Shown: piece by piece, positions 1-64,000 of the stretch
How the letters are laid out: each line of letters starts with the position of its first letter
Numbering within the stretch: position 1 is the stretch's first letter
DNA from: Streptomyces sp. SPB074
GTDB taxonomy: Bacteria; Actinomycetota; Actinomycetes; Streptomycetales; Streptomycetaceae
NCBI RefSeq assembly: GCF_000154905.1
Contig: NZ_GG770539.1
Span: forward strand, 1,391,598-1,455,597
Direction: 5' to 3'
Length of the DNA stretch: 64,000 nucleotides
Position numbers and translations under genes: made by a program
The notes under the pieces: generated by a model
The model's input: only the letters and a program-made list of their open reading frames with translations
The model's database searches: none
Told to the model about the DNA's origin: nothing

Positions 1-510
1 CCAGGACTCCTGCGGGCGGTCGGGCGACTCGACCACGTACATCCACGCGATCTTGTGCCGCAGCAGGGTCAGGAGCGAGGTCAGGGTCTCGCTGGCGCTG
101 GCCTGGGCGAGCGTCTCGTGGAACCAGGCGCCCAGCGAGCGCAGGTCCTCCTCCTGGCCCCGGCGCGCCCGCTCCTGCCCCAGCCTGACGAGGCCGCGCA
201 GCACCTTGAGGTGCGCCTCGGTCCTGCGCTGCGCGGCGCGCGCCGCGCACAGCGGTTCCAGGAGCAGCCGCGTCTCCAGGACGTCCACGGCCTCCTGCGC
301 CCCCGGCTCGGCGACCTGCGCCCCCGCGTGCCGGCGCGTGACCACGAAGCCCTCCGCCTCCAGCGTGCGCAGCGCCTCCCGCACCGGGACCCGCGAGACC
401 CCGTATCTCCGCGCGAGCGATTCCTCCGTGAGCCGGCTCCCCCGCTCGTACACACCCGACACGATGTCGTCCCTGATCGCCGTGCATACCGAGTGCGCGG
501 GAATGCTCAT
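1..510 (-). CDS. GntR/FCD-family transcriptional regulator (3' end cut by window edge)
   Basis: Translating the minus strand from an ATG at 510 gives 170 uninterrupted codons to the window edge. The N-terminus carries a GntR winged helix (VYERGSRLTEESLARRYGVS, followed by VPVREALRTLEAEGFVV), and the following helical part, with the ETRLLLEP stretch, looks like the FCD (FadR C-terminal) ligand domain. The start is supported by GGAGG six bases upstream; an upstream in-frame-looking ATG is followed immediately by a stop. FCD regulators normally bind an organic acid and repress a nearby catabolic operon; the target is not visible here. The C-terminus lies outside the window. Confidence 0.85.
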   Translation of the reverse strand, partial: MSIPAHSVCTAIRDDIVSGVYERGSRLTEESLARRYGVSRVPVREALRTLEAEGFVVTRRHAGAQVAEPGAQEAVDVLETRLLLEPLCAARAAQRRTEAHLKVLRGLVRLGQERARRGQEEDLRSLGAWFHETLAQASASETLTSLLTLLRHKIAWMYVVESPDRPQESW

Positions 511-572
511 GACCCGACCTCCGCATTCATCACCGCGAATCGCTGCCGTTGAACGTCCGCGAGGTGACTCCA

Positions 573-1538
573 TTAGAGCAGTGAGCTTATGAGAACAGCG
601 AAGAATTCAGTACGACAGGGCGCGTCCACCGGATTGTTCCGGGCTTCGATGCGCTGTTTACGGGGGGTTCGGGGTGGAAAGGGCGGGCGAACGCCGGAAG
701 CCCCCGCGGGCGGGCCGGGGGCTTCGGGGAGCGTCGGGGGGACGCGGGGTGGCGCGGGGGTGGGGGTCAGACCTCGACGCCCGTGGCCGCGCAGGTAGGC
801 GAGCGGGTCCATGTCGGAGCCGTACTCGGGACTCGTGCGGGCCTCGAAGTGGAGGTGGGGGCCGGTGACGTTGCCCGTGGCGCCGGAGACGGCGATCTGC
901 TGACCGGCGGTCACGGTCTGCCCGACCGCGACGGTGGCGGCGGTGAGGTGCCCGTACTGCGTGTACGTCCCGTCGTGCATCCGGAGCACGACCTCGTTCC
1001 CGTACGCCCCGCCCCAGTCCACCTTGACGACCGTCCCGGCGCCGACGGCGTGGACGCTCGTGCCGCTCGCGGCGTGGAAGTCGATGCCGGTGTGGCTGCC
1101 GGAGGACCACAGCGAGCTGCTGGCGTGGTAACCGGTCGAGACGTAGGAGCCGGTGACCGGCGCGACGAAGGTGTTGAGGCGCTTGCGCTCGGCGGCCCGC
1201 GCGGCCCGCTCCCGCGCTTCCTTCTTCCGCTCGGCCTCAAGCTTCGCCCGCTCGGCCTGCTTGCTCGCCTCGGCCGCGGCCCTGGCCTCGGCGGCGTCCT
1301 GCTCGGCGGCGGAGTGGACGAGGGAGGCCTGCGTGGCGATCTCGCCGGCGACGCTGTCGAAGGCGATGACGCGGGTGAGGCCGGTATCGGGGCCGTCCGG
1401 AGCCGCGGCGTGGGCGGGGGCCGCGAGGGTCCCGACGACGGAACCGGTCGTGAGCGCGGCGAGGCCCGCGGCCCTCACCCCGGCACGGGAGGCTGCGGCG
1501 GGGCGGCGGTGCCGGCCCGCGGGGCGCGTGAACGCCAT
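573..1538 (-). CDS. Secreted M23-family (LytM-type) peptidoglycan endopeptidase, probably frameshifted at its 3' end
   Basis: The protein has a twin-basic N-terminus and signal peptide ending near APAHAAAP, then an Ala/Glu/Arg/Lys coiled-coil (about residues 75-120), then an M23 domain with the zinc/catalytic motifs HTGIDFHA (HxxxD), and GPHLHFEAR (HxH). It is expected to cut peptide cross-bridges in the cell wall outside the membrane. It lies behind a ydaO-type c-di-AMP riboswitch, the usual arrangement for Streptomyces wall hydrolases. The family normally ends a few residues after DPLAYLRGHG. Here a GGG run (plus-strand CCC, 780-782) throws the frame, so the reading continues about 65 residues through a terminator hairpin to 573. 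With one G fewer, the protein would end GVEV-stop at 767. The longer tail is probably not real. Confidence 0.88.
   Translation of the reverse strand: MAFTRPAGRHRRPAAASRAGVRAAGLAALTTGSVVGTLAAPAHAAAPDGPDTGLTRVIAFDSVAGEIATQASLVHSAAEQDAAEARAAAEASKQAERAKLEAERKKEARERAARAAERKRLNTFVAPVTGSYVSTGYHASSSLWSSGSHTGIDFHAASGTSVHAVGAGTVVKVDWGGAYGNEVVLRMHDGTYTQYGHLTAATVAVGQTVTAGQQIAVSGATGNVTGPHLHFEARTSPEYGSDMDPLAYLRGHGRRGLTPTPAPPRVPPTLPEAPGPPAGASGVRPPFPPRTPRKQRIEARNNPVDAPCRTEFFAVLISSLL
697..725 (-). terminator. Rho-independent-like hairpin after the M23 gene
   Basis: A perfect 10-bp stem, GAAGCCCCCG (697-706) and CGGGGGCTTC (716-725), with a 9-base loop. It lies just past the expected TGA at 767-769 but inside the literal extended frame, which argues that the extension is an artefact or a mutation. 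Confidence 0.6.
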
Positions 1539-1561
1539 GAAGCGGTTGTTCCTTTCCTTCC

Positions 1562-1712
1562 CTCTCGCCTACCGGGTTAGCTGACGGGTTCGGAGCAGGA
1601 AGGTCTCCTACGGCCACCGCGGACGGCGCCCGATTCACCCCATGGGACACATGGGTCCCCGGCTCCCGGGTACGAGCCCCGGAACTCGGCGATGGCTGCC
1701 CGCTGCCGCGGT
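1562..1712 (-). promoter_or_regulatory. ydaO/yuaA-type cyclic di-AMP riboswitch
   Basis: Reading the minus strand towards the M23 gene, the leader contains the diagnostic actinobacterial ydaO elements: GGGGTGAATCGGGC (about 1630-1645), then CCGAACCCGTCAGCTAACC and GGTAGGCGAGAGG close to the start codon. These match the c-di-AMP riboswitch family that in Streptomyces precedes wall-lytic genes (rpfA, NlpC/P60, M23). By family knowledge, c-di-AMP binding switches the gene off. The 5' boundary is approximate. Confidence 0.82.
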
Positions 1713-1739
1713 CGCGGCGCATACCCGACGAACAGCCGA

Positions 1740-2348
1740 GTGACGCTAAGCGGGACAAGACTTCCGCATCAAACGCAACCGCTCCTTTGTTGCCCATGCC
1801 ACACCCCAGACGGGGCGTCATGCGCCCAATCCGGACATGGTGGCGGGGGCCCGGGGGGGCGGCTCACGGAGCCGAGGTGGAGCGCCGGGGCGGCGGGGGC
1901 GGGGCGCGTCGGGGCTGGTGAGTGGTCGGCGGAGTGTGGGGGTCGGGCCGCGCACGTGGTGGCGGGGGCGAAGGGTTCATGCGTGGGGCGGCACGATGAA
2001 GGCCGTGTCGGCTCCCGGCAGAAAGCGGAGGACCGACCGGCAGTCGCCGGAGTGAGCGCTTGTGCGGGCACACCTGACGGAGGCTCAGCCACCGACGGGC
2101 GAGCGAGCCGGACGGGAAACGGGCGTTCCGGGCTGTAGGTGAGCGGCCGCGTCGGGAAAGGACGGTTCGCGGCCAGGCGCGGGGCGGCACCGTGACGGCC
2201 GCGTCGGCGCCCCGGAGAGAGCCGACCGCAGGCCACCGGACCAGCAGGCCACCGGACCACCGGGCCAGTAGGCCGCCGGGCCACCCGGCGAACACCCCGG
2301 ATCGGACGGGCGCCGCCGCCCTCCCGGCCGCGCCCGTCCCCCGGGGCC
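1740..2348. other. Gene-free stretch between the riboswitch and the M16 genes
   Basis: No reading frame here has homologous-looking protein character. It contains an imperfect direct repeat of about 50 bp (around 1982-2042 and 2176-2231, sharing GGGGCGGCAC...TGACGGCCG...GGACCGACC-type sequence) and a short tandem array of GGCCACCGGACCA-like units at 2230-2285. The M23 promoter is expected near 1760-1800 but no clear -10/-35 stands out. Confidence 0.5.
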
Positions 2349-3758
2349 TCAGCCCTGCACCACCGTCACTTCCCCGATCCCCAGCTCCCGGACCGGATCG
2401 GCGATCTGTGCCGCGTCGCCGACCAGGACCGTCACGAGCCGGTCCGCCGGGAAGGCGTTGACGACGGCGGCCGTGGCCTCGACCGTGCCCGTCTCGGCGA
2501 GACGGCGGTAGAAGGCGGCCTGGAAGTCGTCGGGCAGCCGCTGCTCGACCTGGTCGGCGAGCGTCCCCGCGACGGCGGCGGCCGTCTCGTACTTGAGCGG
2601 CGCGACGCCCACGAGGTTCTGCTCGGCCGTCTCGCGCTCGGCGTCGGTGAGCCCGCCCGCCGCGAGGTCGCGCAGCACCTTCCACAGGTCCGCGAGCGCG
2701 GGCCCGGTGGACTCGGTGTCGACCGAACCGCTGATCGCGAGGAGCGCCGCCCCCGGCGCGAGCCCCGTGCCCCCGGCCGGGCTCCCGGAGCGCAGCACCT
2801 GACCGAAGGCGCGCACCCCGTAGGTGTAGCCCTTCTCCTCGCGCAGCACCCGGTCGAGGCGCGAGGTGAGCGTCCCGCCGAGGCAGTAGGTGCCGAGCAC
2901 CTGCGCCGCCCACACCGGGTCGTGCCGGTCGGGGCCCGTACGGCCGATGAGGAGCTGCGTCTGCACCGAGCCCGGGCGGTCCACGATGTAGACGCGGCCG
3001 GTGTCGTCCGAGGTGATCGGGCTCATGGGCGGCGAGGCGGGGGCGGAGCCCTGCCAGGTGCCGAGGCTCTCCGCGAGCAGCGCGTCGAGGTCCGCGCCCG
3101 CGAAGTCCCCGACGACGACCACGGTGGCCGTGGCCGGGTGCGCGTGCCGCTCGTAGAGGTCCCGTACGGCCTTCGCGTCGATCGCCTCCACGGTCTCCGC
3201 CGTGCCCTGGCGGGGCCGGGAGATGCGGCTGCCGGCCGGGAAGAGCTGCTTGAACAGCTCCTTGGCCGCGCGACGGGCCGGGTTGGCGGCCTCGTGCGGG
3301 ATCTCGTCCAGCCGGTTGCGCACCAGCCGCTCGATCTCGGTCTCCGCGAAGGCGGGGGCACGCAGCGCCTCGGCGAGCAGGTCGAGCCCCTTGGCGAGAC
3401 GCGAGACGGGCACTTCGAGGGAGAGGCGGAGACCCGCGTGGTCCGCGTGCGCGTCGAGCGTCGCGCCGCAGCGCTCCAGTTCGGCGGCGTACTCCTCGGC
3501 GGAGTGCTTGTCGGTGCCCTCGGTGAAGGCGCGCGCGAGGATCGTACCGAGGCCGTCGAGGCCCTTCGGCTCGGCGTCGAGCGGAACGTCGAGCAGCACC
3601 TCCACGGCGACGAGCTGCTGACCGGGGCGCTCGCAGCGCAGCAGGGTCAGGCCATTGGACAGGGTGGAGCGCTCCGGGGCGGGGAAGGCCCAGGGCTTGG
3701 CGGGACCCGGCTGGGGGCGCGGGTGGAACTCCATGGTGCTCTGCACGGCGTCACTCAC
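2349..3758 (-). CDS. M16-family peptidase-like subunit lacking the zinc motif
   Basis: A 469-residue M16 (insulinase/pitrilysin, PqqL-like) protein with two M16 halves (EFHPRPQPGP... and the VVVVGDFAGADLDALL region, then the RVYIVDRPGSVQTQLLIG second half). At the place where the catalytic partner has HxxEH this one has ARAFTEGT, so it cannot bind zinc in the usual way. Its ATG overlaps the stop codon of the upstream catalytic M16 gene (ATGA, 3755-3758), the hallmark of an M16B pair that acts as a heterodimer. The role is inferred as the substrate-holding non-catalytic subunit. Cytoplasmic, with no signal peptide. Confidence 0.88.
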   Translation of the reverse strand: MSDAVQSTMEFHPRPQPGPAKPWAFPAPERSTLSNGLTLLRCERPGQQLVAVEVLLDVPLDAEPKGLDGLGTILARAFTEGTDKHSAEEYAAELERCGATLDAHADHAGLRLSLEVPVSRLAKGLDLLAEALRAPAFAETEIERLVRNRLDEIPHEAANPARRAAKELFKQLFPAGSRISRPRQGTAETVEAIDAKAVRDLYERHAHPATATVVVVGDFAGADLDALLAESLGTWQGSAPASPPMSPITSDDTGRVYIVDRPGSVQTQLLIGRTGPDRHDPVWAAQVLGTYCLGGTLTSRLDRVLREEKGYTYGVRAFGQVLRSGSPAGGTGLAPGAALLAISGSVDTESTGPALADLWKVLRDLAAGGLTDAERETAEQNLVGVAPLKYETAAAVAGTLADQVEQRLPDDFQAAFYRRLAETGTVEATAAVVNAFPADRLVTVLVGDAAQIADPVRELGIGEVTVVQG

Positions 3759-5122
3759 TGCTGCGCCGCCTCCTCGTCCTGGTCGGTGGCCGCTTCCTCG
3801 GCGGCGGGGGTCTGCTCAGGCGCGGTGGGCTCGTAGACGAGGACCGCGCGGTTGTCCGGGCGCAGCCGCGCCGCGGCGATCTCGCGCACCTCGTCGGCGG
3901 TGATCGTGAGGAGGCGGTCCACCGCGGTGAAGGCGAGCTGCGGGTCGCCGAAGAGCACGGCGTATCGGCACAACTGGTCGGCGCGGCCCGCGACGGTGTC
4001 GAGCTGGTCGAGCCATTCGCGCTCCAGCTGGGCCTGGGCGCGCTCCATCTCCTCGGCCGTCGGCCCCTCTTCCGCGAAGCGGGCCAGTTCCTCGTCCACG
4101 GCCGCCTCGATCGCCGGGATCTCCACGCCCGCACTCGTCTTGACGTCGAGCCAGCCGAGCGAGGGCGCGCCCGCGAGGCGCAGCAGCCCGAAACCGGCCG
4201 CGACGGCCGAACGGTCGCGGCGCACGAGGCGGTTGAAGAGCCGCGAGGACTCGCCGCCGCCGAGGACGGTGAGCGCCACGTCGGCGGCGTCCCCGGCGCG
4301 GGTGCCGTCCTCCGGGAGGCGGTAGGCGGCCATGAGCGCGCGCGAGGGCACGTCCTCGCGCACGGTCTCGCGGAGCTGCCCGCCCATCACCTCGGGCAGG
4401 GAGCCGTCGCGCGGCGGCTGCTTGCCGTCGTGGCCCGGGATCGAGCCGAAGTACTTCTCGACCCAGGCGAGGGTCTGCTCCGGGTCGATGTCGCCGACGA
4501 CCGAGAGGACCGCGTTGTTCGGCGCGTAGTACGTGCGGAAGAAGGCGCGGGCGTCCTCCAGGGTCGCCGCGTCGAGGTCCGCCATCGAGCCGATGGGGGT
4601 GTGGTGGTAGGGGTGGCCCTCGGGGTAGGCGAGCGCGGTGAGCTTCTCGAAGGCGGTGCCGTAGGGCACGTTGTCGTACCGCTGGCGGCGCTCGTTCTTG
4701 ACCACCGCGCGCTGGTTGTCCAGGGACTCCAGGTCGAGCGCGGTGAGCAGGGAGCCCATGCGGTCGGCCTCCAGCCACAGCGCGAGCTCCAGCTGGTTGG
4801 AGGGCATCGTCTCGAAGTAGTTGGTGCGCTCGAAGCTCGTCGTACCGTTGAGGGAACCGCCGGCGCCCTGGACCAGCTCGAAGTGCCCGTTCCCCTTGAC
4901 CTGTGCCGAGCCCTGGAACATGAGGTGCTCGAAGAGGTGGGCGAGGCCGGTGCGGCCCGCCACCTCGTGGCGCGAGCCGACGTCGTACCAGAGGCAGACG
5001 GCCGCCACCGGGGTCAGGTGGTCCTCGGAGAGGACCACGCGCAGTCCGTTGGCGAGCCGGTGCTCCGTCGCGGTCAGACCGCCGGAGCCGGCCCGCTCGG
5101 TGGCCGTGTCACCCATGGGCAT
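3755..5122 (-). CDS. M16-family zinc metallopeptidase (catalytic subunit)
   Basis: The inverted zinc motif HxxEH is present as HLFEH (residues 62-66 counted from the chosen start), with the third ligand region RAVVKNERRQ downstream. The two-half M16 architecture and about 455-residue length are normal for M16B processing-peptidase-like enzymes. The ATG at 5122 is preferred over the ATG at 5128 because AAGGG lies six bases before 5122 but abuts 5128. It is translationally coupled to the non-catalytic M16 gene that follows. Upstream on this strand there is a duplicated 10-mer GTCGGAATCG (5196-5205, 5212-5221), a possible regulatory repeat. Confidence 0.9.
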   Translation of the reverse strand: MPMGDTATERAGSGGLTATEHRLANGLRVVLSEDHLTPVAAVCLWYDVGSRHEVAGRTGLAHLFEHLMFQGSAQVKGNGHFELVQGAGGSLNGTTSFERTNYFETMPSNQLELALWLEADRMGSLLTALDLESLDNQRAVVKNERRQRYDNVPYGTAFEKLTALAYPEGHPYHHTPIGSMADLDAATLEDARAFFRTYYAPNNAVLSVVGDIDPEQTLAWVEKYFGSIPGHDGKQPPRDGSLPEVMGGQLRETVREDVPSRALMAAYRLPEDGTRAGDAADVALTVLGGGESSRLFNRLVRRDRSAVAAGFGLLRLAGAPSLGWLDVKTSAGVEIPAIEAAVDEELARFAEEGPTAEEMERAQAQLEREWLDQLDTVAGRADQLCRYAVLFGDPQLAFTAVDRLLTITADEVREIAAARLRPDNRAVLVYEPTAPEQTPAAEEAATDQDEEAAQQ

Positions 5123-5128
5123 GTACAT

Positions 5129-5712
5129 CCCTTCGTGTCGCCGAACCGCTCGTGGCCGCCGCGCGGCGCCGGGGGGCTCGTCGTACAGCTGTTGCGTCGG
5201 AATCGTTGTCGGTCGGAATCGCTGCTGTCTCCTCGCGCTGTCACTCTATGCAACCGCACCGACGAGCGGGGAAGTTCCCGCCCCCGGACTTCTTCCCCAC
5301 GGATCGGCGCATACGGCGCGACTGTGCGGCGCGGGGGCGCGCGGGGTGGTCCGCGCCCGCGCCGCGCGCCGGTCGGGTACGTACCCGCGCGCCGCTCCGG
5401 TACGTACGGAGGAGACGGTCCCGGACGGGCCCGGACGCGGTGCCCGCCGCGCTCGGGCACATCCGGCGCACGGGGGAGGACACGCCGGGGCGGACGACTC
5501 CGGGTCCGTCCGGGGAGGGACGGGTCCTTCTCCGGACGGAGGGGCCTGCCTCCGCCGGAAGTACCCCACGGGCCCGGCTCCGTGAGACCGCGCGGCGGTC
5601 TGCGGACGGGTCGAGGTCGGGACTGTCCGCGCGGCGGTCCACAATGGTCCGCGTCAGTACAGCCGCAGTACAGCCGATGCCGTGACGAGAACGCGAAGGA
5701 GCCGCAGCAGCG
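5129..5712. other. Divergent intergenic region between the M16 pair and parC
   Basis: About 580 bp without a credible gene. It must hold two divergent promoters. Visible elements are the direct repeat GTCGGAATCG at 5196-5205 and 5212-5221, palindromic GGTACGTACC-like words near 5375-5405, and a duplicated CAGTACAGCCG shortly before the parC start. No confident -10/-35 can be named. Confidence 0.45.
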
Positions 5713-8181
5713 ATGGCCCGCCGCAGCACGAAAACCCCGTCTCGGGGCACCTCCCGGGCCGACGAGGCAGACTTCGAGGAGAGAATCCTCGACATCGACG
5801 TCGTCGACGAGATGCAGAGCTCCTACCTGGAGTACGCGTACTCCGTGATCTACTCCCGGGCGCTCCCCGACGCCAGGGACGGGCTCAAGCCGGTGCAGCG
5901 ACGCATCGTCTACCAGATGAACGAGATGGGTCTGCGGCCCGAGCGCGGTTACGTCAAGTGCGCCCGTGTCGTCGGCGAGGTGATGGGCAAGCTCCACCCG
6001 CACGGGGACGCCTCCATCTACGACGCGCTCGTCCGCATGGCGCAGTCCTTCTCCATGCGCGTCCCGCTCGTGGACGGGCACGGCAACTTCGGCTCGCTGG
6101 GCAACGACGACCCGCCGGCCGCGATGCGGTACACCGAGTCCCGCATGGCCGACGCGGCGATGCTGATGACGGACTCGATCGACGAGAACACCGTCGATTT
6201 CGCGCCCAACTACGACGGCCAGGAGCAGGAGCCGCTCACGCTCCCGGCCGCCTATCCGAACCTGCTGGTCAACGGTGCCTCCGGGATCGCTGTCGGCATG
6301 GCGACGAACATGGCCCCGCACAACCTCGGCGAGGTCGTCGCGGCGGCGCGCCACCTGATCCGGTACCCGAACGCGGATCTTGACGCGCTGATGAAGCACG
6401 TGCCGGGCCCGGACCTGCCCACCGGTGGCCGCATCGTGGGCCTCGGGGGGATTCGCGACGCGTACGCGAACGGGCGCGGCAGCTTCAAAACCCGTGCCAC
6501 CGTGACGGTCGAGAACGTGACGGCGCGCCGCAAGGGCCTCGTCGTGACGGAACTGCCGTTCACAGTCGGCCCCGAGAAGGTCATCGCGAAGATCAAGGAC
6601 CTCGTCGGCTCGAAGAAGCTCCAGGGCATCGCGGACGTCAAGGACCTCACCGACCGCGAGCACGGGCTGCGGCTCGTCATCGAGATCAAGAACGGCTTCG
6701 TGCCCGAGGCCGTGCTCGAACAGCTCTACAAGCTGACGCCGATGGAGGAGTCCTTCGGCATCAACAACGTGGCCCTCGTGGACGGTCAGCCGCTCACGCT
6801 CGGCCTCAAGGAGATGCTGGAGGTCTACCTCGACCACCGCTTCTCCGTGGTGCGGCGGCGCAGCGAGTTCCGGCGCACGAAGCGCCTGAACCGGCTGCAC
6901 CTCGTGGAGGGCCTGCTCGTCGCGCTCGTCGACATCGACGAGGTCATCCGCCTCATCCGTTCCAGCGAGAACTCGGCCGAGGCGAAGCAGCGCCTCATCG
7001 AGCACTTCTCGCTGAGCGAGACGCAGACGCAGTACATCCTCGACACCCCGCTGCGCCGGCTCACCAAGTTCGACCGGCTTGAACTGGAGTCCGAGCGCGA
7101 CCGGCTCAACGCCGAGATCGAGGAACTGACCGCGATCCTCGAATCGGACGCCGAGCTGCGCAAGCTCGTCTCCTCCGAACTCGCGGCCGTGGCCAAGAAG
7201 CACGGCACCCCGCGCCGTACCGTGCTGCTGGAGTCGGCCGACAGCCCCGTCGCGGCGATCCCGCTCCAGGTCGCGGACGACCCGTGCCGGGTCCTGCTCT
7301 CCTCGACCGGTGTCATCGCGCGGACGCCGGGCACCGAGCCGCTTCAGGAGGGCTCGGCCAAGCGCGCCAAGCACGACGTGATCCGCTCGGCGGTGCCCGC
7401 GACGGCCCGCGGCGAGGTCGGCGCCGTCACCTCGGCGGGCCGGCTCCTGCGCCTGACGGTCGTGGACCTGCCCCAGCTCGCCGAGGGCGCCGGTCCCGCG
7501 CTCGTGGGCGGGGCGCCGGTGGCGGAGTTCCTGCGCCTGGAGGGCGACGAGACGCTGGTCTGCCTGTGCACCCTGGACGAGTCCTCGCCGGGGCTCGCGC
7601 TCGGTACGGCGCAAGGCGTCGTGAAGCGCGTCGTGCCCGACTACCCGGCCAACCGCGAGGAGCTGGAGGTCATCACCCTGCGCGAGGGCGACCGGATCGT
7701 CGGCGCCGCCGAACTGCGCACGGGTGAGGAGGACCTCGTCTTCATCACCGACGACGCGCAACTGCTGCGCTTCCCGGCGTCGGCGGTACGTGCCCAGGGC
7801 CGCCCGGCGGGCGGGGTCGCCGGGGTCAAGCTCACCGAGGGCGCGAAGGTCCTCTCCTTCGACGTGGTCGACCCGGCGGTCGACGCGGCCGTCTTCACGG
7901 TGGCCGGCTCGCGCGGCACCCTGGACGACTCGGTGCAGACGACGGCCAAGCTCACCCCGTTCGACCAGTTCCCGCGCAAGGGCCGGGCCACCGGCGGGGT
8001 GCGCTGCCAGCGCTTCCTCAAGGGCGAGGACTGCCTCAGCTTCGCCTGGGCGGGGCCGGTCCCGGCCCGCGCCGCCCAGCGCAACGGAGCCCCGGCCACG
8101 CTTCCCGAGCCCGACCCGCGTCGCGACGGCTCCGGTGTCTCGCTCGACAAGCCCGTCGCCGCGGTGGCGGGACCGGCCTGA
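5713..8181 (+). CDS. parC: DNA topoisomerase IV subunit A
   Basis: An 822-residue type IIA topoisomerase A subunit. The DNA-gate domain shows [17 protein letters not shown] (residues 95-111) and [11 protein letters not shown] with catalytic Tyr140, followed by the coiled-coil hinge and a C-terminal beta-pinwheel. Streptomyces carries separate gyrase genes near the origin, and the remote partner parE is in this window, so ParC rather than GyrA is the better name. It decatenates daughter chromosomes. The residue equivalent to E. coli GyrA Ser83 is Ala100, as in mycobacterial gyrase, a natural feature associated with lower quinolone affinity. The start ATG has AAGGAG 11 bases upstream. The last 40 residues are low-complexity. 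Confidence 0.93.
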
Positions 8182-8197
8182 CCGGAGGCCGCCACCG

Positions 8198-8234
8198 GCG
8201 GGCCGTGCGCGTCATGCCACGCGCACGGGCCCGC
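8198..8234. terminator. Bidirectional terminator between parC and the CobW gene
   Basis: Arms of 15-16 bp (8198-8212 and 8219-8234; GCGGGCCGTGCGCGT paired with ACGCGCACGGGCCCGC, one bulged G) around a 6-base loop, 16 bases past the parC stop. Before the IS inserted, it sat between convergent genes. Confidence 0.7.
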
Positions 8235-8264
8235 GGGTGGGCGGCCGAGGGCCGCGGGCCCCGG

Positions 8265-8268
8265 CTAG
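8265..8268. repeat. Target-site duplication CTAG, left copy
   Basis: CTAG immediately precedes the left inverted repeat and is repeated at 9664-9667 after the right one. A 4-bp YTAR duplication is typical of the IS701 family. Confidence 0.85.
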
Positions 8269-8298
8269 TACTCCAGCAGCGGTTCGTGTCCTGAGCTG
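8269..8298 (+). repeat. Left terminal inverted repeat of the IS
   Basis: Thirty bases beginning TACTCCAGCAGCGGTTCG, identical to the reverse complement of 9634-9663. Confidence 0.95.
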
Positions 8299-8318
8299 GT
8301 CTTTGTCGTTCTCCTGGT

Positions 8319-9572
8319 ATGAGGGAGCTGGGTGAAGTAGCTGTATGGTCCGCGGAGTTGGAGGCTGTGTTCGCTCGGGTCGCGGGTCGGTTTGCTCGGG
8401 CGGATCTGCGGTGGCGGATGCGGGATTACGTTCGGGGTCTGCTGGCTCGTGTGGCGCGTAAGAACGGCTGGCAGCTCGCGGAGTGGGCGGGGCACCGTAG
8501 TCCTGACGGGTTCCAGCGGCTGCTGAACTCCAGCGTCTGGGATGCGGACGCGGTGCGGGACGATGTCCGCGAGTATGTGGCCGAGGTGCTCGGTGATGAC
8601 GGGGTCCTGATCATCGATGACACCGGTTTCATCAAGAAGGGGATCACGTCGGCGGGTGTGGGCAGGCAGTACACCGGCACCTCGGGCAAGATCGACAATT
8701 GTCAGGTCGGGGTCTTCGCCGCCTACGCCACGTCTCGCGGACGTGCCCTGGTCGACCGGGAGCTGTATCTCCCGAAGGCGTGGACAGGGGATCGGGAACG
8801 CTGCCGGGCGGCGAAGGTTCCCGACGAGCGGGAGTTCGCGACCAAGGGTGAACTCGCGAGGGCGATGGTTACCCGGACGCTGGCCGCCGGTCTGCCGGCG
8901 CGGTGGGTGACGGCGGACGAGGCCTATGGGCAGGACTGGAAGTTCCGCCGCCTGCTGGAGGAACTCGATGTCGGTTACGTCGTCGCTGTTCCGAAGTCTC
9001 AGCAGGTCAAGAGCTTGACGGGGTTCTGGCGGATCGACGAGCTCATCGCCCAGGCGCCCCAGGATGCCTGGCAGCGGCTGTCCTGCGGCAACGGGGCCAA
9101 GGGCCCCAGGGTCTACGACTGGGCGAGCGCGAGACTGCCGTCGATCGCCCTCTTCGACGGCGACGAGTCAGCCCACCACCGATGGGTGCTGGCCCGGCGC
9201 AGCGTGGCACGGCCCGAGGAGACCGCCTACTACTTCGCCTACGCGCCCACGAGCACCACTGTCGCCGACCTGGTGCGGGCGGCCGGCACACGCTGGGCGA
9301 TCGAGGAATGCTTCCAGGCGGCGAAGAACGAGTGCGGCCTGGACGAGTACGAGGTCCGCCGCTACGTCGGCTGGTACCGGCACATCACCCTGGCCATGCT
9401 CGCCCACGCCGTCCTGACCTCACTCGCAGCCCAAGCCGCCGACGAGCCCGAAAAAGGGGGCTTTGGAAACGAACCTCTCTCGCCCCGCTCACCGTGGCAG
9501 AAATCAGACGCCTCCTGGACACTCTCCTTCCCCGCCCCCGACCCCACCCCGACCCAGTCACCCACGCACTGA
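8319..9572 (+). CDS. IS701-family transposase, C-terminus apparently frameshifted
   Basis: The DDE-type core is visible: LIIDDTGFIKKG (first Asp), VTADEAYG (second Asp), and TRWAIEECFQAAKNECGLDEYEVR (Glu with the family's YREK-like context). The literal frame ends in low-complexity GNEPLSPRSPWQKSD... to 9572. The family's usual C-terminus (PLTVAEIRRLLDTLL, then ALKWSAWRRHHQA and RRCHYQ) is instead found intact in the -1 frame from about 9465 to 9630. The switch point is the run GAAAAAGGGGGC (9450-9461), so either a -1 programmed slip or a one-base indel explains it. The protein catalyses cut-and-paste transposition of the element. Confidence 0.85.
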   Translation: MRELGEVAVWSAELEAVFARVAGRFARADLRWRMRDYVRGLLARVARKNGWQLAEWAGHRSPDGFQRLLNSSVWDADAVRDDVREYVAEVLGDDGVLIIDDTGFIKKGITSAGVGRQYTGTSGKIDNCQVGVFAAYATSRGRALVDRELYLPKAWTGDRERCRAAKVPDEREFATKGELARAMVTRTLAAGLPARWVTADEAYGQDWKFRRLLEELDVGYVVAVPKSQQVKSLTGFWRIDELIAQAPQDAWQRLSCGNGAKGPRVYDWASARLPSIALFDGDESAHHRWVLARRSVARPEETAYYFAYAPTSTTVADLVRAAGTRWAIEECFQAAKNECGLDEYEVRRYVGWYRHITLAMLAHAVLTSLAAQAADEPEKGGFGNEPLSPRSPWQKSDASWTLSFPAPDPTPTQSPTH

Positions 9573-9633
9573 AGTGGTCAGCCTGGAGAAGACACCACCA
9601 AGCCACCGCCCGCCGCTGCCACTACCAAAAACG

Positions 9634-9663
9634 CAGCTCAGGACACGAACCGCTGCTGGAGTA
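9634..9663 (-). repeat. Right terminal inverted repeat of the IS
   Basis: Thirty bases ending GCTGGAGTA, perfect inverted match to 8269-8298. Confidence 0.95.
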
Positions 9664-9667
9664 CTAG
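9664..9667. repeat. Target-site duplication CTAG, right copy
   Basis: Second copy of CTAG. Read on the minus strand, its TAG is also the stop codon of the CobW-type GTPase gene. Confidence 0.85.
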
Positions 9668-10854
9668 AACGCGAGCCCGGCCCGGGACTCGGCTCCGGGG
9701 TCGGGGTCGGGGTCGCGCTCGTGCGGGGGCTCGGGCTCGTGCTCGGGCCCTGTGCCGTCGCCGAGGTCCGCCTCCGGGTCCCGTACGTACCGCAGCACGC
9801 CCCACATGCGGCGCTGACCGTCCGCGTCCGCTCCCCCGGCGAGCGTCAACGCGTCGGGCGCGGCGGCCAGTTCCTCCTCGCGGCAGGCATCGAGCGCGGC
9901 GGCGACGCGGCCGGCGTCGATCCCCGCGCCGATGAGCACGAGCTCGGTACGGCGGGGCGCGCCCTCGGGCCAGGGCTCGGGGACGAAGCCGAGGAAGCGG
10001 CCCACGGTGTGCACACCGTAGCGGTGGAGCGGATCGGCGGCGCCGAAGTCCACGTATCCCTTGATCCGGTAGAGGCCGTCGGGGCGCCCTTCCAGGAAGG
10101 ACATGAGCCGGACGGGGTCGAGCGGCGTCTCGTAGCTCCGCGCCACGCTCTCGTATCCCTCGTGCAGGTGCGGGGCGGGCTCCTCCTCGGCGCGCAGGTC
10201 GTCGAAGGAGAGCTGTCCGCGCCGCTCGGTGACGGGGCGGCGGTCGAAGAGCAGTTCCGGGTCAAGGCGTCCGTGCGTGACGGGCACGACGGCCGCACCG
10301 CGCGCCAGGCAGCGGACCTCGGCGAGCAGGGCCGCGCGTTCGGCGCCGGTGATCCGGTCGGTCTTGTTGAGGACGACGAGGTCGGCGACCGCGAGCCGGG
10401 TGCCCAGCCCCGGGTGGCGGGCGCGGGTCGCCGGGAACTCGGCCGCGTCGACGACCTCCACCAGCCCGCCGTAGACGAGTCGCGGATTGTCCCCGGCGAG
10501 GACCATCCGGACCAGCTCGGCCGGCTCCGCGAGGCCGCTCGCCTCGATGACGACGAGGTCGACACGCAGCCCGGGCGCGGTGAGCCGGGCGAGCTGTTCG
10601 TCCAGTTCGCTCACATCGACGGCGCAGCACAGGCAGCCGTTCCCGAGCGAGACCGTCGAGCCCGCCTGGCCGGCGACGGCCATCGCGTCGATCTCGATGC
10701 TGCCGAAGTCGTTGACGAGCACCGCGATCCGGCTGCCCCGGCTGCTGTGGAGCAGGTGGTTGAGCACCGTGGTCTTCCCGGCCCCGAGGAACCCGGACAG
10801 CACCACGACAGGAATCTGCCGCGCGGCGGCACCTTCTGATTCTTCCGCTGTCAC
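9664..10854 (-). CDS. CobW/G3E-family P-loop GTPase (metal-insertase type)
   Basis: A 396-residue G3E GTPase: Walker A GFLGAGKTT (21-29), metal-binding CxCC motif NGCLCC (71-76), NKTD specificity motif, and a C-terminal CobW_C domain ending in an acidic Glu/Pro/Asp tail. Family members are metallochaperones that hand zinc or cobalt to target enzymes; which metal cannot be told because there is no His-rich loop and no neighbouring metalloenzyme. The start is GTG at 10854. The stop codon is formed by the IS target duplication, so the insertion left the frame intact and the C-terminus unaltered. Confidence 0.88.
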   Translation of the reverse strand: MTAEESEGAAARQIPVVVLSGFLGAGKTTVLNHLLHSSRGSRIAVLVNDFGSIEIDAMAVAGQAGSTVSLGNGCLCCAVDVSELDEQLARLTAPGLRVDLVVIEASGLAEPAELVRMVLAGDNPRLVYGGLVEVVDAAEFPATRARHPGLGTRLAVADLVVLNKTDRITGAERAALLAEVRCLARGAAVVPVTHGRLDPELLFDRRPVTERRGQLSFDDLRAEEEPAPHLHEGYESVARSYETPLDPVRLMSFLEGRPDGLYRIKGYVDFGAADPLHRYGVHTVGRFLGFVPEPWPEGAPRRTELVLIGAGIDAGRVAAALDACREEELAAAPDALTLAGGADADGQRRMWGVLRYVRDPEADLGDGTGPEHEPEPPHERDPDPDPGAESRAGLAF

Positions 10855-11022
10855 CGCCCCAGCCTACGAAGTCGCGGCCGGACGTTTCCCGCACGCCCCG
10901 CACGCCCCGCGCTCACCACGTCCGGCCCGCACCGGCGGCGACCGCGCACGCTGCCCGGCGCGCTGCCGTCGCTCCACGACCGGGCCCGGCGCGCCGCCCC
11001 GCAGGGCGTGCGCCGCGCCGGT

Positions 11023-12030
11023 TCAGCGCGGCGCCTGGCCCGTGGAGCCGCGCACCACCAGCTCCGGCTCGAACAGCAGTTCCTCGACCGTCGCCGTCGC
11101 CCCCGCGATCTGCACCGCGAGCAGATCCACCGCGGCCCGCCCCATCGCCTCGATGGGCTGGCGCACGGTCGTGAGCGGCGGCTCCGTGCAGTTCATGAAC
11201 GCGGAGTCGTCGAAACCGACCACGGACACCTCGCCGGGCACCGACAGCCCGCGCCGCTTCGCCGCGCGGACGACCCCGAGCGCGTAGGGGTCGCTCGCGC
11301 ACACGAAGCCGGTCACCCCCTGGTCGAGGAGCCGGGCCGCCGCGGCCTGCCCGCCCTCCAGCGAGAACATCGCCCGGACCACGTGCGCCTCGGGCAGCTC
11401 GCGGCCCTCCGCCGCGGCGAGCTGCCGGGCGGCGGCGAGCTTGCGCTGCGAGGGGACGTGGTCGGCCGGGCCGAGGACCAGACCGATGCGCTCGTGGCCG
11501 AGCGAGGACAGGTGGCGCCACGCCTGCTCGACCGCGACGGCGTCGTCGCAGGAGACGCCGGGGAAGCCGAGCTGCTCGATCGCCGCGTTGATGAGCACGA
11601 CCGGAATCCGGCGCTCCGCGAGCCTGCGGTAGTGGTCGTGCGGCGCCTCGGCCTGCGCGTACAGCCCACCCGCGAAGACCACGCCGGAGACCTGCTGCTG
11701 GAGGAGGAGATCGACGTAGTCGGCCTCGGAGACGCCCCCCTTGGTCTGCGTGCAGAGCACGGGCGTGAGGCCCTGCTGCGCGAGCGCCCCGCCGATGACC
11801 TCGGCGAAGGCCGGGAAGATCGGGTTCTGCAACTCGGGCAGGACGAGGCCGACGAGCCGGGCCCGCTCTCCGCGCAACTGCGTGGGCCGCTCGTAACCGA
11901 GCACGTCGAGCGCCGAGAGCACCGCTTGGCGCGTGTTTTCGGACACCCCCGGCTTCCCGTTGAGGACTCGGCTGACCGTGGCCTCGCTGACTCCGACCTT
12001 CTGGGCCACTTGGGCTAGTCGACGTGTCAT
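11023..12030 (-). CDS. LacI-family transcriptional regulator
   Basis: The N-terminal LacI helix-turn-helix (LAQVAQKVGVSEATVSRVLNGKPGVSENTRQ is split here into LAQVAQKVGVSEATVSRVL and the hinge region) is followed by a periplasmic-binding-protein-like effector domain of about 270 residues (VGLVLPELQNPIFPAFAEVI, VSVVGFDDSAFMNCTEPPLTTVRQP). It probably senses a sugar. No sugar operon adjoins it, so it may act at a distance. A palindrome 23 bp upstream of its start (12053-12069) is the obvious autoregulatory operator. Confidence 0.9.
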   Translation of the reverse strand: MTRRLAQVAQKVGVSEATVSRVLNGKPGVSENTRQAVLSALDVLGYERPTQLRGERARLVGLVLPELQNPIFPAFAEVIGGALAQQGLTPVLCTQTKGGVSEADYVDLLLQQQVSGVVFAGGLYAQAEAPHDHYRRLAERRIPVVLINAAIEQLGFPGVSCDDAVAVEQAWRHLSSLGHERIGLVLGPADHVPSQRKLAAARQLAAAEGRELPEAHVVRAMFSLEGGQAAAARLLDQGVTGFVCASDPYALGVVRAAKRRGLSVPGEVSVVGFDDSAFMNCTEPPLTTVRQPIEAMGRAAVDLLAVQIAGATATVEELLFEPELVVRGSTGQAPR

Positions 12031-12052
12031 GGCCGAAAGATTAGCGCAAGAG

Positions 12053-12069
12053 CCGCAAGCGGTTTGCGG
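12053..12069. promoter_or_regulatory. Candidate operator for the LacI-type regulator
   Basis: CCGCAA-GCGGT-TTGCGG, a 6-bp inverted repeat with a 5-bp centre, 23 bp upstream of the regulator's start. LacI-family proteins bind such short palindromes and usually autoregulate; the assignment is by position only. Confidence 0.4.
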
Positions 12070-12305
12070 GGATACTGAAAATTACGCCGCCGACTTCCGC
12101 CGGATTCTGCTCGTCCTGCCGCGTCCGCCGCGCACGAATGTCACCACGGCCGCCGCGCACGCCTGTCACCTGTCACCTGTCACCGCGCCCGCGCGCACGC
12201 CTGTCGCTACGGCTCGCGCGCGCCTGTCACCGCGCCCGCCCCGCGCGCCCGTCACCGGGGCGGCAGCGCTCGTGGTGCGGCGGGCGAGGCGCGACCGCGT
12301 TCCGG

Positions 12306-12324
12306 TGCGGTTAGGCTCACCTTC
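12306..12324 (+). promoter_or_regulatory. Iron box (DmdR1/IdeR-type operator) overlapping a leaderless promoter
   Basis: TGCGGTTAGGCTCACCTTC matches 15 of 19 positions of the actinobacterial iron box TTAGGTTAGGCTCACCTAA. It contains TAGGCT (12312-12317), a good -10 hexamer placed so that transcription would start at about the GTG codon at 12325, giving a leaderless mRNA. Repressor bound here would cover the -10 element. Confidence 0.65.
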
Positions 12325-13263
12325 GTGAGTATGTGTGCCAATGCCTCGCGTGTCCTCGACGAGCCCGTCGCCGGTACGGCGGCCACCGCCCGCACCTGGC
12401 TCCTCGTGGAACAGCCGGGCCCCTGGGGCGCCAAGGCACTGACCTCCAGCCGCCTCGATCCCGGTCTCGGGCGACGGCTGGAGGAGGCCGCGCGGGGCAC
12501 CGGGGTGCGTCTCGGTCTCATCCGCCGCCCCGGTCGCACGGAGCCCGCGACCACCCGCCGGGTCTTGGCCGCGCACGTCGTGCCCGGGCAGGGCTGGGTG
12601 CACGAGGCAAGGATCGAGGACCCGGAACAGCTCCTGAGCCTGAACCTCAAGGAACTGGGCGGCGGGACGGCAGCTTCCTTCACCGGCCGGGCCGGCGGCC
12701 TCGGCGGCACCCCGTACACCGGCGCCCCGCTCGTCTGCGTCTGCGCCAACGGCAAGCGGGACCGCTGCTGCGCGCTCCTCGGCCGCCCCCTCGCGGCGGA
12801 GCTGAGCGCGGCCGACACCGAAGGCGTCTGGGAGGTGACGCACCTCGGCGGTCACCGCTTCTCCCCCACCCTGCTCGTCCTCCCGTACGGCTACGCCTAC
12901 GGTCGCGCCGACGCCGCGCTCGCGCGGGCTGCCCAGCGCGCCGCCGCTTCGGGGCGCGTGCTCCTCGACGGCTGCCGGGGCCGCTCCTCGTGGGAACGCC
13001 CCGAGCAGGCGGCCGAACTGACGGTACGTGCGGAGACGGGCGAGGAACGGGCGGAGGTCCTGACCGCGTGCGGCCTGCCGCCGGGCGAGGACCCCGCGCT
13101 GCGTCGCGTCCGCGTCGCACACGCCGACGGCCGCCGTTGGACGGCCGACGTGCTGCGTACGGCCACCGGCGAGGCACGCCCGGAGAGCTGCGGCGCGGCC
13201 CTCGGCCTCCCGGCCCGCTTCGAGGTCGTGCGGCTGACGGCCGAAGCCCCCGCCGCAGGCTGA
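12325..13263 (+). CDS. Suc_Fer-like (sucrase/ferredoxin-like) thioredoxin-fold iron-sulfur protein
   Basis: A 312-residue protein with the family's cysteine and histidine motifs: LVCVCANGKRDRCC (Cys138, Cys140, Cys148, Cys149) and THLGGHRF (His173, His177), which in relatives such as yeast Apd1 hold a [2Fe-2S] cluster in a thioredoxin-like fold. The biochemical role in bacteria is not settled; a redox function in iron handling is plausible because the promoter overlaps an iron box. GTG at 12325 has no Shine-Dalgarno and coincides with the predicted transcription start; ATG at 12331 is the alternative. Confidence 0.8.
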   Translation: MSMCANASRVLDEPVAGTAATARTWLLVEQPGPWGAKALTSSRLDPGLGRRLEEAARGTGVRLGLIRRPGRTEPATTRRVLAAHVVPGQGWVHEARIEDPEQLLSLNLKELGGGTAASFTGRAGGLGGTPYTGAPLVCVCANGKRDRCCALLGRPLAAELSAADTEGVWEVTHLGGHRFSPTLLVLPYGYAYGRADAALARAAQRAAASGRVLLDGCRGRSSWERPEQAAELTVRAETGEERAEVLTACGLPPGEDPALRRVRVAHADGRRWTADVLRTATGEARPESCGAALGLPARFEVVRLTAEAPAAG

Positions 13264-13270
13264 ACACGCC

Positions 13271-13308
13271 TACGGGGCGCCTCCCCACGAAGGAGAGAAC
13301 GCCCCGTA
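13271..13308. terminator. Bidirectional terminator hairpin
   Basis: TACGGGGCG (13271-13279) pairs with CGCCCCGTA (13300-13308) just after the Suc_Fer-like stop, between convergent genes. Confidence 0.55.
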
Positions 13309-13397
13309 CCCGTACCTCGCGCGGCCCGGACCGGGCGGGGCAGCGGCTCACCGCCGCAGCGGCCGCCACCCGGACGCGGCCTGACAGCGCATGGGGC

Positions 13398-14990
13398 TCA
13401 GACCGCTCCCGCGCCGGTGAGGGAACGGACCTCGGTCTCGGCGTGCTTCGCCTCGTCCGGCGTCTCCTTGGACGTGATCGTCCCGATCCAGCCGAAGAGG
13501 AAGCCGAGCGGGATGGAGACGAGCCCCGGGTTCTCCAGCGGGAAGACGTGGAAGTCGACGCCGGAGACGATGGAGTCGGGGCCGCCGGAGACGACGGGCG
13601 AGAAGAGCACGAGCAGCAGCGCGGGCGCGAGCCCGCCGTAGACGGACCAGGCCCCGCCCCGCACGGTGAACCGGCGCCAGAAGAGCGAGTAGAGCAGGAT
13701 CGGCAGGTTCGCCGAGGCCGCGACCGCGAAGGCGAGGCCCACCAGGAAGGCGACGTTCAGATCGCTCACGAGCAGGCTCAGCACGATCGCGAGCACGCCG
13801 ATACCGGCTGCGGCGAGCCTCGCCACCGCGACCTCGCTGCGCTGCTTGCGTCCGGGGCGGTGCAGCGTCGCGTAGAGGTCGTGGGCGACGGAAGCGGAGG
13901 ACGCGAGCGTGATGCCCGCGACGACGGCGAGGATCGTGGCGAAGGCGACCGCGGCGAGCACGGCGAAGAGCACCGTGCCTCCCGTGGAGTTCTCGCCCCC
14001 GCCGAGGTCGAGGGCGAGCAGCGGGATCGCCGTGTTCCCCGCCGCGTTGGACCGCCGCACCTCGTCCGAGCCGACGAGCGCCGCGGCACCGAAGCCCAGC
14101 ACGATCGTCATGAGGTAGAAGGCCCCGATGAGGCCGATCGACCACACCACCGATCGCCGCGCGGCGCGCGCGGTCGGCACGGTGTAGAAGCGCGACAGGA
14201 TGTGCGGCAGGCCCGCCGTGCCGAGGACGAGAGCAAGACCGAGGCTGATGAAGTCGAAGCGGGAGGTCCAGTCCCCGCCGTACTGGAGGCCCGGCTTGAG
14301 GAAGTCCATGCCGTGTCCGCTGCGTTCGGCGGCGCTCTTGAGGAGCTGGTTCACGTCGCCGTGGAAGCGGAGCAGGACGAGGACGGTCAGGGTGATCGCC
14401 CCGGCCATCAGGAGCACCGCCTTGACGATCTGAATCCACGTCGTGGCCCGCATCCCGCCGAAGGAGACGTAGATGATCATGAGCGCGCCCACGCCGATGA
14501 CGGTCCACACCCGTGCCGCGCCACTCGTGCCGCCGAGGAGCAGGGCCACCAGGGAGCCCGCGCCGACCATCTGCGCAACCAGGTAGAGCACCGAGACGGT
14601 GACCGAGGCGGACCCCGTCGCGACCCGCAGCCGGGGCGCGCTCATCCGCGCGGCCACCACGTCCGCCAGGGTGAACCGGCCGCAGTTGCGCACCAGTTCG
14701 GCGACGAGCAGCAGGACGACGAGCCAGGCGACGAGGAAGCCGACCGAGTAGAGCAGCCCGTCGTACCCGACGAGGGCGATGAGGCCCGCGATGCCCAGGA
14801 ACGAGGCGGCGGACATGTAGTCGCCCGCGATGGCGAATCCGTTCTCCATCGGCGTGAAGAGCCGCCCGCCGGCGTAGAACTCCTCGGCGGAGCCGTGCCT
14901 GTTGCGGCTGACCCAGGTCGTGATGCCCAGAGTGACCACTACGAAGGCGCTGAACAGCACCAGCGCCAGAGTCTCGTGGTTGCTGCTCAA
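13398..14990 (-). CDS. Cation/acetate-type sodium:solute symporter (SSS family)
   Basis: About 530 residues with 13 hydrophobic segments and SSS-family signatures (EEFYAGGRLFTPMENGFAIAGDYMSAASFLG; GTAGLPHILSRFYTVP). Together with the DUF485 protein encoded just upstream it matches the ActP/YjcH arrangement for uptake of acetate or another short monocarboxylate. The start is assigned to TTG at 14990: it overlaps the DUF485 stop as TTGA and has GAGGAG seven bases upstream. The open frame extends 31 codons further upstream but lacks a ribosome site. It is the last gene of a five-gene operon with a two-component system. Confidence 0.88.
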   Translation of the reverse strand: MSSNHETLALVLFSAFVVVTLGITTWVSRNRHGSAEEFYAGGRLFTPMENGFAIAGDYMSAASFLGIAGLIALVGYDGLLYSVGFLVAWLVVLLLVAELVRNCGRFTLADVVAARMSAPRLRVATGSASVTVSVLYLVAQMVGAGSLVALLLGGTSGAARVWTVIGVGALMIIYVSFGGMRATTWIQIVKAVLLMAGAITLTVLVLLRFHGDVNQLLKSAAERSGHGMDFLKPGLQYGGDWTSRFDFISLGLALVLGTAGLPHILSRFYTVPTARAARRSVVWSIGLIGAFYLMTIVLGFGAAALVGSDEVRRSNAAGNTAIPLLALDLGGGENSTGGTVLFAVLAAVAFATILAVVAGITLASSASVAHDLYATLHRPGRKQRSEVAVARLAAAGIGVLAIVLSLLVSDLNVAFLVGLAFAVAASANLPILLYSLFWRRFTVRGGAWSVYGGLAPALLLVLFSPVVSGGPDSIVSGVDFHVFPLENPGLVSIPLGFLFGWIGTITSKETPDEAKHAETEVRSLTGAGAV

Positions 14991-15463
14991 CGCCGCACTC
15001 CTCGCGTCATCTCCTGTGTGTCCCAGCGCAGTTCGAGCGCCGCCCGGTCCCGGCGAAGCCTGGCGTGACGGGCGTAGGCCCACGTCAGCAGGAAGGTGGT
15101 GAGGAACTGCGCGAGTCCCGCCACCATCGCGATGTTGATGACCCCGGCGACCGGCCGGCCCATCAGGTCCGGCGCCATCGTCGCGGCGACCACGTAGGCG
15201 ACGTACCAGAGGAAGAACGCCGCCGCCGCCGGGAAGGCGAAGCTGCGATACCGGCGACGCACTTCCTGGAAAGCGGGGCTGTGCTGCACCTCCAGGTAGA
15301 CGTCCGCCGCCCGACGGGCCGGCTCCGGCTCGGAGGCGGGTGCGGGAACGGTGGGTGCCGGGGCTCTGGCCCCGTCCGTTCCGTTCCAGCCGGAGGCGAG
15401 GGAATCCCGCCAGGGGTCGTCGAGCCGGACCTGTCCGGCTTCACGACCATCGTGCTTTTCCAC
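14987..15463 (-). CDS. DUF485-family membrane protein
   Basis: A 158-residue protein with a disordered Pro/Ala/Glu N-terminus and a C-terminal DUF485 domain (VQHSPAFQEVRRRYRSFAFPA, then two transmembrane helices, including FFLWYVAYVVAATMAP). DUF485 proteins accompany acetate symporters. GTG at 15463 is chosen because AAGGAG lies six bases upstream; the open frame runs upstream into the response-regulator gene. Its stop overlaps the symporter's start. Confidence 0.85.
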   Translation of the reverse strand: MEKHDGREAGQVRLDDPWRDSLASGWNGTDGARAPAPTVPAPASEPEPARRAADVYLEVQHSPAFQEVRRRYRSFAFPAAAAFFLWYVAYVVAATMAPDLMGRPVAGVINIAMVAGLAQFLTTFLLTWAYARHARLRRDRAALELRWDTQEMTRGVRR

Positions 15464-15557
15464 CGAACTCTCCTTGTCCGCGGCGAGCTGAGCCGCGAGC
15501 ACAAGAATGAGCAGTGCGGAAAGACCCGAGGCGCCCAGGACCGGAAATTTCACCCTT

Positions 15558-16337
15558 TCAGGTGAGAGCGGAACCCGGTGGCGTAACCATCCCGTGCAGA
15601 TAGGCATATCGGACAGCCTGTGCGCGATCACGAAGGCCCGCTTTGGCGAACAGATTGTTGATGTGGGTCTTCACCGTGGCGGCGGACACATGGAGCGCAC
15701 GTGCGATGTCCGCGTTGCTCAGCCCCTGCGCGATGAGCACCAGCACCTCAACCTCCCGCGCCGTCAGCCCGTCCGGCGGCACAGTTCCGGCCCCGTCCTT
15801 CTGAAGGCCCCGTGGCCGCGACGCCGCTGCTCCTGACGCCGCGCCCCGGTCGGCGCCCGCGGTGTCCTCCCCCGACCGGCCCGGCGCCGCCCGGCCCCGC
15901 TCGTCGGCCGGGCCCTCGCCCGCGATCCGGTCGAGAAGGCGCCGCTGAATCCCCGGCGCGAGCCCCGCCTCGCCCGACAGCACGTCCTCGATGGCCCGCA
16001 CGATCTCCGCGCCCCCGGCGTCCTTGGTGAGATACCCCCTGGCCCCCGCGCGCAGGGCCGGGAAGAGGTCCTGGTCGTCCGCGTACGTGGTGAGGACGAC
16101 CACTTGTGTCCCCGGGTGCTCCGCCCGGATTCTGTGCGTCGCCTCCACCCCGTCGCACCGCGGCATCCGCAGGTCCATGAGGACCACGTCGGGGCCGAGC
16201 TCCCCCACGAGGCGCACCGCTTCCTCGCCGTCCCGCGCCGAGCCCACCACCTCGATCCCCGGCAGCAGGCCGAGCAGCATCACGATGCCCTCACGGACCA
16301 CCGACTGGTCGTCGGCGACCACCACCCGCGCGCTCAC
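15558..16337 (-). CDS. NarL/FixJ-family response regulator
   Basis: The receiver domain has the acidic pair Asp9-Asp10, phospho-acceptor Asp55 (VVLMDLRMP) and Lys105 (YLTKDAGG). A LuxR-type helix-turn-helix follows at the C-terminus (LTAREVEVLVLIAQGLSNAD, VSAATVKTHINNLFAKAGL). The linker between the domains is unusually long, about 60 residues of Gly/Ala/Arg. It is translationally coupled (ATGA, 16334-16337) to the histidine kinase. Its likely target is its own operon, whose promoter region carries a repeated palindrome. Confidence 0.92.
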   Translation of the reverse strand: MSARVVVADDQSVVREGIVMLLGLLPGIEVVGSARDGEEAVRLVGELGPDVVLMDLRMPRCDGVEATHRIRAEHPGTQVVVLTTYADDQDLFPALRAGARGYLTKDAGGAEIVRAIEDVLSGEAGLAPGIQRRLLDRIAGEGPADERGRAAPGRSGEDTAGADRGAASGAAASRPRGLQKDGAGTVPPDGLTAREVEVLVLIAQGLSNADIARALHVSAATVKTHINNLFAKAGLRDRAQAVRYAYLHGMVTPPGSALT

Positions 16338-17836
16338 GCCGGCACCTTGAGTCGCACCACGAACCCTTCCTCACCATCCCCAGGCGGTCCTGCCGACAGC
16401 GTGCCGCCCAGCAGTTCGGCCCGCTCCCGCATCCCCCGGACACCGTAGCCGCTGCCCGTACCCGCCAGGTCCGCCCCGCCGACGCTCTCCGCCGCCATCT
16501 CCCCCGTCCCCACGCCGCCTTCCGCCCCCGCGCCATCTCCCCGGCCGCCCGCACTCCGCGCACGCACGGCTCCCGCCGCTCCACCTGTCTTACCGGCCGT
16601 CGCCTTCTCCCGCCCGGCAGCTCCTTCGACACGTCCGGTCGGCTCGCCCCGCGCGCTCGCCTCGAAGTACCCGTCCCCTTCGCCCCGCCGGTCCGCGTCG
16701 TCGGTCCCGCCCGGTCCCGTGCCGGTGAAGTCCTCCACCGCGTGGGTCGCGCCGGTCACGAAACGTCCGCCGCTCCCGCTCCGTGCCGCGCGTTCGCCCC
16801 ACGCCTGCCTTCCGGGCCCGTTGCGCACCTCCAGTTCGATGGTCTCCGGACCGTAGACGAGGCGCAGTCGTGGTCGCGCGCCCGGCGCGTGCTTGCGCAC
16901 ATTGGTCACGGCCTCCTGAGCGACCCTCCGCAGGGTCTGTCCCGCCTCCGCCGCGACCGGTCGCGCCTCGCCCTCCACCCGCAGCACCGTGCCCTCTCGC
17001 GCGGCCAGCTCGGCGAGCGCCTCGGCCACGGGTGCCATGTCGCCGCGCAGAGCGGAGAGCGCCTGCCGGGTCTCCTCCAGCCCCTCCCGGGCCATCGCCC
17101 GCGCCGCCACCACCCGGTCCATGATCTGCCCGCGGTCCGCGCCCTGTTCGAGCTGGATTCTCGCCGCCTCCAGGTGCACGAGCTGTGCCGAGAGGCTGTG
17201 GGCGAGCACGTCGTGTATCTCTCTGGCGATCCTGGCCCGCTCCGCCAGCGCGGCGGACTCCGCTCGCGCCGCCTGACTCGACCGCTCCTCGATGAGCAGG
17301 CGGTGCGCCGCTCCCCGTGCCTCCGCGTCGAGGCGCATCACGAGCCCCGCCATGAAGAGGCCGCCACAGGTGCCCAGCGTCGCGATCCAGTTGTCCCGGT
17401 CCGTCGTGAAGTACGCCCCGAGCCCCAGCACCGCCGCCGCAGCACCCCAGCCCAGCGGCAGCCGCTCCAGCGCGATGACGGCGGCCAGGCACCAGACGAC
17501 GGAGGAGAGGAGGTGCCAGCCGAGACCCCAGGCCCCTGCGCCCGAGAGCAGGAGGGCGGCCATGCAGGGGACGGCGGACCGGAGGTGATGTTCCCGGGTC
17601 ACCCGGAAGAACCGTCGCAAGGCGGCGATCGCGAGGCTAAGCAGCACGAGCCCGCCGATCACCCGGGCCGGCCCGGCGTGCGGGTTCAGAGCGTGGCTGA
17701 CCCATACGAGGAAGCAGAGCAGCGCGAACCGGACACCCCGGTTCGCGGCGGCCCGGGCCTGGCTCTCCACCCGGCGGCGGCTCTCCCGCGAGAGTGCCTC
17801 GCGCGAGGGCCAGGCCGACCAGAGGTCCTTCCTCAT
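16334..17836 (-). CDS. NarL-type sensor histidine kinase with an insertion in the ATPase domain
   Basis: A 500-residue HisKA_3 kinase: about four transmembrane segments (35-165), the phospho-acceptor His208 in ARIAREIHDVLAHSLS, and the N-box EAVTNVRKHAPG (308-319). The G-box GSGYGVRGMRERAELLGG comes only at 461-478. Between them residues 341-460 are a low-complexity Gly/Ala/Glu/Arg insert of about 120 residues where relatives have about 10-20. The insert is in frame and preserves both boxes. It is coupled to the genes on both sides by ATGA overlaps. Confidence 0.92.
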   Translation of the reverse strand: MRKDLWSAWPSREALSRESRRRVESQARAAANRGVRFALLCFLVWVSHALNPHAGPARVIGGLVLLSLAIAALRRFFRVTREHHLRSAVPCMAALLLSGAGAWGLGWHLLSSVVWCLAAVIALERLPLGWGAAAAVLGLGAYFTTDRDNWIATLGTCGGLFMAGLVMRLDAEARGAAHRLLIEERSSQAARAESAALAERARIAREIHDVLAHSLSAQLVHLEAARIQLEQGADRGQIMDRVVAARAMAREGLEETRQALSALRGDMAPVAEALAELAAREGTVLRVEGEARPVAAEAGQTLRRVAQEAVTNVRKHAPGARPRLRLVYGPETIELEVRNGPGRQAWGERAARSGSGGRFVTGATHAVEDFTGTGPGGTDDADRRGEGDGYFEASARGEPTGRVEGAAGREKATAGKTGGAAGAVRARSAGGRGDGAGAEGGVGTGEMAAESVGGADLAGTGSGYGVRGMRERAELLGGTLSAGPPGDGEEGFVVRLKVPA

Positions 17837-18369
17837 ACACGGTCCTTCGAGCGGGATGCGCGGTCGTTCCCGCGGACCCTCTTCGGGGCCGCGGAACCCT
17901 CACCGTACGTCGGTCCGAGAAGAGCGGCCCGGCGGTTGAGGAGGAGCCCGCGTGCGAGGAAGGTGGCCGCCAGCCCCAGGAGGAGGACGGGTGCGTGCTG
18001 CGCTATCCCGAGCGAGGAGCCCACGCCGTAGAGCGCGACGCGCACCAGGATGCCGCCGCACCACACGACACCGGCCGCCTTCGAGCCGGCGGACCACACG
18101 CTCCCGTCGGCCGCCCGCCAGACCCGTGAGGTCCAGGCCCAGGCGGCGCCGGTGAGCAGTCCGGCGAGCACGTTGAGCAGCAGGAGGGCGACCGCCGCCG
18201 AAGAGTGCGCGTGGTCGACGAGGCCCGGCTCGCGCAGGGCGACGACGGCGAGGATGCCGGGCAGGAGCCACCAGCGCCGACGGTTGTCGACGCGCTGAGC
18301 CCGGAACAGCCTGAATGCGATGAGGGCGACTGCCGCCGCGACGAGCAGGATCTCCAGAGCCCCGGACAT
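17833..18369 (-). CDS. Small polytopic membrane protein (DUF1453/CcdC-like)
   Basis: A 178-residue protein with four or five hydrophobic helices (LEILLVAAAVALIAFRLF, WWLLPGILAVVALREPGL, AVALLLLNVLAGLLTGAAWA and others) and a basic cytoplasmic tail. The layout with RRWWLLPG resembles DUF1453 proteins. ATG 18369 has GGAGG five bases upstream. It is the first gene of the operon and overlaps the kinase gene by ATGA, which suggests it takes part in sensing or controls the kinase. The function is not established. Confidence 0.75.
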   Translation of the reverse strand: MSGALEILLVAAAVALIAFRLFRAQRVDNRRRWWLLPGILAVVALREPGLVDHAHSSAAVALLLLNVLAGLLTGAAWAWTSRVWRAADGSVWSAGSKAAGVVWCGGILVRVALYGVGSSLGIAQHAPVLLLGLAATFLARGLLLNRRAALLGPTYGEGSAAPKRVRGNDRASRSKDRV

Positions 18370-18444
18370 GTGTGCCTCCGTAGGTCGGGGTGTCTCGGAC
18401 ACCATCGAAACTACGGAAGGCGCCTGGTCAGGGCATCGGAGCCA

Positions 18445-18524
18445 GGGTGGAAAACGGATGGATCTTGTTTCTCCACCCCAGGGTGGAGAAACGGGAAGAT
18501 CCGGAGTGCCGGGGTGGAGAAACG
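18445..18524. promoter_or_regulatory. Array of GGGTGGAGAAAC motifs, including a large palindrome
   Basis: Four copies of one 12-13 bp motif: GGGTGGAAAACGG (18445-18457), an inverted copy GTTTCTCCACCC (18467-18478), GGGTGGAGAAAC (18481-18492) and GGGTGGAGAAACG (18512-18524). Copies two and three form a palindrome that extends, with a GGG bulge, into GGATCTT (18460-18466) and AAGATCC (18496-18502). The array is 75-155 bp upstream of the membrane protein/kinase/regulator operon, a natural place for the binding sites of its response regulator. Confidence 0.6.
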
Positions 18525-18834
18525 AAGCCCCGCTGACTCCGGGAGGCGCTGCGGGCGGGAGCGCGCAGAACCCGCCGCCGCAGGCGGGAGGAGGGGTGGC
18601 CACACGCCGCAGGCCCGGTCCGAAGCCGGCAGCCCGCCGCGCCTTCGCCCGGTGGCCGGTGAGCCATCGCACGCGCGACCCGCCACCGTTGGCTCACCAT
18701 GCGGCCGGAGGCGGGCGGACCGCCGCGCCCGCCCGTCCGCCGGGTCTGCCCACCCGCCGCGGCCCTCCACCCGCTGGGGGGTCCTCCGCCCGAGGCCGAG
18801 GCCCCCCACTCCCCTCTCCGAAACCCCCTGCCGC
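18525..18834. other. Gene-free GC-rich stretch after parE
   Basis: No coding frame is convincing. An imperfect hairpin GGGGGGTCCT...AGGCCCCCC (about 18776-18810) may terminate parE. Confidence 0.4.
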
Positions 18835-20958
18835 CTACGCGTCGATACGCGAGCGGTCCAGCGTCGCCGCGGAGTTCGTGATGAACTCCTTGCGCGGCGC
18901 GACCTCGTTGCCCATGAGCAGGTCGAAGACCCGCTCGGCGCTGTCCAGGTCGTTCATGCTGATCCGCCGCAGGGTGCGGTGCCTGGGGTCCATCGTCGTC
19001 TCCGCGAGCTGGTCGGCGTCCATCTCGCCGAGACCCTTGTAGCGCTGGATGGAGTCCTTGTACCGGACGTTCTTGCGCTCGAAGTCGAGCAGCGTCTCGC
19101 GCAGCTCACGGTCCGAGTACGTGTAGACGTACTTGTCCTGCCCCTTCTTCGGCTGGCTCAGCTCGATGCGGTGCAGGGGCGGAACGGCCGCGAAGACCCG
19201 GCCCGCCTCGACCATCGGGCGCATGTAGCGCTGGAAGAGCGTGAGCAGGAGGCAGCGGATGTGCGCCCCGTCCACATCGGCGTCCACGAGCAGGATGATC
19301 TTGCCGTAGCGCGCCGCGTCGAGGTCGAAGGTGCGCCCCGAGCCAGCTCCTATGACCTGGATGATCGCCCCGCACTCGGCGTTCTTGAGCATGTCCGAGA
19401 CCGAGGACTTCTGCACGTTGAGGATCTTGCCCCGGATGGGCAGCAGCGCCTGGAACTCGGAGTTGCGCGCGAGCTTCGCGGTGCCGAGCGCGGAGTCGCC
19501 CTCCACGATGAACAGCTCGCTGCGGTCCACGTCGTCGCTGCGGCAGTCGGCGAGCTTCGCGGGCAGCGAGGAGGACTCCAGCGCCGTCTTCCTGCGCTGC
19601 GCCTCCTTGTGCTGACGTGCGGCGATGCGGGTGCGGGCGGCGGCGACGACCTTGTCGAGCACCGCGCGCGCCTGCGCCTTCGCGTCGCGCTTGGTCGAGG
19701 TCAGGAACGCCTTCAGCTCCTTGGCCACGACGTTCGCGACGATGCGGTTGGCGGCCGAGGTGCCCAGCACCTCCTTGGTCTGCCCCTCGAACTGCGGCTC
19801 GGCCAGACGCACCGTGACGACGGCCGTGAGGCCCTCCAGGGCGTCGTCCTTGACGACGTCGTCCTCGGCGACCCGCAGCAGCTTGGCGCCGCGCAGGACG
19901 TCGTTGACCGTACGGGTGACGGCCCGCTCGAAACCGGTGACGTGGGTGCCGCCCTTGGGGGTCGCGATGATGTTCACGAAGGAGCGCACCGTGGTCTCGT
20001 ACCCGGTGCCCCAGCGCAGGGCCACGTCCACGCCGAGGTCGCGGACGACCTCCGTGGGGGTCATCTGCCCGTGCTCGTCGAGGACAGGCACGGTCTCCTT
20101 GAAGGTGCCCTGCCCGCTCAGCCGCAGCACGTCGCAGACGGCCTTGTCGCGGGCGAGGTACTCGCAGAACTCGCTGATCCCGCCGTCGTAGCGGAAGGAC
20201 TCCTCGCCCTTGGCACCGCCCTCGCCGAGGCCGTACTCGTCGCGGACGACGAGGGTGAGTCCCGGTACGAGGAACGCGGTCTGGCGGGCCCGCTGGTGCA
20301 GGGTCTCCAGCGAGAGCTTCGCGTCCTTGAGGAAGATCTGCCGGTCCGCCCAGTAGCGGACCCTGGTGCCGGTGCGGGTCTTGGGGATGCGCTTGACCCT
20401 GCGCAGCCCCGTCGTGGGCTCGAAGGCGCCGTCGGGGCCCGTACCCTTGAACTGGCCGGGGACCCCCCGCCGGAAGCTCGTGGCGTGCACCGAGCCGCCC
20501 CGGTCCACCTCGATGTCCAGACGCGCCGAGAGCGCGTTGACGACCGAGGCGCCGACGCCGTGCAGGCCGCCGGAGGCCGCGTACGAGCCGCCGCCGAACT
20601 TCCCGCCGGCGTGCAGCTTGGTCATGACGACCTCGACCCCGGAGAGGCCGGTCTTGGGCTCGACGTCCACGGGGATGCCGCGCCCGTTGTCCCGCACCTC
20701 CACGGAGCCGTCCGCGTGCAGGGTCACGTCGATGTGGTCGCAGTACCCGCCAAGAGCTTCGTCGACGGAGTTGTCGATGATCTCCCACAGGCAGTGCATG
20801 AGACCGCGGCTGTCGGTCGACCCGATGTACATACCGGGCCGCTTGCGCACCGCTTCCAGGCCCTCCAGGACGAGCAGGTGCCGCGCGGTGTAGTTGGAGT
20901 CGTCGCGATCTGCTCCTGCCAGCAGAGCTGTCGACGACACGGATGTATCGGCGGTCAC
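18835..20958 (-). CDS. parE: DNA topoisomerase IV subunit B
   Basis: A 707-residue GHKL-ATPase/TOPRIM protein: NSVDEA and DNGRGIP (ATP site), GLHGVGASVVNALS (ATP lid), then EGDSALGTAK, PIRGKILNV and DADVDGAHI of the TOPRIM metal site, and the C-terminal YKGLGEMDADQL box. It pairs with the ParC encoded 11 kb away, and the hrdB-adjacent position is the one known for Streptomyces parE. GTG 20958 has GAGGAG eight bases upstream. A TAGGGT hexamer (minus strand, 21081-21086) is a candidate -10. Confidence 0.93.
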   Translation of the reverse strand: MTADTSVSSTALLAGADRDDSNYTARHLLVLEGLEAVRKRPGMYIGSTDSRGLMHCLWEIIDNSVDEALGGYCDHIDVTLHADGSVEVRDNGRGIPVDVEPKTGLSGVEVVMTKLHAGGKFGGGSYAASGGLHGVGASVVNALSARLDIEVDRGGSVHATSFRRGVPGQFKGTGPDGAFEPTTGLRRVKRIPKTRTGTRVRYWADRQIFLKDAKLSLETLHQRARQTAFLVPGLTLVVRDEYGLGEGGAKGEESFRYDGGISEFCEYLARDKAVCDVLRLSGQGTFKETVPVLDEHGQMTPTEVVRDLGVDVALRWGTGYETTVRSFVNIIATPKGGTHVTGFERAVTRTVNDVLRGAKLLRVAEDDVVKDDALEGLTAVVTVRLAEPQFEGQTKEVLGTSAANRIVANVVAKELKAFLTSTKRDAKAQARAVLDKVVAAARTRIAARQHKEAQRRKTALESSSLPAKLADCRSDDVDRSELFIVEGDSALGTAKLARNSEFQALLPIRGKILNVQKSSVSDMLKNAECGAIIQVIGAGSGRTFDLDAARYGKIILLVDADVDGAHIRCLLLTLFQRYMRPMVEAGRVFAAVPPLHRIELSQPKKGQDKYVYTYSDRELRETLLDFERKNVRYKDSIQRYKGLGEMDADQLAETTMDPRHRTLRRISMNDLDSAERVFDLLMGNEVAPRKEFITNSAATLDRSRIDA

Positions 20959-21398
20959 GCGGTTCGCTCCTCGCTGAATTTTCTTCTGGGGCCTATTGGC
21001 TCAACGTCCCGTCCGGGACGCCGCTCAGAGGGTACCGAGGCCAGGTAGAGCCGCTGTGACGCCACCCTCGCTTCAAACCCACCCTAGTGCAGAATCACAC
21101 ACCCGTTCGAACACGGAAGGCGGTGACTCTCATGTCACGTTCCCTTCCACGCATGAACCATCTAGGCTCCGGGCACGTCCTCATGCACAGACCGGCAATC
21201 CAGCCGGGAGGATGTGACCTTGCACACCACGCGAAACCGTAAAGCACGCACGCTGTAATACGGCACATTCGCCGCCAACCGGCAACAGACAGCCACCCTC
21301 GAAGTTTTTTCGCGAGAAAGGCCGCGAGCGGGAACGTTTTCGGCCTGGTTGGATGTTGACCCTGGTACGACAGCTCGTCGAGCTAGAGAAGAGGCGAC
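20959..21398. other. Divergent promoter region between parE and the DUF7455 gene
   Basis: About 440 bp holding both promoters. Visible elements: TAGGGT on the minus strand (21081-21086) as a parE -10 candidate; an inverted repeat GTGAC-N6-GTCAC at about 21124-21139; and, next to the plus-strand gene, TTGACC (about 21356) and the perfect palindrome AGCTCGTCGAGCT (about 21371-21383). No small gene is evident. Confidence 0.45.
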
Positions 21399-21626
21399 GT
21401 GACTACTGTTCTGACACCCGCGAGCCAGCTGACGGCCGCTGACCGCTGCGACCGGTGCGGCGCCCAGGCCTACCTGCGCGTTGTGCTGACCAGCGGCGGT
21501 GAACTGCTCTTCTGCGCTCACCATGGGCGCAAGTTCGAGCCGGAACTCAAGAAGATCGCCGCTGAGATACAGGACGAGACCGATCGCCTGACAGCTCCCA
21601 GCACGGCGAGCGACGAGGAGCACTGA
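21399..21626 (+). CDS. Small DUF7455 zinc-ribbon-like protein
   Basis: A 75-residue protein with CDRCGAQAYLRVVL and FCAHHGRKFEPELKKIA; the CxxC and CxxH pairs look like a zinc ribbon. It is a conserved actinobacterial family (DUF7455) of unknown function, regularly found next to the parE/hrdB region. GTG start with AGAGG upstream. A strong terminator follows at 21679-21714. Confidence 0.85.
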   Translation: MTTVLTPASQLTAADRCDRCGAQAYLRVVLTSGGELLFCAHHGRKFEPELKKIAAEIQDETDRLTAPSTASDEEH

Positions 21627-21678
21627 GCCTCCGGGTCGCATCCACCTACGACGAGCCGGCACCGGTGTGAGCCGGTGG

Positions 21679-21714
21679 AACGGGCGGGCCTCCACTGGGA
21701 GACCCGCCCGTTTT
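21679..21714 (+). terminator. Rho-independent terminator
   Basis: ACGGGCGGG and CCCGCCCGT arms around a 14-base loop, followed by TTTT (21711-21714), 50 bp after the DUF7455 gene. Confidence 0.8.
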
Positions 21715-21876
21715 CGTATGCCCGCGCACTCCGTAGGCGGCCACCGCCCCTCGCTCCTGCGGCCGCGGTACGGGGCCGGGCGGCGCCCGCAGATGCCCGC
21801 CTGCGGCCGGGACCGCCCTCAGGACCGCCCGGAGGGCGTCCGACAGGCCCTCGGGCCCGCCGGACGACGGAGGGGA

Positions 21877-21900
21877 AGCCCCCGGGCGCCCAAGGGGGCT
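21877..21900 (-). terminator. Hairpin at the end of the S1 protease gene
   Basis: AGCCCCC (21877-21883) and GGGGGCT (21894-21900) pair immediately at the protease stop codon. Confidence 0.45.
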
Positions 21901-22730
21901 CAGCGCTCGCGCAGCCCCTCGGTGTCCGCCACGGCGGAAATGCGCGTGTAGACCCCCGGGTTTCCCGCCTCGGCGCAGCCACTGCCCCAGGAGACGAGTC
22001 CGATCAGCTTGCCCCCGGCCACGAGCGGACCACCACTGTCACCCTGGCAGGCGTCCTTGCCGCCCTCGCGCTCGCCCGCGCAGAGCATCGTGTCGGCGTC
22101 GTAGGCGCCGCCCCCACTGCCCGGGTAGGCACTGCCGCAGTCGCTGTCCGGGAGGACCTGGACATCGGCGGCGTGCAGCGTCCGGGCGTACGAGCCGCGT
22201 CCCGTCGTGTCCCCCCAGCCGTAGACCTGGGCGCGGGTCCCGGCCCGGTAGCCGGGGTCTCCCGAAAGGGCGAGCGGCAGGACGTGGCTCTCCGGCTGGG
22301 CGTCCGCCAGGGTCAGTGTCGCCACGTCGCCGGAATTGCTGTCCGGGTCGTAGTCCGGATTGATCCAGGTCTTCGTGACACGGGCCTCCGTGCCCGCCTG
22401 CCCCGAGAGGTCGTCGCGGCCGACGAGCACCCGCAGGTCCTTGAGGCGGCTCAGAGGGACGCCGAGAACCTTCCCGCTGAGGCAGTGGGCCGCCGTGGCG
22501 ACCGTACGAGGCCCGACGAGCACCCCGCCGCAGTACTGGCCCGAGCGCTCCGCCCCGAAGCGGCTGCGGCTGGACAGGGCCACCGCCCAGGGGTGATCGG
22601 CCACCGCCACCTGCTTGCCCCCGACGATCACTCCGTCGGCGGCCGCGGGTCCTGGGACGAGGACGGGGCTGAGCGCAGCGGCGGCGAGCACTCCCGCGCT
22701 CACCCGGGTGCGAAGTCCGCGAAGCGGCAT
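21900..22730 (-). CDS. Secreted trypsin-like S1 serine protease
   Basis: A 276-residue preproprotease: signal peptide to about residue 31, short propeptide, mature start VIVGGKQ, catalytic His82 (TAAHC), Asp135 (GDVATL) and Ser232 (GDSGGP), with Asp226 six residues before the Ser giving trypsin-like Arg/Lys specificity. Three cysteine pairs are conserved. ATG 22730 is chosen because AAGGAG lies six bases upstream; the open frame starts five codons earlier, inside that ribosome site. It is likely secreted and extracellular. It lies between parE and hrdB, as in S. coelicolor. Confidence 0.92.
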   Translation of the reverse strand: MPLRGLRTRVSAGVLAAAALSPVLVPGPAAADGVIVGGKQVAVADHPWAVALSSRSRFGAERSGQYCGGVLVGPRTVATAAHCLSGKVLGVPLSRLKDLRVLVGRDDLSGQAGTEARVTKTWINPDYDPDSNSGDVATLTLADAQPESHVLPLALSGDPGYRAGTRAQVYGWGDTTGRGSYARTLHAADVQVLPDSDCGSAYPGSGGGAYDADTMLCAGEREGGKDACQGDSGGPLVAGGKLIGLVSWGSGCAEAGNPGVYTRISAVADTEGLRER

Positions 22731-22853
22731 ACCGTACTCCTTCACTCTGGGTACCGAACTCGCACTCAGCGTGATTCAGCCACCCGAAGAGCGCACGCCC
22801 AGGCGTGGCCGTTCGCGCAACCGGCCCAACGCGCGCGACGCGTCCGCGCACGC

Positions 22854-22889
22854 CGAAGGCCCCGCAGGCCGGAACCGGTGGGGCCTTCG
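22854..22889 (-). terminator. Terminator after hrdB
   Basis: Perfect 10-bp stem CGAAGGCCCC (22854-22863) / GGGGCCTTCG (22880-22889), 38 bp beyond the hrdB stop. Confidence 0.7.
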
Positions 22890-22926
22890 CGGAGCTGGAC
22901 CTGCGGCCCGCTGCGGGGCCGGTGGA

Positions 22927-24465
<1,539 letters not shown>

Positions 24466-25375
24466 GAACAACCTCTCGGAACGTTGGAAAACGGCTTCCG
24501 GCTCTCGCCTCGGGGGCGGGAACCGACGACCGTCGGCGGGTATGACCGACGACGCGGGCGGGCGCCGCGGGGACCACAGCACCGGAACCAGTGGCCGTAT
24601 TCCCCTGAGCGACTCTCACCTCTTAGGTCATCGCGCTGTACCCGGGAGCGTTACGCGCAATCTGCGTGGCCCGAGTCACATACCCAAAGGACACAAGGAG
24701 GTACATAGACGAGCATATGCGCTCGGCAAACGATCCAGAGTGGTCGGTTGTGGGCAGGAGCGGAGGCGGGGGTGGGGAGGGGAGCCGGAGGCGGGGAGCC
24801 GGAGGCGGGGAGGGGAGCCGGAAGCGGGGAGGGGAGCCGGAAGCGGGCGGGGAAGAGCGCAGGAGACGGGTGGGGTGCAGGGGTGAGGCCGGGGGCGGAT
24901 GGCGTGGACACCGCTTCGGGGGTGCGTGCGCAAGCCGAGAGGCCGGGGGCCAAGACGGCCGGGCTCCAGGGGTCGTCGTTCCCTGCGAGCCGTGTGCGTG
25001 CGTGAGGGCGGAGCGCGGGATCGGGGGTCGGGAGACGCGCGCCGTCGGGCTGCCAATCGGGTGGGACGGCGGAAACGGCCGGGAGGCGGGCGAGGCGACC
25101 GAGAGCGGTCGTACCGCACAGCGGCATGGCAAGGGGGCGAATGCGATGGGGCGGTGGGGCGACGGGGGTCGGGGCTCAGGGCTCGGGCGGGGGGGGCGGC
25201 CGGGGCAGGCCCTCGGGTGGGGGGCGACCGAGGCTTGGCGGGTGGGCGCCTGGGCGACGGGACGGCCGGGCGTGAACGAGGCCGGGGGCGCCGAGCGCCC
25301 TTGGCGACCGGGTACGAACTGCCCGGCCCAGCGCTCCCCGCTCCCCACTTCCCCCTTACGTCTCTCCGCTCCCCG
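24466..25375. other. Long non-coding region upstream of hrdB
   Basis: About 900 bp between hrdB and the whiH terminator with no credible gene. It holds the hrdB promoter(s) and leader, in the relatively AT-containing part at 24600-24740, and the repeat tract described separately. A GGGGAAT word (minus strand, about 24601-24607) resembles a SigR -35 element but no GTT follows at the right distance. Confidence 0.5.
24757..24850. repeat. Degenerate tandem repeat of a GGGGAGCCGGAGGC unit
   Basis: Units of about 14-19 bases, GGAGGCGGGGAGCC and GGGGAGGGGAGCCGGAAGC, recur five or six times. One strand is almost pure purine apart from the CC in each unit. Likely variable in copy number between strains. 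Confidence 0.75.
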
Positions 25376-25433
25376 CCCACCTTGGCCCGGGGCCCCTCCT
25401 CCACCGCGGAGAGGGGCCCCGGGCCAAGGTGGG
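25376..25433 (-). terminator. Exceptionally long terminator hairpin after whiH
   Basis: A perfect 23-bp stem (25376-25398 pairs with 25411-25433; the left arm begins CCCACCTTGGCCC) with a 12-base loop, starting eight bases beyond the whiH stop. It isolates hrdB from whiH transcription. Confidence 0.85.
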
Positions 25434-25440
25434 CGCGCGA

Positions 25441-26328
25441 CTAGTGCTGCTCGCGGGGCCCCGGCACGACACGCTCGCCCTCGGGGTGAACGGTGAGCAG
25501 CTGGCGCATCGCAGTCTCGGCGCCACCGCCGTCTCCGGAAGCCAGGGCGTCGACGATGCGGGCGTGGTGGGCCACGGACGCCTCGTTGGGACGTTCGCAA
25601 CCCATCGCGGGACCGCCCGACACGTGCAGGGCCGCGCTGACGATCCCGGACAGGTGCTCCAGCATCCGGTTGCCACCGATCTGGATCAACAAGGAGTGGA
25701 ACTCGGCATCCGCTCGGGAGAACGTGATGCCGTCCCCCTGCCCGAGCGCGTGCCCCATGATCTCGACCATGTCGACAAGTCGCTGCTGCACGTCCTCACG
25801 GCCGTGCCCGGCGGCGAGACGCGCGGCGAGGGGTTCGATGCTCCAACGCAGTTCATTGAGCTCCCGGCGCTGATCATCACGCTGGGGCCCGTAGGCGCGC
25901 CACTCGATGATGTCGGGATCAAGCAGGTTCCAGTCACTGACCGGACGGACCCGCGTTCCCACATTGGGGCGGGCGCTGACCAGTCCCTTGGCCTCCAGAA
26001 CGCGCAGGGATTCCCGCACGACGGTACGGGACACCTCGAAACGCTGGCCGATCTCCTCGGGAACGAGGGGGCGGTCCGCCCCCAGGTCGCCGGAGACGAT
26101 CATCTGGCCGAGCTGCTGAACGAGTTGGCCGTGGAGGCCGCGACCCCGGCCGGCACCGCCGCGTCGCGGCACCCGGCCGAGTTCTGGCTCCGCGGCACCC
26201 CAGGAAGGAACTCCGATCCTGTCCTGGGCGGCCTCGGCATAGGGGTAGCGGTCGATGTCGCCCGGGCCGGCGAGGCCGGAGTCGGCGGAACGGGCGGCGG
26301 TCATCATGGTGTGCGCAACGGTACTCAC
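25441..26328 (-). CDS. whiH: Sporulation regulator WhiH (GntR/FCD family)
   Basis: A GntR winged helix (QLVQQLGQMIVSGDLGADRP, QRFEVSRTVVRESLRVLEAKGLV) is followed by an FCD ligand domain. The position next to hrdB and the N-terminal extension VSTVAHTMMTAARSADSGLAGPGDIDRYPYAEA identify it as WhiH, required for sporulation septation in aerial hyphae. GTG 26328 gives 295 residues; the open frame extends 28 codons upstream. GAGGAG lies 19 bases before this GTG, which is too far, so the start is not certain. WhiG-dependent transcription is known for the gene; a TCCGATAA word upstream may be its -10. Confidence 0.92.
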   Translation of the reverse strand: MSTVAHTMMTAARSADSGLAGPGDIDRYPYAEAAQDRIGVPSWGAAEPELGRVPRRGGAGRGRGLHGQLVQQLGQMIVSGDLGADRPLVPEEIGQRFEVSRTVVRESLRVLEAKGLVSARPNVGTRVRPVSDWNLLDPDIIEWRAYGPQRDDQRRELNELRWSIEPLAARLAAGHGREDVQQRLVDMVEIMGHALGQGDGITFSRADAEFHSLLIQIGGNRMLEHLSGIVSAALHVSGGPAMGCERPNEASVAHHARIVDALASGDGGGAETAMRQLLTVHPEGERVVPGPREQH

Positions 26329-26420
26329 AAAAGCTTTGTCGGCGCTCTCCTCAACGGCCTTGAGTTCTTTGGTGAAAAGCACACGAAAGGGTGATCGCTT
26401 ACCGTTGGCCAATTGACGCT

Positions 26421-26428
26421 TTATCGGA
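26421..26428 (-). promoter_or_regulatory. Possible sigma-WhiG -10 element of whiH
   Basis: Minus-strand TCCGATAA matches the WhiG/FliA-type -10 (GCCGATAA) in 7 of 8 bases, 93 bp upstream of the whiH GTG. No TAAA -35 is found at the expected distance, so this is tentative. Confidence 0.3.
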
Positions 26429-26733
26429 AATTACCGAGCAACGGTCGGGGAGTTGCGCGCGCTTCCCCTCACCTTCCCCCCACAGAAGGCTTCTTGCGGT
26501 ACGGTGCCCGCCCTTCGGGCACCACGACGACACCGCGACGCTCAACACAGCCGCTCCCCGCCTGATTTCGGGCCCCTCTCAGCCCCTCGCAAGATCACGC
26601 AAAGAAACCACCCGAGAAGAAAACCCTGTTCGGAAGCACCGGGCGCTACTCTCCGTAAAAACCGTACTGTTGTGCGCGCCACAGACAAACTGCCGTGCGC
26701 CCCCACCGGCAGGCGGGGCGCGGAGACGTTCCG

Positions 26734-27507
26734 TCAGATCTCCGGACGCAGCATGGGCGGATTCAACAGAGTTGCGCCTCCGGCGCGGAAAAGCTGCGCC
26801 GGCCTGCCCCCCTGCCGGGTCGTCGTACCACCGGCGGGGACGAGAAAACCTGGCGTCCCTGTCACCTTGCGATGAAAATTCCGGGGGTCGAGCACCACCC
26901 CCCAGACCGCTTCGTAGACCCGGCGAAGTTCACCGACCGTGAATTCCGTGGGGCAGAAAGCGGTGGCGAGCGAGGAATACTCGATCTTCGAGCGCGCGCG
27001 CTCGATCCCGTCGGAGAGAATGCGCGCGTGATCGAAGGCGAGCGGCAGCAGTTGTTCGTCGTCACGTCCCGCGCTCTCCTCCCCCAGAAGCCGCTCAACG
27101 GGTGCCCACCTGGCACCGCTCGCGTCACCGCCAGCGATGGGCGAGGGCAGGTCGGGGGCGAGCGCGAGGTGGGCCACGCTCACCACTCGCATTCTCGGAT
27201 CGCGCTCCGGATCGCCGTAGGTGGCGAGCTGTTCCAGGTGCGCGCCGTGCCGCTCCTCGCCGGAGGCCCCCACCGCGTCCCCGTCGTGCGCGCGCAGGCC
27301 GGTCTCTTCTTCCAGCTCGCGTCCTGCCGCGGACGCAAGGTCCTCGCCAGGACGGACGAACCCCCCGGGCAAGGCCCATTGCCCTTGGTACGGGGCCTCC
27401 CCGCGGCGGACGAGGAGCGCCCGCAACCCGTTGTGCCGCACCGTGAGCACCACGAGATCCACGGTGACAGCGAAGGCTGGGAAGTCGGAGGGGTCATAGG
27501 GAGACAT
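26734..27507 (-). CDS. Nudix hydrolase fused to a winged helix (NrtR-type)
   Basis: The N-terminal half is a Nudix domain with an intact Nudix box ([20 protein letters not shown] plus ETGL; GX5EX7REUXEEXGU satisfied). The C-terminal half ([33 protein letters not shown]) is the winged helix of the NrtR family, which controls NAD or sugar-pentose metabolism and binds ADP-ribose through the Nudix domain. Many NrtR members lose catalysis, but here all box residues are present. ATG 27507 or ATG 27519 could be the start. A palindrome lies directly upstream. No NAD-biosynthesis genes adjoin it. Confidence 0.82.
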
Positions 27508-27522
27508 GCGGCTGATCATAGT

Positions 27523-27535
27523 CGTCTACCTGACG
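27523..27535. promoter_or_regulatory. Candidate operator before the NrtR-type gene
   Basis: CGTC-TACCT-GACG palindrome four bases upstream of the first possible start codon (27519); suitable for autoregulation by the winged helix. Assigned by position only. Confidence 0.3.
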
Positions 27536-27855
27536 ATAAGCACGTCGTTCGTCGAAGCCCACGCCAGCACAGCCGTCTGAACGGCCCCTTCCGTCCCCAG
27601 CTATGAGGCCGTGGCCCAACAGCAGGTTCCTGCCCGTCACGCGAAACGATCTCGCACAACCTCAAGCCGCTCCGGCACAGGCCCACACCATCCGGCGCTC
27701 TTGGCCACCCCGAGTCAGCTCAGTACTGCCGCGCGCCCCCTGCCCCGAAGCGGCTGCGGAGCCCGGCGCCAACTCAGCCGCCGCCCCTGCAGGTCCCGAA
27801 GCTCGACACCTCGCAGCTTCGAGCTCCTGAAACCGGTCTCGCGTGGCCGCGAACC
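27536..27855. other. Gene-free stretch
   Basis: About 320 bp between the NrtR-type gene and the debranching-enzyme terminator. Frames on both strands are compositionally unlike Streptomyces genes; no repeats or RNA genes seen. Confidence 0.4.
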
Positions 27856-27884
27856 GTCGCTCCCGAGTCGGCATCGGGAGCGAC
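27856..27884 (-). terminator. Terminator after the glycogen-debranching-like gene
   Basis: Perfect 11-bp stem GTCGCTCCCGA / TCGGGAGCGAC with a 7-base loop, 17 bp past the stop. It is flanked by two direct copies of GGCCGCGAACCG (27845 and 27885). Confidence 0.75.
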
Positions 27885-27901
27885 GGCCGCGAACCGCGCC
27901 C

Positions 27902-29950
27902 TCACGCCCGCAACTGCAGACGCTCGGGCGCCTCCTCCACCATCGCGAGCCCCAGCCGGGTGACTCGCGCGGAGAAGCTTTCCCCGGCTACACCGAGTCC
28001 GGTGAGCCCCAGCTCACCGAGCGGAGCACCGCGCACCGGACGCAGCGCGACGGACCCTTCTGGAACATCCGGGCGGATACCCACGAGCCCCGCGATCACG
28101 TGCACGCCGGCAGCGGCGGCCACAGCGGCCGGGCGGCAGGCAGCAGGATGCGGCCACGGCCGGCTTCCCTCCGTCCGTTGCTCGCCCGCGAACATTTCCG
28201 GCAGGCGGTACTCGAAGGTCTCGGCCGCCGCGAGCAACCCGCGCAGCAAAGCGTGGGACTCCTTCTCGTGGCCGGCAGCGGCGAGACCCGTCACGGCGAT
28301 CGCCGTCTCGTGGACACGCACGGCCCCGCCCCGGTGCCCGAAGGGGCTGTACCCGTGCTCCTTCGCGCCGAGGCTCCGCAGCCCCCAGCCGCTGTCCATG
28401 ACCGGGGAACCGAGCAGCCGTGCCACCTGCCCCGTCCGCGTCGAGTCGAGCAAGGAGGGCGCCAGTTGGCCAGCCGCGCCCAGACCGGTGTCGAGCAGGT
28501 GCGCCACCGCGCTGCCCAGCTGTGGCACCGGCCGCCTCGTGGCGTCGAGCGCGGCCGGTGGACGGCCTCCGCTCGGATCGTCGCACCAGAAGTCCGCCCG
28601 GAACCGGTCGGCGAATTCCGCCGCCCAGTCGCGGAGTTCCTCGCCTCCGGGCCGGTTGAGCCCGTCCCGGAGTCCCGCTCCGAGAAGAGCGGCGCGATAG
28701 GCGTGTGCCTGTGTCTCCACACGCGCCATGCCGCCGGTCTCCCGGTCCCGCACGTAGACGTGCCGCTCCGTCTCGCGCCGCAGCCACCCGAGGCAGGACT
28801 CGGCAGCCGGGGCGAGTTCGTCCACGACGGAGGCGTCGAGCCCCCACCTCCACGCCTCGGCCAGCAGAGCCGGGAAGAGCAGAGTCGCCTCGGCACTCGT
28901 ACTTCCCGGCGGCAGGTGAGGACCGGCATCGCGCAAAGGGCCGGGGATACGGCCTTGTTCAGCCCCCTGCAAAACCTGCGTACGGGCCACGGCCCGCAAG
29001 GTCCCCGCCGCGAGGCGGGTACCGAGAGGCAGGGCCATGCGCGCGGCGGCCAGCGCCTCCGCGGGGGCGAGGCCGCAGCGCCAGGGCGCCCCCGCCGCGA
29101 GGTACGCCTCCCCCGCCTCTCCCGGCTCCCGCGCCAGCAGCGCGTTGAGATCACCGAGGGAGGCCCGCAGGAGAGCGGCGGCCCGGGGATCGTCCCCTGC
29201 GGCGTCCGCCGCCGTGAAGACCGGCGTTCCTCCACGTGCCACCGAGCGCGCGCCGCCCAGCAGTTCCGGCCTCAATCGCAGCTCGATGGATCGTCTGCCG
29301 CCGGCCGGAATCTCCAGCTCCCAGCGGAGCGATCCCGATGCGGCCACGACGTCGGCGGGAGGCGGCTCAGCGGTGAGCGCGACCTTCCCCGCAGGGGACG
29401 ACCACTGCAAGCCGGCACCGTGCACGGAGGCCCGCAGGACCGGAATTCTGTGTCCGGCGGCCACGGCACCGAGGTCGGCGAGATCGCAGCCCAGGGTGAG
29501 TTCGACCACGAGCCGCAACGTGCTCGCCGTCGTGCTCCGCAGAATGATGCGCTCGCTGCCCTCGGCGTGCCGCTCACGTTCGACCAGCAGATCCGGGTCG
29601 GGCCCAGGCCCTCCCAGCCCACGCAGCACTCCCACGAACCGCGTGCGGTCCGCCCCCACCGCGCGCGCCTCCACCGGCAGGGGGTCCCGCCCCGCGATCC
29701 GGAGCCGGCACAGCGACAGCAGTCTCTTCCCCGCGGAGTAGAAGCCCTCCAGCCCCTGCCCGGTCAACTGCCCGTGCTCGGCGGAAATTGCCAGCCCCGG
29801 CAGCGAGACGGCGGTCAACGTCCGGTGCGTCGCGGGCGGTTCCGCAAGAGGAAGGCTCCCGCTGCCGCGCGCCGGACCGGGTACGGGCACCGATCTGTCC
29901 GGTGCCGCTCGGTACTCGCGACCACCGGGCCGTGGTGCGGTCAAGGACAT
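27902..29950 (-). CDS. Glycogen-debranching-enzyme-like protein (GDE N-terminal domain plus (alpha/alpha)6 barrel)
   Basis: A 682-residue cytoplasmic protein. The N-terminal beta domain (TAVSLPGLAISAEHGQLTGQ, GLEGFYSAGKRLLSL) is the GDE_N_bis type. The C-terminal helical barrel carries VETQAHAYRAALLGAGL, DSGWGLRSLGAKEHGYSPFGHR-type motifs and RLPEMFAGEQR, as in amylo-alpha-1,6-glucosidase relatives. It probably acts on an alpha-glucan or glucoside, but neighbours give no pathway. ATG 29950 is taken as the start because the conserved part begins shortly after; the open frame continues 103 codons upstream with no homologous character. Confidence 0.8.
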   Translation of the reverse strand: MSLTAPRPGGREYRAAPDRSVPVPGPARGSGSLPLAEPPATHRTLTAVSLPGLAISAEHGQLTGQGLEGFYSAGKRLLSLCRLRIAGRDPLPVEARAVGADRTRFVGVLRGLGGPGPDPDLLVERERHAEGSERIILRSTTASTLRLVVELTLGCDLADLGAVAAGHRIPVLRASVHGAGLQWSSPAGKVALTAEPPPADVVAASGSLRWELEIPAGGRRSIELRLRPELLGGARSVARGGTPVFTAADAAGDDPRAAALLRASLGDLNALLAREPGEAGEAYLAAGAPWRCGLAPAEALAAARMALPLGTRLAAGTLRAVARTQVLQGAEQGRIPGPLRDAGPHLPPGSTSAEATLLFPALLAEAWRWGLDASVVDELAPAAESCLGWLRRETERHVYVRDRETGGMARVETQAHAYRAALLGAGLRDGLNRPGGEELRDWAAEFADRFRADFWCDDPSGGRPPAALDATRRPVPQLGSAVAHLLDTGLGAAGQLAPSLLDSTRTGQVARLLGSPVMDSGWGLRSLGAKEHGYSPFGHRGGAVRVHETAIAVTGLAAAGHEKESHALLRGLLAAAETFEYRLPEMFAGEQRTEGSRPWPHPAACRPAAVAAAAGVHVIAGLVGIRPDVPEGSVALRPVRGAPLGELGLTGLGVAGESFSARVTRLGLAMVEEAPERLQLRA

Positions 29951-30221
29951 CAGGGAGCTTCTTCCGCGTGCCGATCGGGAGGAGGGGGCGGGCCGGTGGG
30001 CAGGCCCCCGGCGACTCCGCCACCGAATGAACGCCGGAAGAGGGCTACGGGTCACGGGCGCCGGGCCACTTGCCCCGACATTCCTCCGCCTCTCCGCCAC
30101 GCGCCTGCCCCGATCCGCTCTCCGTTCCGGCTCCCGCCCAGATCTGCCGAGCAGTTGTCCCGCGAGAGGGGCCGTTCCACGTCCGCGCGTTTTCTCCCTC
30201 CTCGCCCCCGGCACCTCCCAG

Positions 30222-33038
30222 CTACCCCGCGCCGCCCGCAGGTTCGGAACCACCACCACGGCGCGAACAGCGCGCTTCCGCCTCCTGTACGGACGCAGGC
30301 GTCTCTACAAGCCCACCCCCGTTGCCCGCCTCCGGGCCGGCCGGAAGTTGTTCCTGACCGGCATTCGCAGAACCAGTCCTGCTGTCTGTCCCGCTCCCCT
30401 GCCTCTGAGCGCGCCTACAAGCCTCCTGACTACCCGGCCGTGCACCCGTCGCGAGAACCACGGAGCCCTCCTGCCCCACACTCGGGACAGTCCCCTGGCC
30501 CTCGCGTACCTCCACGTTCTGCGCAGAGCTCTCCCGAACAGGCAGCACCGGGCTAGATCCACTGCGGGCCACCGGTGAATCACCCACGTGTGAATCGCCC
30601 ATGTTCGAAGGCGCCGCGCGGTCCGTCCGATGCGTCACCGGTCGTACCGCCGCCCTGACCGGAATGACGGCGTCCGAGGCATCGGATTCCGGATGCGGGA
30701 GCCCAGCGAGCGGAAAGCGATCGGAGGCAGCCCGACGACCACGCACATCAATCAACTCGTTCTCCCCTTCGTGCCTCTCGCGGTCCGCTTCCCTCTCGTT
30801 CGCTCGCGTGCTCTCACGTCCAGGAGGCGATGCGGCGACGCGCCGCCGCGCTCGTGCGTACGCCGTCCTCCCCGCGTCGTCCCCCGTCCCGTTGGTCTTG
30901 CCACTGCTGGGCCGCGCCTGTGCGGGGCCGCCCGGGCGCCTGGTGTCACGCCGCCGCGTCGACGGACGCGCCGTCGGACCCGTACGAGCGGAGACGCCAG
31001 AACGGGAAGCAGCGGAACGGGAGGCTGAACCCGTACGAGATGCCGAGCGCACGCGGCGTCGCCCGTCGCCGGTCCCGGGCTCGGCCACCTCTCCTTCCGG
31101 GGCGCCCTCCGATGCTCCCGCTGCGCTCCGGGACACTCCGGCTTCCTGTTCACTCGTGGCCCCTCGTCCCGCCCCGTCGGCAGCGGAGCCGGTACGTGCC
31201 GACGCAGGACGAGCGGACGAACGGTGCGCGGTCGGCCGCCTCGGGGAGCCGCAGAGGCGCTGCCGAATCTCCTCGGGCTCCACTCCCTTGTCGAACGCCT
31301 GGTCCAGCAGCGCCGCGAAGACGTAGTGGGGGTCTACCGCGAGCGCGAGATGCAGGGACAGCCGTGCCTCGCTCTCTTCGCCTTGCGACCAGGCCGTCCA
31401 GCCCGCCAGCGACAGCGGTGCTGCCGCGTGCTCCTTGTACGAGAGCACACACCGGCGCGCGAGCGCGCGCCACAAGCGAAGGGCGGCGTCGGGGAACGCG
31501 AGGAAACTCGCCGCCTCGTCCCTGGCCTCCCTGTCCTGGAGACCGATGACGAGCCGCGCGGCCTCTTCGTGGGTAAGTGCCGCGTCGTCCGCGAGGTCGG
31601 CTTTGAGCCGGTCCGAAGGGACGGGGACGGTTGCGAATCGTGTCAGCACGTTGTCGAGCAACCCGATCGTGCCCCTGCGGATCTTGAGCACGTTCTCCCT
31701 GCCGCCGAGGATCTGCGGGAGAAGGTCGAGGGCGATCCGGTCGAGTACCCGCTCCTGTTCTCGCGCGGCGGCGGTGCTCCAGGGCAGGAGCCTGCTCTCC
31801 AGACGCGCCGCGGGGAGGGGAGCCGGCGTTCCCTCGTACACAGAGGTCGCGGCGAGAACAGAGCTGCCGACGGGCAGCAGGGCGACACCCGACTGTTCCT
31901 GGTCCGCGAGCGGGGTCACGTAGGACCAGGACCGACCGGTGGAGACACAGAGTGCTTCGACCACAGGTACATCGAGACTGCCGCAGGCGACGCGGATGTG
32001 CTGGGCGAGGGGACGCAGTCCCTCGCGCACCTCGGCGGCTCCGGGCTGCGGGACGGTGCCGGGCCTCGCCTCGTGCGGCTCCTGGAACAGGAAAGCGATG
32101 ACACCATCGGGCAGGGATTCATCGCACCGCCTGCGCAGGAGAGCCGTCGCTCCGGAACCGCGACCGCGCCCGGGAGAACCGAGGAGCATCGTGGCCACCC
32201 GCTCGGCGGCCTGCGGCCACCGCGTCGGATCAGCGGGGATGCGGAGCGCCGTGCGCCGGCCGAGCCGGCCCCACTCGCCGTGCAACGCGAGGAGGACGAC
32301 GCTGTTGCCCGGCACGTAGCCCAGCAGGTACGGGAGGGAATCGGCCAGGTCAGCGATGGATTTCAGCGAGATCGCCTGTCGTCCCGGAAAGGCCTTCCCG
32401 AAGGGCTCCGCGTCGGGCAGGGAGGCGGAGGGGCCGGCGCCGACAGCCGCCAAAGACCGGGGGTCTTCCCCGTCACGCGAGGAGTCGTTCTCGGGTGAGC
32501 GTCGTTGCACGGGGACGCCGGTGTCCCGGGCCGGTGACACCGGGCGGTCTCCCCCTGAACGTTGCGCGGGAATCACGGCGTCGGGCTTTCCCTCTGCCCC
32601 GGGGCGGCTGGGCGGCTGGCAGGCACGGGAGGATTCGGCGGCAGAGCTGGGCGGCGAATTATCGGCGCACGCGGAGGGCGGATTCTCAACGGAAGCGACG
32701 GCGGGGTTGTCCGTGGACACAGAGGACTGGTCCCGTCGCGAGCGAGTGGCGCCTTCCCCAGCCGTGTCGGGTGAAGGAACCTGAGCGGGCGCTGAAGGCC
32801 GGCATCCAGCCGGGTCGGAGCGGGGCGGGGGCGACACATCCGCCGTGCGCGGGACGCTCGACATCTTTTCGGTAGGCGGGTCGGAGGTCTCTCCCACAGG
32901 CGGCGCGGTGCGCTCTTCGGCGAAAGCGATGGGCGGCTGCTCGTGGGTAGGGACGACGGGTTGCTCGGGCGAGGGGGCTGCGCGGTGCTGCGTAGAGCGG
33001 AGGGCGGCCGAATCGGATTTCTCGTTGCGGTGGGTCAT
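30222..33038 (-). CDS. DUF4192 protein with very long disordered tails
   Basis: A 938-residue protein in which only the middle (about residues 220-620) is folded: AISLKSIADLADSLPYLLGY, VPGNSVVLLALHG and RTALRIPAD mark the DUF4192 domain, a common actinobacterial family of unknown function. The N-terminal 215 residues are Pro/Ser/Glu/Ala-rich. The C-terminal 310 residues are Arg/Ser/Gly/Ala-rich. Most family members are 200-500 residues, so this is a long variant. ATG 33038 follows no clear ribosome site. It is divergent from the RecQ-like gene across a region with two DnaA boxes. Upstream open frame (to 35198) is antisense to recQ and not real. Confidence 0.82.
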   Translation of the reverse strand: MTHRNEKSDSAALRSTQHRAAPSPEQPVVPTHEQPPIAFAEERTAPPVGETSDPPTEKMSSVPRTADVSPPPRSDPAGCRPSAPAQVPSPDTAGEGATRSRRDQSSVSTDNPAVASVENPPSACADNSPPSSAAESSRACQPPSRPGAEGKPDAVIPAQRSGGDRPVSPARDTGVPVQRRSPENDSSRDGEDPRSLAAVGAGPSASLPDAEPFGKAFPGRQAISLKSIADLADSLPYLLGYVPGNSVVLLALHGEWGRLGRRTALRIPADPTRWPQAAERVATMLLGSPGRGRGSGATALLRRRCDESLPDGVIAFLFQEPHEARPGTVPQPGAAEVREGLRPLAQHIRVACGSLDVPVVEALCVSTGRSWSYVTPLADQEQSGVALLPVGSSVLAATSVYEGTPAPLPAARLESRLLPWSTAAAREQERVLDRIALDLLPQILGGRENVLKIRRGTIGLLDNVLTRFATVPVPSDRLKADLADDAALTHEEAARLVIGLQDREARDEAASFLAFPDAALRLWRALARRCVLSYKEHAAAPLSLAGWTAWSQGEESEARLSLHLALAVDPHYVFAALLDQAFDKGVEPEEIRQRLCGSPRRPTAHRSSARPASARTGSAADGAGRGATSEQEAGVSRSAAGASEGAPEGEVAEPGTGDGRRRVRSASRTGSASRSAASRSGVSARTGPTARPSTRRRDTRRPGGPAQARPSSGKTNGTGDDAGRTAYARARRRVAASPPGRESTRANEREADRERHEGENELIDVRGRRAASDRFPLAGLPHPESDASDAVIPVRAAVRPVTHRTDRAAPSNMGDSHVGDSPVARSGSSPVLPVRESSAQNVEVREGQGTVPSVGQEGSVVLATGARPGSQEACRRAQRQGSGTDSRTGSANAGQEQLPAGPEAGNGGGLVETPASVQEAEARCSRRGGGSEPAGGAG

Positions 33039-33080
33039 GGAGAGCACTGTGCACGGAAAGCGAATTCCCCGCTTGCCCGC

Positions 33081-33091
33081 CTGTGGATAAC
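33081..33091 (-). promoter_or_regulatory. DnaA box (inverted)
   Basis: TGTGGATAA, the exact complement of the consensus DnaA box TTATCCACA, within CTGTGGATAAC, an 11-bp inverted match to 33180-33190. Confidence 0.6.
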
Positions 33092-33179
33092 TAGTTGCAT
33101 TGCTTTTTTTCGCACAACCCCTTATCGGATTAAACAGATCAGCCCGCACGCGCTCATCCGATGATCTCCCGGAGGGCTG

Positions 33180-33190
33180 GTTATCCACAG
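33180..33190 (+). promoter_or_regulatory. DnaA box
   Basis: GTTATCCACAG contains the perfect consensus TTATCCACA, 99 bp from its inverted partner. The stretch between (33092-33150) is AT-rich for this genome, with a T8 run. Confidence 0.6.
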
Positions 33191-33242
33191 CCCGCGCAGC
33201 CCTCGTTCGCCGGTTGTCGGTCTCATCAGGTTGCATGGGGGC

Positions 33243-35408
33243 ATGAACGACGAAGACCTCCGTCCCACCGCCGACGCGATCCTCGCCCAACTCGTGGGGG
33301 ACGCCAGTGGCCGTGCCCGGCTGCGAGAGGACCAGTGGCAGGCCATCGAAGCCCTGGTCGTGCACCACCGCAGGGCCCTGGTCGTGCAGCGCACGGGCTG
33401 GGGCAAGTCCGCCGTGTACTTCGTGGCCACGGCGCTCATCCGGCGGCGCGGTGGCGGGCCGACCGTCATCGTCTCTCCGCTGCTCGCGCTCATGCGCAAT
33501 CAGGTGGAGGCGGCGGCTGCGGCGGGGATCAAGGCGCGCACCATCAATTCGGCGAACCGCGAGGAGTGGGACGCCGTGCAGGAGGAGATCCGCGCCGGGG
33601 AGGTCGACGTGCTCCTCGTGAGCCCGGAACGCCTCAACCATCCCGCCTTCCGTGACGAGGTCCTTCCGAGTCTCACCGCGGCGACGGGCTTGCTCGTGGT
33701 CGACGAGGCGCACTGCATCTCCGACTGGGGGCACGACTTCCGTCCGGACTACCGTCGGCTGCGCACCATGCTCGCCGACCTGCCGGCCGGGGTCCCGGTG
33801 CTGGCCACCACGGCGACGGCGAACGCCCGGGTGACCGCCGACGTGGCGGAACAGTTCGGGACCGGCGGGGCCGCGGACGGCGCGCTCGTCCTGCGGGGTC
33901 CCCTCGACCGCGAGAGCCTCAGTCTGGGCGTGCTGCGCCTTCCCGGCGCCGCTCACCGCCTGGCCTGGCTCGCGGATCACCTGGAGGAGCTGCCGGGCTC
34001 GGGAATCATCTACACGCTGACCGTCGCCACGGCCGACGAGGTGGCCGCGTATCTGCGCCAGCGGGGTCACGAAGTAACCGCCTACACCGGGCGTACGGAG
34101 AACGCGGACCGGCTGGAGGCCGAGCAGGCTCTCCTCGCGAACCGCGTGAAGGCGCTCGTGGCGACCTCGGCACTCGGCATGGGCTTCGACAAGCCCGACC
34201 TCGGCTTCGTGGTCCATCTCGGCGCGCCGTCCTCGCCCATCGCCTACTACCAGCAGGTGGGCCGTGCGGGCCGCGGGGTGGAGCACGCCGAGGTACTGCT
34301 GCTGCCGGGCAAGGAGGACGAGGCGATCTGGAAGTACTTCTCGTCTCTGGCGTTCCCGCCCGAAGAACAGGTCAGGCGCACCCTCGATGTCCTGGCGGGT
34401 TCCGCCCGGCCCATGTCGACCCAGGCCCTCGAACCTCTCGTGGATCTGCGGCGCACCAGGCTGGAAGCCATGCTGAAAGTGCTCGACGTGGATGGGGCTG
34501 TCAAAAAGGAGAAGGGTGGCTGGACCGCCACCGGGCGGCCGTGGGTCTACGACGCGGAGCGGTACGCCTGGGTGGCCGGGCAGCGGGCGCTGGAGCAGCA
34601 ATCGATGCGGGATTACGTGGCGAGTACCGGATGCCGGATGGAGTTTCTGCGTCGCGCGCTCGACGACGAGGCCGCCGCGCCGTGTGGCCGCTGCGACAAC
34701 TGCGCCGGCCCGCGATTCGGTACGGAGGTGTCCCCGGTCGCGCTCACCTCCGCGCACGGCGAACTGGAGCGCCCCGGAGTCGATGTGGAGCCGCGCCGTA
34801 TGTGGCCGACGGGGCTGAGTGCCGTCGGCGTATCTCTCAAGGGACGCATTCCGGCCTCGCAGCGGGCCGAGACCGGCCGGGCACTCGGCAGGCTCTCGGA
34901 CATCGGCTGGGGCAACAGGCTCCGTCCGCTCCTCGGCCCCGACGCGAAGGACGCACCGGTACCCGACGACGTGCTCCAAGCGACGGTGGCGGTGCTCGCC
35001 GACTGGGCCAAGGGACCGGGCGGGTGGGCCTCGGGAGACAAGGACGCCCTCACGCGGCCTGCCGGAGTGGTCACACTTCCCTCCCGGACTCACCCCGAGC
35101 TGGTGGATTCGCTGGGCGCCCGTGTCGCCCGGATCGGTCAACTGCCCTTCCTCGGCGGACTCGTCCTGCGCGAGGACGCCGAGCCCGGGCGAGCGCACCG
35201 GGGGAACAGCGCGCAGCGGCTCCTCTCACTGCGCGGAACTCTCGCGGTGCCCGCCCCGCTCGCCGAGGCCCTGACGGAGCATCCCGGCCCCGTCCTTCTC
35301 GTGGACGACTTCACGGACTCCGGCTGGACGATCGCCGTGGCGGCGGGCCTGCTCAAGGACGCGGGCGCGAAGGAGGTGCTGCCGCTGGTACTCGCGGTTC
35401 AGGGCTGA
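33243..35408 (+). CDS. RecQ-family ATP-dependent DNA helicase with phosphoribosyltransferase-like tail
   Basis: Helicase core: [16 protein letters not shown] (Walker A), [22 protein letters not shown] (DEAH and aromatic-rich loop), [38 protein letters not shown], and [12 protein letters not shown] (motif VI). Zinc-binding cysteines sit in [13 protein letters not shown], then [10 protein letters not shown]. The last ~200 residues are not the usual RQC/HRDC; they end in [23 protein letters not shown], the PRPP-binding loop signature of type I phosphoribosyltransferases (ComF-like). ATG 33243 (GGGGG just upstream) or TTG 33231 may start it. It probably works in recombination or repair; the tail's role is unknown. 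Confidence 0.88.
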
Positions 35409-35727
35409 GGCCGGGAGGCAACGGTTCGCGAGCGTTGGCCGACGGCTCCCAAGAACTGGATGGCAGCAGCACTCATCGGGCGTGGGAGACGTACCGCATG
35501 GCGGACAGCCGCAGGTTGAGCGGGCGGACAGGAGAGGGGGAAATAGGGAATGCATCGTCAGATATGGGTGCGGCTTGACGAATGCTCGTTGCCGCAGCCC
35601 TCTCGGCGTACGAGAATTGAAGTCGCTCCCCGTACGGCGATTCCGGCTCCGGTGCTGCCGTCCGGTGGTGCGCTCTCCCACGTCCCGATTCCGCCCGCAG
35701 CGCGGGCGCGTAGCCGAAGGGAGGACC
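35409..35727. other. Gene-free stretch
   Basis: About 320 bp between the RecQ-like gene and the next coding sequence. Open frames run through it but their conserved-looking part begins only at 35728. No repeats or hairpins of note. Confidence 0.4.
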
Positions 35728-36531
35728 GTGACCTTCGGATTCGCTCCGTCCGCCGCGTCGAGGAAGACGCCACCGCCCCCGTCCACCACCCCCTCGCCGT
35801 TGGTGCCGGTTCCTTCCCTGCCTGCCGAGCCGGCCAGCTCTCCACCCCGTGCGATCGGTCCGCAGGAGTGGACCGCCGCCAACGTGCCCCTGCTCGGCAA
35901 TCCGCGCGAGGTCGTGACCGGACTGTACGAACGTCACAGCCCAGCGGCCGGGACCGTGGTGGTGGGAGTGCTCGACCCGGACGAGCGGCTGCGGGCGAGC
36001 GCGTCCTTCACTCGCCGCCCCGGCGACTCCGACGGCTGGGTCTTCCGCAATACGCTGCTGGCCCAGCTGCGCAGGGTCATCCCCCACGACCTTCGCCGCC
36101 GGGTACCGGTACGCACGGCCGTGTTGCTGCACTGCCGGGAGGGCGAGTCGCGCTGGACAGCGGAGGACGGCGCCTGGATGTGGGGGCTGCGAGACGCCTG
36201 CACACTGCACGGCCTGCGCTGCGGAGCGTACGTGACACTCACCGGCGCGGGCTGGCAAATTCTCGGGGAGGGACGTGGTGGCCGCCATCCCCGGCTCGGC
36301 TCCCGTACGACCTTGTTCGTACCTGCTGCGGACGAGGTTCCCACCCGCCCGGGGCAGTTGGGGCCGTTGCCGGAGCAACGGGTCGAGAGCGCGGAGCGCT
36401 TGGCGCCCGGCGACGAAATGCCGGAGCAGCGCGCCGGACGCGGGGGTTCGCTCACGGAGCGGGCAGCCGGGCTGCTGTCGCGGCCGATCGACACGCCGCG
36501 GGAGCAGTGGCCGCGTACCGCCGCACGCTGA
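35728..36531 (+). CDS. Uncharacterised conserved protein (DUF4192-neighbour type)
   Basis: A 267-residue protein. After a Pro/Ser-rich N-terminus the compact part (about 45-190) reads WTAANVPLLGNPREVVTGLY, GTVVVGVLDPDERLRASASF, AVLLHCREGESRWTAEDGAW, MWGLRDACTLHGLRCGAYVTL. The alternation of beta strands and helices with DPDERLRASASF suggests a RadC/JAB-like or nuclease-like alpha/beta fold, but no catalytic motif is certain. GTG 35728 is chosen because GGGAGG lies just upstream. The C-terminus is disordered. I do not recognise the function; proximity to recQ suggests nucleic-acid work at most. Confidence 0.65.
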   Translation: MTFGFAPSAASRKTPPPPSTTPSPLVPVPSLPAEPASSPPRAIGPQEWTAANVPLLGNPREVVTGLYERHSPAAGTVVVGVLDPDERLRASASFTRRPGDSDGWVFRNTLLAQLRRVIPHDLRRRVPVRTAVLLHCREGESRWTAEDGAWMWGLRDACTLHGLRCGAYVTLTGAGWQILGEGRGGRHPRLGSRTTLFVPAADEVPTRPGQLGPLPEQRVESAERLAPGDEMPEQRAGRGGSLTERAAGLLSRPIDTPREQWPRTAAR

Positions 36532-36597
36532 CAGCGAGGTCCTCGCCGCCGTGCGGGTTCCGTACGGGAACGGGGGACGGTGGTGACGGGCTCCGCT

Positions 36598-36623
36598 CCG
36601 CCCGGCCGGTGACGGCCGGGCGG
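36598..36623. terminator. Bidirectional terminator
   Basis: Perfect 11-bp stem CCGCCCGGCCG / CGGCCGGGCGG with a GTGA tetraloop between convergent genes ending at 36531 and 36636. Confidence 0.75.
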
Positions 36624-36635
36624 GGGCGGTGTCGG

Positions 36636-37226
36636 TCAGACGCCCGCGCCCAGCACCGCGTTGACGCGCTGCGGGTCGCCGCAGACGATCAGCAGGGTGT
36701 TGGCGCGTTCACGGGCGAAGGGCAGGACCGTGGCCACGGTGCTTTCCGCGCCACCGTTGAGGGCCACGACGACGACCGGACGGGCGGCGACGCGAGCGAC
36801 GTGGGCGGTGTCGACGTAGAAGACGTCGTCACCGGCGTCCTGCTGAGCCCAGTAGGCGGCTTCGCCGAACGACAACTCGTGGACGGTCCACGGGTGCGCT
36901 TCCCCTGTGGTCAGCACCAGCACTTCGCCGGGCGCGCGGCCCGAGTCGAGGAGCAGGTCCACCGCCTCTTCGGCTGCGTCGAGCGCGCCGTCGGAGGGAG
37001 AAGGGATGAGCTGGATCTGCGCGGCGGCCGGGGCCGGGGGCTTCGGCTGCTGCTCGCGCTGGGCCGAAGCCGTGCGCGGGGGCCCCGGGCGGGCGGGGCG
37101 AGGCGGCGCCGCGGGACGCGGGCCGGGTACGGGGCGGGGGGTCTGGGCGCTGCGGCTTGGGGCCGTGGTGGCGCTGGGACCCTGGGCACTCTCGGGAATC
37201 TGAGGCTCCTCGGGACTGAGAGGCAT
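36636..37226 (-). CDS. Uncharacterised protein with nucleotide-binding-like C-terminus
   Basis: About 196 residues: a Pro/Ala/Arg-rich disordered N-terminus, then a folded C-terminal domain (IQLIPSPSDGALDAAEEAVD, PGEVLVLTTGEAHPWTVHEL, DDVFYVDTAHVARVAARPVV, NTLLIVCGDPQRVNAVLGAG). The pattern resembles the C-terminal lobe of UvrD/AAA-type proteins, but no Walker motif is present. It starts 68 bp after the rnhB stop and is probably co-transcribed with it. The start codon is uncertain: ATG 37226 is the first ATG after rnhB, but it has no clear ribosome site. Confidence 0.6.
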   Translation of the reverse strand: MPLSPEEPQIPESAQGPSATTAPSRSAQTPRPVPGPRPAAPPRPARPGPPRTASAQREQQPKPPAPAAAQIQLIPSPSDGALDAAEEAVDLLLDSGRAPGEVLVLTTGEAHPWTVHELSFGEAAYWAQQDAGDDVFYVDTAHVARVAARPVVVVALNGGAESTVATVLPFARERANTLLIVCGDPQRVNAVLGAGV

Positions 37227-37293
37227 GACATGGCTGGTGAACTGTTCGCCGGGGTCCGCCCCGGCGACGCTGCCCGTACGGGCGACCGAACGA

Positions 37294-37995
37294 TCAGAAC
37301 TCGAAACCGAGCTGTCCTTCGATCGCCGCCGGGCTCCCGTCCGTCCGGGCACGCACCTTCTTCAGATGCCGCCACCGCGGCATCGCGTCGAGGTACGACC
37401 AGGAAAGGCGGTGATACGGGGTCGGACCCCGTTCCGCCAGGGCCGTCTTGTGCGCCGGCGAAGGGTATCCGGCGTTGGCGGCGAAGGCGAAGTCTTCGTG
37501 TTGGGCACCGAGTTCGGCCATCAGGCGGTCACGGGCGACCTTGGCGAGTACGGACGCGGCGGCGACCGACACGCAGGACTGGTCCCCCTTGATCACCGTG
37601 CGGACGTTCCACGGTGCTCCGAGGTAGTCGTGGTTGCCGTCGAGGATCACCCAGTCGGGACGTACCGGGAGCCCGTCGAGTGCGCGGACGGCGGCGAGCC
37701 GCAGGGCGGCCGTCATACCGAGCGCGTCGATCTCCTCCGGCGAGGCGTGCCCGAGCGAGTGGGCGGTGACCCACTTCTCCAGCTCCACGACGAGCGCGGC
37801 ACGTCGTTTGGGAGTGAGGAGTTTGGAGTCGGTCAGCCCCTCGGGGGCCCGCCGCAGACCGGTGACGGCGGCACAGACCGAGACGGGCCCGGCCCAGGCC
37901 CCGCGTCCCACTTCATCGATGCCCGCCACGACCTTGGCTCCGGTCGTGGCGCGGAGCGAGCGCTCGACGCTGTGGGTGGGTGCTTCGTACGGCAT
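37294..37995 (-). CDS. rnhB: Ribonuclease HII
   Basis: A 233-residue type 2 RNase [15 protein letters not shown] holds the catalytic DE pair, [12 protein letters not shown] the third acidic residue, and [15 protein letters not shown] the conserved Ser/Lys helix. [11 protein letters not shown](A)ERGPTPYHR is the family C-terminal signature. It cuts RNA in RNA-DNA hybrids and removes misincorporated ribonucleotides. Length and start (ATG 37995) are normal. Confidence 0.94.
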
Positions 37996-38065
37996 AGCGG
38001 ATGACAGCGTACGCGCCCTTCATCCGGTACGAAACCCCGGCTCCCCTCCGCCGCCGTAATGAGAC

Positions 38066-39040
38066 CTAGCGGAGACCTGACCCCGGCGGAGCAGCCTCGT
38101 CGGCGTGCTCCTCGCAGGCTGGTTCGGCCCAGCCGGGCAGGGGTTCGGTCTGCCGGTGCCAGGCGCGCGGTGGGACACCGGAGGGGCTCGCCGCGACGAT
38201 CCCGCCGACGATGGCGCAGGTCGTGTCGATGTCCCCGCCCGCGCGGGCGGTCGTCCAGAACGCGCGCTCGAAGTCACCGAGCGAACGGGCGGCGGCCCAG
38301 AGGGTGAAGGGCACGGTGTCCTGGGCCGTCGTGCGGCGACCGCAGCCGAGGACGGCGGCGACGGTCGCGACGTCGTCGTAGTCGAGCATCGACGCGGCTC
38401 GGCGGATGCCGAGTTCCACGGCGCTGCGCGGTACGAGCGCGAGCACGGCGTCGAGCAGTGCGGCGGGCTCCGGCGGGGTGGTTCCCGAAGCCGCGACGAG
38501 GGCGGCCGTCACCGCCACGGCCACGGCTCCCGCGATCCCCTCGGGGTGCTGATGAGTGGGACGAGCGGACAGCACGGCCTGCCGGGCGGCTTCGCGCGGG
38601 TCGTCGGCGTACCAGGCTCCGAGCGGGGCGACGCGCATGGCGGCGCCGTTGCCCCAGGAGCCTTGGCCGCGGAAGAGCCCGGTGGAGAGTTCCCGCCAGT
38701 CGCCTCCCTCGCGCACGAGGCGCAACAGCCGGTTGGCGCCCGGGCCGTAGCCGCGGTCGAAGTCGTGGTGGCGGGCGAAGGAGTGCGCGAGAACGTCCTC
38801 CTCGATCCGTCCCTCGCCGGCGAGGACGGTGACGACCGAGCACGCCATCTCGGTGTCGTCGGTCCATTGCCAGGGCCCCGCGGGGAGCTCCTCGGCAGCG
38901 AGATGGGACCGGTTGTCGGGGACGAAGAACTGCGAGCCGAGGGCGTCGCCGATCCGCAGGCCGCAGAGACTGGCGCGGGCGCGAGCGAGGCGTGCGGGAG
39001 CAGAGGGGGAAACGGGTGAAGGGATGCGTTCAGCGGTCAT
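38066..39040 (-). CDS. ADP-ribosylglycohydrolase (DraG/ARH-type)
   Basis: A 324-residue all-helical ADP-ribosylglycohydrolase fold. Metal-binding motifs are visible: GLRIGDALGSQF at the start, WTDDTEMA, and the C-terminal GGDIDTTCAIVGGIVAA. The family removes ADP-ribose from proteins or small molecules using two magnesium or manganese ions. The specific substrate is unknown. It stands between rnhB and a histidine phosphatase gene on the same strand. Confidence 0.9.
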   Translation of the reverse strand: MTAERIPSPVSPSAPARLARARASLCGLRIGDALGSQFFVPDNRSHLAAEELPAGPWQWTDDTEMACSVVTVLAGEGRIEEDVLAHSFARHHDFDRGYGPGANRLLRLVREGGDWRELSTGLFRGQGSWGNGAAMRVAPLGAWYADDPREAARQAVLSARPTHQHPEGIAGAVAVAVTAALVAASGTTPPEPAALLDAVLALVPRSAVELGIRRAASMLDYDDVATVAAVLGCGRRTTAQDTVPFTLWAAARSLGDFERAFWTTARAGGDIDTTCAIVGGIVAASPSGVPPRAWHRQTEPLPGWAEPACEEHADEAAPPGSGLR

Positions 39041-39128
39041 GACCGCTTCACCCTATCCAGTGACGCCTCGCGCGCCGAGAGAGAAGAAAGGATTTCTCTT
39101 CTCGGCCGCCAGCACGTTTCCGGGGAGG

Positions 39129-39788
39129 CTAGCTGGTGACTCCGTACGGCTCCGGCTCGCGCCATTTCGCGAAGGGACGGTCAAGGTGGTAGCGGCCGTC
39201 GGAGCCGAGTTCGAGGCAACGCGTCTCGCCGTTGTCCGGATTGGAGAGGGACTCGAATTCGGCCACCGTCCAGTGGAACCAGCGCATACAGAAGAGCCGC
39301 ATGGTCAGTCCGTGCGTGACCAGGAGCACGTTCGGCGGGTGATCCGGGGCCTCGAAGCTGCGGAAAAGACTCTCCAGGAAGGCGCCGACCCGGTCGTACA
39401 CGTCCGCGCCGGACTCACCCTGCGCGAAGCGGTAGAAGAAGTGCCCGTACGCGTCCCGGTACGCCTTCTGCAAGCGCACGTCGTCGCGGTCCTGCCAGTT
39501 TCCCCAGTCCTGCTCCCGCAGCCTCGGCTCCTCCCGGACCCGGACGTGCTCCGGGTCGAGGTGGAAGAGCCGCAGGGTCTCGTGCGTCCTGCGGTACGGG
39601 GAGACGTAGACGCTGACGCGTTCGTCGCCGAAGAGGCCGCGCAGCCTGTCCCCCGTGGCGAGGGCCTGGGCGCGCCCGGCGGCGGTCAGGCACAGGGCGT
39701 GGTCGGGTTCGCGTTCGTACACGCTGTCGTCGGCGTTGCCATCGGACTCACCGTGCCGGACCAGAACGATGCGTCGGGGTTGTGCCAT
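39129..39788 (-). CDS. Histidine phosphatase (phosphoglycerate-mutase-like)
   Basis: RIVLVRHGESDGN carries the RHG phospho-histidine motif right at the N-terminus; VSPYRRTHETL is the second Arg motif and LLVTHGLTMRLF the second catalytic His. About 219 residues. The family covers phosphatases and mutases of diverse substrates, so the substrate cannot be told. ATG 39788 puts GGAGG two bases upstream; an open frame from 39809 exists. Confidence 0.88.
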   Translation of the reverse strand: MAQPRRIVLVRHGESDGNADDSVYEREPDHALCLTAAGRAQALATGDRLRGLFGDERVSVYVSPYRRTHETLRLFHLDPEHVRVREEPRLREQDWGNWQDRDDVRLQKAYRDAYGHFFYRFAQGESGADVYDRVGAFLESLFRSFEAPDHPPNVLLVTHGLTMRLFCMRWFHWTVAEFESLSNPDNGETRCLELGSDGRYHLDRPFAKWREPEPYGVTS

Positions 39789-39882
39789 GTCCTCCAGCCT
39801 AGGACGCACCGCGCGTGCAAGTGCGGCGGGGCAGGGTCCATCCGGAGCAGTGCCGAACGCGGGGAGGGGGAGGCGGGCGGGC

Positions 39883-40488
39883 TCAGACCGTCCAGGACGG
39901 TTCCAGACCGACCACGGCCCCGTCCAGGCCGAGCAGGTCCTCCTCCGCCTCGGCCCGGGTCGAGAGCCGGCGCAGCCCCTCGGGGCGGTACTTGCCCCGC
40001 TCGGCCGCGGACTGCCACATGGACAGGACCAGGAACTCGCTGCCGGGAGCTTCCGCGAAGAAGCCCCGTACCATCCCGGGCGAGCCGGCCATGGCCGGAT
40101 TCCAGATGCGACGCTGGGCGAGGGTGAAGTGCTCGACCCGCTCGGGGCGTACGCGGGTGTGCGCGATCCGCACCAGGTCCACGTCGTGGAAGAGCGGTTC
40201 GAAGCCCGTCTTCACGTCGAAACGGTGGTCGAAGAGAGTGCTGCGCACCTGTGTGCAGCTGCCGGCCTGGGCGGCGGCCAGGCGGTCGTGGGCGCGTGCC
40301 ATGAACGAGTCGTAGAAGGCCCGGCTCTCCCAGAAGCCGAAGATGTGGGCCTGCCCGGGGTTCTCGCGGCTCCACCCTCCCGCCTGCCCCTTGAATCCCC
40401 GCACGTCGGCGAGTTCCGCCCACCGGCGCTGACCTCGGTCGAACCGGTTCCGGTCGGCGACATCGCAGCGAATCCACTTCAGCAGCAC
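39883..40488 (-). CDS. YdbC/DUF4937-like protein
   Basis: A 201-residue protein in two similar halves, each an antibiotic-monooxygenase-like ferredoxin fold: MLLKWIRCDVADRNRFDRGQ, IFGFWESRAFYDSFM, then VRIAHTRVRPERVEHFTLAQ, FLVLSMWQSAAERGKY. Conserved in Streptomyces; function unknown. Single gene, facing the TerD gene across about 165 bp of intergenic DNA. Confidence 0.75.
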   Translation of the reverse strand: MLLKWIRCDVADRNRFDRGQRRWAELADVRGFKGQAGGWSRENPGQAHIFGFWESRAFYDSFMARAHDRLAAAQAGSCTQVRSTLFDHRFDVKTGFEPLFHDVDLVRIAHTRVRPERVEHFTLAQRRIWNPAMAGSPGMVRGFFAEAPGSEFLVLSMWQSAAERGKYRPEGLRRLSTRAEAEEDLLGLDGAVVGLEPSWTV

Positions 40489-40653
40489 CGCGCCATCGTA
40501 CGGCGGTGGGACAGGTACCGGTCATCCTCCGCATCGGCCCCGACGTTCGTTCGGTTCTCGTGCCACCATGGACAACGAATATGGCCGACCGCTTGTCTGA
40601 CGACCTGTCAGTACTGCGGTCGTGTCATCCGTCCCACGCGAAGGGAAGGCCCG

Positions 40654-41190
40654 ATGGAGAGCTTGAGCAAAGGACTCGCGAAGATCGAGGTCGCCCTCAA
40701 ATGGGACCCGAGTCCGCACGGTGCGCCCGCGATGGACCTGGACCTCGTCGCGGCGGTGTTCACCCTGAGCGACCCGCACGGGGTGCCCGCCTACGACGTG
40801 CACTTCGACCACCGCGCTCCGGACGGCACGATCGCTCTCAACCGTGACAGCCGCACGGGGCAGGGCCTGGGCTTCGACGAGATCATGGTTCTGGAGCTGA
40901 ACCGGCTTTCCGAGGCGTACGGCAGGGTCGCGGTCGGCGTGGTGATCCAGCAGAACGGGGGCCACCGCACCTTCGCCGACGTGCACGAGCCCGGCATCCG
41001 GCTGCGCGAGGGCTACGACGAGCTCGGCCCGGTGGACTTCACGCCCCTGGCAGACGCCACCGGAGCCGTGGTGGCCGAGTTCTGGCGCGGCGAGGAGGGC
41101 ACGTGGGAGTACCGCCCGACGGTGCGGGGGTACGACGCCGAACTCCCCGACTTCATGGCGTTGCTGAGCGGCAAGCCAGAGGCCCGCTGA
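40654..41190 (+). CDS. TerD-family calcium-binding protein
   Basis: A 178-residue TerD domain: LAKIEVALKWDPSPHGAPAM, DLVAAVFTLSDPHGVPAYDV, GLGFDEIMVLELNRL and the paired acidic residues that bind calcium. Family members are linked to tellurite/stress responses and, in Streptomyces, to calcium-related development. AAGGGAAGG lies before ATG 40654. It stands alone rather than in a ter operon. Confidence 0.87.
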   Translation: MESLSKGLAKIEVALKWDPSPHGAPAMDLDLVAAVFTLSDPHGVPAYDVHFDHRAPDGTIALNRDSRTGQGLGFDEIMVLELNRLSEAYGRVAVGVVIQQNGGHRTFADVHEPGIRLREGYDELGPVDFTPLADATGAVVAEFWRGEEGTWEYRPTVRGYDAELPDFMALLSGKPEAR

Positions 41191-41296
41191 TCGGGTCGGC
41201 TCCGCGCACCGAGGCCGATCGGCCGGCGTATCGGCGGAGGCGGAGGCGGGGCCGGCACTCCCCACCTAGCGGTGGGAGGCGACCGGTCCTGCACTT

Positions 41297-41310
41297 TGGG
41301 AGCGCTCCCC
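41297..41310 (+). promoter_or_regulatory. Orphan CebR-type operator
   Basis: TGGGAGCGCTCCCC matches the Streptomyces CebR (cellobiose/cellulase repressor) palindrome TGGGAGCGCTCCCA at 13 of 14 bases. No cellulase or sugar gene follows intact; see the remnant downstream. Confidence 0.55.
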
Positions 41311-41383
41311 AGCACACAAGAGGGGCGAAGACGCGCCGCGCCGAGCCGTGCGTTGCCTCAACGCCCGCTCCGTCACCCTTTCG

Positions 41384-41475
41384 AAGGAGGATTCGATCGC
41401 AGGACCGTTTCAGCGGATTTTTCGCTGGCAGGATTGCTCTCACGAGGCCCGCTGCGCCACTGCGGACGTTGAAAC
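41384..41475 (+). pseudogene. Remnant of a secreted protein gene: ribosome site and signal-peptide-like stub
   Basis: AAGGAGG (41384-41390) is followed five bases later by ATCGCAGG where ATGCGCAGG would be expected. Read from there the codons give RRTVSADFSLAGLLSRG, like the start of a secretory signal peptide, then a stop at about 41473. With the CebR-type box 75 bp upstream and a terminator downstream, it looks like the scar of a deleted CebR-controlled hydrolase gene. This is inference from a short stretch. Confidence 0.3.
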
Positions 41476-41501
41476 CTTCGCCGTGGACATGGCCTCGTAC
41501 A

Positions 41502-41542
41502 CCCCGGGAGGAGCCGGTCCGCCGACGCTTCTCCTCCCGGGG
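41502..41542. terminator. Terminator hairpin
   Basis: Perfect 12-bp stem CCCCGGGAGGAG (41502-41513) / CTCCTCCCGGGG (41531-41542). It follows the remnant and precedes the 3' end of the integrase fragment on the other strand. Confidence 0.7.
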
Positions 41543-41594
41543 TCCTTGGTCCCGCACCGAGGTCGTCCCGACGCACGCCGGTGAGCCGACGCTC

Positions 41595-41978
41595 TCACTC
41601 AGGCGGAATCGGTACGGGCACACGGCCGAACTTCTCCTGGCACTCCCGCAGCCATGCGTGCCGGGGATCGGTCACGTACTCCAGGAAAAGCCGCAGCGCG
41701 AGCCGGTACGTGCTGATGGTGGAGAGCCCGATGGGACGCTGGGCGGTGCGGAGGTGGGCCGAGAGCAGGTGGTCGAGGAAGGCGTCCGCCTGTCCCGGTT
41801 CCCACTCCCAGGGATAGCGGTCGGTGTAGACCGCGAAGCGATAGACGAGGTCGAGTCGCGACTGGACGGTGTACGACGGCAGGGAGCCCGCCCGTTGCTG
41901 GCGTGTCCAGCCGTCCAGCATCGCTTCGAAAACCGGCTGGGCATGGGGGCTGTGGGCTGCACTGGTCACGACGCGCAC
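41595..41978 (-). pseudogene. Truncated tyrosine recombinase (N-terminal SAM-like domain only)
   Basis: 127 residues that match the first third of a widespread Streptomyces site-specific integrase: VFEAMLDGWTRQQRAGSLPS, SRLDLVYRFAVYTDRYPWEW, STYRLALRLFLEYVTDPRHA. It ends at FGRVPVPIPPE-stop, so the catalytic Arg-His-Arg-Tyr domain is missing and not found nearby. A complete member is about 350 residues. It marks decayed mobile DNA. Confidence 0.75.
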
Positions 41979-42684
41979 AACGCGCGGGAGCGGGCGTGGT
42001 TACGCCCGGAAGGAGGAGCGACACGCAAAAGAAGACACCCGCAGGCGGCGCGCTGACCTGCTGGTCATACAAAGTGGCGGGCATCGGCGGGCGGGGGCGT
42101 TCCCCGGGGTTGCTGCGGACCCCGGGGGTCTTCCAGCCGCCCTATGTGGCGGGTGCCGTCCCGGGTGGCGAAATGAGCACAGGAGTGAGGCACGGGACCG
42201 GACCTTCCCCGGTACAGCGCCACGTCCGGGCAGGCGGGCGAGCGAGCGGTGGCCTCGCCGGCGCTGCCCTGCCCGATCGGCCTTTCGCCCGCTCCCTCCC
42301 GCAGCCGGTCAATGCCTCGTACGTCGATACCCGCGCAGGGTTACGGCAAGCGAGGACCGGGCCACCGTCCGGCCAACGGTGGTGCGCGCTTTCCCCGAGG
42401 TGCGATGCCCCGCACCCCCGAGTGGCCTCGGACGGTCCAGCGCCGACCGTCAGCGGGCCACCGGTCGTGGCAGGAAATGCGGCAGCTCACAGCACGCAGG
42501 AGGGGGCCGTCCCGGCGGCACGGCCCCCTCACTGCTCAGCTCATTCCTACCCGCGTGCGTGCTCGCCCGCGTGTCACATCGCAGGCGATCCTCCCGGCGC
42601 ATCGCTCCGGAGGCGGGTGCGCACCTTCGGCCGGTGCGTGTTGCGACCGGCGTACCGGCGGAGGGCACTGCTTCCTGGCATGCG
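41979..42684. other. Gene-free accessory stretch
   Basis: About 700 bp with lower coding character than its surroundings. Open frames on both strands are Arg/Pro-rich shadows. It contains one terminator hairpin (42501-42529) and the upstream part of the integrase fragment. Likely decayed sequence. Confidence 0.4.
42501..42529 (-). terminator. Terminator hairpin
   Basis: Perfect 10-bp stem AGGGGGCCGT / ACGGCCCCCT with a 9-base loop, about 155 bp downstream of the uncharacterised gene ending at 42685. Confidence 0.6.
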
Positions 42685-43800
42685 CTACTCCTCGGTATTC
42701 GGCTCTTGATCGGGGAACGCACGCAGCCTCAGCTGTGGTGCCCGGTGGTCGGCGAGCCATCGCATCCGGTTGTCATTCAGGACGAGCCCGACACGTGCGA
42801 CCCGGGTCCACTGTTCACGGTCGAGCACCTCACGATAGGTCGTCAGGAGCAATTCCTGCTGCGCCGCGGTGCATCCCACGGTCTCTGGAGGCTTTGTCGT
42901 CAGGTGCTGGGCGAGCGCCGCGATCGTGAAATAGCGCTCGATCGTCGGGCGGAGCAGCCCCGCATGGCGAGCGTGGGCTTCCAGGACCACTCCTGAATGG
43001 GGGTAATTGGCGAGGGTGAGTCCCATCCCCCCGCAATCGCTCATGAGGTGGAGCAGTCGACCGGTGTTTTCCACCATCTCGCTGTCATTGTCCAGCTCTG
43101 CAAGCGCCTCATGGAGTCTGGCGACTGCGGCGACCTTGCCGGCGAAGTACGCGTTGAGGAAATCGCCGTCACAGGCCCTGCGCAGCAGCCATCGCCGTGC
43201 AGCCGGGTCGTCGAGTCGGCAGAGAGCTTCGACGACATAGACCCGGCCCCAGCCAGTAACTCTCTCGGCGAGCCAGATCAGGGCTTCGACTCCACCTGCC
43301 TGCCGCTCCAAGGCGTGCGCCGCCAGCGGCCCGAAGTGATCGGAGAGGAGCCCGATGGTCTGCACCAGTGGGGTGTCGTCAGCGGTTGCCACAACGGCGA
43401 GCAGGGCGAGCCCGACGGTCACTGAACAACGATCGGTGCCGTGCCGGACGAGCCAGCGGCCCGTTTGACGAGCGCGTGCAGAGTCCACCCGCGAAGCGGC
43501 TGCGGCAATGTGCTCGTTCTGGTGAATCGGGACGTAGAGGTCGTGAAAAGCGTCGGCCAGTTCGCTGGGCTGGGCAGCGGCCCTCGCGAAATGCGCATCC
43601 AGAATGAGCGCAATTTCCGTGCCGGCCGAGTACCGGTCTTCGGGTGCCTCCGGGCCTCGGCGAGCGTGCGACGCGTCGTCGGGGAAGGGATACCCGTCGC
43701 GCGGAAGCCGTTCATTCGGGGCTTGTCGATGCAGCCGCAGCGCGTGGTCGAACAGTGTTGTTGGTGATCCGGGCAGTGCCGTCCCGGTCGTCCTGCTCAT
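42685..43800 (-). CDS. Uncharacterised alpha-helical (HEAT-like) protein
   Basis: A 371-residue soluble protein made of repeated helical segments (ALLAVVATADDTPLVQTIGL, AAHALERQAGGVEALIWLAE, GRVYVVEALCRLDDPAARRW, LRRACDGDFLNAYFAGKVAA), the pattern of HEAT/armadillo-like repeats. No catalytic motif. Similar proteins of unknown function occur in scattered Streptomyces genomes. It lies in the accessory patch beside an integrase remnant and is probably acquired; its codon use is slightly less GC-extreme than its core neighbours. Confidence 0.65.
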   Translation of the reverse strand: MSRTTGTALPGSPTTLFDHALRLHRQAPNERLPRDGYPFPDDASHARRGPEAPEDRYSAGTEIALILDAHFARAAAQPSELADAFHDLYVPIHQNEHIAAAASRVDSARARQTGRWLVRHGTDRCSVTVGLALLAVVATADDTPLVQTIGLLSDHFGPLAAHALERQAGGVEALIWLAERVTGWGRVYVVEALCRLDDPAARRWLLRRACDGDFLNAYFAGKVAAVARLHEALAELDNDSEMVENTGRLLHLMSDCGGMGLTLANYPHSGVVLEAHARHAGLLRPTIERYFTIAALAQHLTTKPPETVGCTAAQQELLLTTYREVLDREQWTRVARVGLVLNDNRMRWLADHRAPQLRLRAFPDQEPNTEE

Positions 43801-43950
43801 CGGCGGACGGAGGACTCGATTCTCTTGATCATGGCCCGGAGCCTGTCACGAGACCGATCGCCACCACGAGCCCTCGACGCGGCGGCGGCGACGTGACGCC
43901 TCACATACGAGAGCGTGCCTCACACACGACAGTGAGCGTCGCACGCCGAA

Positions 43951-43982
43951 GGCGGTGGAGCCGCGAGACCGGCTCCACCGCC
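43951..43982 (-). terminator. Terminator after nrdJ
   Basis: Perfect 12-bp stem GGCGGTGGAGCC (43951-43962) / GGCTCCACCGCC (43971-43982), 37 bp past the nrdJ stop. Confidence 0.75.
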
Positions 43983-44018
43983 CTGACCAGCTGGTTCACG
44001 CCCTGGAAGGGCCCGGTG

Positions 44019-46895
44019 TCAGCTGCATCCGCTCGTGGAGCCGCAGCCCTCGCAGATGTAGCAGGAGCCGGCGCGCTGCATCTTCGTGCCGCAGGAGAGG
44101 CAGAGGGGGGCGTCGGCGCTGATACCGAGTTGCATCTCGACCAGTTCGGCTGACGTGTGCGCCTCGCGCGGGGCCGGGGAGGCGGCCTCGTCGGTGCCGG
44201 TCACGACCGTCGTCTTCTGCACCGGCGCGGACTGGGCGAGCGTCTCGGTGTCGGACTCCTCCGAAGGCTCGTAGGAACCGGTGTCGAGGTGGCGCTGCCG
44301 TTCCTCGGCGGAGTGGATGCCGAGGGCGGAGCGGGTCTCGAAGGGGAGGAAGTCCAGCGCCAGGCGCCGGAAGATGTAGTCGACGATCGACTGCGCCAGG
44401 CGCACGTCCGGGTCGTCGGTCATACCGGCGGGCTCGAAGCGCATGTTGGTGAACTTCGAGACGTACGTCTCCAGCGGGACGCCGTACTGGAGGCCCACCG
44501 AGACGGCGATGGAGAAGGCGTCCATCATGCCCGCGAGGGTCGACCCCTGCTTGGACATCTTGAGGAAGACCTCGCCGAGACCGTCGTCCGGGTAGGAGTT
44601 GGCGGTCATGTAGCCCTCGGCGCCGCCCACCGTGAAGGAGGTGGTGATGCCGGGACGGCCCTTGGGAAGGCGCTTGCGGACCGGGCGGTACTCCACGACC
44701 TTCTCGACCGCGGCGCAGATGGTCTCCTCGGACTTCTCGGCGATCTCGGTCTTCTTCTCCTCCTTCTTCTTGGCGGAGAGGGGCTGACCGACCTTGCAGT
44801 TGTCGCGGTAGATGGCGAGGGCCTTGATGCCGAGCTTCCACGCCTCGAAGTAGATCTCCTCGACCTCTTCGACGGTGGCCGACTCGGGCATGTTCACCGT
44901 CTTGGAGATGGCCCCGGAGATCCACGGCTGAATCGCCGCCATCATGCGCACGTGGCCCATCGGTGAAATGGCGCGGTCGCCCATCGCGCAGTCGAAGACC
45001 TCGTAGTGCTCGGTCTTGAGCGCCGGGGCGTCGACGACGTTCCCGTTCTCGGCGATGTGCGCGACGATCGCCTCGATCTGCTCCTCCTGGTAACCCAGGC
45101 GGCGCAGGGCCTGCGGGACGGTGCCGTTCACGATCTGCATCGAGCCGCCGCCGACGAGCTTCTTGAACTTGACCAGGGCGAGGTCGGGTTCGACGCCGGT
45201 GGTGTCGCAGGACATCGCGAGACCGATGGTGCCGGTGGGGGCGAGCACGCTCGCCTGCGCGTTGCGGAAACCGTTCTTCTCCCCGAGGCGGAGGACGTCC
45301 TGCCATGCCTCGGTGGCCGCGGCCCAGACCGGCGTGTCGAGGTCGTCCATGCGGACGGCGGCACCGTTGGCGTCGGCGTGCTGCTTCATGACGCGCTTGT
45401 GGGCGGTGGCGTTGCGGGCGAATCCCTCGTACGGGCCGACGACCGCGGCGAGCTCCGCGGAGCGGCGGTAGGCGGTGCCGGTCATGAGCGAGCTGATCGC
45501 TCCGGCGAGCGCGCGACCCCCCTCGGAGTCGTAGGCGTGGCCGGTCGCCATGAGGAGGGCGCCGAGGTTGGCGTAGCCGATGCCGAGCTGCCGGAAGGCG
45601 CGGGTGTTCTCACCGATCTTCTCGGTGGGGAAGTCCGCGAAGCAGATGGAGATGTCCATCGCGGTGATGACCAGCTCGACGAGCTTGGCGAAGCGCTCGG
45701 CCTCGAAGGACTGGTTGCCGTTGCCGTCGTCCTTGAGGAACTTCATGAGGTTGAGCGAGGCGAGGTTGCACGAGGTGTTGTCCAGGTGCATGTACTCGCT
45801 GCACGGGTTCGAGCCGTTGATGCGGCCGGACTCGGGGCAGGTGTGCCAGTTGTTGATGGTGTCGTCGTACTGGATGCCGGGGTCCGCGCAGGCCCAGGCG
45901 GCTTCGGCCATCTTCCGGAAGAGGCTCTTCGCCTCGACCTCTTCGATGACCTCGCCGGTGAGGCGGGAGCGCAGGCCGAACTTCCCGGCGGTCTCGACGG
46001 CCGTCATGAACTCGTCGTTCACGCGGACGGAGTTGTTGGCGTTCTGGTACTGGACCGACGTGATGTCGTCGCCACCGAGGTCCATGTCGAAGCCCGCGTC
46101 GCGCAGGGCGCGGATCTTCTCCTCCTCCTTGACCTTGGTCTCGATGAAGCCCTCCACGTCCGGGTGGTCGACATCGAGGATGACCATCTTGGCCGCGCGA
46201 CGCGTGGCGCCACCCGACTTGATGGTGCCGGCCGAGGCGTCGGCGCCACGCATGAAGGAGACGGGCCCCGAGGCGTTGCCACCGGAGGTGAGGAGTTCCT
46301 TGGAGGAGCGGATACGGGAGAGGTTGAGGCCGGCTCCGGAGCCGCCCTTGAAGATCATCCCCTCTTCCTTGTACCAGTTCAGGATCGACTCCATGGAGTC
46401 GTCCACGGAGAGGATGAAACAGGCGGAGACCTGCTGCGGCTGCGGGGTACCGACGTTGAACCACACCGGGGAGTTGAAGCTGAAGATCTGGTGGAGGAGG
46501 GCGTGGGCCAGCTCGTGCTCGAAGATCTCGGCGTCCGCCGGGGAGGCGAAGTACTGGTTGTCCTCGCCGGCCTTCCGGTAGGTCTTCACGATGCGGTCGA
46601 TGAGCTGCTTGAGCCCGGTCTCGCGCTGCGGGGTGCCGAGGGCGCCGCGGAAGTACTTGCTGGTGACGATGTTGACCGCGTTGACCGACCAGAAATCGGG
46701 GAACTCGACGCCACGCTGCTCGAAGTTGATCGACCCGTCACGCCAGTTGGTCATAACGACATCGCGCAGCTCCCAGTTCACCTCGTCGTAGGGGTGGACC
46801 CCGGGCGTGGTGTGGATGCGTTCGACCTTGAGGCCCTTGCCCGCCTTCGCGTTCTTGCGGGTCCCGCGTGCCGGACCGCTCGCCGTCTCTGTCAT
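44019..46895 (-). CDS. nrdJ: Class II (adenosylcobalamin-dependent) ribonucleotide reductase
   Basis: A 958-residue NrdJ: the N-terminal region with EVNWELRDVVMTNWRDGSIN, the substrate domain with SFNSPVWFNVG and ACFILSVDDSM, GINGSNPCSEYMHLDNTSCNLASLN (the N-C-E active-site residues), and PTGTIGLAMSCDTTGVEP. The C-terminus ends in a zinc ribbon/redox cysteine cluster (CLSCGTKMQRAGSCYICEGC). It makes deoxynucleotides with coenzyme B12 and needs no oxygen. It follows nrdR on the same strand; a GAGGAGG precedes ATG 46895. The gap to nrdR is 460 bp and strongly structured. Confidence 0.95.
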   Translation of the reverse strand: MTETASGPARGTRKNAKAGKGLKVERIHTTPGVHPYDEVNWELRDVVMTNWRDGSINFEQRGVEFPDFWSVNAVNIVTSKYFRGALGTPQRETGLKQLIDRIVKTYRKAGEDNQYFASPADAEIFEHELAHALLHQIFSFNSPVWFNVGTPQPQQVSACFILSVDDSMESILNWYKEEGMIFKGGSGAGLNLSRIRSSKELLTSGGNASGPVSFMRGADASAGTIKSGGATRRAAKMVILDVDHPDVEGFIETKVKEEEKIRALRDAGFDMDLGGDDITSVQYQNANNSVRVNDEFMTAVETAGKFGLRSRLTGEVIEEVEAKSLFRKMAEAAWACADPGIQYDDTINNWHTCPESGRINGSNPCSEYMHLDNTSCNLASLNLMKFLKDDGNGNQSFEAERFAKLVELVITAMDISICFADFPTEKIGENTRAFRQLGIGYANLGALLMATGHAYDSEGGRALAGAISSLMTGTAYRRSAELAAVVGPYEGFARNATAHKRVMKQHADANGAAVRMDDLDTPVWAAATEAWQDVLRLGEKNGFRNAQASVLAPTGTIGLAMSCDTTGVEPDLALVKFKKLVGGGSMQIVNGTVPQALRRLGYQEEQIEAIVAHIAENGNVVDAPALKTEHYEVFDCAMGDRAISPMGHVRMMAAIQPWISGAISKTVNMPESATVEEVEEIYFEAWKLGIKALAIYRDNCKVGQPLSAKKKEEKKTEIAEKSEETICAAVEKVVEYRPVRKRLPKGRPGITTSFTVGGAEGYMTANSYPDDGLGEVFLKMSKQGSTLAGMMDAFSIAVSVGLQYGVPLETYVSKFTNMRFEPAGMTDDPDVRLAQSIVDYIFRRLALDFLPFETRSALGIHSAEERQRHLDTGSYEPSEESDTETLAQSAPVQKTTVVTGTDEAASPAPREAHTSAELVEMQLGISADAPLCLSCGTKMQRAGSCYICEGCGSTSGCS

Positions 46896-47354
46896 GCCGC
46901 CTCCTCGTACCAGGCTTCAACGCCTCGTAGCGCCTCGGACTTCCGTCCTGGCGCGGTTTTCTCCGCCTTCCCCGGGGCCTCCCGGGGAACATGGGCCCCG
47001 TGCGACGCGCCGCCGGGGCGGCGCGCAGGAGCCCGACCTGGTGCGGAACGCCGGTGAAGCGTTCCGTACCGCTTGCCCGGGCTTCGTCATCGGCCCGGGC
47101 CCCCGCTTTTCATGTCTCTCCGCACGTGTCGCTTCCTCGCACGACGCATACGGCCGTCCGGGAGTTCCGGCGCACGCGCGACCACGCCCCGTCACCAGAG
47201 GCGGGATCAGCCGCAATCCATCACCCAGAGACGCACGGCGACGACAAGGGGTGACCTCGGAGTTTCCCGGCATCCCGCCGGAAGACTCCCAGGCGCGATG
47301 CCGCCATCGGTCCGCCGGGGCCGTGTCAGGGACCGGCCGCCAGGCTTCGCGCTC
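46896..47354 (-). promoter_or_regulatory. Structured leader between nrdR and nrdJ
   Basis: Several tandem hairpins line up here: CCCCGGG-loop-CCCGGGG (46970-46987), a GCGCCGCC/GGCGGCGC hairpin (about 47009-47032), GGAACGC/GCGTTCC (47045-47065) and GCCCGGGC/GCCCGGG (47075-47100). Four stems in 130 bp are unusual even at this GC content. I see no B12 box (no GCCACTG with the GGGAA...GGTG partner), so it is not an obvious cobalamin riboswitch. It could attenuate or process the nrdR-nrdJ transcript. Confidence 0.4.
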
Positions 47355-47831
47355 TCACTGCCCGGCGCCCGCGGGGGCCGGTGCCTCGGGGCTCACGCGC
47401 AGTTCGGCGATGGCGGCCTCGAAGTCCTCCAGCGAGTCGAACGCCCGGTAGACGGACGCGAACCGCAGGTAGGCGACGAGGTCCAGCTCCTGGAGCGGCC
47501 CCAGTATGGCGAGACCGACGTCATGCGTGCTCAGCTCGGCGTTGCCCGTCGCACGCAGTGCCTCCTCGACCCGTTGGCCAAGCAGCGCCAAGGCGTCCTC
47601 CGTGACGGGGCGGCCCTGACATGCCTTGCGCACGCCGTTGATCACCTTCGTACGGCTGAATGGTTCCGTCACACCGCTCCGCTTGATCACCATCAGTGAG
47701 CAGGACTCGACGGTGGTGAATCGGCGGGAGCAATCCGGGCACTGCCGGCGACGGCGGATGGCCGCCCCGTCGTCAGTGGTCCGGCTGTCCACCACCCGAC
47801 TGTCGGAATGCCTGCAGAAGGGACAGTGCAC
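47355..47831 (-). CDS. nrdR: Ribonucleotide reductase repressor NrdR
   Basis: A 158-residue NrdR: the zinc ribbon [16 protein letters not shown] and [13 protein letters not shown] (two CxxC pairs), then an ATP-cone ([29 protein letters not shown]). It senses ATP/dATP and represses ribonucleotide reductase genes. GTG 47831 is chosen because the protein then begins VHCPFC as in the family; GGGGAG precedes it. Two NrdR boxes are 110-155 bp upstream, so it should autoregulate together with nrdJ. Confidence 0.95.
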
Positions 47832-47940
47832 GGGACTCCCCACCCTCCAAGACGACACGACGCTCTGCGCTCACCAGGAACTTGAGCCCCTGGAAGCACT
47901 CCCCAGCATAGGTGATGCGGAGGGCGGCCGAGCACCCGGA

Positions 47941-47987
47941 CCACAAGCTCTAGGTCGCTCCACACGACTGACCACTAGATCTTGGGC
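47941..47987. promoter_or_regulatory. Pair of NrdR boxes
   Basis: CCACAAGCTCTAGGTC (47941-47956) and CCACTAGATCTTGGGC (47972-47987); the first is an inverted relative of the second (shared core CTAGAkCTTGkG). Their centres are 31 bp, three helical turns, apart, the geometry expected for NrdR binding sites. Confidence 0.65.
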
Positions 47988-48604
47988 CTCGTGGGGCCTC
48001 GCGGACGAGATCGACCCCCGCGTGTCGCGTGCGGCGCCCCCGCGCGGCACGCGGGCCGAAGCACGGCGCGCGAGTACCGCCGGCCACCTCAGGTGCGCAC
48101 TCGCCGTCCGCGCAGGGCGGGACCGCGCGGGCGGCAGCGCTCGCACCGCCCGGCTCGCGACGACGCAGCGAGCACGGAGTGTGACGCCGTGCCGCACTCT
48201 GGGCGGTCCGAGCGTACGCGGCGCGCGGTGCGCCGCGAGGCCGGGGGCGGCACGGGGGGACGCCAGGGCGGGTGACAGACTGACGTCGCCCTTTTTCTCC
48301 CGCCGCGCCCGCAGCTCCCGCAGCACCGCCGTGTCCGCCGCAGCGCCGGGTCCGCTCAGGAACAGCGGGAGACGTGCGCCGACGGAGGAGAGCAATCGCA
48401 TTCGTCAACACCCCACGCCCTCCCCCCCCTCCTCGCGCTCGGTCTTCACGCGCTCAGCGCCGCCGCAGGTGTTCGAGTACCGACCGAGGGGCGAGCTCCG
48501 GAAAGGGGGGTCGGCTGCGGGCAATTCCCCTTTACCTGCACGAAATAGCCTCGCTTCTATACACCTGAAACTCCGTTCTCAACAGGTAAGTACGGTTTTT
48601 TCAC
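47988..48604. other. Divergent region between nrdR and lexA
   Basis: About 600 bp. An Ala/Arg-rich frame on the minus strand (48401 to 47871) runs through the NrdR boxes and has no ribosome site or recognisable domain, so it is not called. In mycobacteria a LysM protein gene lies here; none is seen. The part from 48520 to 48604 is AT-richer and holds the lexA promoter. Confidence 0.45.
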
Positions 48605-48620
48605 TCGAACGTGTGTTTGG
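48605..48620. promoter_or_regulatory. LexA (SOS) box of lexA
   Basis: TCGAAC-GTGT-GTTTGG matches the Gram-positive/actinobacterial SOS box TCGAAC-N4-GTTCGA except two bases of the right arm. It is 63 bp upstream of the lexA GTG. Confidence 0.75.
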
Positions 48621-48682
48621 CGCAACCTTTCGAAAGCCACTACCGTTGTGCAGCCAGGGAGACCATTCGAGAGGGGCCCAAT

Positions 48683-49471
48683 GTGACCACCGCAGCCGAC
48701 AGTGCCACCATCACTGCCCAGGACCGCTCCCAGGGACAATTCCAGCCGGCCCGGGCGCTCGGCAATGAGAGCGCCAAGCACCAGGAGGGCGGGAAGCCCG
48801 CGCGCTCACTCCCTGGACGACCTCCTGGCATCCGCGCGGACAGCACAGGACTCACCGACCGGCAACGCCGGGTCATCGAGGTGATCAGGGATTCCGTTCA
48901 GCGACGGGGCTACCCGCCGTCGATGCGCGAGATCGGGCAGGCGGTCGGGCTCTCCAGCACCTCGTCCGTGGCCCATCAGCTCATGGCCCTCGAACGCAAG
49001 GGTTTCCTGCGACGCGATCCCCACCGCCCCCGCGCCTACGAGGTACGGGGCTCGGACCAGCCGAGCCCGCAGCCGGCCGACACGGCCGGAAAGCCCGCCG
49101 CCTCCTACGTACCCCTGGTCGGCCGGATCGCGGCCGGTGGCCCCATCCTCGCCGAGGAGTCCGTCGAGGACGTCTTCCCGCTTCCGCGCCAGCTCGTGGG
49201 CGACGGGGAGCTGTTCGTCCTCAAGGTGGTCGGCGACTCCATGATCGAGGCAGCCATCTGCGACGGGGACTGGGTCACCGTGAGGCGGCAGCCCGTGGCC
49301 GAGAACGGCGACATCGTGGCCGCGATGCTCGACGGCGAGGCCACCGTGAAGCGCTTCAAGCGCGAGGACGGGCACGTCTGGCTGCTTCCTCACAACGCCG
49401 CGTACCAGCCCATCCCCGGTGACGAGGCGACCATCCTCGGCAAGGTCGTCGCTGTCCTCCGGCGCATCTGA
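48683..49471 (+). CDS. lexA: SOS repressor LexA
   Basis: A 262-residue LexA: winged helix at about 56-115 ([40 protein letters not shown]), cleavage site Ala151-Gly152 (GRIAAGGPI), and the peptidase dyad Ser186 (VVGDSMIEA) and Lys223 ([10 protein letters not shown]). The N-terminal ~50 residues are a disordered extension usual in Streptomyces. GTG 48683 has GAGAGG eight bases upstream; the longer open frame starts inside the SOS box and is rejected. RecA-stimulated self-cleavage induces DNA repair genes. Confidence 0.95.
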
Positions 49472-49821
49472 CCGGCACGTCCGGCGGTACGGCACCGCCG
49501 CCCCCAGCAGGGCCCTGAGACTCACTGCGCCGGTCTCGGGGCCCGTCGCGCACGCGGGGCCGAGCGGCGGAATCGCGCACGCTCACGGGCCCGAAGCCGT
49601 GGAGTCAGGGTGCCAGCGCGGGGAGCACGGGACCAGCGGGGCGCGCGACGCCAGGCGTGAGCCGGTCGATCCCCGTACGAGTACCCCGGGGCCGGGCGTA
49701 CGGGCGCCCCGGCGCCACGCACGCGCGCCTGCCCGCTGCGCGGGCTCGCCCCACCCGTTCCCAGGCTCCGTAGAAAGCCCGCCCGTGCTCTGACGGGAAG
49801 CCCTTCCGGCCGTCGTCCGCG
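49472..49821. other. Gene-free stretch between convergent lexA and the DinG-type helicase gene
   Basis: About 350 bp, no credible gene. Several GC hairpins are possible but no single clear terminator. Confidence 0.4.
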
Positions 49822-51873
49822 TCACTCACCCGCCTCGGCCGTCACCCGCTCCCCCGCATCCGCTCCCGGCTCCGGGTCGCTCGCCCCTCCGGCCGGTGCG
49901 GCCTTCGCCGCCGCGTCGATCGCCGCCAGGGAGCGGCGGACCTGGTTGCGGTCGTTCGTGTACCAGAAGTCCGGGAGCGAGGCCCGCAGGTAGCTTCCGT
50001 ACCTGGCGGTCGCGAGGCGGGGGTCCAGGACCGCGACGACGCCCTTGTCCCCGGTCGCCCGGACGAGACGGCCGGCGCCCTGGGCCATCAGCAGCGCCGC
50101 GTGCGTCGCCGCGACCGCCATGAAGCCGTTGCCTCCGCTTTGCTCGACCGCCTTCTGCCGCGCGCTCATCAGGGGGTCGTCGGGGCGCGGGAAGGGAATC
50201 CGGTCCATCACGACGAGCTGGCAGCTCGGCCCCGGCACGTCCACGCCCTGCCACAGCGACAGCGTGCCGAACAGACACGTGCGCGGGTCCTCGGCGAAGG
50301 CGCGGATCAGCTCGCCGAGCGTCTCCTCGCCCTGGAGGAGCACCGGCACGTCGAGCCGGGAGCGCAGTTCCTCCGCCGCCGCCTGCGCGCCGCGCATCGA
50401 GGAGAAGAGCCCCAGCGTGCGGCCGCCCGCCGCCTCGACCAGCTCGGCCAGTTCGTCGAACATGTCCGTACGGGTGCCCTCACGTCCCGGCGGGGACAGG
50501 TGGCGCGCCACGTAGAGGATGCCCTGCTTGCGGTACTCGAAGGGCGAGCCGACGTCGATGCCCTTCCAGACGGGCAGTTCGTCCGTCTCCGGGGCGCCCG
50601 AGCCCGCCACGCCCTCCGGGGCGAGGCCGAGCGAGGCCCCGACGCCGTTGAAGTCGCCGCCCAGCTTGAGTGTCGCGGAGGTGAGCGTGACCGAGCGATC
50701 GGCGAAGAGCTTCTCGCGCAAAAGCCCCGAGACCGAGAGCGGCGCGACCCGCAGGGAGGCGCCGAAACGGTCGTGCCGCTCGCACCAGAGCACGTCGTAC
50801 TCGGAGAGGCCGGTCATCCGCTCGGCGACGCCGTGCACGGTCTCCACGGAGGCGAGCGCCTGCTTGCGTACCGCGTCCTCGTCCTGCACCGAGCGATCGC
50901 GGGTGTTGCCGATGGCGGTGATGACCTGCCGGGCGGCGTCGCGGAGCGCCGCGAGCGCGTACCCGAGATCCTCGGGGAGTGCTTCGAGGCGCCCGGGCAG
51001 CGCGAGTTCCATGACGCGTTCGAAGCCCTCGGCCCCGGCCTGAAAGGCGTCCGCGACCTTCTCGTCCACGAGCTTGGCGGCGCGGCGGGCGGCCCGGTTG
51101 ACCTGGTTCGGGTTCAGCTCGCCGGTCGCCACGTTCGTGACGCGGCCGACGAGTTCGTGCGCCTCGTCGACGATGAGGACCTCGTGCGAGGGGAGCACGG
51201 GCGCGCCCTCGATCGCGTCGATCGCGAGGAGCGCGTGATTGGTGACGACGACGTCCGCGAGCTTGGCGCGCTCGCGTGCCGTCTCCGCGAAGCACTCCGC
51301 GCCGTAGGCGCAGCGGCTCGCCCCCAGGCACTCCCGCGAGGAGACGGAGACCTGCGCCCAGGCGCGGTCGGAGACGCCCGGGCTCAGCCCGTCGCGGTCC
51401 CCCGTCTCGGTCTCGTCGGCCCAGTCCCGCAGCCGCAGCAGGTCCTGCCCGAGCTTGCTGGACGGTGCCGCCTCGAACTGGTCGAACAGCGCCTCCTCCT
51501 CGTCCTTCGGCATCCCCTCGTGGACGCGGTGCAGGCAGAGGTAGTTCGAGCGGCCCTTGAGCATCGCGTACTCGGGGCGGCGGCGCAGCACGGGTTGCAG
51601 GGCGTCGACCGTGCGGGGCAGGTCGCGCTCCACGAGCTGGCGCTGGAGCGCCAGGGTGGCCGTCGCGACCACCACCCGTTCCCCGTGCGCCAGTGCGGGC
51701 ACGAGGTAGCCGAGCGACTTCCCGGTGCCGGTGCCGGCCTGGACAAGGAGGTGGGAACCGTCGTCGATGGCCGCTTCGACCGCCTCGGCCATGGCCACCT
51801 GGCCGGGCCGTTCGGTACCGCCCACGGCGGTGACAGCGGCGTGCAGGAGCTCGGGGAGTGAGGGCTTCGTCAT
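49822..51873 (-). CDS. DinG/YoaA-type XPD-like DNA helicase
   Basis: A 683-residue superfamily 2 helicase: QAGTGTGKSLGYLVPAL (Walker A), LIVDEAHELVGRV (DEAH), an iron-sulfur-type cysteine set (NYLCLHRV; ECLGASRCAYGAEC) and the C-terminal motifs GTLSLWQGVDVPG and QGAGRLVRATGDKG. It unwinds DNA from 5' to 3' in repair and R-loop removal. ATG 51873 is only 12 bp after the stop of the siderophore synthetase gene, so it may be read from that operon as well as from its own promoter. Confidence 0.9.
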   Translation of the reverse strand: MTKPSLPELLHAAVTAVGGTERPGQVAMAEAVEAAIDDGSHLLVQAGTGTGKSLGYLVPALAHGERVVVATATLALQRQLVERDLPRTVDALQPVLRRRPEYAMLKGRSNYLCLHRVHEGMPKDEEEALFDQFEAAPSSKLGQDLLRLRDWADETETGDRDGLSPGVSDRAWAQVSVSSRECLGASRCAYGAECFAETARERAKLADVVVTNHALLAIDAIEGAPVLPSHEVLIVDEAHELVGRVTNVATGELNPNQVNRAARRAAKLVDEKVADAFQAGAEGFERVMELALPGRLEALPEDLGYALAALRDAARQVITAIGNTRDRSVQDEDAVRKQALASVETVHGVAERMTGLSEYDVLWCERHDRFGASLRVAPLSVSGLLREKLFADRSVTLTSATLKLGGDFNGVGASLGLAPEGVAGSGAPETDELPVWKGIDVGSPFEYRKQGILYVARHLSPPGREGTRTDMFDELAELVEAAGGRTLGLFSSMRGAQAAAEELRSRLDVPVLLQGEETLGELIRAFAEDPRTCLFGTLSLWQGVDVPGPSCQLVVMDRIPFPRPDDPLMSARQKAVEQSGGNGFMAVAATHAALLMAQGAGRLVRATGDKGVVAVLDPRLATARYGSYLRASLPDFWYTNDRNQVRRSLAAIDAAAKAAPAGGASDPEPGADAGERVTAEAGE

Positions 51874-51885
51874 AGCCCGACCACC

Positions 51886-54165
51886 CTACGACGCGGCACC
51901 GACAGCTCCCGCCGCTCCGTTCACAGGCCCGGTCCGATCATGCGACCTGTCCGCGTCGGGCATCCCCGCTCCCGAAGGGCTCCCGGCGGAGGTGCCGGTC
52001 GCGAGGCGGTCCCTCTCCGCGCTGTCCCCCGTCTCGCGCCCCCACGCCTCACGCGGCCGGAAGGCGCCCACGTGCAGAGGGTTCGCGACGACGCCGTCCA
52101 CCGCCGCGTGGGGCCGCTCGGCGCGGTCCCGGTAGCCGTCGAGGTGGAGGCGGTTGCGGTTGAGACAGAGTCGCTCGATCTCCGGCCCGAGCAGTTCGAA
52201 GAGTTCGTAGCGTTCCTTGAGTTCGGGGAATCGCGTCTGGTAGGCCAGGATCTCGGCGCGGACCAGGCCCCAGAAGTCCTCGTCCGGCACGCCGAGCTGG
52301 GCGCGGCACAGCGGGGCCAGGTAGCGGAAGACGCCGACGAAGAGACCGGAATGGATGAACTGCGGGAGGAAGGAGGGGTCCTCGGTCAGGAGGGTGTCGC
52401 GCACCTCCGGGGGCATGTCCTCGTGCTCGGGGAGTGAGCGGCCGCTGAGGTTGACGTCGTCCACGAAGTCCTTGACGGCGAGCCTCGTGGGCACGTCGCG
52501 CGCGTCGAAGACGACGATCGCGTTCTCGCCGTGCGGCGAGAAGACCGTGCCGTGGCGGTAGAGGAAGTGCAGGAGCGGCGGCAGCAGGGCGCCGAAGAGG
52601 CGCCGCAGCCAGTCGCGCGGCGCGAGGCCGGAGCGCGCCACGAGTTCGGCGACGAAGGCGCGCCCCTCGTGGTCCACGTGCAGGAGCGAGGCGAGGGTCC
52701 GCGCGCGTTCGTCCGCGTCGAGAAGCGGGGCGAGCGGTTCGCGCCAGATCGCGCCGAGGAGTTCCTTGTACTGGTACGGGACTTCGGGCAGCGTGTCGTA
52801 GAACGGGTGCCGCACGGCGACGGAGGCCACCTCGCCGAGCAGGACGACGCGGCACTCCTCGCGGAGGAAGGGGTCCTGGTCACGCACCGACTGCACCCAT
52901 GCCGTGACGGCGGGCGCCGCGAGCGTGCGGCGGGTCGGCAGGCCGCGCCAGACGAGGGTGTTGAGGATCGAGAGGGGCAGTTTGACCGTGTGCCGCGTGG
53001 GGTCGTCCAGGTTGAGGAAGGTGCGGATCGACTGCTGCGGCAGACGCCGGACGCCGTCGGAGGGCAGCGGCACGAGGTCCCCGGCCGCGACGCCGGCGGC
53101 GTGGAGGGGCAGCACGGTGCTGTCCCACTGCCAGGGATGCACGGGCAGGTAGAGGTAATCGGCTGGGTCGAGGCCGCGTGCGGTCAAAACGGCGTCGAAG
53201 GACTCCCGTACGGCGGGTGGGAGTTCGGCGGCGTACAGCTGCTCGGGCGTGTCGAGGCCGGGGACGCCGCGGTAGGTCGCGAGATGGGTGCGGACCGCGA
53301 GCCACGGCAGGCGCGCCTCGACGCGGCTCTCGGGGGCCCAGCGCGCGGCGTCACAGGCGCCGAAGCCCAGACGCCCCTTGTTGAGGACGATCCAGGGGTG
53401 CCCCGTCTGGTGCCCCTCCAGCCGCGCGTAGTCGAGATCGGCGAGTTCGGCGGCGGTCACGGCGGTGTGGAGGAGGCGCGCGTCGGCGGCGAGCGTCGCG
53501 TTGAGCTCGCGCAGCAGGTGCCCGAGCGTCGCGCCGTCCAGACCGAGGATGTGGCGGGCGCGGACGAGGAAGTCGAGCGGATCGGTGGCCGGGAGCGGAG
53601 CGGGGCGAGCGGACGGGTCGGCGGCGGGATCGTGCGGGGCGCCGGTGCCTATCGCGTCGAGCCGCAGGCTCGCCGGGTCGATCTCCCAGTGGCCGTAGGC
53701 GCTGCGGGCGGCGTGGAAGAGAAGCGCGGCCGACGGCTCGGGGGCGGCGCCGGGTTCCGGGGCGGCGTCCGGTGCGGGGTCGGCCTCGGGTTCCGGAGTC
53801 GTCTCGCGCCTCGGCGTCGTCTCTGGTCCCGGCGCCGTCTCCCGCTCCCCCGGCACCGCCTCCCGCTCCGGCACCGTCTCCCCCTCCCCCGCCGCCAGCG
53901 TCAGGCGGTACGCGCGTCGGTGGAAGGGGATGTCGGGCGACTCGGGGTCCTCGGGGCGCGGGGCGAGGAGGCCCTCGTACGAGAACTCCGAGACCATCTT
54001 GGCGAGGAGCCGCCGGCCCGCCTCGCGCCACAGCTCGGGGGTCAGCTCGGCCGGGGCGAGGAGGCCGTGCGGCGGGGGGCCCTCGGGTGCGGTGAGGGGC
54101 GGGAGCACGGGGCCCGCGGGCTCGTCGGCGGGGGGCCAGGGGCGCGGGGCGGGGACGTTCTGCAC
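51886..54165 (-). CDS. IucA/IucC-family NIS siderophore synthetase (first)
   Basis: A 759-residue NRPS-independent siderophore synthetase: EGHQTGHPWIVLNKGRLGF, PVHPWQWDS, RTFLNLDDPTRHTVKLPLSI (ATP and carboxylate sites), FSPHGENAIVVFD, and the FhuF-like C-terminal domain. It condenses a citrate or dicarboxylate unit with an amine or hydroxylamine using ATP. Residues 93-145 are an insert of Pro/Glu/Thr/Ala repeats absent from typical members, and the last 55 residues are disordered. GTG 54165 has AAGGAG six bases upstream. Confidence 0.9.
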   Translation of the reverse strand: MQNVPAPRPWPPADEPAGPVLPPLTAPEGPPPHGLLAPAELTPELWREAGRRLLAKMVSEFSYEGLLAPRPEDPESPDIPFHRRAYRLTLAAGEGETVPEREAVPGERETAPGPETTPRRETTPEPEADPAPDAAPEPGAAPEPSAALLFHAARSAYGHWEIDPASLRLDAIGTGAPHDPAADPSARPAPLPATDPLDFLVRARHILGLDGATLGHLLRELNATLAADARLLHTAVTAAELADLDYARLEGHQTGHPWIVLNKGRLGFGACDAARWAPESRVEARLPWLAVRTHLATYRGVPGLDTPEQLYAAELPPAVRESFDAVLTARGLDPADYLYLPVHPWQWDSTVLPLHAAGVAAGDLVPLPSDGVRRLPQQSIRTFLNLDDPTRHTVKLPLSILNTLVWRGLPTRRTLAAPAVTAWVQSVRDQDPFLREECRVVLLGEVASVAVRHPFYDTLPEVPYQYKELLGAIWREPLAPLLDADERARTLASLLHVDHEGRAFVAELVARSGLAPRDWLRRLFGALLPPLLHFLYRHGTVFSPHGENAIVVFDARDVPTRLAVKDFVDDVNLSGRSLPEHEDMPPEVRDTLLTEDPSFLPQFIHSGLFVGVFRYLAPLCRAQLGVPDEDFWGLVRAEILAYQTRFPELKERYELFELLGPEIERLCLNRNRLHLDGYRDRAERPHAAVDGVVANPLHVGAFRPREAWGRETGDSAERDRLATGTSAGSPSGAGMPDADRSHDRTGPVNGAAGAVGAAS

Positions 54166-54380
54166 GGAGGGCTCCTTCGGTGGCGACCGGTGTGCGGACG
54201 TGCGGGGGTACGGCGGAAGGCGGGCGCGTACGGCGGCGGGGCGCGGGCCATGGGCGGCCGGGGCCCGCGCGACGGGCCCCGGCCGGTACGGATGACTGCC
54301 GGGTGGTTACCCGTGCCGCGCGAGGAAGCACGCGGGCGGGGCACCGTTGCGGAAGGTGGCAGCGGTGGGACGCGTACGGG

Positions 54381-55085
54381 TCAGGCGGGCGGCGCCGGGG
54401 CGCGGTCCCTGATCATCAGGGCGGCGCGCTTCCCGGGCAGGTCCAGCTCACGGTCCTTGCGGTAGCCGGCGCGCAGGAACGCGGCGACGGAGCGGACGTT
54501 GCGCACGTCCGGTTCGGCGAGGACGCGGGTGGCGTGGGGGCGCTGCGCGAGAACGAGCGAGGTGACGGCGCGCAGCAGCGTCGTGCCGAGGCCGCGCCCG
54601 CGGTCCGTACCGCCGCCGAGCAGCAGGTGCACGCCGATGTCGTGCGGGCGGGCGGCGTAGTACGGGGCGAGGACGTCCTGATCGGCGCGGTAGATCTCCC
54701 AGTAGCTCATGGGGCGCCCGTCGAGGAGCCCGAGGCAGGGCAGGCTGCCCGCGTCGCCCGCGGTCTGCGGGCGCACGTGTGCCGCCGTCACCTCGGGCGG
54801 CCCCGCGAGCTCCCAGAACGCGGCCACTTCGGGATCGTTCATCCAGCCGGTGAGCAGGGCGAGATCACGCGGCAGCGCGACCGGTCGCAGCCGGAAGAGG
54901 CCGTGCGGTGTCGGGACGGGCGGCCAGTCGCCGGGCCCGGTGTCCGCGACGGAATGTGCGGCTGACGGCGTCACAGGGGCGGGGTGGGGGCCGGGACGAC
55001 CGGCCCTGGCTATGCCGGGGCCCGGTGCCTCGCTGTCGGCCGCGGGCGGTGCGGCCCCCGCGACGGGGGTGTCCGCTGTGGGCAT
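54381..55085 (-). CDS. GNAT acyltransferase of siderophore biosynthesis (IucB/RhbD-like)
   Basis: 234 residues. A disordered 50-residue N-terminus precedes a GNAT domain with the IucB-type features LLTGWMNDPEVAAFWELAG, YWEIYRADQDVLAPYY, DIGVHLLLGG and the acetyl-CoA loop DRGRGLGTTLLRA. In related clusters this enzyme acylates the (hydroxy)amine before condensation by the NIS synthetases. ATG 55085 has GAGGAG five bases upstream. It lies between the two synthetase genes on the same strand. Confidence 0.88.
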   Translation of the reverse strand: MPTADTPVAGAAPPAADSEAPGPGIARAGRPGPHPAPVTPSAAHSVADTGPGDWPPVPTPHGLFRLRPVALPRDLALLTGWMNDPEVAAFWELAGPPEVTAAHVRPQTAGDAGSLPCLGLLDGRPMSYWEIYRADQDVLAPYYAARPHDIGVHLLLGGGTDRGRGLGTTLLRAVTSLVLAQRPHATRVLAEPDVRNVRSVAAFLRAGYRKDRELDLPGKRAALMIRDRAPAPPA

Positions 55086-55117
55086 GTGCACTCCTCGGTT
55101 CGGGGGCGGGTGCGGAG

Positions 55118-55182
55118 GTACGGGCCTGGCCGGGCGGTGCGGGCTTGGGCTGAGCGGTACGGGCCTGGCCGGGCGGTGCGGG
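55118..55182. repeat. Perfect 26-bp direct repeat
   Basis: The unit beginning GTACGGGCCTGGCCGGGCGG occurs at 55118-55143 and 55157-55182 (period 39), in the spacer between the second synthetase gene and the GNAT gene. Confidence 0.8.
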
Positions 55183-55220
55183 TGCGGGACGGGGCCGGGG
55201 TGGTCCCGCCCCGCATGGGT

Positions 55221-57449
55221 TCAGGGTTTGTGCAGAGGGTTGCCGAAACGTACGTACACGGACTGGGTGTCGACGGGCCCCACGAGTTCGTCGAGGCCGT
55301 GCAGCCGGGTGAGGAGGTTGGCCTTGCAGCGCAGGACGGGGCTGTCGAGCAGCAGGGCGGGCACCGCGGAGCCGAGGGCGTCGGGGCCGTGGGCCGCCTC
55401 GGTGAGGAAGCCGCGCAGGGCGGCGAGCAGGAGTTGCTCGTCGGCGAGGCCCTGGGAGCCGAGGGCGCCGACGAGTCCGAGCACGTTGTTGATGGCGAGG
55501 TAGTAGGTGAAGCGCTCGTCCGTCACGTCGTCGGGGACGAAGGTGTCGCTCTCCGCGCCGATGCCGGGCAGTCGTCGTTCCAGGGCCTCGCGGTGCGCCT
55601 CGCGGAAGTAGTAGCCCTGGTTGTCCCGGTACCTGCCGCCGTGGGGCCAGCCGTCCGCGTCGAGCAGGACGACGGTGTTCTGCTGGTGCGCCTCCAGGGC
55701 GATGCCCGCGTGTCCGTCGAGCCAGAGGATCGGCCGGACGACGTGCTCCAGATAGCGCAGGAACCACTCGGTGGCGACCGTGCCGCGGGGCCTGCCGGTG
55801 CGCTGGGCGAGCCGGGTGATCAGCTCGCTGAGCCGGGAGCGCATGGGCTGCTGGTCCTGCGACCCGTGCGCGAGCAACCCCGCCGGTCCGGCTGGCCGTC
55901 CGCCGACCGGGGGCAGGGGGCGGGGCGAGACGAGACCGGCGAGGCAGGCGGCGTCGGTGTCCGGGGCGAAGGGGTTGTGGCGGATCATGACGTCCACGCC
56001 GCGCAGCGGTGTTCCGTCGGGCCCGTCGACGGCGATCCACGCCGGGTCGCGCACGATGTCGAAGCCGGGGTGCGCGGCGTGCCACTCCGCACCGAGGCCG
56101 GTGCGCAGCAGGCGGTGGACCTCGACGCCCCGGTGGAGTTCCTTGCGGAGGTTCTCGCGGCGCGAGTTGGTGATGCGCAGGCCGAGCGAGAGCTTGAGCA
56201 TCGCCGGGGCCCCGGCGCGGTAGACGGTGCGGACCGAGGAGGTCGGTGACCAGGGCTCACCGTGCGGGCCGAGCGGTGTGAGCAGCCCGGCGTCGGCCAG
56301 CGCGTGCACCTCCGGGCGTTGCGCGAGGTCGCGGGCCTGCCAGGGGTGCAGGGGCAGCGCGACCGTGCCGGGCGGGAGGGCGAGGCCGGGGCCCGCGAGG
56401 CGTTCGGTGAGCTGTCCGGCCGAGACGGTCCTGCCGCGTTCGGTCCAGGCCGAGTCGGTGGCGAGGACGTCCTTGTGCACGGCCAGCCAGTGCAGCGGGA
56501 AGGCGCCGCGCAGTTCGGGCGAGTAGAGGCGGGACTCCGCCTCGCTGAGTCCCTGCCGGCTCTTGGGCGTGGGATGGAGCGGGTGGCCGAGGAGCAGTGC
56601 CTGCTCGGCGGCGAGGAAGGGGGTGGGCGAGTCCTCGGCGTGGCGGCGGCGGAAGGAGAGGAACACGGCGGTACGGCGGACCGAGTCCCGCACCCGGGCG
56701 ACGAGGTCGTCGTCGGGGGCGGGCGCGGCCTGCCGGGGAACGGTGGGAACGGCCTCGTCAGGGGCGGTGGGCGGTACGGGGGCGGGTCGCGCGGCGCCGT
56801 CGGTCCCGTCGTGCGCCGTACCGGCCGGAACCGTACCGTCGGAGGCCGCGACGCCTGGCGCCGTACCGTCCGATGCCGTCCCGCCGGCCGCCGCGGTGCC
56901 CGGCGTCGCGGTGCCCGGCACCGTCCCCGTCGCGTCCGGCTCCGTCCCGTTCGTCAGCGTCCCCGCGCGGACCTCCGCGCTCAGGACCTCCGCGACCGTC
57001 GCCGCGTCCAGCGGGGCGGTGAGGCGGGGGGCCCTGCCCTGGCGGACCACGGCGCGCGGGAAGGCGGTGCCGGTGGGGGCGGGCGCGGGCCCGTGGTGTT
57101 CGAGGCGCGGCAGCCCGAAGCGGTGGAGTCCGGCGGCCGACCAGTACCGCACCGGGACGACGAGGGTCGCCTCCTGTGCCGGCAGGGAGATGCGCAGGGG
57201 CCCGTGCCCGGCCGCCTCGACGCCCGTCTCGCGCACCCAGCAGCGCAGCAGCGACTCCAGCGCCGCGGCCTCGGCGGCGGTGGGCACGTCCGGGTGTTCG
57301 AGCAGATCGGCCGCGGCACCGTCGAGGTGTTCCGTGGGAGCGGCGGTGTGCTGCCGGGGGACGACACCGTCTTCGGGGGATGCCGAACTCGTACTTCCGG
57401 CCTCGGATGCGAGGGGGTACCGGCCGTCGGGTGCGGGGTTCGGGTTCAC
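55221..57449 (-). CDS. IucA/IucC-family NIS siderophore synthetase (second)
   Basis: A 742-residue synthetase with GHPLHPTPKSRQGLSEAE, VALPLHPWQARDLA, MLKLSLGLRITNSRRENLRK and ALEAHQQNTVVLLD, the ATP/substrate motifs of the family, plus the C-terminal FhuF-like domain. Residues 166-247 are a Gly/Thr/Ala-rich insert (repeated DGTxPGxA-like units) not seen in usual members. GTG 57449 has AAGGAAG five bases upstream. It presumably performs one of the two condensations of an asymmetric or di-substituted siderophore. Confidence 0.9.
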   Translation of the reverse strand: MNPNPAPDGRYPLASEAGSTSSASPEDGVVPRQHTAAPTEHLDGAAADLLEHPDVPTAAEAAALESLLRCWVRETGVEAAGHGPLRISLPAQEATLVVPVRYWSAAGLHRFGLPRLEHHGPAPAPTGTAFPRAVVRQGRAPRLTAPLDAATVAEVLSAEVRAGTLTNGTEPDATGTVPGTATPGTAAAGGTASDGTAPGVAASDGTVPAGTAHDGTDGAARPAPVPPTAPDEAVPTVPRQAAPAPDDDLVARVRDSVRRTAVFLSFRRRHAEDSPTPFLAAEQALLLGHPLHPTPKSRQGLSEAESRLYSPELRGAFPLHWLAVHKDVLATDSAWTERGRTVSAGQLTERLAGPGLALPPGTVALPLHPWQARDLAQRPEVHALADAGLLTPLGPHGEPWSPTSSVRTVYRAGAPAMLKLSLGLRITNSRRENLRKELHRGVEVHRLLRTGLGAEWHAAHPGFDIVRDPAWIAVDGPDGTPLRGVDVMIRHNPFAPDTDAACLAGLVSPRPLPPVGGRPAGPAGLLAHGSQDQQPMRSRLSELITRLAQRTGRPRGTVATEWFLRYLEHVVRPILWLDGHAGIALEAHQQNTVVLLDADGWPHGGRYRDNQGYYFREAHREALERRLPGIGAESDTFVPDDVTDERFTYYLAINNVLGLVGALGSQGLADEQLLLAALRGFLTEAAHGPDALGSAVPALLLDSPVLRCKANLLTRLHGLDELVGPVDTQSVYVRFGNPLHKP

Positions 57450-57534
57450 GGGCGCTTCCTTGAGGGACGGATCGTGTGGCCCCGCGGCTGAGGGGACGGG
57501 GCCGGTGGGGGGACTGTCAGGCGGTGGGACGCGC

Positions 57535-58898
57535 TCAGACGGGCGGGGTGCGCGGCGCCCGGACGAGCGGATCGCGGTCCACGGCGTCGAGCGCGTCGGC
57601 GAAGCGGTCCAGGACGGCGGTGGCCTGATCGTCGGTGATCGTGAGCGGGGGGAGCAGCCGGACCACGGCCGAGTGGCGGCCCCCGAGTTCCACGATGAGC
57701 CCCCGCCTCAGGCATTCCCTGCGTACCGCGACGGCACGCGTCGCGTCCGCGCGAGGCGGTCCCGCGGCGTCCGGCCTGGCGGCCTCCGGGTCGACCAGTT
57801 CGACGCCGAGCATGAGCCCGCGCCCGCGCACGTCCCCGATCCAGGGGTGGCGCGCCGCGAGGGAGCGCAGCGCGGAGAGCATCCGGGCCCCCAGGACCCT
57901 GGCCCGTTCGGCCAGCCCGTTCTCGCGGACGTAGGCGAGGGTCGCGGCCCCGGCCGCCATCGCGAGCTGGTTGCCGCGGAAGGTCCCGGCGTGCGCGCCG
58001 GGCTCCCACACGTCGAGGTCCTCGTGGTAGACGACGACGGCGAGCGGGAGACTGCCGCCGATCGCCTTCGACAGCACCATGACGTCCGGCACGACACCCG
58101 CGTGGTCCACGGCCCAGAAGGCGCCGGTGCGGCCGACACCCGTCTGCACCTCGTCGGCGATGAAGGGCATCTTGTGCGCGCGGGTGAGGGCGCGCATCCG
58201 GCGCAGCCAGGCGTCGGGCGCCGGATGCACCCCGCCCTCGCCCTGGACGGGTTCGACGATCATCCCGGCCGGCTCCGGCACGCCGGACTTCGGGTCGTCC
58301 AGGTAGCTCTCTGCGAGCCTCGCGCCGAGCGCGGCGCCCTCCTCGCCGCCCACGCCGAAGGGGCAGCGGTAGTCCTGCGGGTAGGGCAGGCGCAGCGTGT
58401 CGCGTACGGACGGGGCGGCCGAGGAGACGTCGAGCGCGCCCGCCGTCATGCCGTGGTACGCGCCCGTGAAGCCGAGCACGGCCTGCCGTCCCGTGGCGCG
58501 CCGTACGAGCTTGAGCGCGGCCTCGACCGCGTCGGTGCCGGCCGGTCCGCAGAACTGGATGCGGCCCCGGGCCGCCAGCTCACCGGGCAGGGTGCGGAAC
58601 AGCCTTGACCGGGGTCGCGAGGTTCCAGGACGTGCAACCGGGCCTCGGAGTCCAGGACGTTCCCTGATCGCCCTGAGGACCACGGGGTTGGTTGTTGACC
58701 GAGGGCGAGGGTGCCCGGCCCGGAGAGACAGTCCAAATACCTGCGGCCGTCGGCGCCCTCGATGGTCAGGCCCCTGGCCCGGACGGGGACGATGGGCAGG
58801 GCACGGGCATAGGTCCTCGCCGCCGACTCCCGCAGGGACTGCCGGCGCAGCACCCCTTCCTGCGTGGTCGTCGGTGCGATGGGCACGGACTCGGTCAC
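57535..58898 (-). pseudogene. Class III aminotransferase (2,4-diaminobutyrate-type), frame broken near its 5' end
   Basis: The bulk (stop 57535 to about 58597) is an intact class III PLP aminotransferase: RIQFCGPAGTDAVEAALKLV, AYHGMTAGAL, FIADEVQTGVGRTG and VMVLSKAIGGSLPL with the PLP lysine. It resembles the diaminobutyrate aminotransferases of siderophore clusters (RhbA). The N-terminus (VTESVPIAPTT... DGRRYLDCLSGPGTLALG, from GTG 58898) is in another frame. Between 58598 and 58700 the expected GHNHPVVLRAIREVLDSEA...LHVLDLATPVK is recoverable only by switching frame about five times at single extra bases. As written, it cannot be translated. Either a decaying gene or local sequence error. 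Confidence 0.75.
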
Positions 58899-59421
58899 GG
58901 CCAAGGCGGTTGGTCCTCCCGCGGTGCGAAGGGCGAGTCGGGGCCGAGGGCGGGCATACCGACGACCCCCGTATGCACCAACGACGCGGACCGCTCCGGA
59001 TAACGGCTCATCCGAAGATCCCTCGCGGCCGGGCGGAAGTCGGCCGGAAACCGACGATGCGACCGGAACGCGACGGCTGGGGCGAGGAGTTGGCCGGGGA
59101 GGGACGGCGGGCGGGACGGACCTCGGGCGGAGGCCGGGCGCGGGGCGGGCGGACGGCCCGGTCCCGACGCGGGCGAAGGGCTCGGGCCTACGGGGCGGTT
59201 CCGCTCGGGCGAACGGCCCGGTCCCGGCGCGGTCCCCGCTCGGGCGAACGGCCGAAGGCGCCGCTCGGGCGGGGTTGCGGTGGTCGTCCGGCCAGGTGAT
59301 CGCGGTGGGAACACGGGGCTCCCCCACCGTGACCCAACTGTTGCCACCGCGCGGTACACCTGTCGAAGGCCCGTCATAGTGTGTGGTGCCGCAAGGACAA
59401 GCACTACCAGGGGGATTGAGA
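58899..59421. other. Divergent region between the siderophore genes and the lipoprotein protease
   Basis: About 520 bp with no credible gene. It should hold the siderophore operon promoter. A GGCTCA word in GGATAACGGCTCATCCGAA (about 58998-59016) has only the centre of an iron box. The tract 59060-59270 is a GC-rich string with repeated CGGGCGAACGGCC and GGTCCCGGCGC words. Confidence 0.4.
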
Positions 59422-60633
59422 ATGCGCATACCACGGGCACGGACGGGACGAGGAGGGCGCCGCCGCTCCTGGCCGGTGGCGGCAGGGGCCGCCCTGGTCC
59501 TGACGGCGGCACTGGCCGCCTGCGGACCGGAGGACGACGCGGCGGGCGGCGACGACAGCCCCGTCGCCTCGGGCTCCTCGGCGGGCGACCACAAGATCCG
59601 CATCCCCGACGGCCTGCGGGAACGGCTCAAGGACCACGGCATCGATCTCGGCAAGTGGGAGAACGGCGCCTGGCGCGAGTGGGACAAGGACACCTGGCTG
59701 CGCAAGGCCGAGGACTACATCAACCCGGTCATCGACGGCCTGTGGGACCCCGACCGGATGCGGCGTGCCGAGGACCCGCAGAAGAGGGTGGACGACAGCG
59801 TCCTCGCGGACGACCGGGGCGTGACCGACCCGACGCCCGCCCCGGTGAAGGCCACCGCGGTGGCACCGCCGTACCACGACGCGCTGCCCGAGGCCGGGAA
59901 GGTCCTCTTCGATTCCCCCGAGGGCTCGATGGTCTGCTCGGCGACGGTCGTCGCGGACCCGGCCCACCCGGGGAAGTCCAATCTCGTGTGGACGGCAGGG
60001 CACTGCGTGCACGCCGGGCAGAAGGGCGGCTGGTACCGCAACATCGCCTTCGTCCCCGCGTACAACAACGCGGGCGCTTCGACGGCCGAGCTGGGGAAGG
60101 CGACGCGCGAGGAGATCGCTCCGTACGGGGTGTGGTGGAGCGACTGGGCGCAGACCTCCAAGGAGTGGATCGCAAGCGGCGGTCCCACCGGCGGTGCCGG
60201 GGCGCCCTACGACTTCGCCGTCCTGCACGTGACACCGGAGAAGGGTGACGGGAAGTCGCTGGAGGAGACGGTGGGCGGTGCGCTGCCCGTGGACTTCGCC
60301 GCGCCCTCCGCCGCGAAGACGTCCTCCCTGACGGCCTCCGGCTATCCGGCGGCGCCGCCCTTCGACGGCCAGGCCCTGTACCAGTGCCCCGCCAAGCCGG
60401 GCCGCCTCTCGCTCGGCCCCGAGCAGCCGACGATGTACCGCATCGGCTGCACCATGACGGGTGGCGCGTCGGGAGGCGGCTGGGTCGGCGAGAACGCGGA
60501 CGGCGATCCCGCGCTCGTCTCGAACACCTCGATCGGGCCGGTGACCGGCGGCTGGCTCGCCGGACCGCGCCTGGGCCAGGAGGCGCGGGACGTCTACCGC
60601 GCGGTGAGCGCCAAGGCCGGCAGCCTCTCCTGA
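59422..60633 (+). CDS. Lipoprotein serine endopeptidase (trypsin/V8-like)
   Basis: A 403-residue precursor: basic N-terminus, hydrophobic segment and lipobox LAAC with lipidated Cys34, a Gly/Asp/Ser linker, then a chymotrypsin-fold protease with catalytic His193 (WTAGHCVH), Asp263 (PYDFAVLH) and Ser349 (TGGASGGGW). Expected to be anchored on the outer face of the membrane. ATG 59422 has GGGG seven bases upstream; an earlier start at 59383 lacks one. Convergent with hflX. Confidence 0.88.
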   Translation: MRIPRARTGRGGRRRSWPVAAGAALVLTAALAACGPEDDAAGGDDSPVASGSSAGDHKIRIPDGLRERLKDHGIDLGKWENGAWREWDKDTWLRKAEDYINPVIDGLWDPDRMRRAEDPQKRVDDSVLADDRGVTDPTPAPVKATAVAPPYHDALPEAGKVLFDSPEGSMVCSATVVADPAHPGKSNLVWTAGHCVHAGQKGGWYRNIAFVPAYNNAGASTAELGKATREEIAPYGVWWSDWAQTSKEWIASGGPTGGAGAPYDFAVLHVTPEKGDGKSLEETVGGALPVDFAAPSAAKTSSLTASGYPAAPPFDGQALYQCPAKPGRLSLGPEQPTMYRIGCTMTGGASGGGWVGENADGDPALVSNTSIGPVTGGWLAGPRLGQEARDVYRAVSAKAGSLS

Positions 60634-60709
60634 GGCCGGACCGCGCCGGCAGGGCCACGCCGTCGGCGGTACGTACGGGGCGACCGCCGGCGCTCCCGCC
60701 TGCCGTACG

Positions 60710-60745
60710 CGAAGGGCCCACACCCCTCGGGGTGCGGGCCCTTCG
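60710..60745. terminator. Bidirectional terminator between the protease gene and hflX
   Basis: A 17-bp stem with a single mismatch (CGAAGGGCCC...GGGCCCTTCG outer 10 bp perfect) and a 2-base loop. Confidence 0.8.
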
Positions 60746-60793
60746 GCCGTTCGACGTGCCTGTCGCCTTACGGGCGGGACGCCGCCCGCGCGC

Positions 60794-62356
60794 TCAGCGC
60801 GAGCCGACCGGGCTGAACCGGTGCAGTTCCGCGGCCAGTTCCTCGTGCACGAGTGCCTTGAGGCGGGTGCCCTCGGGGGTGTGCTCCTCGGAAAGGACCT
60901 CTCCCTCGACATGCGTCCGGGCGATGTACCTGCCCTCGGTGTAGGGGACGAGCACGTCCACCTCGACGGCGGGACGGGGCAGTTCCTCGTCGATGAGCGC
61001 GAGCAGTTCCTCAATGCCCTGCCCGCTGCGGGCGGAGACCGCGATCGAGTGCTTCTCGACGCGCAGGAGCCGCTGGAGCACCACCGGGTCGGCCGCGTCC
61101 GCCTTGTTGATCACGACGATCTCGGGGACGTCGGTGGCCCCGACCTCCCTGATCACCTCGCGCACGGCGGCGAGCTGTTCCTCGGGGGCCGGGTGCGAGC
61201 CGTCGACCACGTGGAGGATCAGGTCGGAGTCCCCGACCTCCTCCATCGTGGAACGGAACGCCTCGACGAGGTGGTGGGGCAGGTGCCGCACGAAACCCAC
61301 CGTGTCCGCGAGCGTGTAGAGCCGCCCGCTCGGCGTCTCGGCCCGCCGCACGGTCGGGTCGAGGGTCGCGAAGAGGGCGTTCTCGACCAGTACCCCGGCG
61401 CCCGTGAGGCGGTTGAGCAGCGAGGACTTGCCCGCGTTGGTGTACCCGGCGATGGCCACCGAGGGGACCTTGTTGCGCCTGCGTTCCTGGCGCTTGAGGT
61501 CGCGCCCGGTCTTCATCTCGGCGATCTCGCGGCGCATCTTCGCCATCTTCTCGCGAATGCGCCGGCGGTCCGTCTCGATCTTCGTCTCACCGGGACCACG
61601 GGTGGCCATGCCGCCGCCCGAGGAGCCCGAGCCGCCGCCGCCCATCTGCCGGGAGAGCGACTGGCCCCAGCCGCGCAGGCGCGGCAGCATGTACTGCATC
61701 TGCGCGAGCGCGACCTGCGCCTTGCCCTCCCGGGACTTGGCGTGCTGGGCGAAGATGTCGAGGATCAGCGCCGTGCGGTCCACGACCTTGACCTTGACGA
61801 CGTCTTCGAGGTGGATGAGCTGGCCCGGGCTCAGCTCACCGTCGCAGACGACGGTGTCGGCGCCGCTCTCCAGGACCAGGTCCCGCAGCTCGATGGCCTT
61901 GCCCGAACCGATGTAGGTGGCGGGGTCCGGCTTGTCCCTGCGCTGGATGACCCCGTCGAGGACGAGGGCGCCCGCGGTCTCGGCGAGGGCGGCCAGCTCG
62001 GCGAGCGAGTTCTCCGCGTCGTGGACGGTGCCCGAGGTCCAGACGCCGACGAGGATGACGCGCTCCAGCCGCAGCTGGCGGTACTCGACCTCGGTGACGT
62101 CCTCCAGCTCCGTGGAGAGCCCGGCGACCCTGCGCAGGGCCGCGCGCTCCTCACGGTCGTACTGCTCGCCGTCCCGCGCGCCGTCGGCCTGCTGGCTCCA
62201 GGCGGCGTCCTCTTCCATCAGGGCACCGGCCCGCAGGCCCTGGCTGGGGGACGGCTGCTGTCCCCGCGGGTGCGTCTCGTTCACGGTGTCCTCCGCGCCG
62301 AGGGGCGCGTGCTGGTCTCCGGAAGTGTCCTGGGAAAAGGGAAGGGTGTGGGTCAT
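60794..62356 (-). CDS. hflX: Ribosome-associated GTPase HflX
   Basis: A 520-residue Obg-HflX GTPase. The N-terminal HflX domain (VILVGVWTSGTVHDAENSLA, GALVLDGVIQRRDKPDPATY) and a glycine-rich segment GGGGSGSSGGGMATRGPGETK precede the G domain: GYTNAGKSSLLNRLTG (G1), DTVGFVRHLP (G3), VINKADAA (G4). It rescues stalled ribosomes by splitting them. ATG 62356 has AAGGA four bases upstream; an open frame extends 19 codons further. Confidence 0.94.
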   Translation of the reverse strand: MTHTLPFSQDTSGDQHAPLGAEDTVNETHPRGQQPSPSQGLRAGALMEEDAAWSQQADGARDGEQYDREERAALRRVAGLSTELEDVTEVEYRQLRLERVILVGVWTSGTVHDAENSLAELAALAETAGALVLDGVIQRRDKPDPATYIGSGKAIELRDLVLESGADTVVCDGELSPGQLIHLEDVVKVKVVDRTALILDIFAQHAKSREGKAQVALAQMQYMLPRLRGWGQSLSRQMGGGGSGSSGGGMATRGPGETKIETDRRRIREKMAKMRREIAEMKTGRDLKRQERRRNKVPSVAIAGYTNAGKSSLLNRLTGAGVLVENALFATLDPTVRRAETPSGRLYTLADTVGFVRHLPHHLVEAFRSTMEEVGDSDLILHVVDGSHPAPEEQLAAVREVIREVGATDVPEIVVINKADAADPVVLQRLLRVEKHSIAVSARSGQGIEELLALIDEELPRPAVEVDVLVPYTEGRYIARTHVEGEVLSEEHTPEGTRLKALVHEELAAELHRFSPVGSR

Positions 62357-62746
62357 TGGTTCCTTAATGACGAGTGCGGTCGACGAGCGGAGCTGGTCCG
62401 CTGGTGTGAGCAACGCCCGGGGAGCCCCGGGAATTCCCGGGCCGGCGGGCGCCGCTCGCCCGGAAATGTTCCCACGGCGCTCCTCGCGCAGTCACGCGAG
62501 TTATCCGGACGGCCGTGGGACGGAGCGGGAGCGCGGGGCCGGGAGCGGGTGGGTCGTGTCCGGGGCGGGGACGGACGCGAAGGCCGGAGCCTCGGCCGGG
62601 CTTGGGGGGACGGCCGAACCCGGCCCGCCCCGAGCCACCACCGGCGCGGCGCCGAGGCCCGGCCCCGGAGGCTCGGGCGGGGGGCGCGGATGCTCGCGCG
62701 CGGCCCTTGACGCCCGGGCGCGGCCCGCGCGCAGCCGGCCTCCCGG
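62357..62746. other. Gene-free stretch upstream of hflX
   Basis: About 390 bp containing the hflX promoter and the 3' flank of the M1 peptidase gene. Very GC-rich with CGGCCGGGC/GCCCGGCCG words that can form hairpins near 62590-62690; no gene seen. Confidence 0.4.
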
Positions 62747-64000
62747 TCACCCCGCCGGTGGTGGCTCGGGGAGCCTGTGCGGGGTGCCGGTCCGGGGGAC
62801 TCCGGCGGCCGTGGAGGCGTCGGCGGCCCAGTCCGGGTGGCCGGGCATGGGCGGCGTCTTCGCGTCGTACAGCCAGGGGCGGAGGAAGGAGCGGAGATCG
62901 CGTCCGGCGACGTCGGAGGCGAGCCGGATGAAGTCGGCGGTGTCCGCCGTGCCGTCCCGGTGCTCGGCCACCCAGCGGCGCTCGACGCGGGAGAACGCTT
63001 CCGCACCGATCTCCTGCCGCAGGGCGTAGAGGGCGAGAGCGCTGCCGTCGTAGACGACGGGGCGGAAAATGCTGATCTTGCCGTTGCCGGGCGCCTTCGG
63101 GCGGGCCGGTGGGCCGCCGGCCGCGCGCCAGGCGTCGCTCGCTCCGTACGCCTCCCGCATTCGGCGCTCCAGCGTCGGGCCGCCGTGCTCCTCCGCGTAG
63201 AGGGACTCGTACCACGTGGCGTGGCCCTCGTTGAGCCAGAGGTCGGACCAGGTCCGCGGGCTCACGCTGTCCCCGAACCACTGGTGCGCCAGCTCGTGCA
63301 CGAGGACGGAGCCGACGTACCACTCGGGGTAGCGGCTGTCGGCGAACAGACGCCGCTCGAAGAGCGAGAGCGTCTGCGTCTCCAGCTCGAACCCCGTCCG
63401 CGTGTCGGCGACGAGAACGCCGTACGCCTCGAAGGGGAAGGTCCCCACGCGCCGCTCCATCCACCGCAGTTGCTCCGGTGTCCTGCGCAGCCACGGTTCC
63501 AGGAGCCGGCTGTCGCCCGCCGGGACGACATCACGGACCGGCAGACCGTGCGGGCCCGGCCTGCGCAGCACGGTGGAAGCGCCGAGGGAGACCTGCGCCA
63601 GCTCCGTGGCCATCGGGTGCAGGGTGCGGTACGTCCAGGTCGTGGCGCCGTCCGGCGCTCCGGCCCGGCCGGTGAGGAGGCCGTTGGCGACCACGGTCAC
63701 GCCGCGTGGCGCGGTGACGCCGAAGGTGAAGAGCGCCTTGTCCGAGGGGTGGTCGTTGCCGGGGAAGACCCGGTGGGCGGCGTCGGCCTGGTTGGCCATC
63801 GCCAGGCCGTCCTTGGTGCGCACCCAGCCGCCCTCGCCCTGCCCCGCCCCGGGCGGACGGGGGTCGCTCGTGTGCCGCACGACGACCAGCACCCCCTCAC
63901 CCGGCGGCAGGGGGCGCTCCGGGGTGACGACGAGGTCCTGCCCGGCGCTCGCGTGGCGGGCGGGGCGGCCGTTCACTGTGACCGAGCGGACCTCGCCGTG
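62747..64000 (-). CDS. M1-family zinc aminopeptidase (5' end cut by window edge)
   Basis: 418 codons are open from the window edge to the stop at 62747. The gluzincin motifs VLVHELAHQWFGDSV and WLNEGHATW give the HExxH-18-E zinc site, and PFEAYGVLVADTRTGFELETQ supplies the GxMEN-like exopeptidase loop in a variant form. It belongs to the short M1 class (about 450-500 residues) common in Streptomyces; family members of this type are often secreted, but the N-terminus is outside the window. Confidence 0.9.
   Translation of the reverse strand, partial: HGEVRSVTVNGRPARHASAGQDLVVTPERPLPPGEGVLVVVRHTSDPRPPGAGQGEGGWVRTKDGLAMANQADAAHRVFPGNDHPSDKALFTFGVTAPRGVTVVANGLLTGRAGAPDGATTWTYRTLHPMATELAQVSLGASTVLRRPGPHGLPVRDVVPAGDSRLLEPWLRRTPEQLRWMERRVGTFPFEAYGVLVADTRTGFELETQTLSLFERRLFADSRYPEWYVGSVLVHELAHQWFGDSVSPRTWSDLWLNEGHATWYESLYAEEHGGPTLERRMREAYGASDAWRAAGGPPARPKAPGNGKISIFRPVVYDGSALALYALRQEIGAEAFSRVERRWVAEHRDGTADTADFIRLASDVAGRDLRSFLRPWLYDAKTPPMPGHPDWAADASTAAGVPRTGTPHRLPEPPPAG

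Follow-up and report, generated by a model that had tools for sequence, protein, structure and literature searches.

Titration and datA-like sites generally carry more than two DnaA boxes. Clusters of such boxes in S. coelicolor are said, with reference to a 2006 study by Smulczyk-Krawczyszyn, to repress untimely initiation. Promoters controlled by DnaA are also a known kind of site. In S. lividans, DnaA binds and autoregulates its own promoter, and the transcriptional activity of the protein has been characterized in only few species (PMC8203912). The 9-mers TTATCCACA and TTGTCCACA are listed DnaA boxes of other bacteria and S. coelicolor, the high-affinity S. coelicolor box being given as TTGTCCACA, not TTATCCACA (PMC4285127, Table 1). 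Domain I of actinomycete DnaA dimerises and has been proposed to link distant boxes (PMC13270200). A further relevant element is the LexA-independent DNA-damage promoter tTGTCRgtg-8 nt-TannnT (recA P1-type), which has been tied to PafBC; in an M. smegmatis pafBC mutant, RecQ protein is lowered (PMC5656591). An initial search in S. venezuelae suggested that the mycobacterial PafBC motif is not conserved there (PMC9380542). The statements given with a source derive from excerpts of it. In the excerpted literature that was searched, which excluded the 2006 S. coelicolor cluster study, DUF4192-recQ was not met as a DnaA target.

The locus described here lies in a stretch of 64,000 nucleotides from Streptomyces sp. 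SPB074 (contig NZ_GG770539.1), referred to as the window. A gene for a DUF4192 protein and a gene for a RecQ-family helicase diverge from an intergenic region that contains two DnaA-box sequences:

30222-33038, minus strand: DUF4192 protein gene, 938 aa (PF13830 at residues 229-589, E 5.4e-52)
33039-33242: divergent intergenic region, 204 bp, 58.3% GC, with limits taken from the ORFs
33082-33090, minus strand: DnaA box 1, TTATCCACA followed by GG, 43 bp 5' of the chosen DUF4192 start codon
33104-33110, plus strand: T7 run within the spacer
33181-33189, plus strand: DnaA box 2, TTATCCACA, ending 41 bp before the recQ TTGCATG motif
33214-33236, plus strand: recQ promoter-like motif, TTGTCGGTC-8 nt-TTGCAT, conserved across Streptomyces
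33243-35408, plus strand: RecQ-family helicase gene, 721 aa (TIGR00614, 224.6 bits against a cut-off of 219.8)

The DUF4192 start codon used here was picked by its conserved place in relatives. The sampled relatives of the organism are Streptomyces, and the RecQ closest to its own is ~78% identical.

An earlier note on this DNA had described perfect TTATCCACA boxes facing each other between recQ-like and DUF4192 genes, 99 bp apart and away from the origin, and the sequence bears this out. The boxes at 33082-33090 (minus) and 33181-33189 (plus) sit within the 11-mers CTGTGGATAAC (33081-33091) and GTTATCCACAG (33180-33190); their 9-mer starts are 99 bp apart, 90 bp separates them, and the pair (genome position 1,424,679) is ~2.07 Mb from dnaA (C2:3495083-3495268). 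The T8 run mentioned in the same note is in fact a T7 run, for which no counterpart was seen in the relatives inspected. The segment around it was called AT-rich, which is true relative to the window (71.8% GC) but not in absolute terms, the 88 bp between the 11-mers having 52.3% GC. Both sites carry a 9-mer that qualifies as a DnaA box by sequence (TTATCCACA or TTGTCCACA). Exact TTATCCACA occurs nowhere else in the window, and none of 100 shuffles contained two copies (shuffle mean 0.02). Allowing one mismatch to TTRTCCACA yields three window sites, namely the two boxes and TTGTCGACA at 25770, with a higher shuffle mean of 5.6. Comparison of the intergenic region with a plasmid collection gave no match.

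To place the boxes in the context of the genus, we compared the DNA upstream of recQ in 121 Streptomyces genomes including our own, all of which contain RecQ. DUF4192 is divergent to recQ in 92 of them. Within 300 bp of the recQ start, exact TTATCCACA is found in 86 of these 92 genomes and TTRTCCACA in 90, compared with none for the reversed motif and a mean of 0.14 in a first-order Markov simulation. Two exact boxes are present in 58 of the 92 (49 inverted as in the window, five both on the plus strand, four both on the minus strand), more than two in none, and fewer than two in 34. Conversely, recQ has no box in any of the 29 remaining genomes, which are those where no divergent DUF4192 was detected in the upstream stretch of ~1.2-1.5 kb, shorter at contig ends. 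Absence of the boxes from orthologous loci had been named in the earlier note as counting against its proposal; across Streptomyces, they persist.

A set of named loci, which is not independent of the genus set because some contigs occur in both, contains TTRTCCACA in 46/49 adjacent and 2/30 other loci. Ten named loci have DUF4192 downstream of recQ and in the same orientation. In all ten, TTRTCCACA occurs at most 500 bp upstream of the DUF4192 core, with no copy at recQ or elsewhere in the locus. We mapped these states on a quick tree of 103 RecQ rows, built with no mixture model and holding duplicates because the named and genus sets overlap. Box presence changed seven times on this tree, the two-box state 17 times and adjacency five times, and three adjacent loci lack a box. 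The association between adjacency and box is not significant (sign test, median p 0.5) and rests on few events, because the genomes are related and adjacency and box presence changed only five and seven times.

The box upstream of DUF4192 extends beyond the genus. Among 22 loci from other genera of Streptomycetaceae (the best-scoring ones, from 50 matching genomes), 18 have TTRTCCACA no more than 300 bp upstream of the DUF4192 domain. The same holds for 15 of the 63 loci taken from actinomycetes of other families, these 15 being spread over eight families. The 63 loci come from 87 matching genomes with weak and fragment matches left out, and the offsets of L263, L267 and L268 are uncertain. 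By family, counts beyond Streptomycetaceae range from 6/7 in one and 3/6 in another to 0/6 in each of three; 48 of the 63 DUF4192 genes have no box. The reversed control gave 0/85 upstream of DUF4192 beyond the genus. In the class sample, the seven loci from the genus itself all have TTRTCCACA within 436 bp.

We then considered the position of each box relative to its gene. The genus-wide box counts above use the 92/29 split of genomes; the named-locus counts, DUF4192 distances, box 1 invariance and recQ-motif counts use a 90/30 split, and one locus, L080, has too little upstream DNA. Box 1 is near-invariant as TTATCCACAGG in 82 genomes: position 3 is A in 81 of them, in a search that admitted only A or G there, and the two trailing G's are kept in 81 and 82, while the flanks vary. 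Its distance to the in-frame DUF4192 ATG is 39-41 bp in 79 of the 82 genomes and 43 bp in the window. On the recQ side, an exact box 2 was found in 56 of the 92 adjacent genomes, and from its end to the TTGYATG (-10-like) motif of recQ there are 38-41 bp in 49 of these 56 (41 in the window). The 36 genomes without an exact plus-strand box comprise 11 with a one-mismatch box, 23 with none and two without the motif; 8 of the 11 one-mismatch boxes lie 38-40 bp from the recQ motif. In the 49 inverted pairs, the boxes are separated by 1 to 90 bp, the longest spacer being that of the window and the commonest 2 bp (18/49), arranged as TGTGGATAA-NN-TTATCCACA or its TTG variant. From inspection of the spacers by eye we make no claim of helical phasing. 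Since the spacer varies and the gene distances are near-fixed, each box is positioned with respect to its own gene and not to the other box. Both boxes have the conserved position relative to a gene that would be expected of a DnaA-regulated promoter.

The recQ motif has the consensus TTGTCaGTGCCATCGGGTTGCATGG and is kept with or without boxes. TGTC-n12-TTGYAT is present in 78/90 adjacent and 26/30 other genomes and the stricter TGTCR-n11-TTGYAT in 59/90 and 21/30, with no hit for either form in the reversed control. The motif is similar to the PafBC-type promoter: in common with the recA P1-type sequence it has TTGTCR, a gap of 8 nt and both outer Ts of the -10 element, but its second -10 base is T instead of A. 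A PafBC-type recQ promoter is a lead only, because the S. venezuelae search, as excerpted, suggested that the motif is not conserved (PMC9380542).

For DUF4192, no common promoter motif was found across genomes. Two candidates were rejected: GGAAY-n15-18-CGTC as a universal sigma promoter, which fits 11 of 53 genomes in the 40-bp class, and a promoter of the TTGAC/TANNNT type, which fits 0 of 80 genomes.

The genome-wide count called for in the earlier note gave at least 40 exact copies of TTATCCACA (a lower bound because the assembly has runs of N) versus 2 of the reversed pattern; TTGTCCACA occurs 32 times versus 7 reversed. Fifteen hand-picked Streptomyces genomes contain 14 to 43 copies of TTATCCACA versus 0 to 5 reversed, and counts above the reversed controls indicate that this 9-mer is enriched in the genus. 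In our genome, 22 of the 40 copies read TTATCCACAGA. Most of these 22 are copies of a dispersed repeat and, belonging to this separate element, should not be counted as ordinary promoter boxes.

The dispersed repeat has a central hairpin-like inverted repeat (TCACTC-n4-GAGTGA type) followed mostly by GAGTTRTCCACAGAT, with a C-run/G-run tail ~67 bp on in 11 of the 22 copies examined. GTTATCCACAGAT is present in 19 copies in our genome and in 1-3 copies in each of 30 other Streptomyces. When one copy served as the query of a DNA search that scored few candidates per genome, 1 of the 121 Streptomyces genomes gave a match, so that the repeat was detected in this species only. Pure species-specificity of the short motif is argued against by genome G284, from another family, where 11 sites match GAGTTATCCACAGAT with at most one mismatch and two of them exactly. 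No protein family was common to three or more repeat-adjoining loci (E 1e-8, ORFs of at least 45 aa).

Our best reading of the intergenic region is that of DnaA-controlled promoters, a constant feature on the DUF4192 side that in many genomes includes recQ, with no large titration cluster. We infer DnaA binding, regulation and a cell-cycle role at DUF4192-recQ from sequence and its conservation, and both 9-mers are probably DnaA-binding promoter elements, box 1 serving DUF4192 and box 2 serving recQ. DnaA would bind the strong TTATCCACAGG site beside the DUF4192 promoter; in genomes with a second box, a DnaA pair would span both promoters. Expression of DUF4192, and secondarily of recQ, would then track the level or activity of DnaA in the replication cycle, the predicted effect being either repression or activation. 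The variable spacer would fit, because the dimerising domain I proposed to link distant boxes could tolerate variable box spacing (PMC13270200). Such an arrangement resembles the S. lividans dnaA promoter in having DnaA boxes 5' of a gene in the same genus; it differs in that the gene is DUF4192 with a divergent recQ, ~2 Mb from dnaA, and in being known here from sequence. The earlier note had suggested DnaA control of both genes. The conserved boxes at near-fixed distances from each gene speak for this proposal; what holds less well is the recQ half, as the constant box is that of DUF4192, an exact recQ-side box is found in 56 of 92 genomes, and no box occurs at recQ in the 29 genomes without a divergent DUF4192. 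DnaA targets besides dnaA are little described for Streptomyces in the excerpted literature, and a box near-fixed across the genus names a concrete candidate.

A narrower form of this explanation, which overlaps with it and does not exclude it, is that only box 1 matters, box 2 being a by-product of turnover and recQ being solely under its DNA-damage-type promoter. On the tree, 17 changes of the two-box state compare with seven for the presence of any box, the recQ motif is kept in most genomes of both classes, and the lowered RecQ protein of the M. smegmatis pafBC mutant fits as well (PMC5656591, as excerpted). Against these points, 49 of the 56 genomes with an exact box 2 have it 38-41 bp from the recQ motif, and most one-mismatch boxes fall at nearly the same place. 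We hold the box-1-only form to be possible, short of probable. The earlier note had alternatively proposed DnaA titration. As a titration or DnaA-inactivating site (a datA-like cluster), the boxes would soak up DnaA and the neighbouring genes would be incidental; two strong boxes far from dnaA could suit this role, and DnaA-box clusters that repress untimely initiation have been reported in S. coelicolor and B. subtilis (PMC5742627, as excerpted). The S. coelicolor clusters likewise consist of DnaA boxes outside oriC. Here, however, there are only two boxes, positioned to gene starts, and the third of the three sites found at the one-mismatch level in the window is 7 kb off. Instead of several clustered boxes, exactly two exact boxes are seen in 58 of the 92 genomes and fewer in the other 34. 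Box spacing is tied to the genes, the boxes go with DUF4192 when it is relocated, and the chromosome centre has its own four-box group (C2:3587335-3587675). These observations make a titration site unlikely.

The pair might also be the operator of another dimeric regulator, a palindrome-like site that contains the DnaA 9-mer by coincidence. While the common 2-bp spacer and the almost invariant box 1 would be expected of such an operator, a spacer of 1-90 bp and the 34 genomes with fewer than two exact boxes are unlike a rigid dimer site, and TTATCCACA and TTGTCCACA, both used here, are listed DnaA boxes (PMC4285127, as excerpted); we judge this quite unlikely. Chance, or descent from a copy of the genome's own dispersed box-bearing repeat, is highly improbable. 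Six box pairs in the genome do share a 71-bp offset, but the window pair is offset by 99 bp and has neither the hairpin nor the GAGTTATCCACAGAT ends of the repeat, and the repeat turned up in 1 of 121 genomes whereas the window boxes are conserved. On these grounds a dispersed-repeat origin of the window pair was rejected.

The excerpted literature searched gives no function for DUF4192, and the name occurs there in one paper, on plasmids of Arthrobacter and Paenarthrobacter: DUF4192 is among three plasmid ORFs that have DNA repeats upstream. The protein has no match in NCBIfam, and its best match by sequence among solved structures (E 0.016) is unconvincing. The domain is predicted with a pLDDT of 88.4 and a pTM of 0.84 to have a RadC-like N-terminal part and a TPR-like C-terminal part. 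A Foldseek search with this model returned nothing at E <= 0.001, the best hit being RadC 2qlc at 4.2e-3. In VIA, a re-scoring of Foldseek's list in which top Z scores of 7 to 8 are common even where there is no clear relative, 2qlc_B has a Z of 9.8 (rmsd 3.4, 122 aligned), followed by helical-repeat rows at Z 7.5 and below. RadC-like metal chemistry is not claimed for DUF4192 because no His is among its listed invariant or near-invariant columns, and the RadC-like fold of the model says nothing about function, as a shared fold shows none. The box before DUF4192, which also occurs at part of the loci from eight further actinomycete families, offers a functional lead. A more speculative idea, which we regard as rather doubtful, is that DUF4192 serves actinomycetes as a dedicated, DnaA-controlled factor of replication or the cell cycle, at the core of an unrecognised DnaA regulon, to which the divergent promoter couples a damage-inducible RecQ. 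DnaA activity and fork damage would in that case be read out at one regulatory region.

Additional boxes and elements were observed elsewhere. A second RecQ-like gene (C2:2676781-2677752, minus strand) has TTATCCACA at C2:2678006, ~250 bp upstream of the matched segment. A search of 11 box loci against Rfam gave two matches, neither over a box: Ms_IGR-5 sRNA (L030:1806-2049) and 6C RNA (L014:1686-1761). The chromosome centre near dnaA (C2:3.53-3.59 Mb) contains inverted box pairs in addition to the four-box group, and box groups with similar spacings of ~260 bp are found in other Streptomyces, among the places listed.
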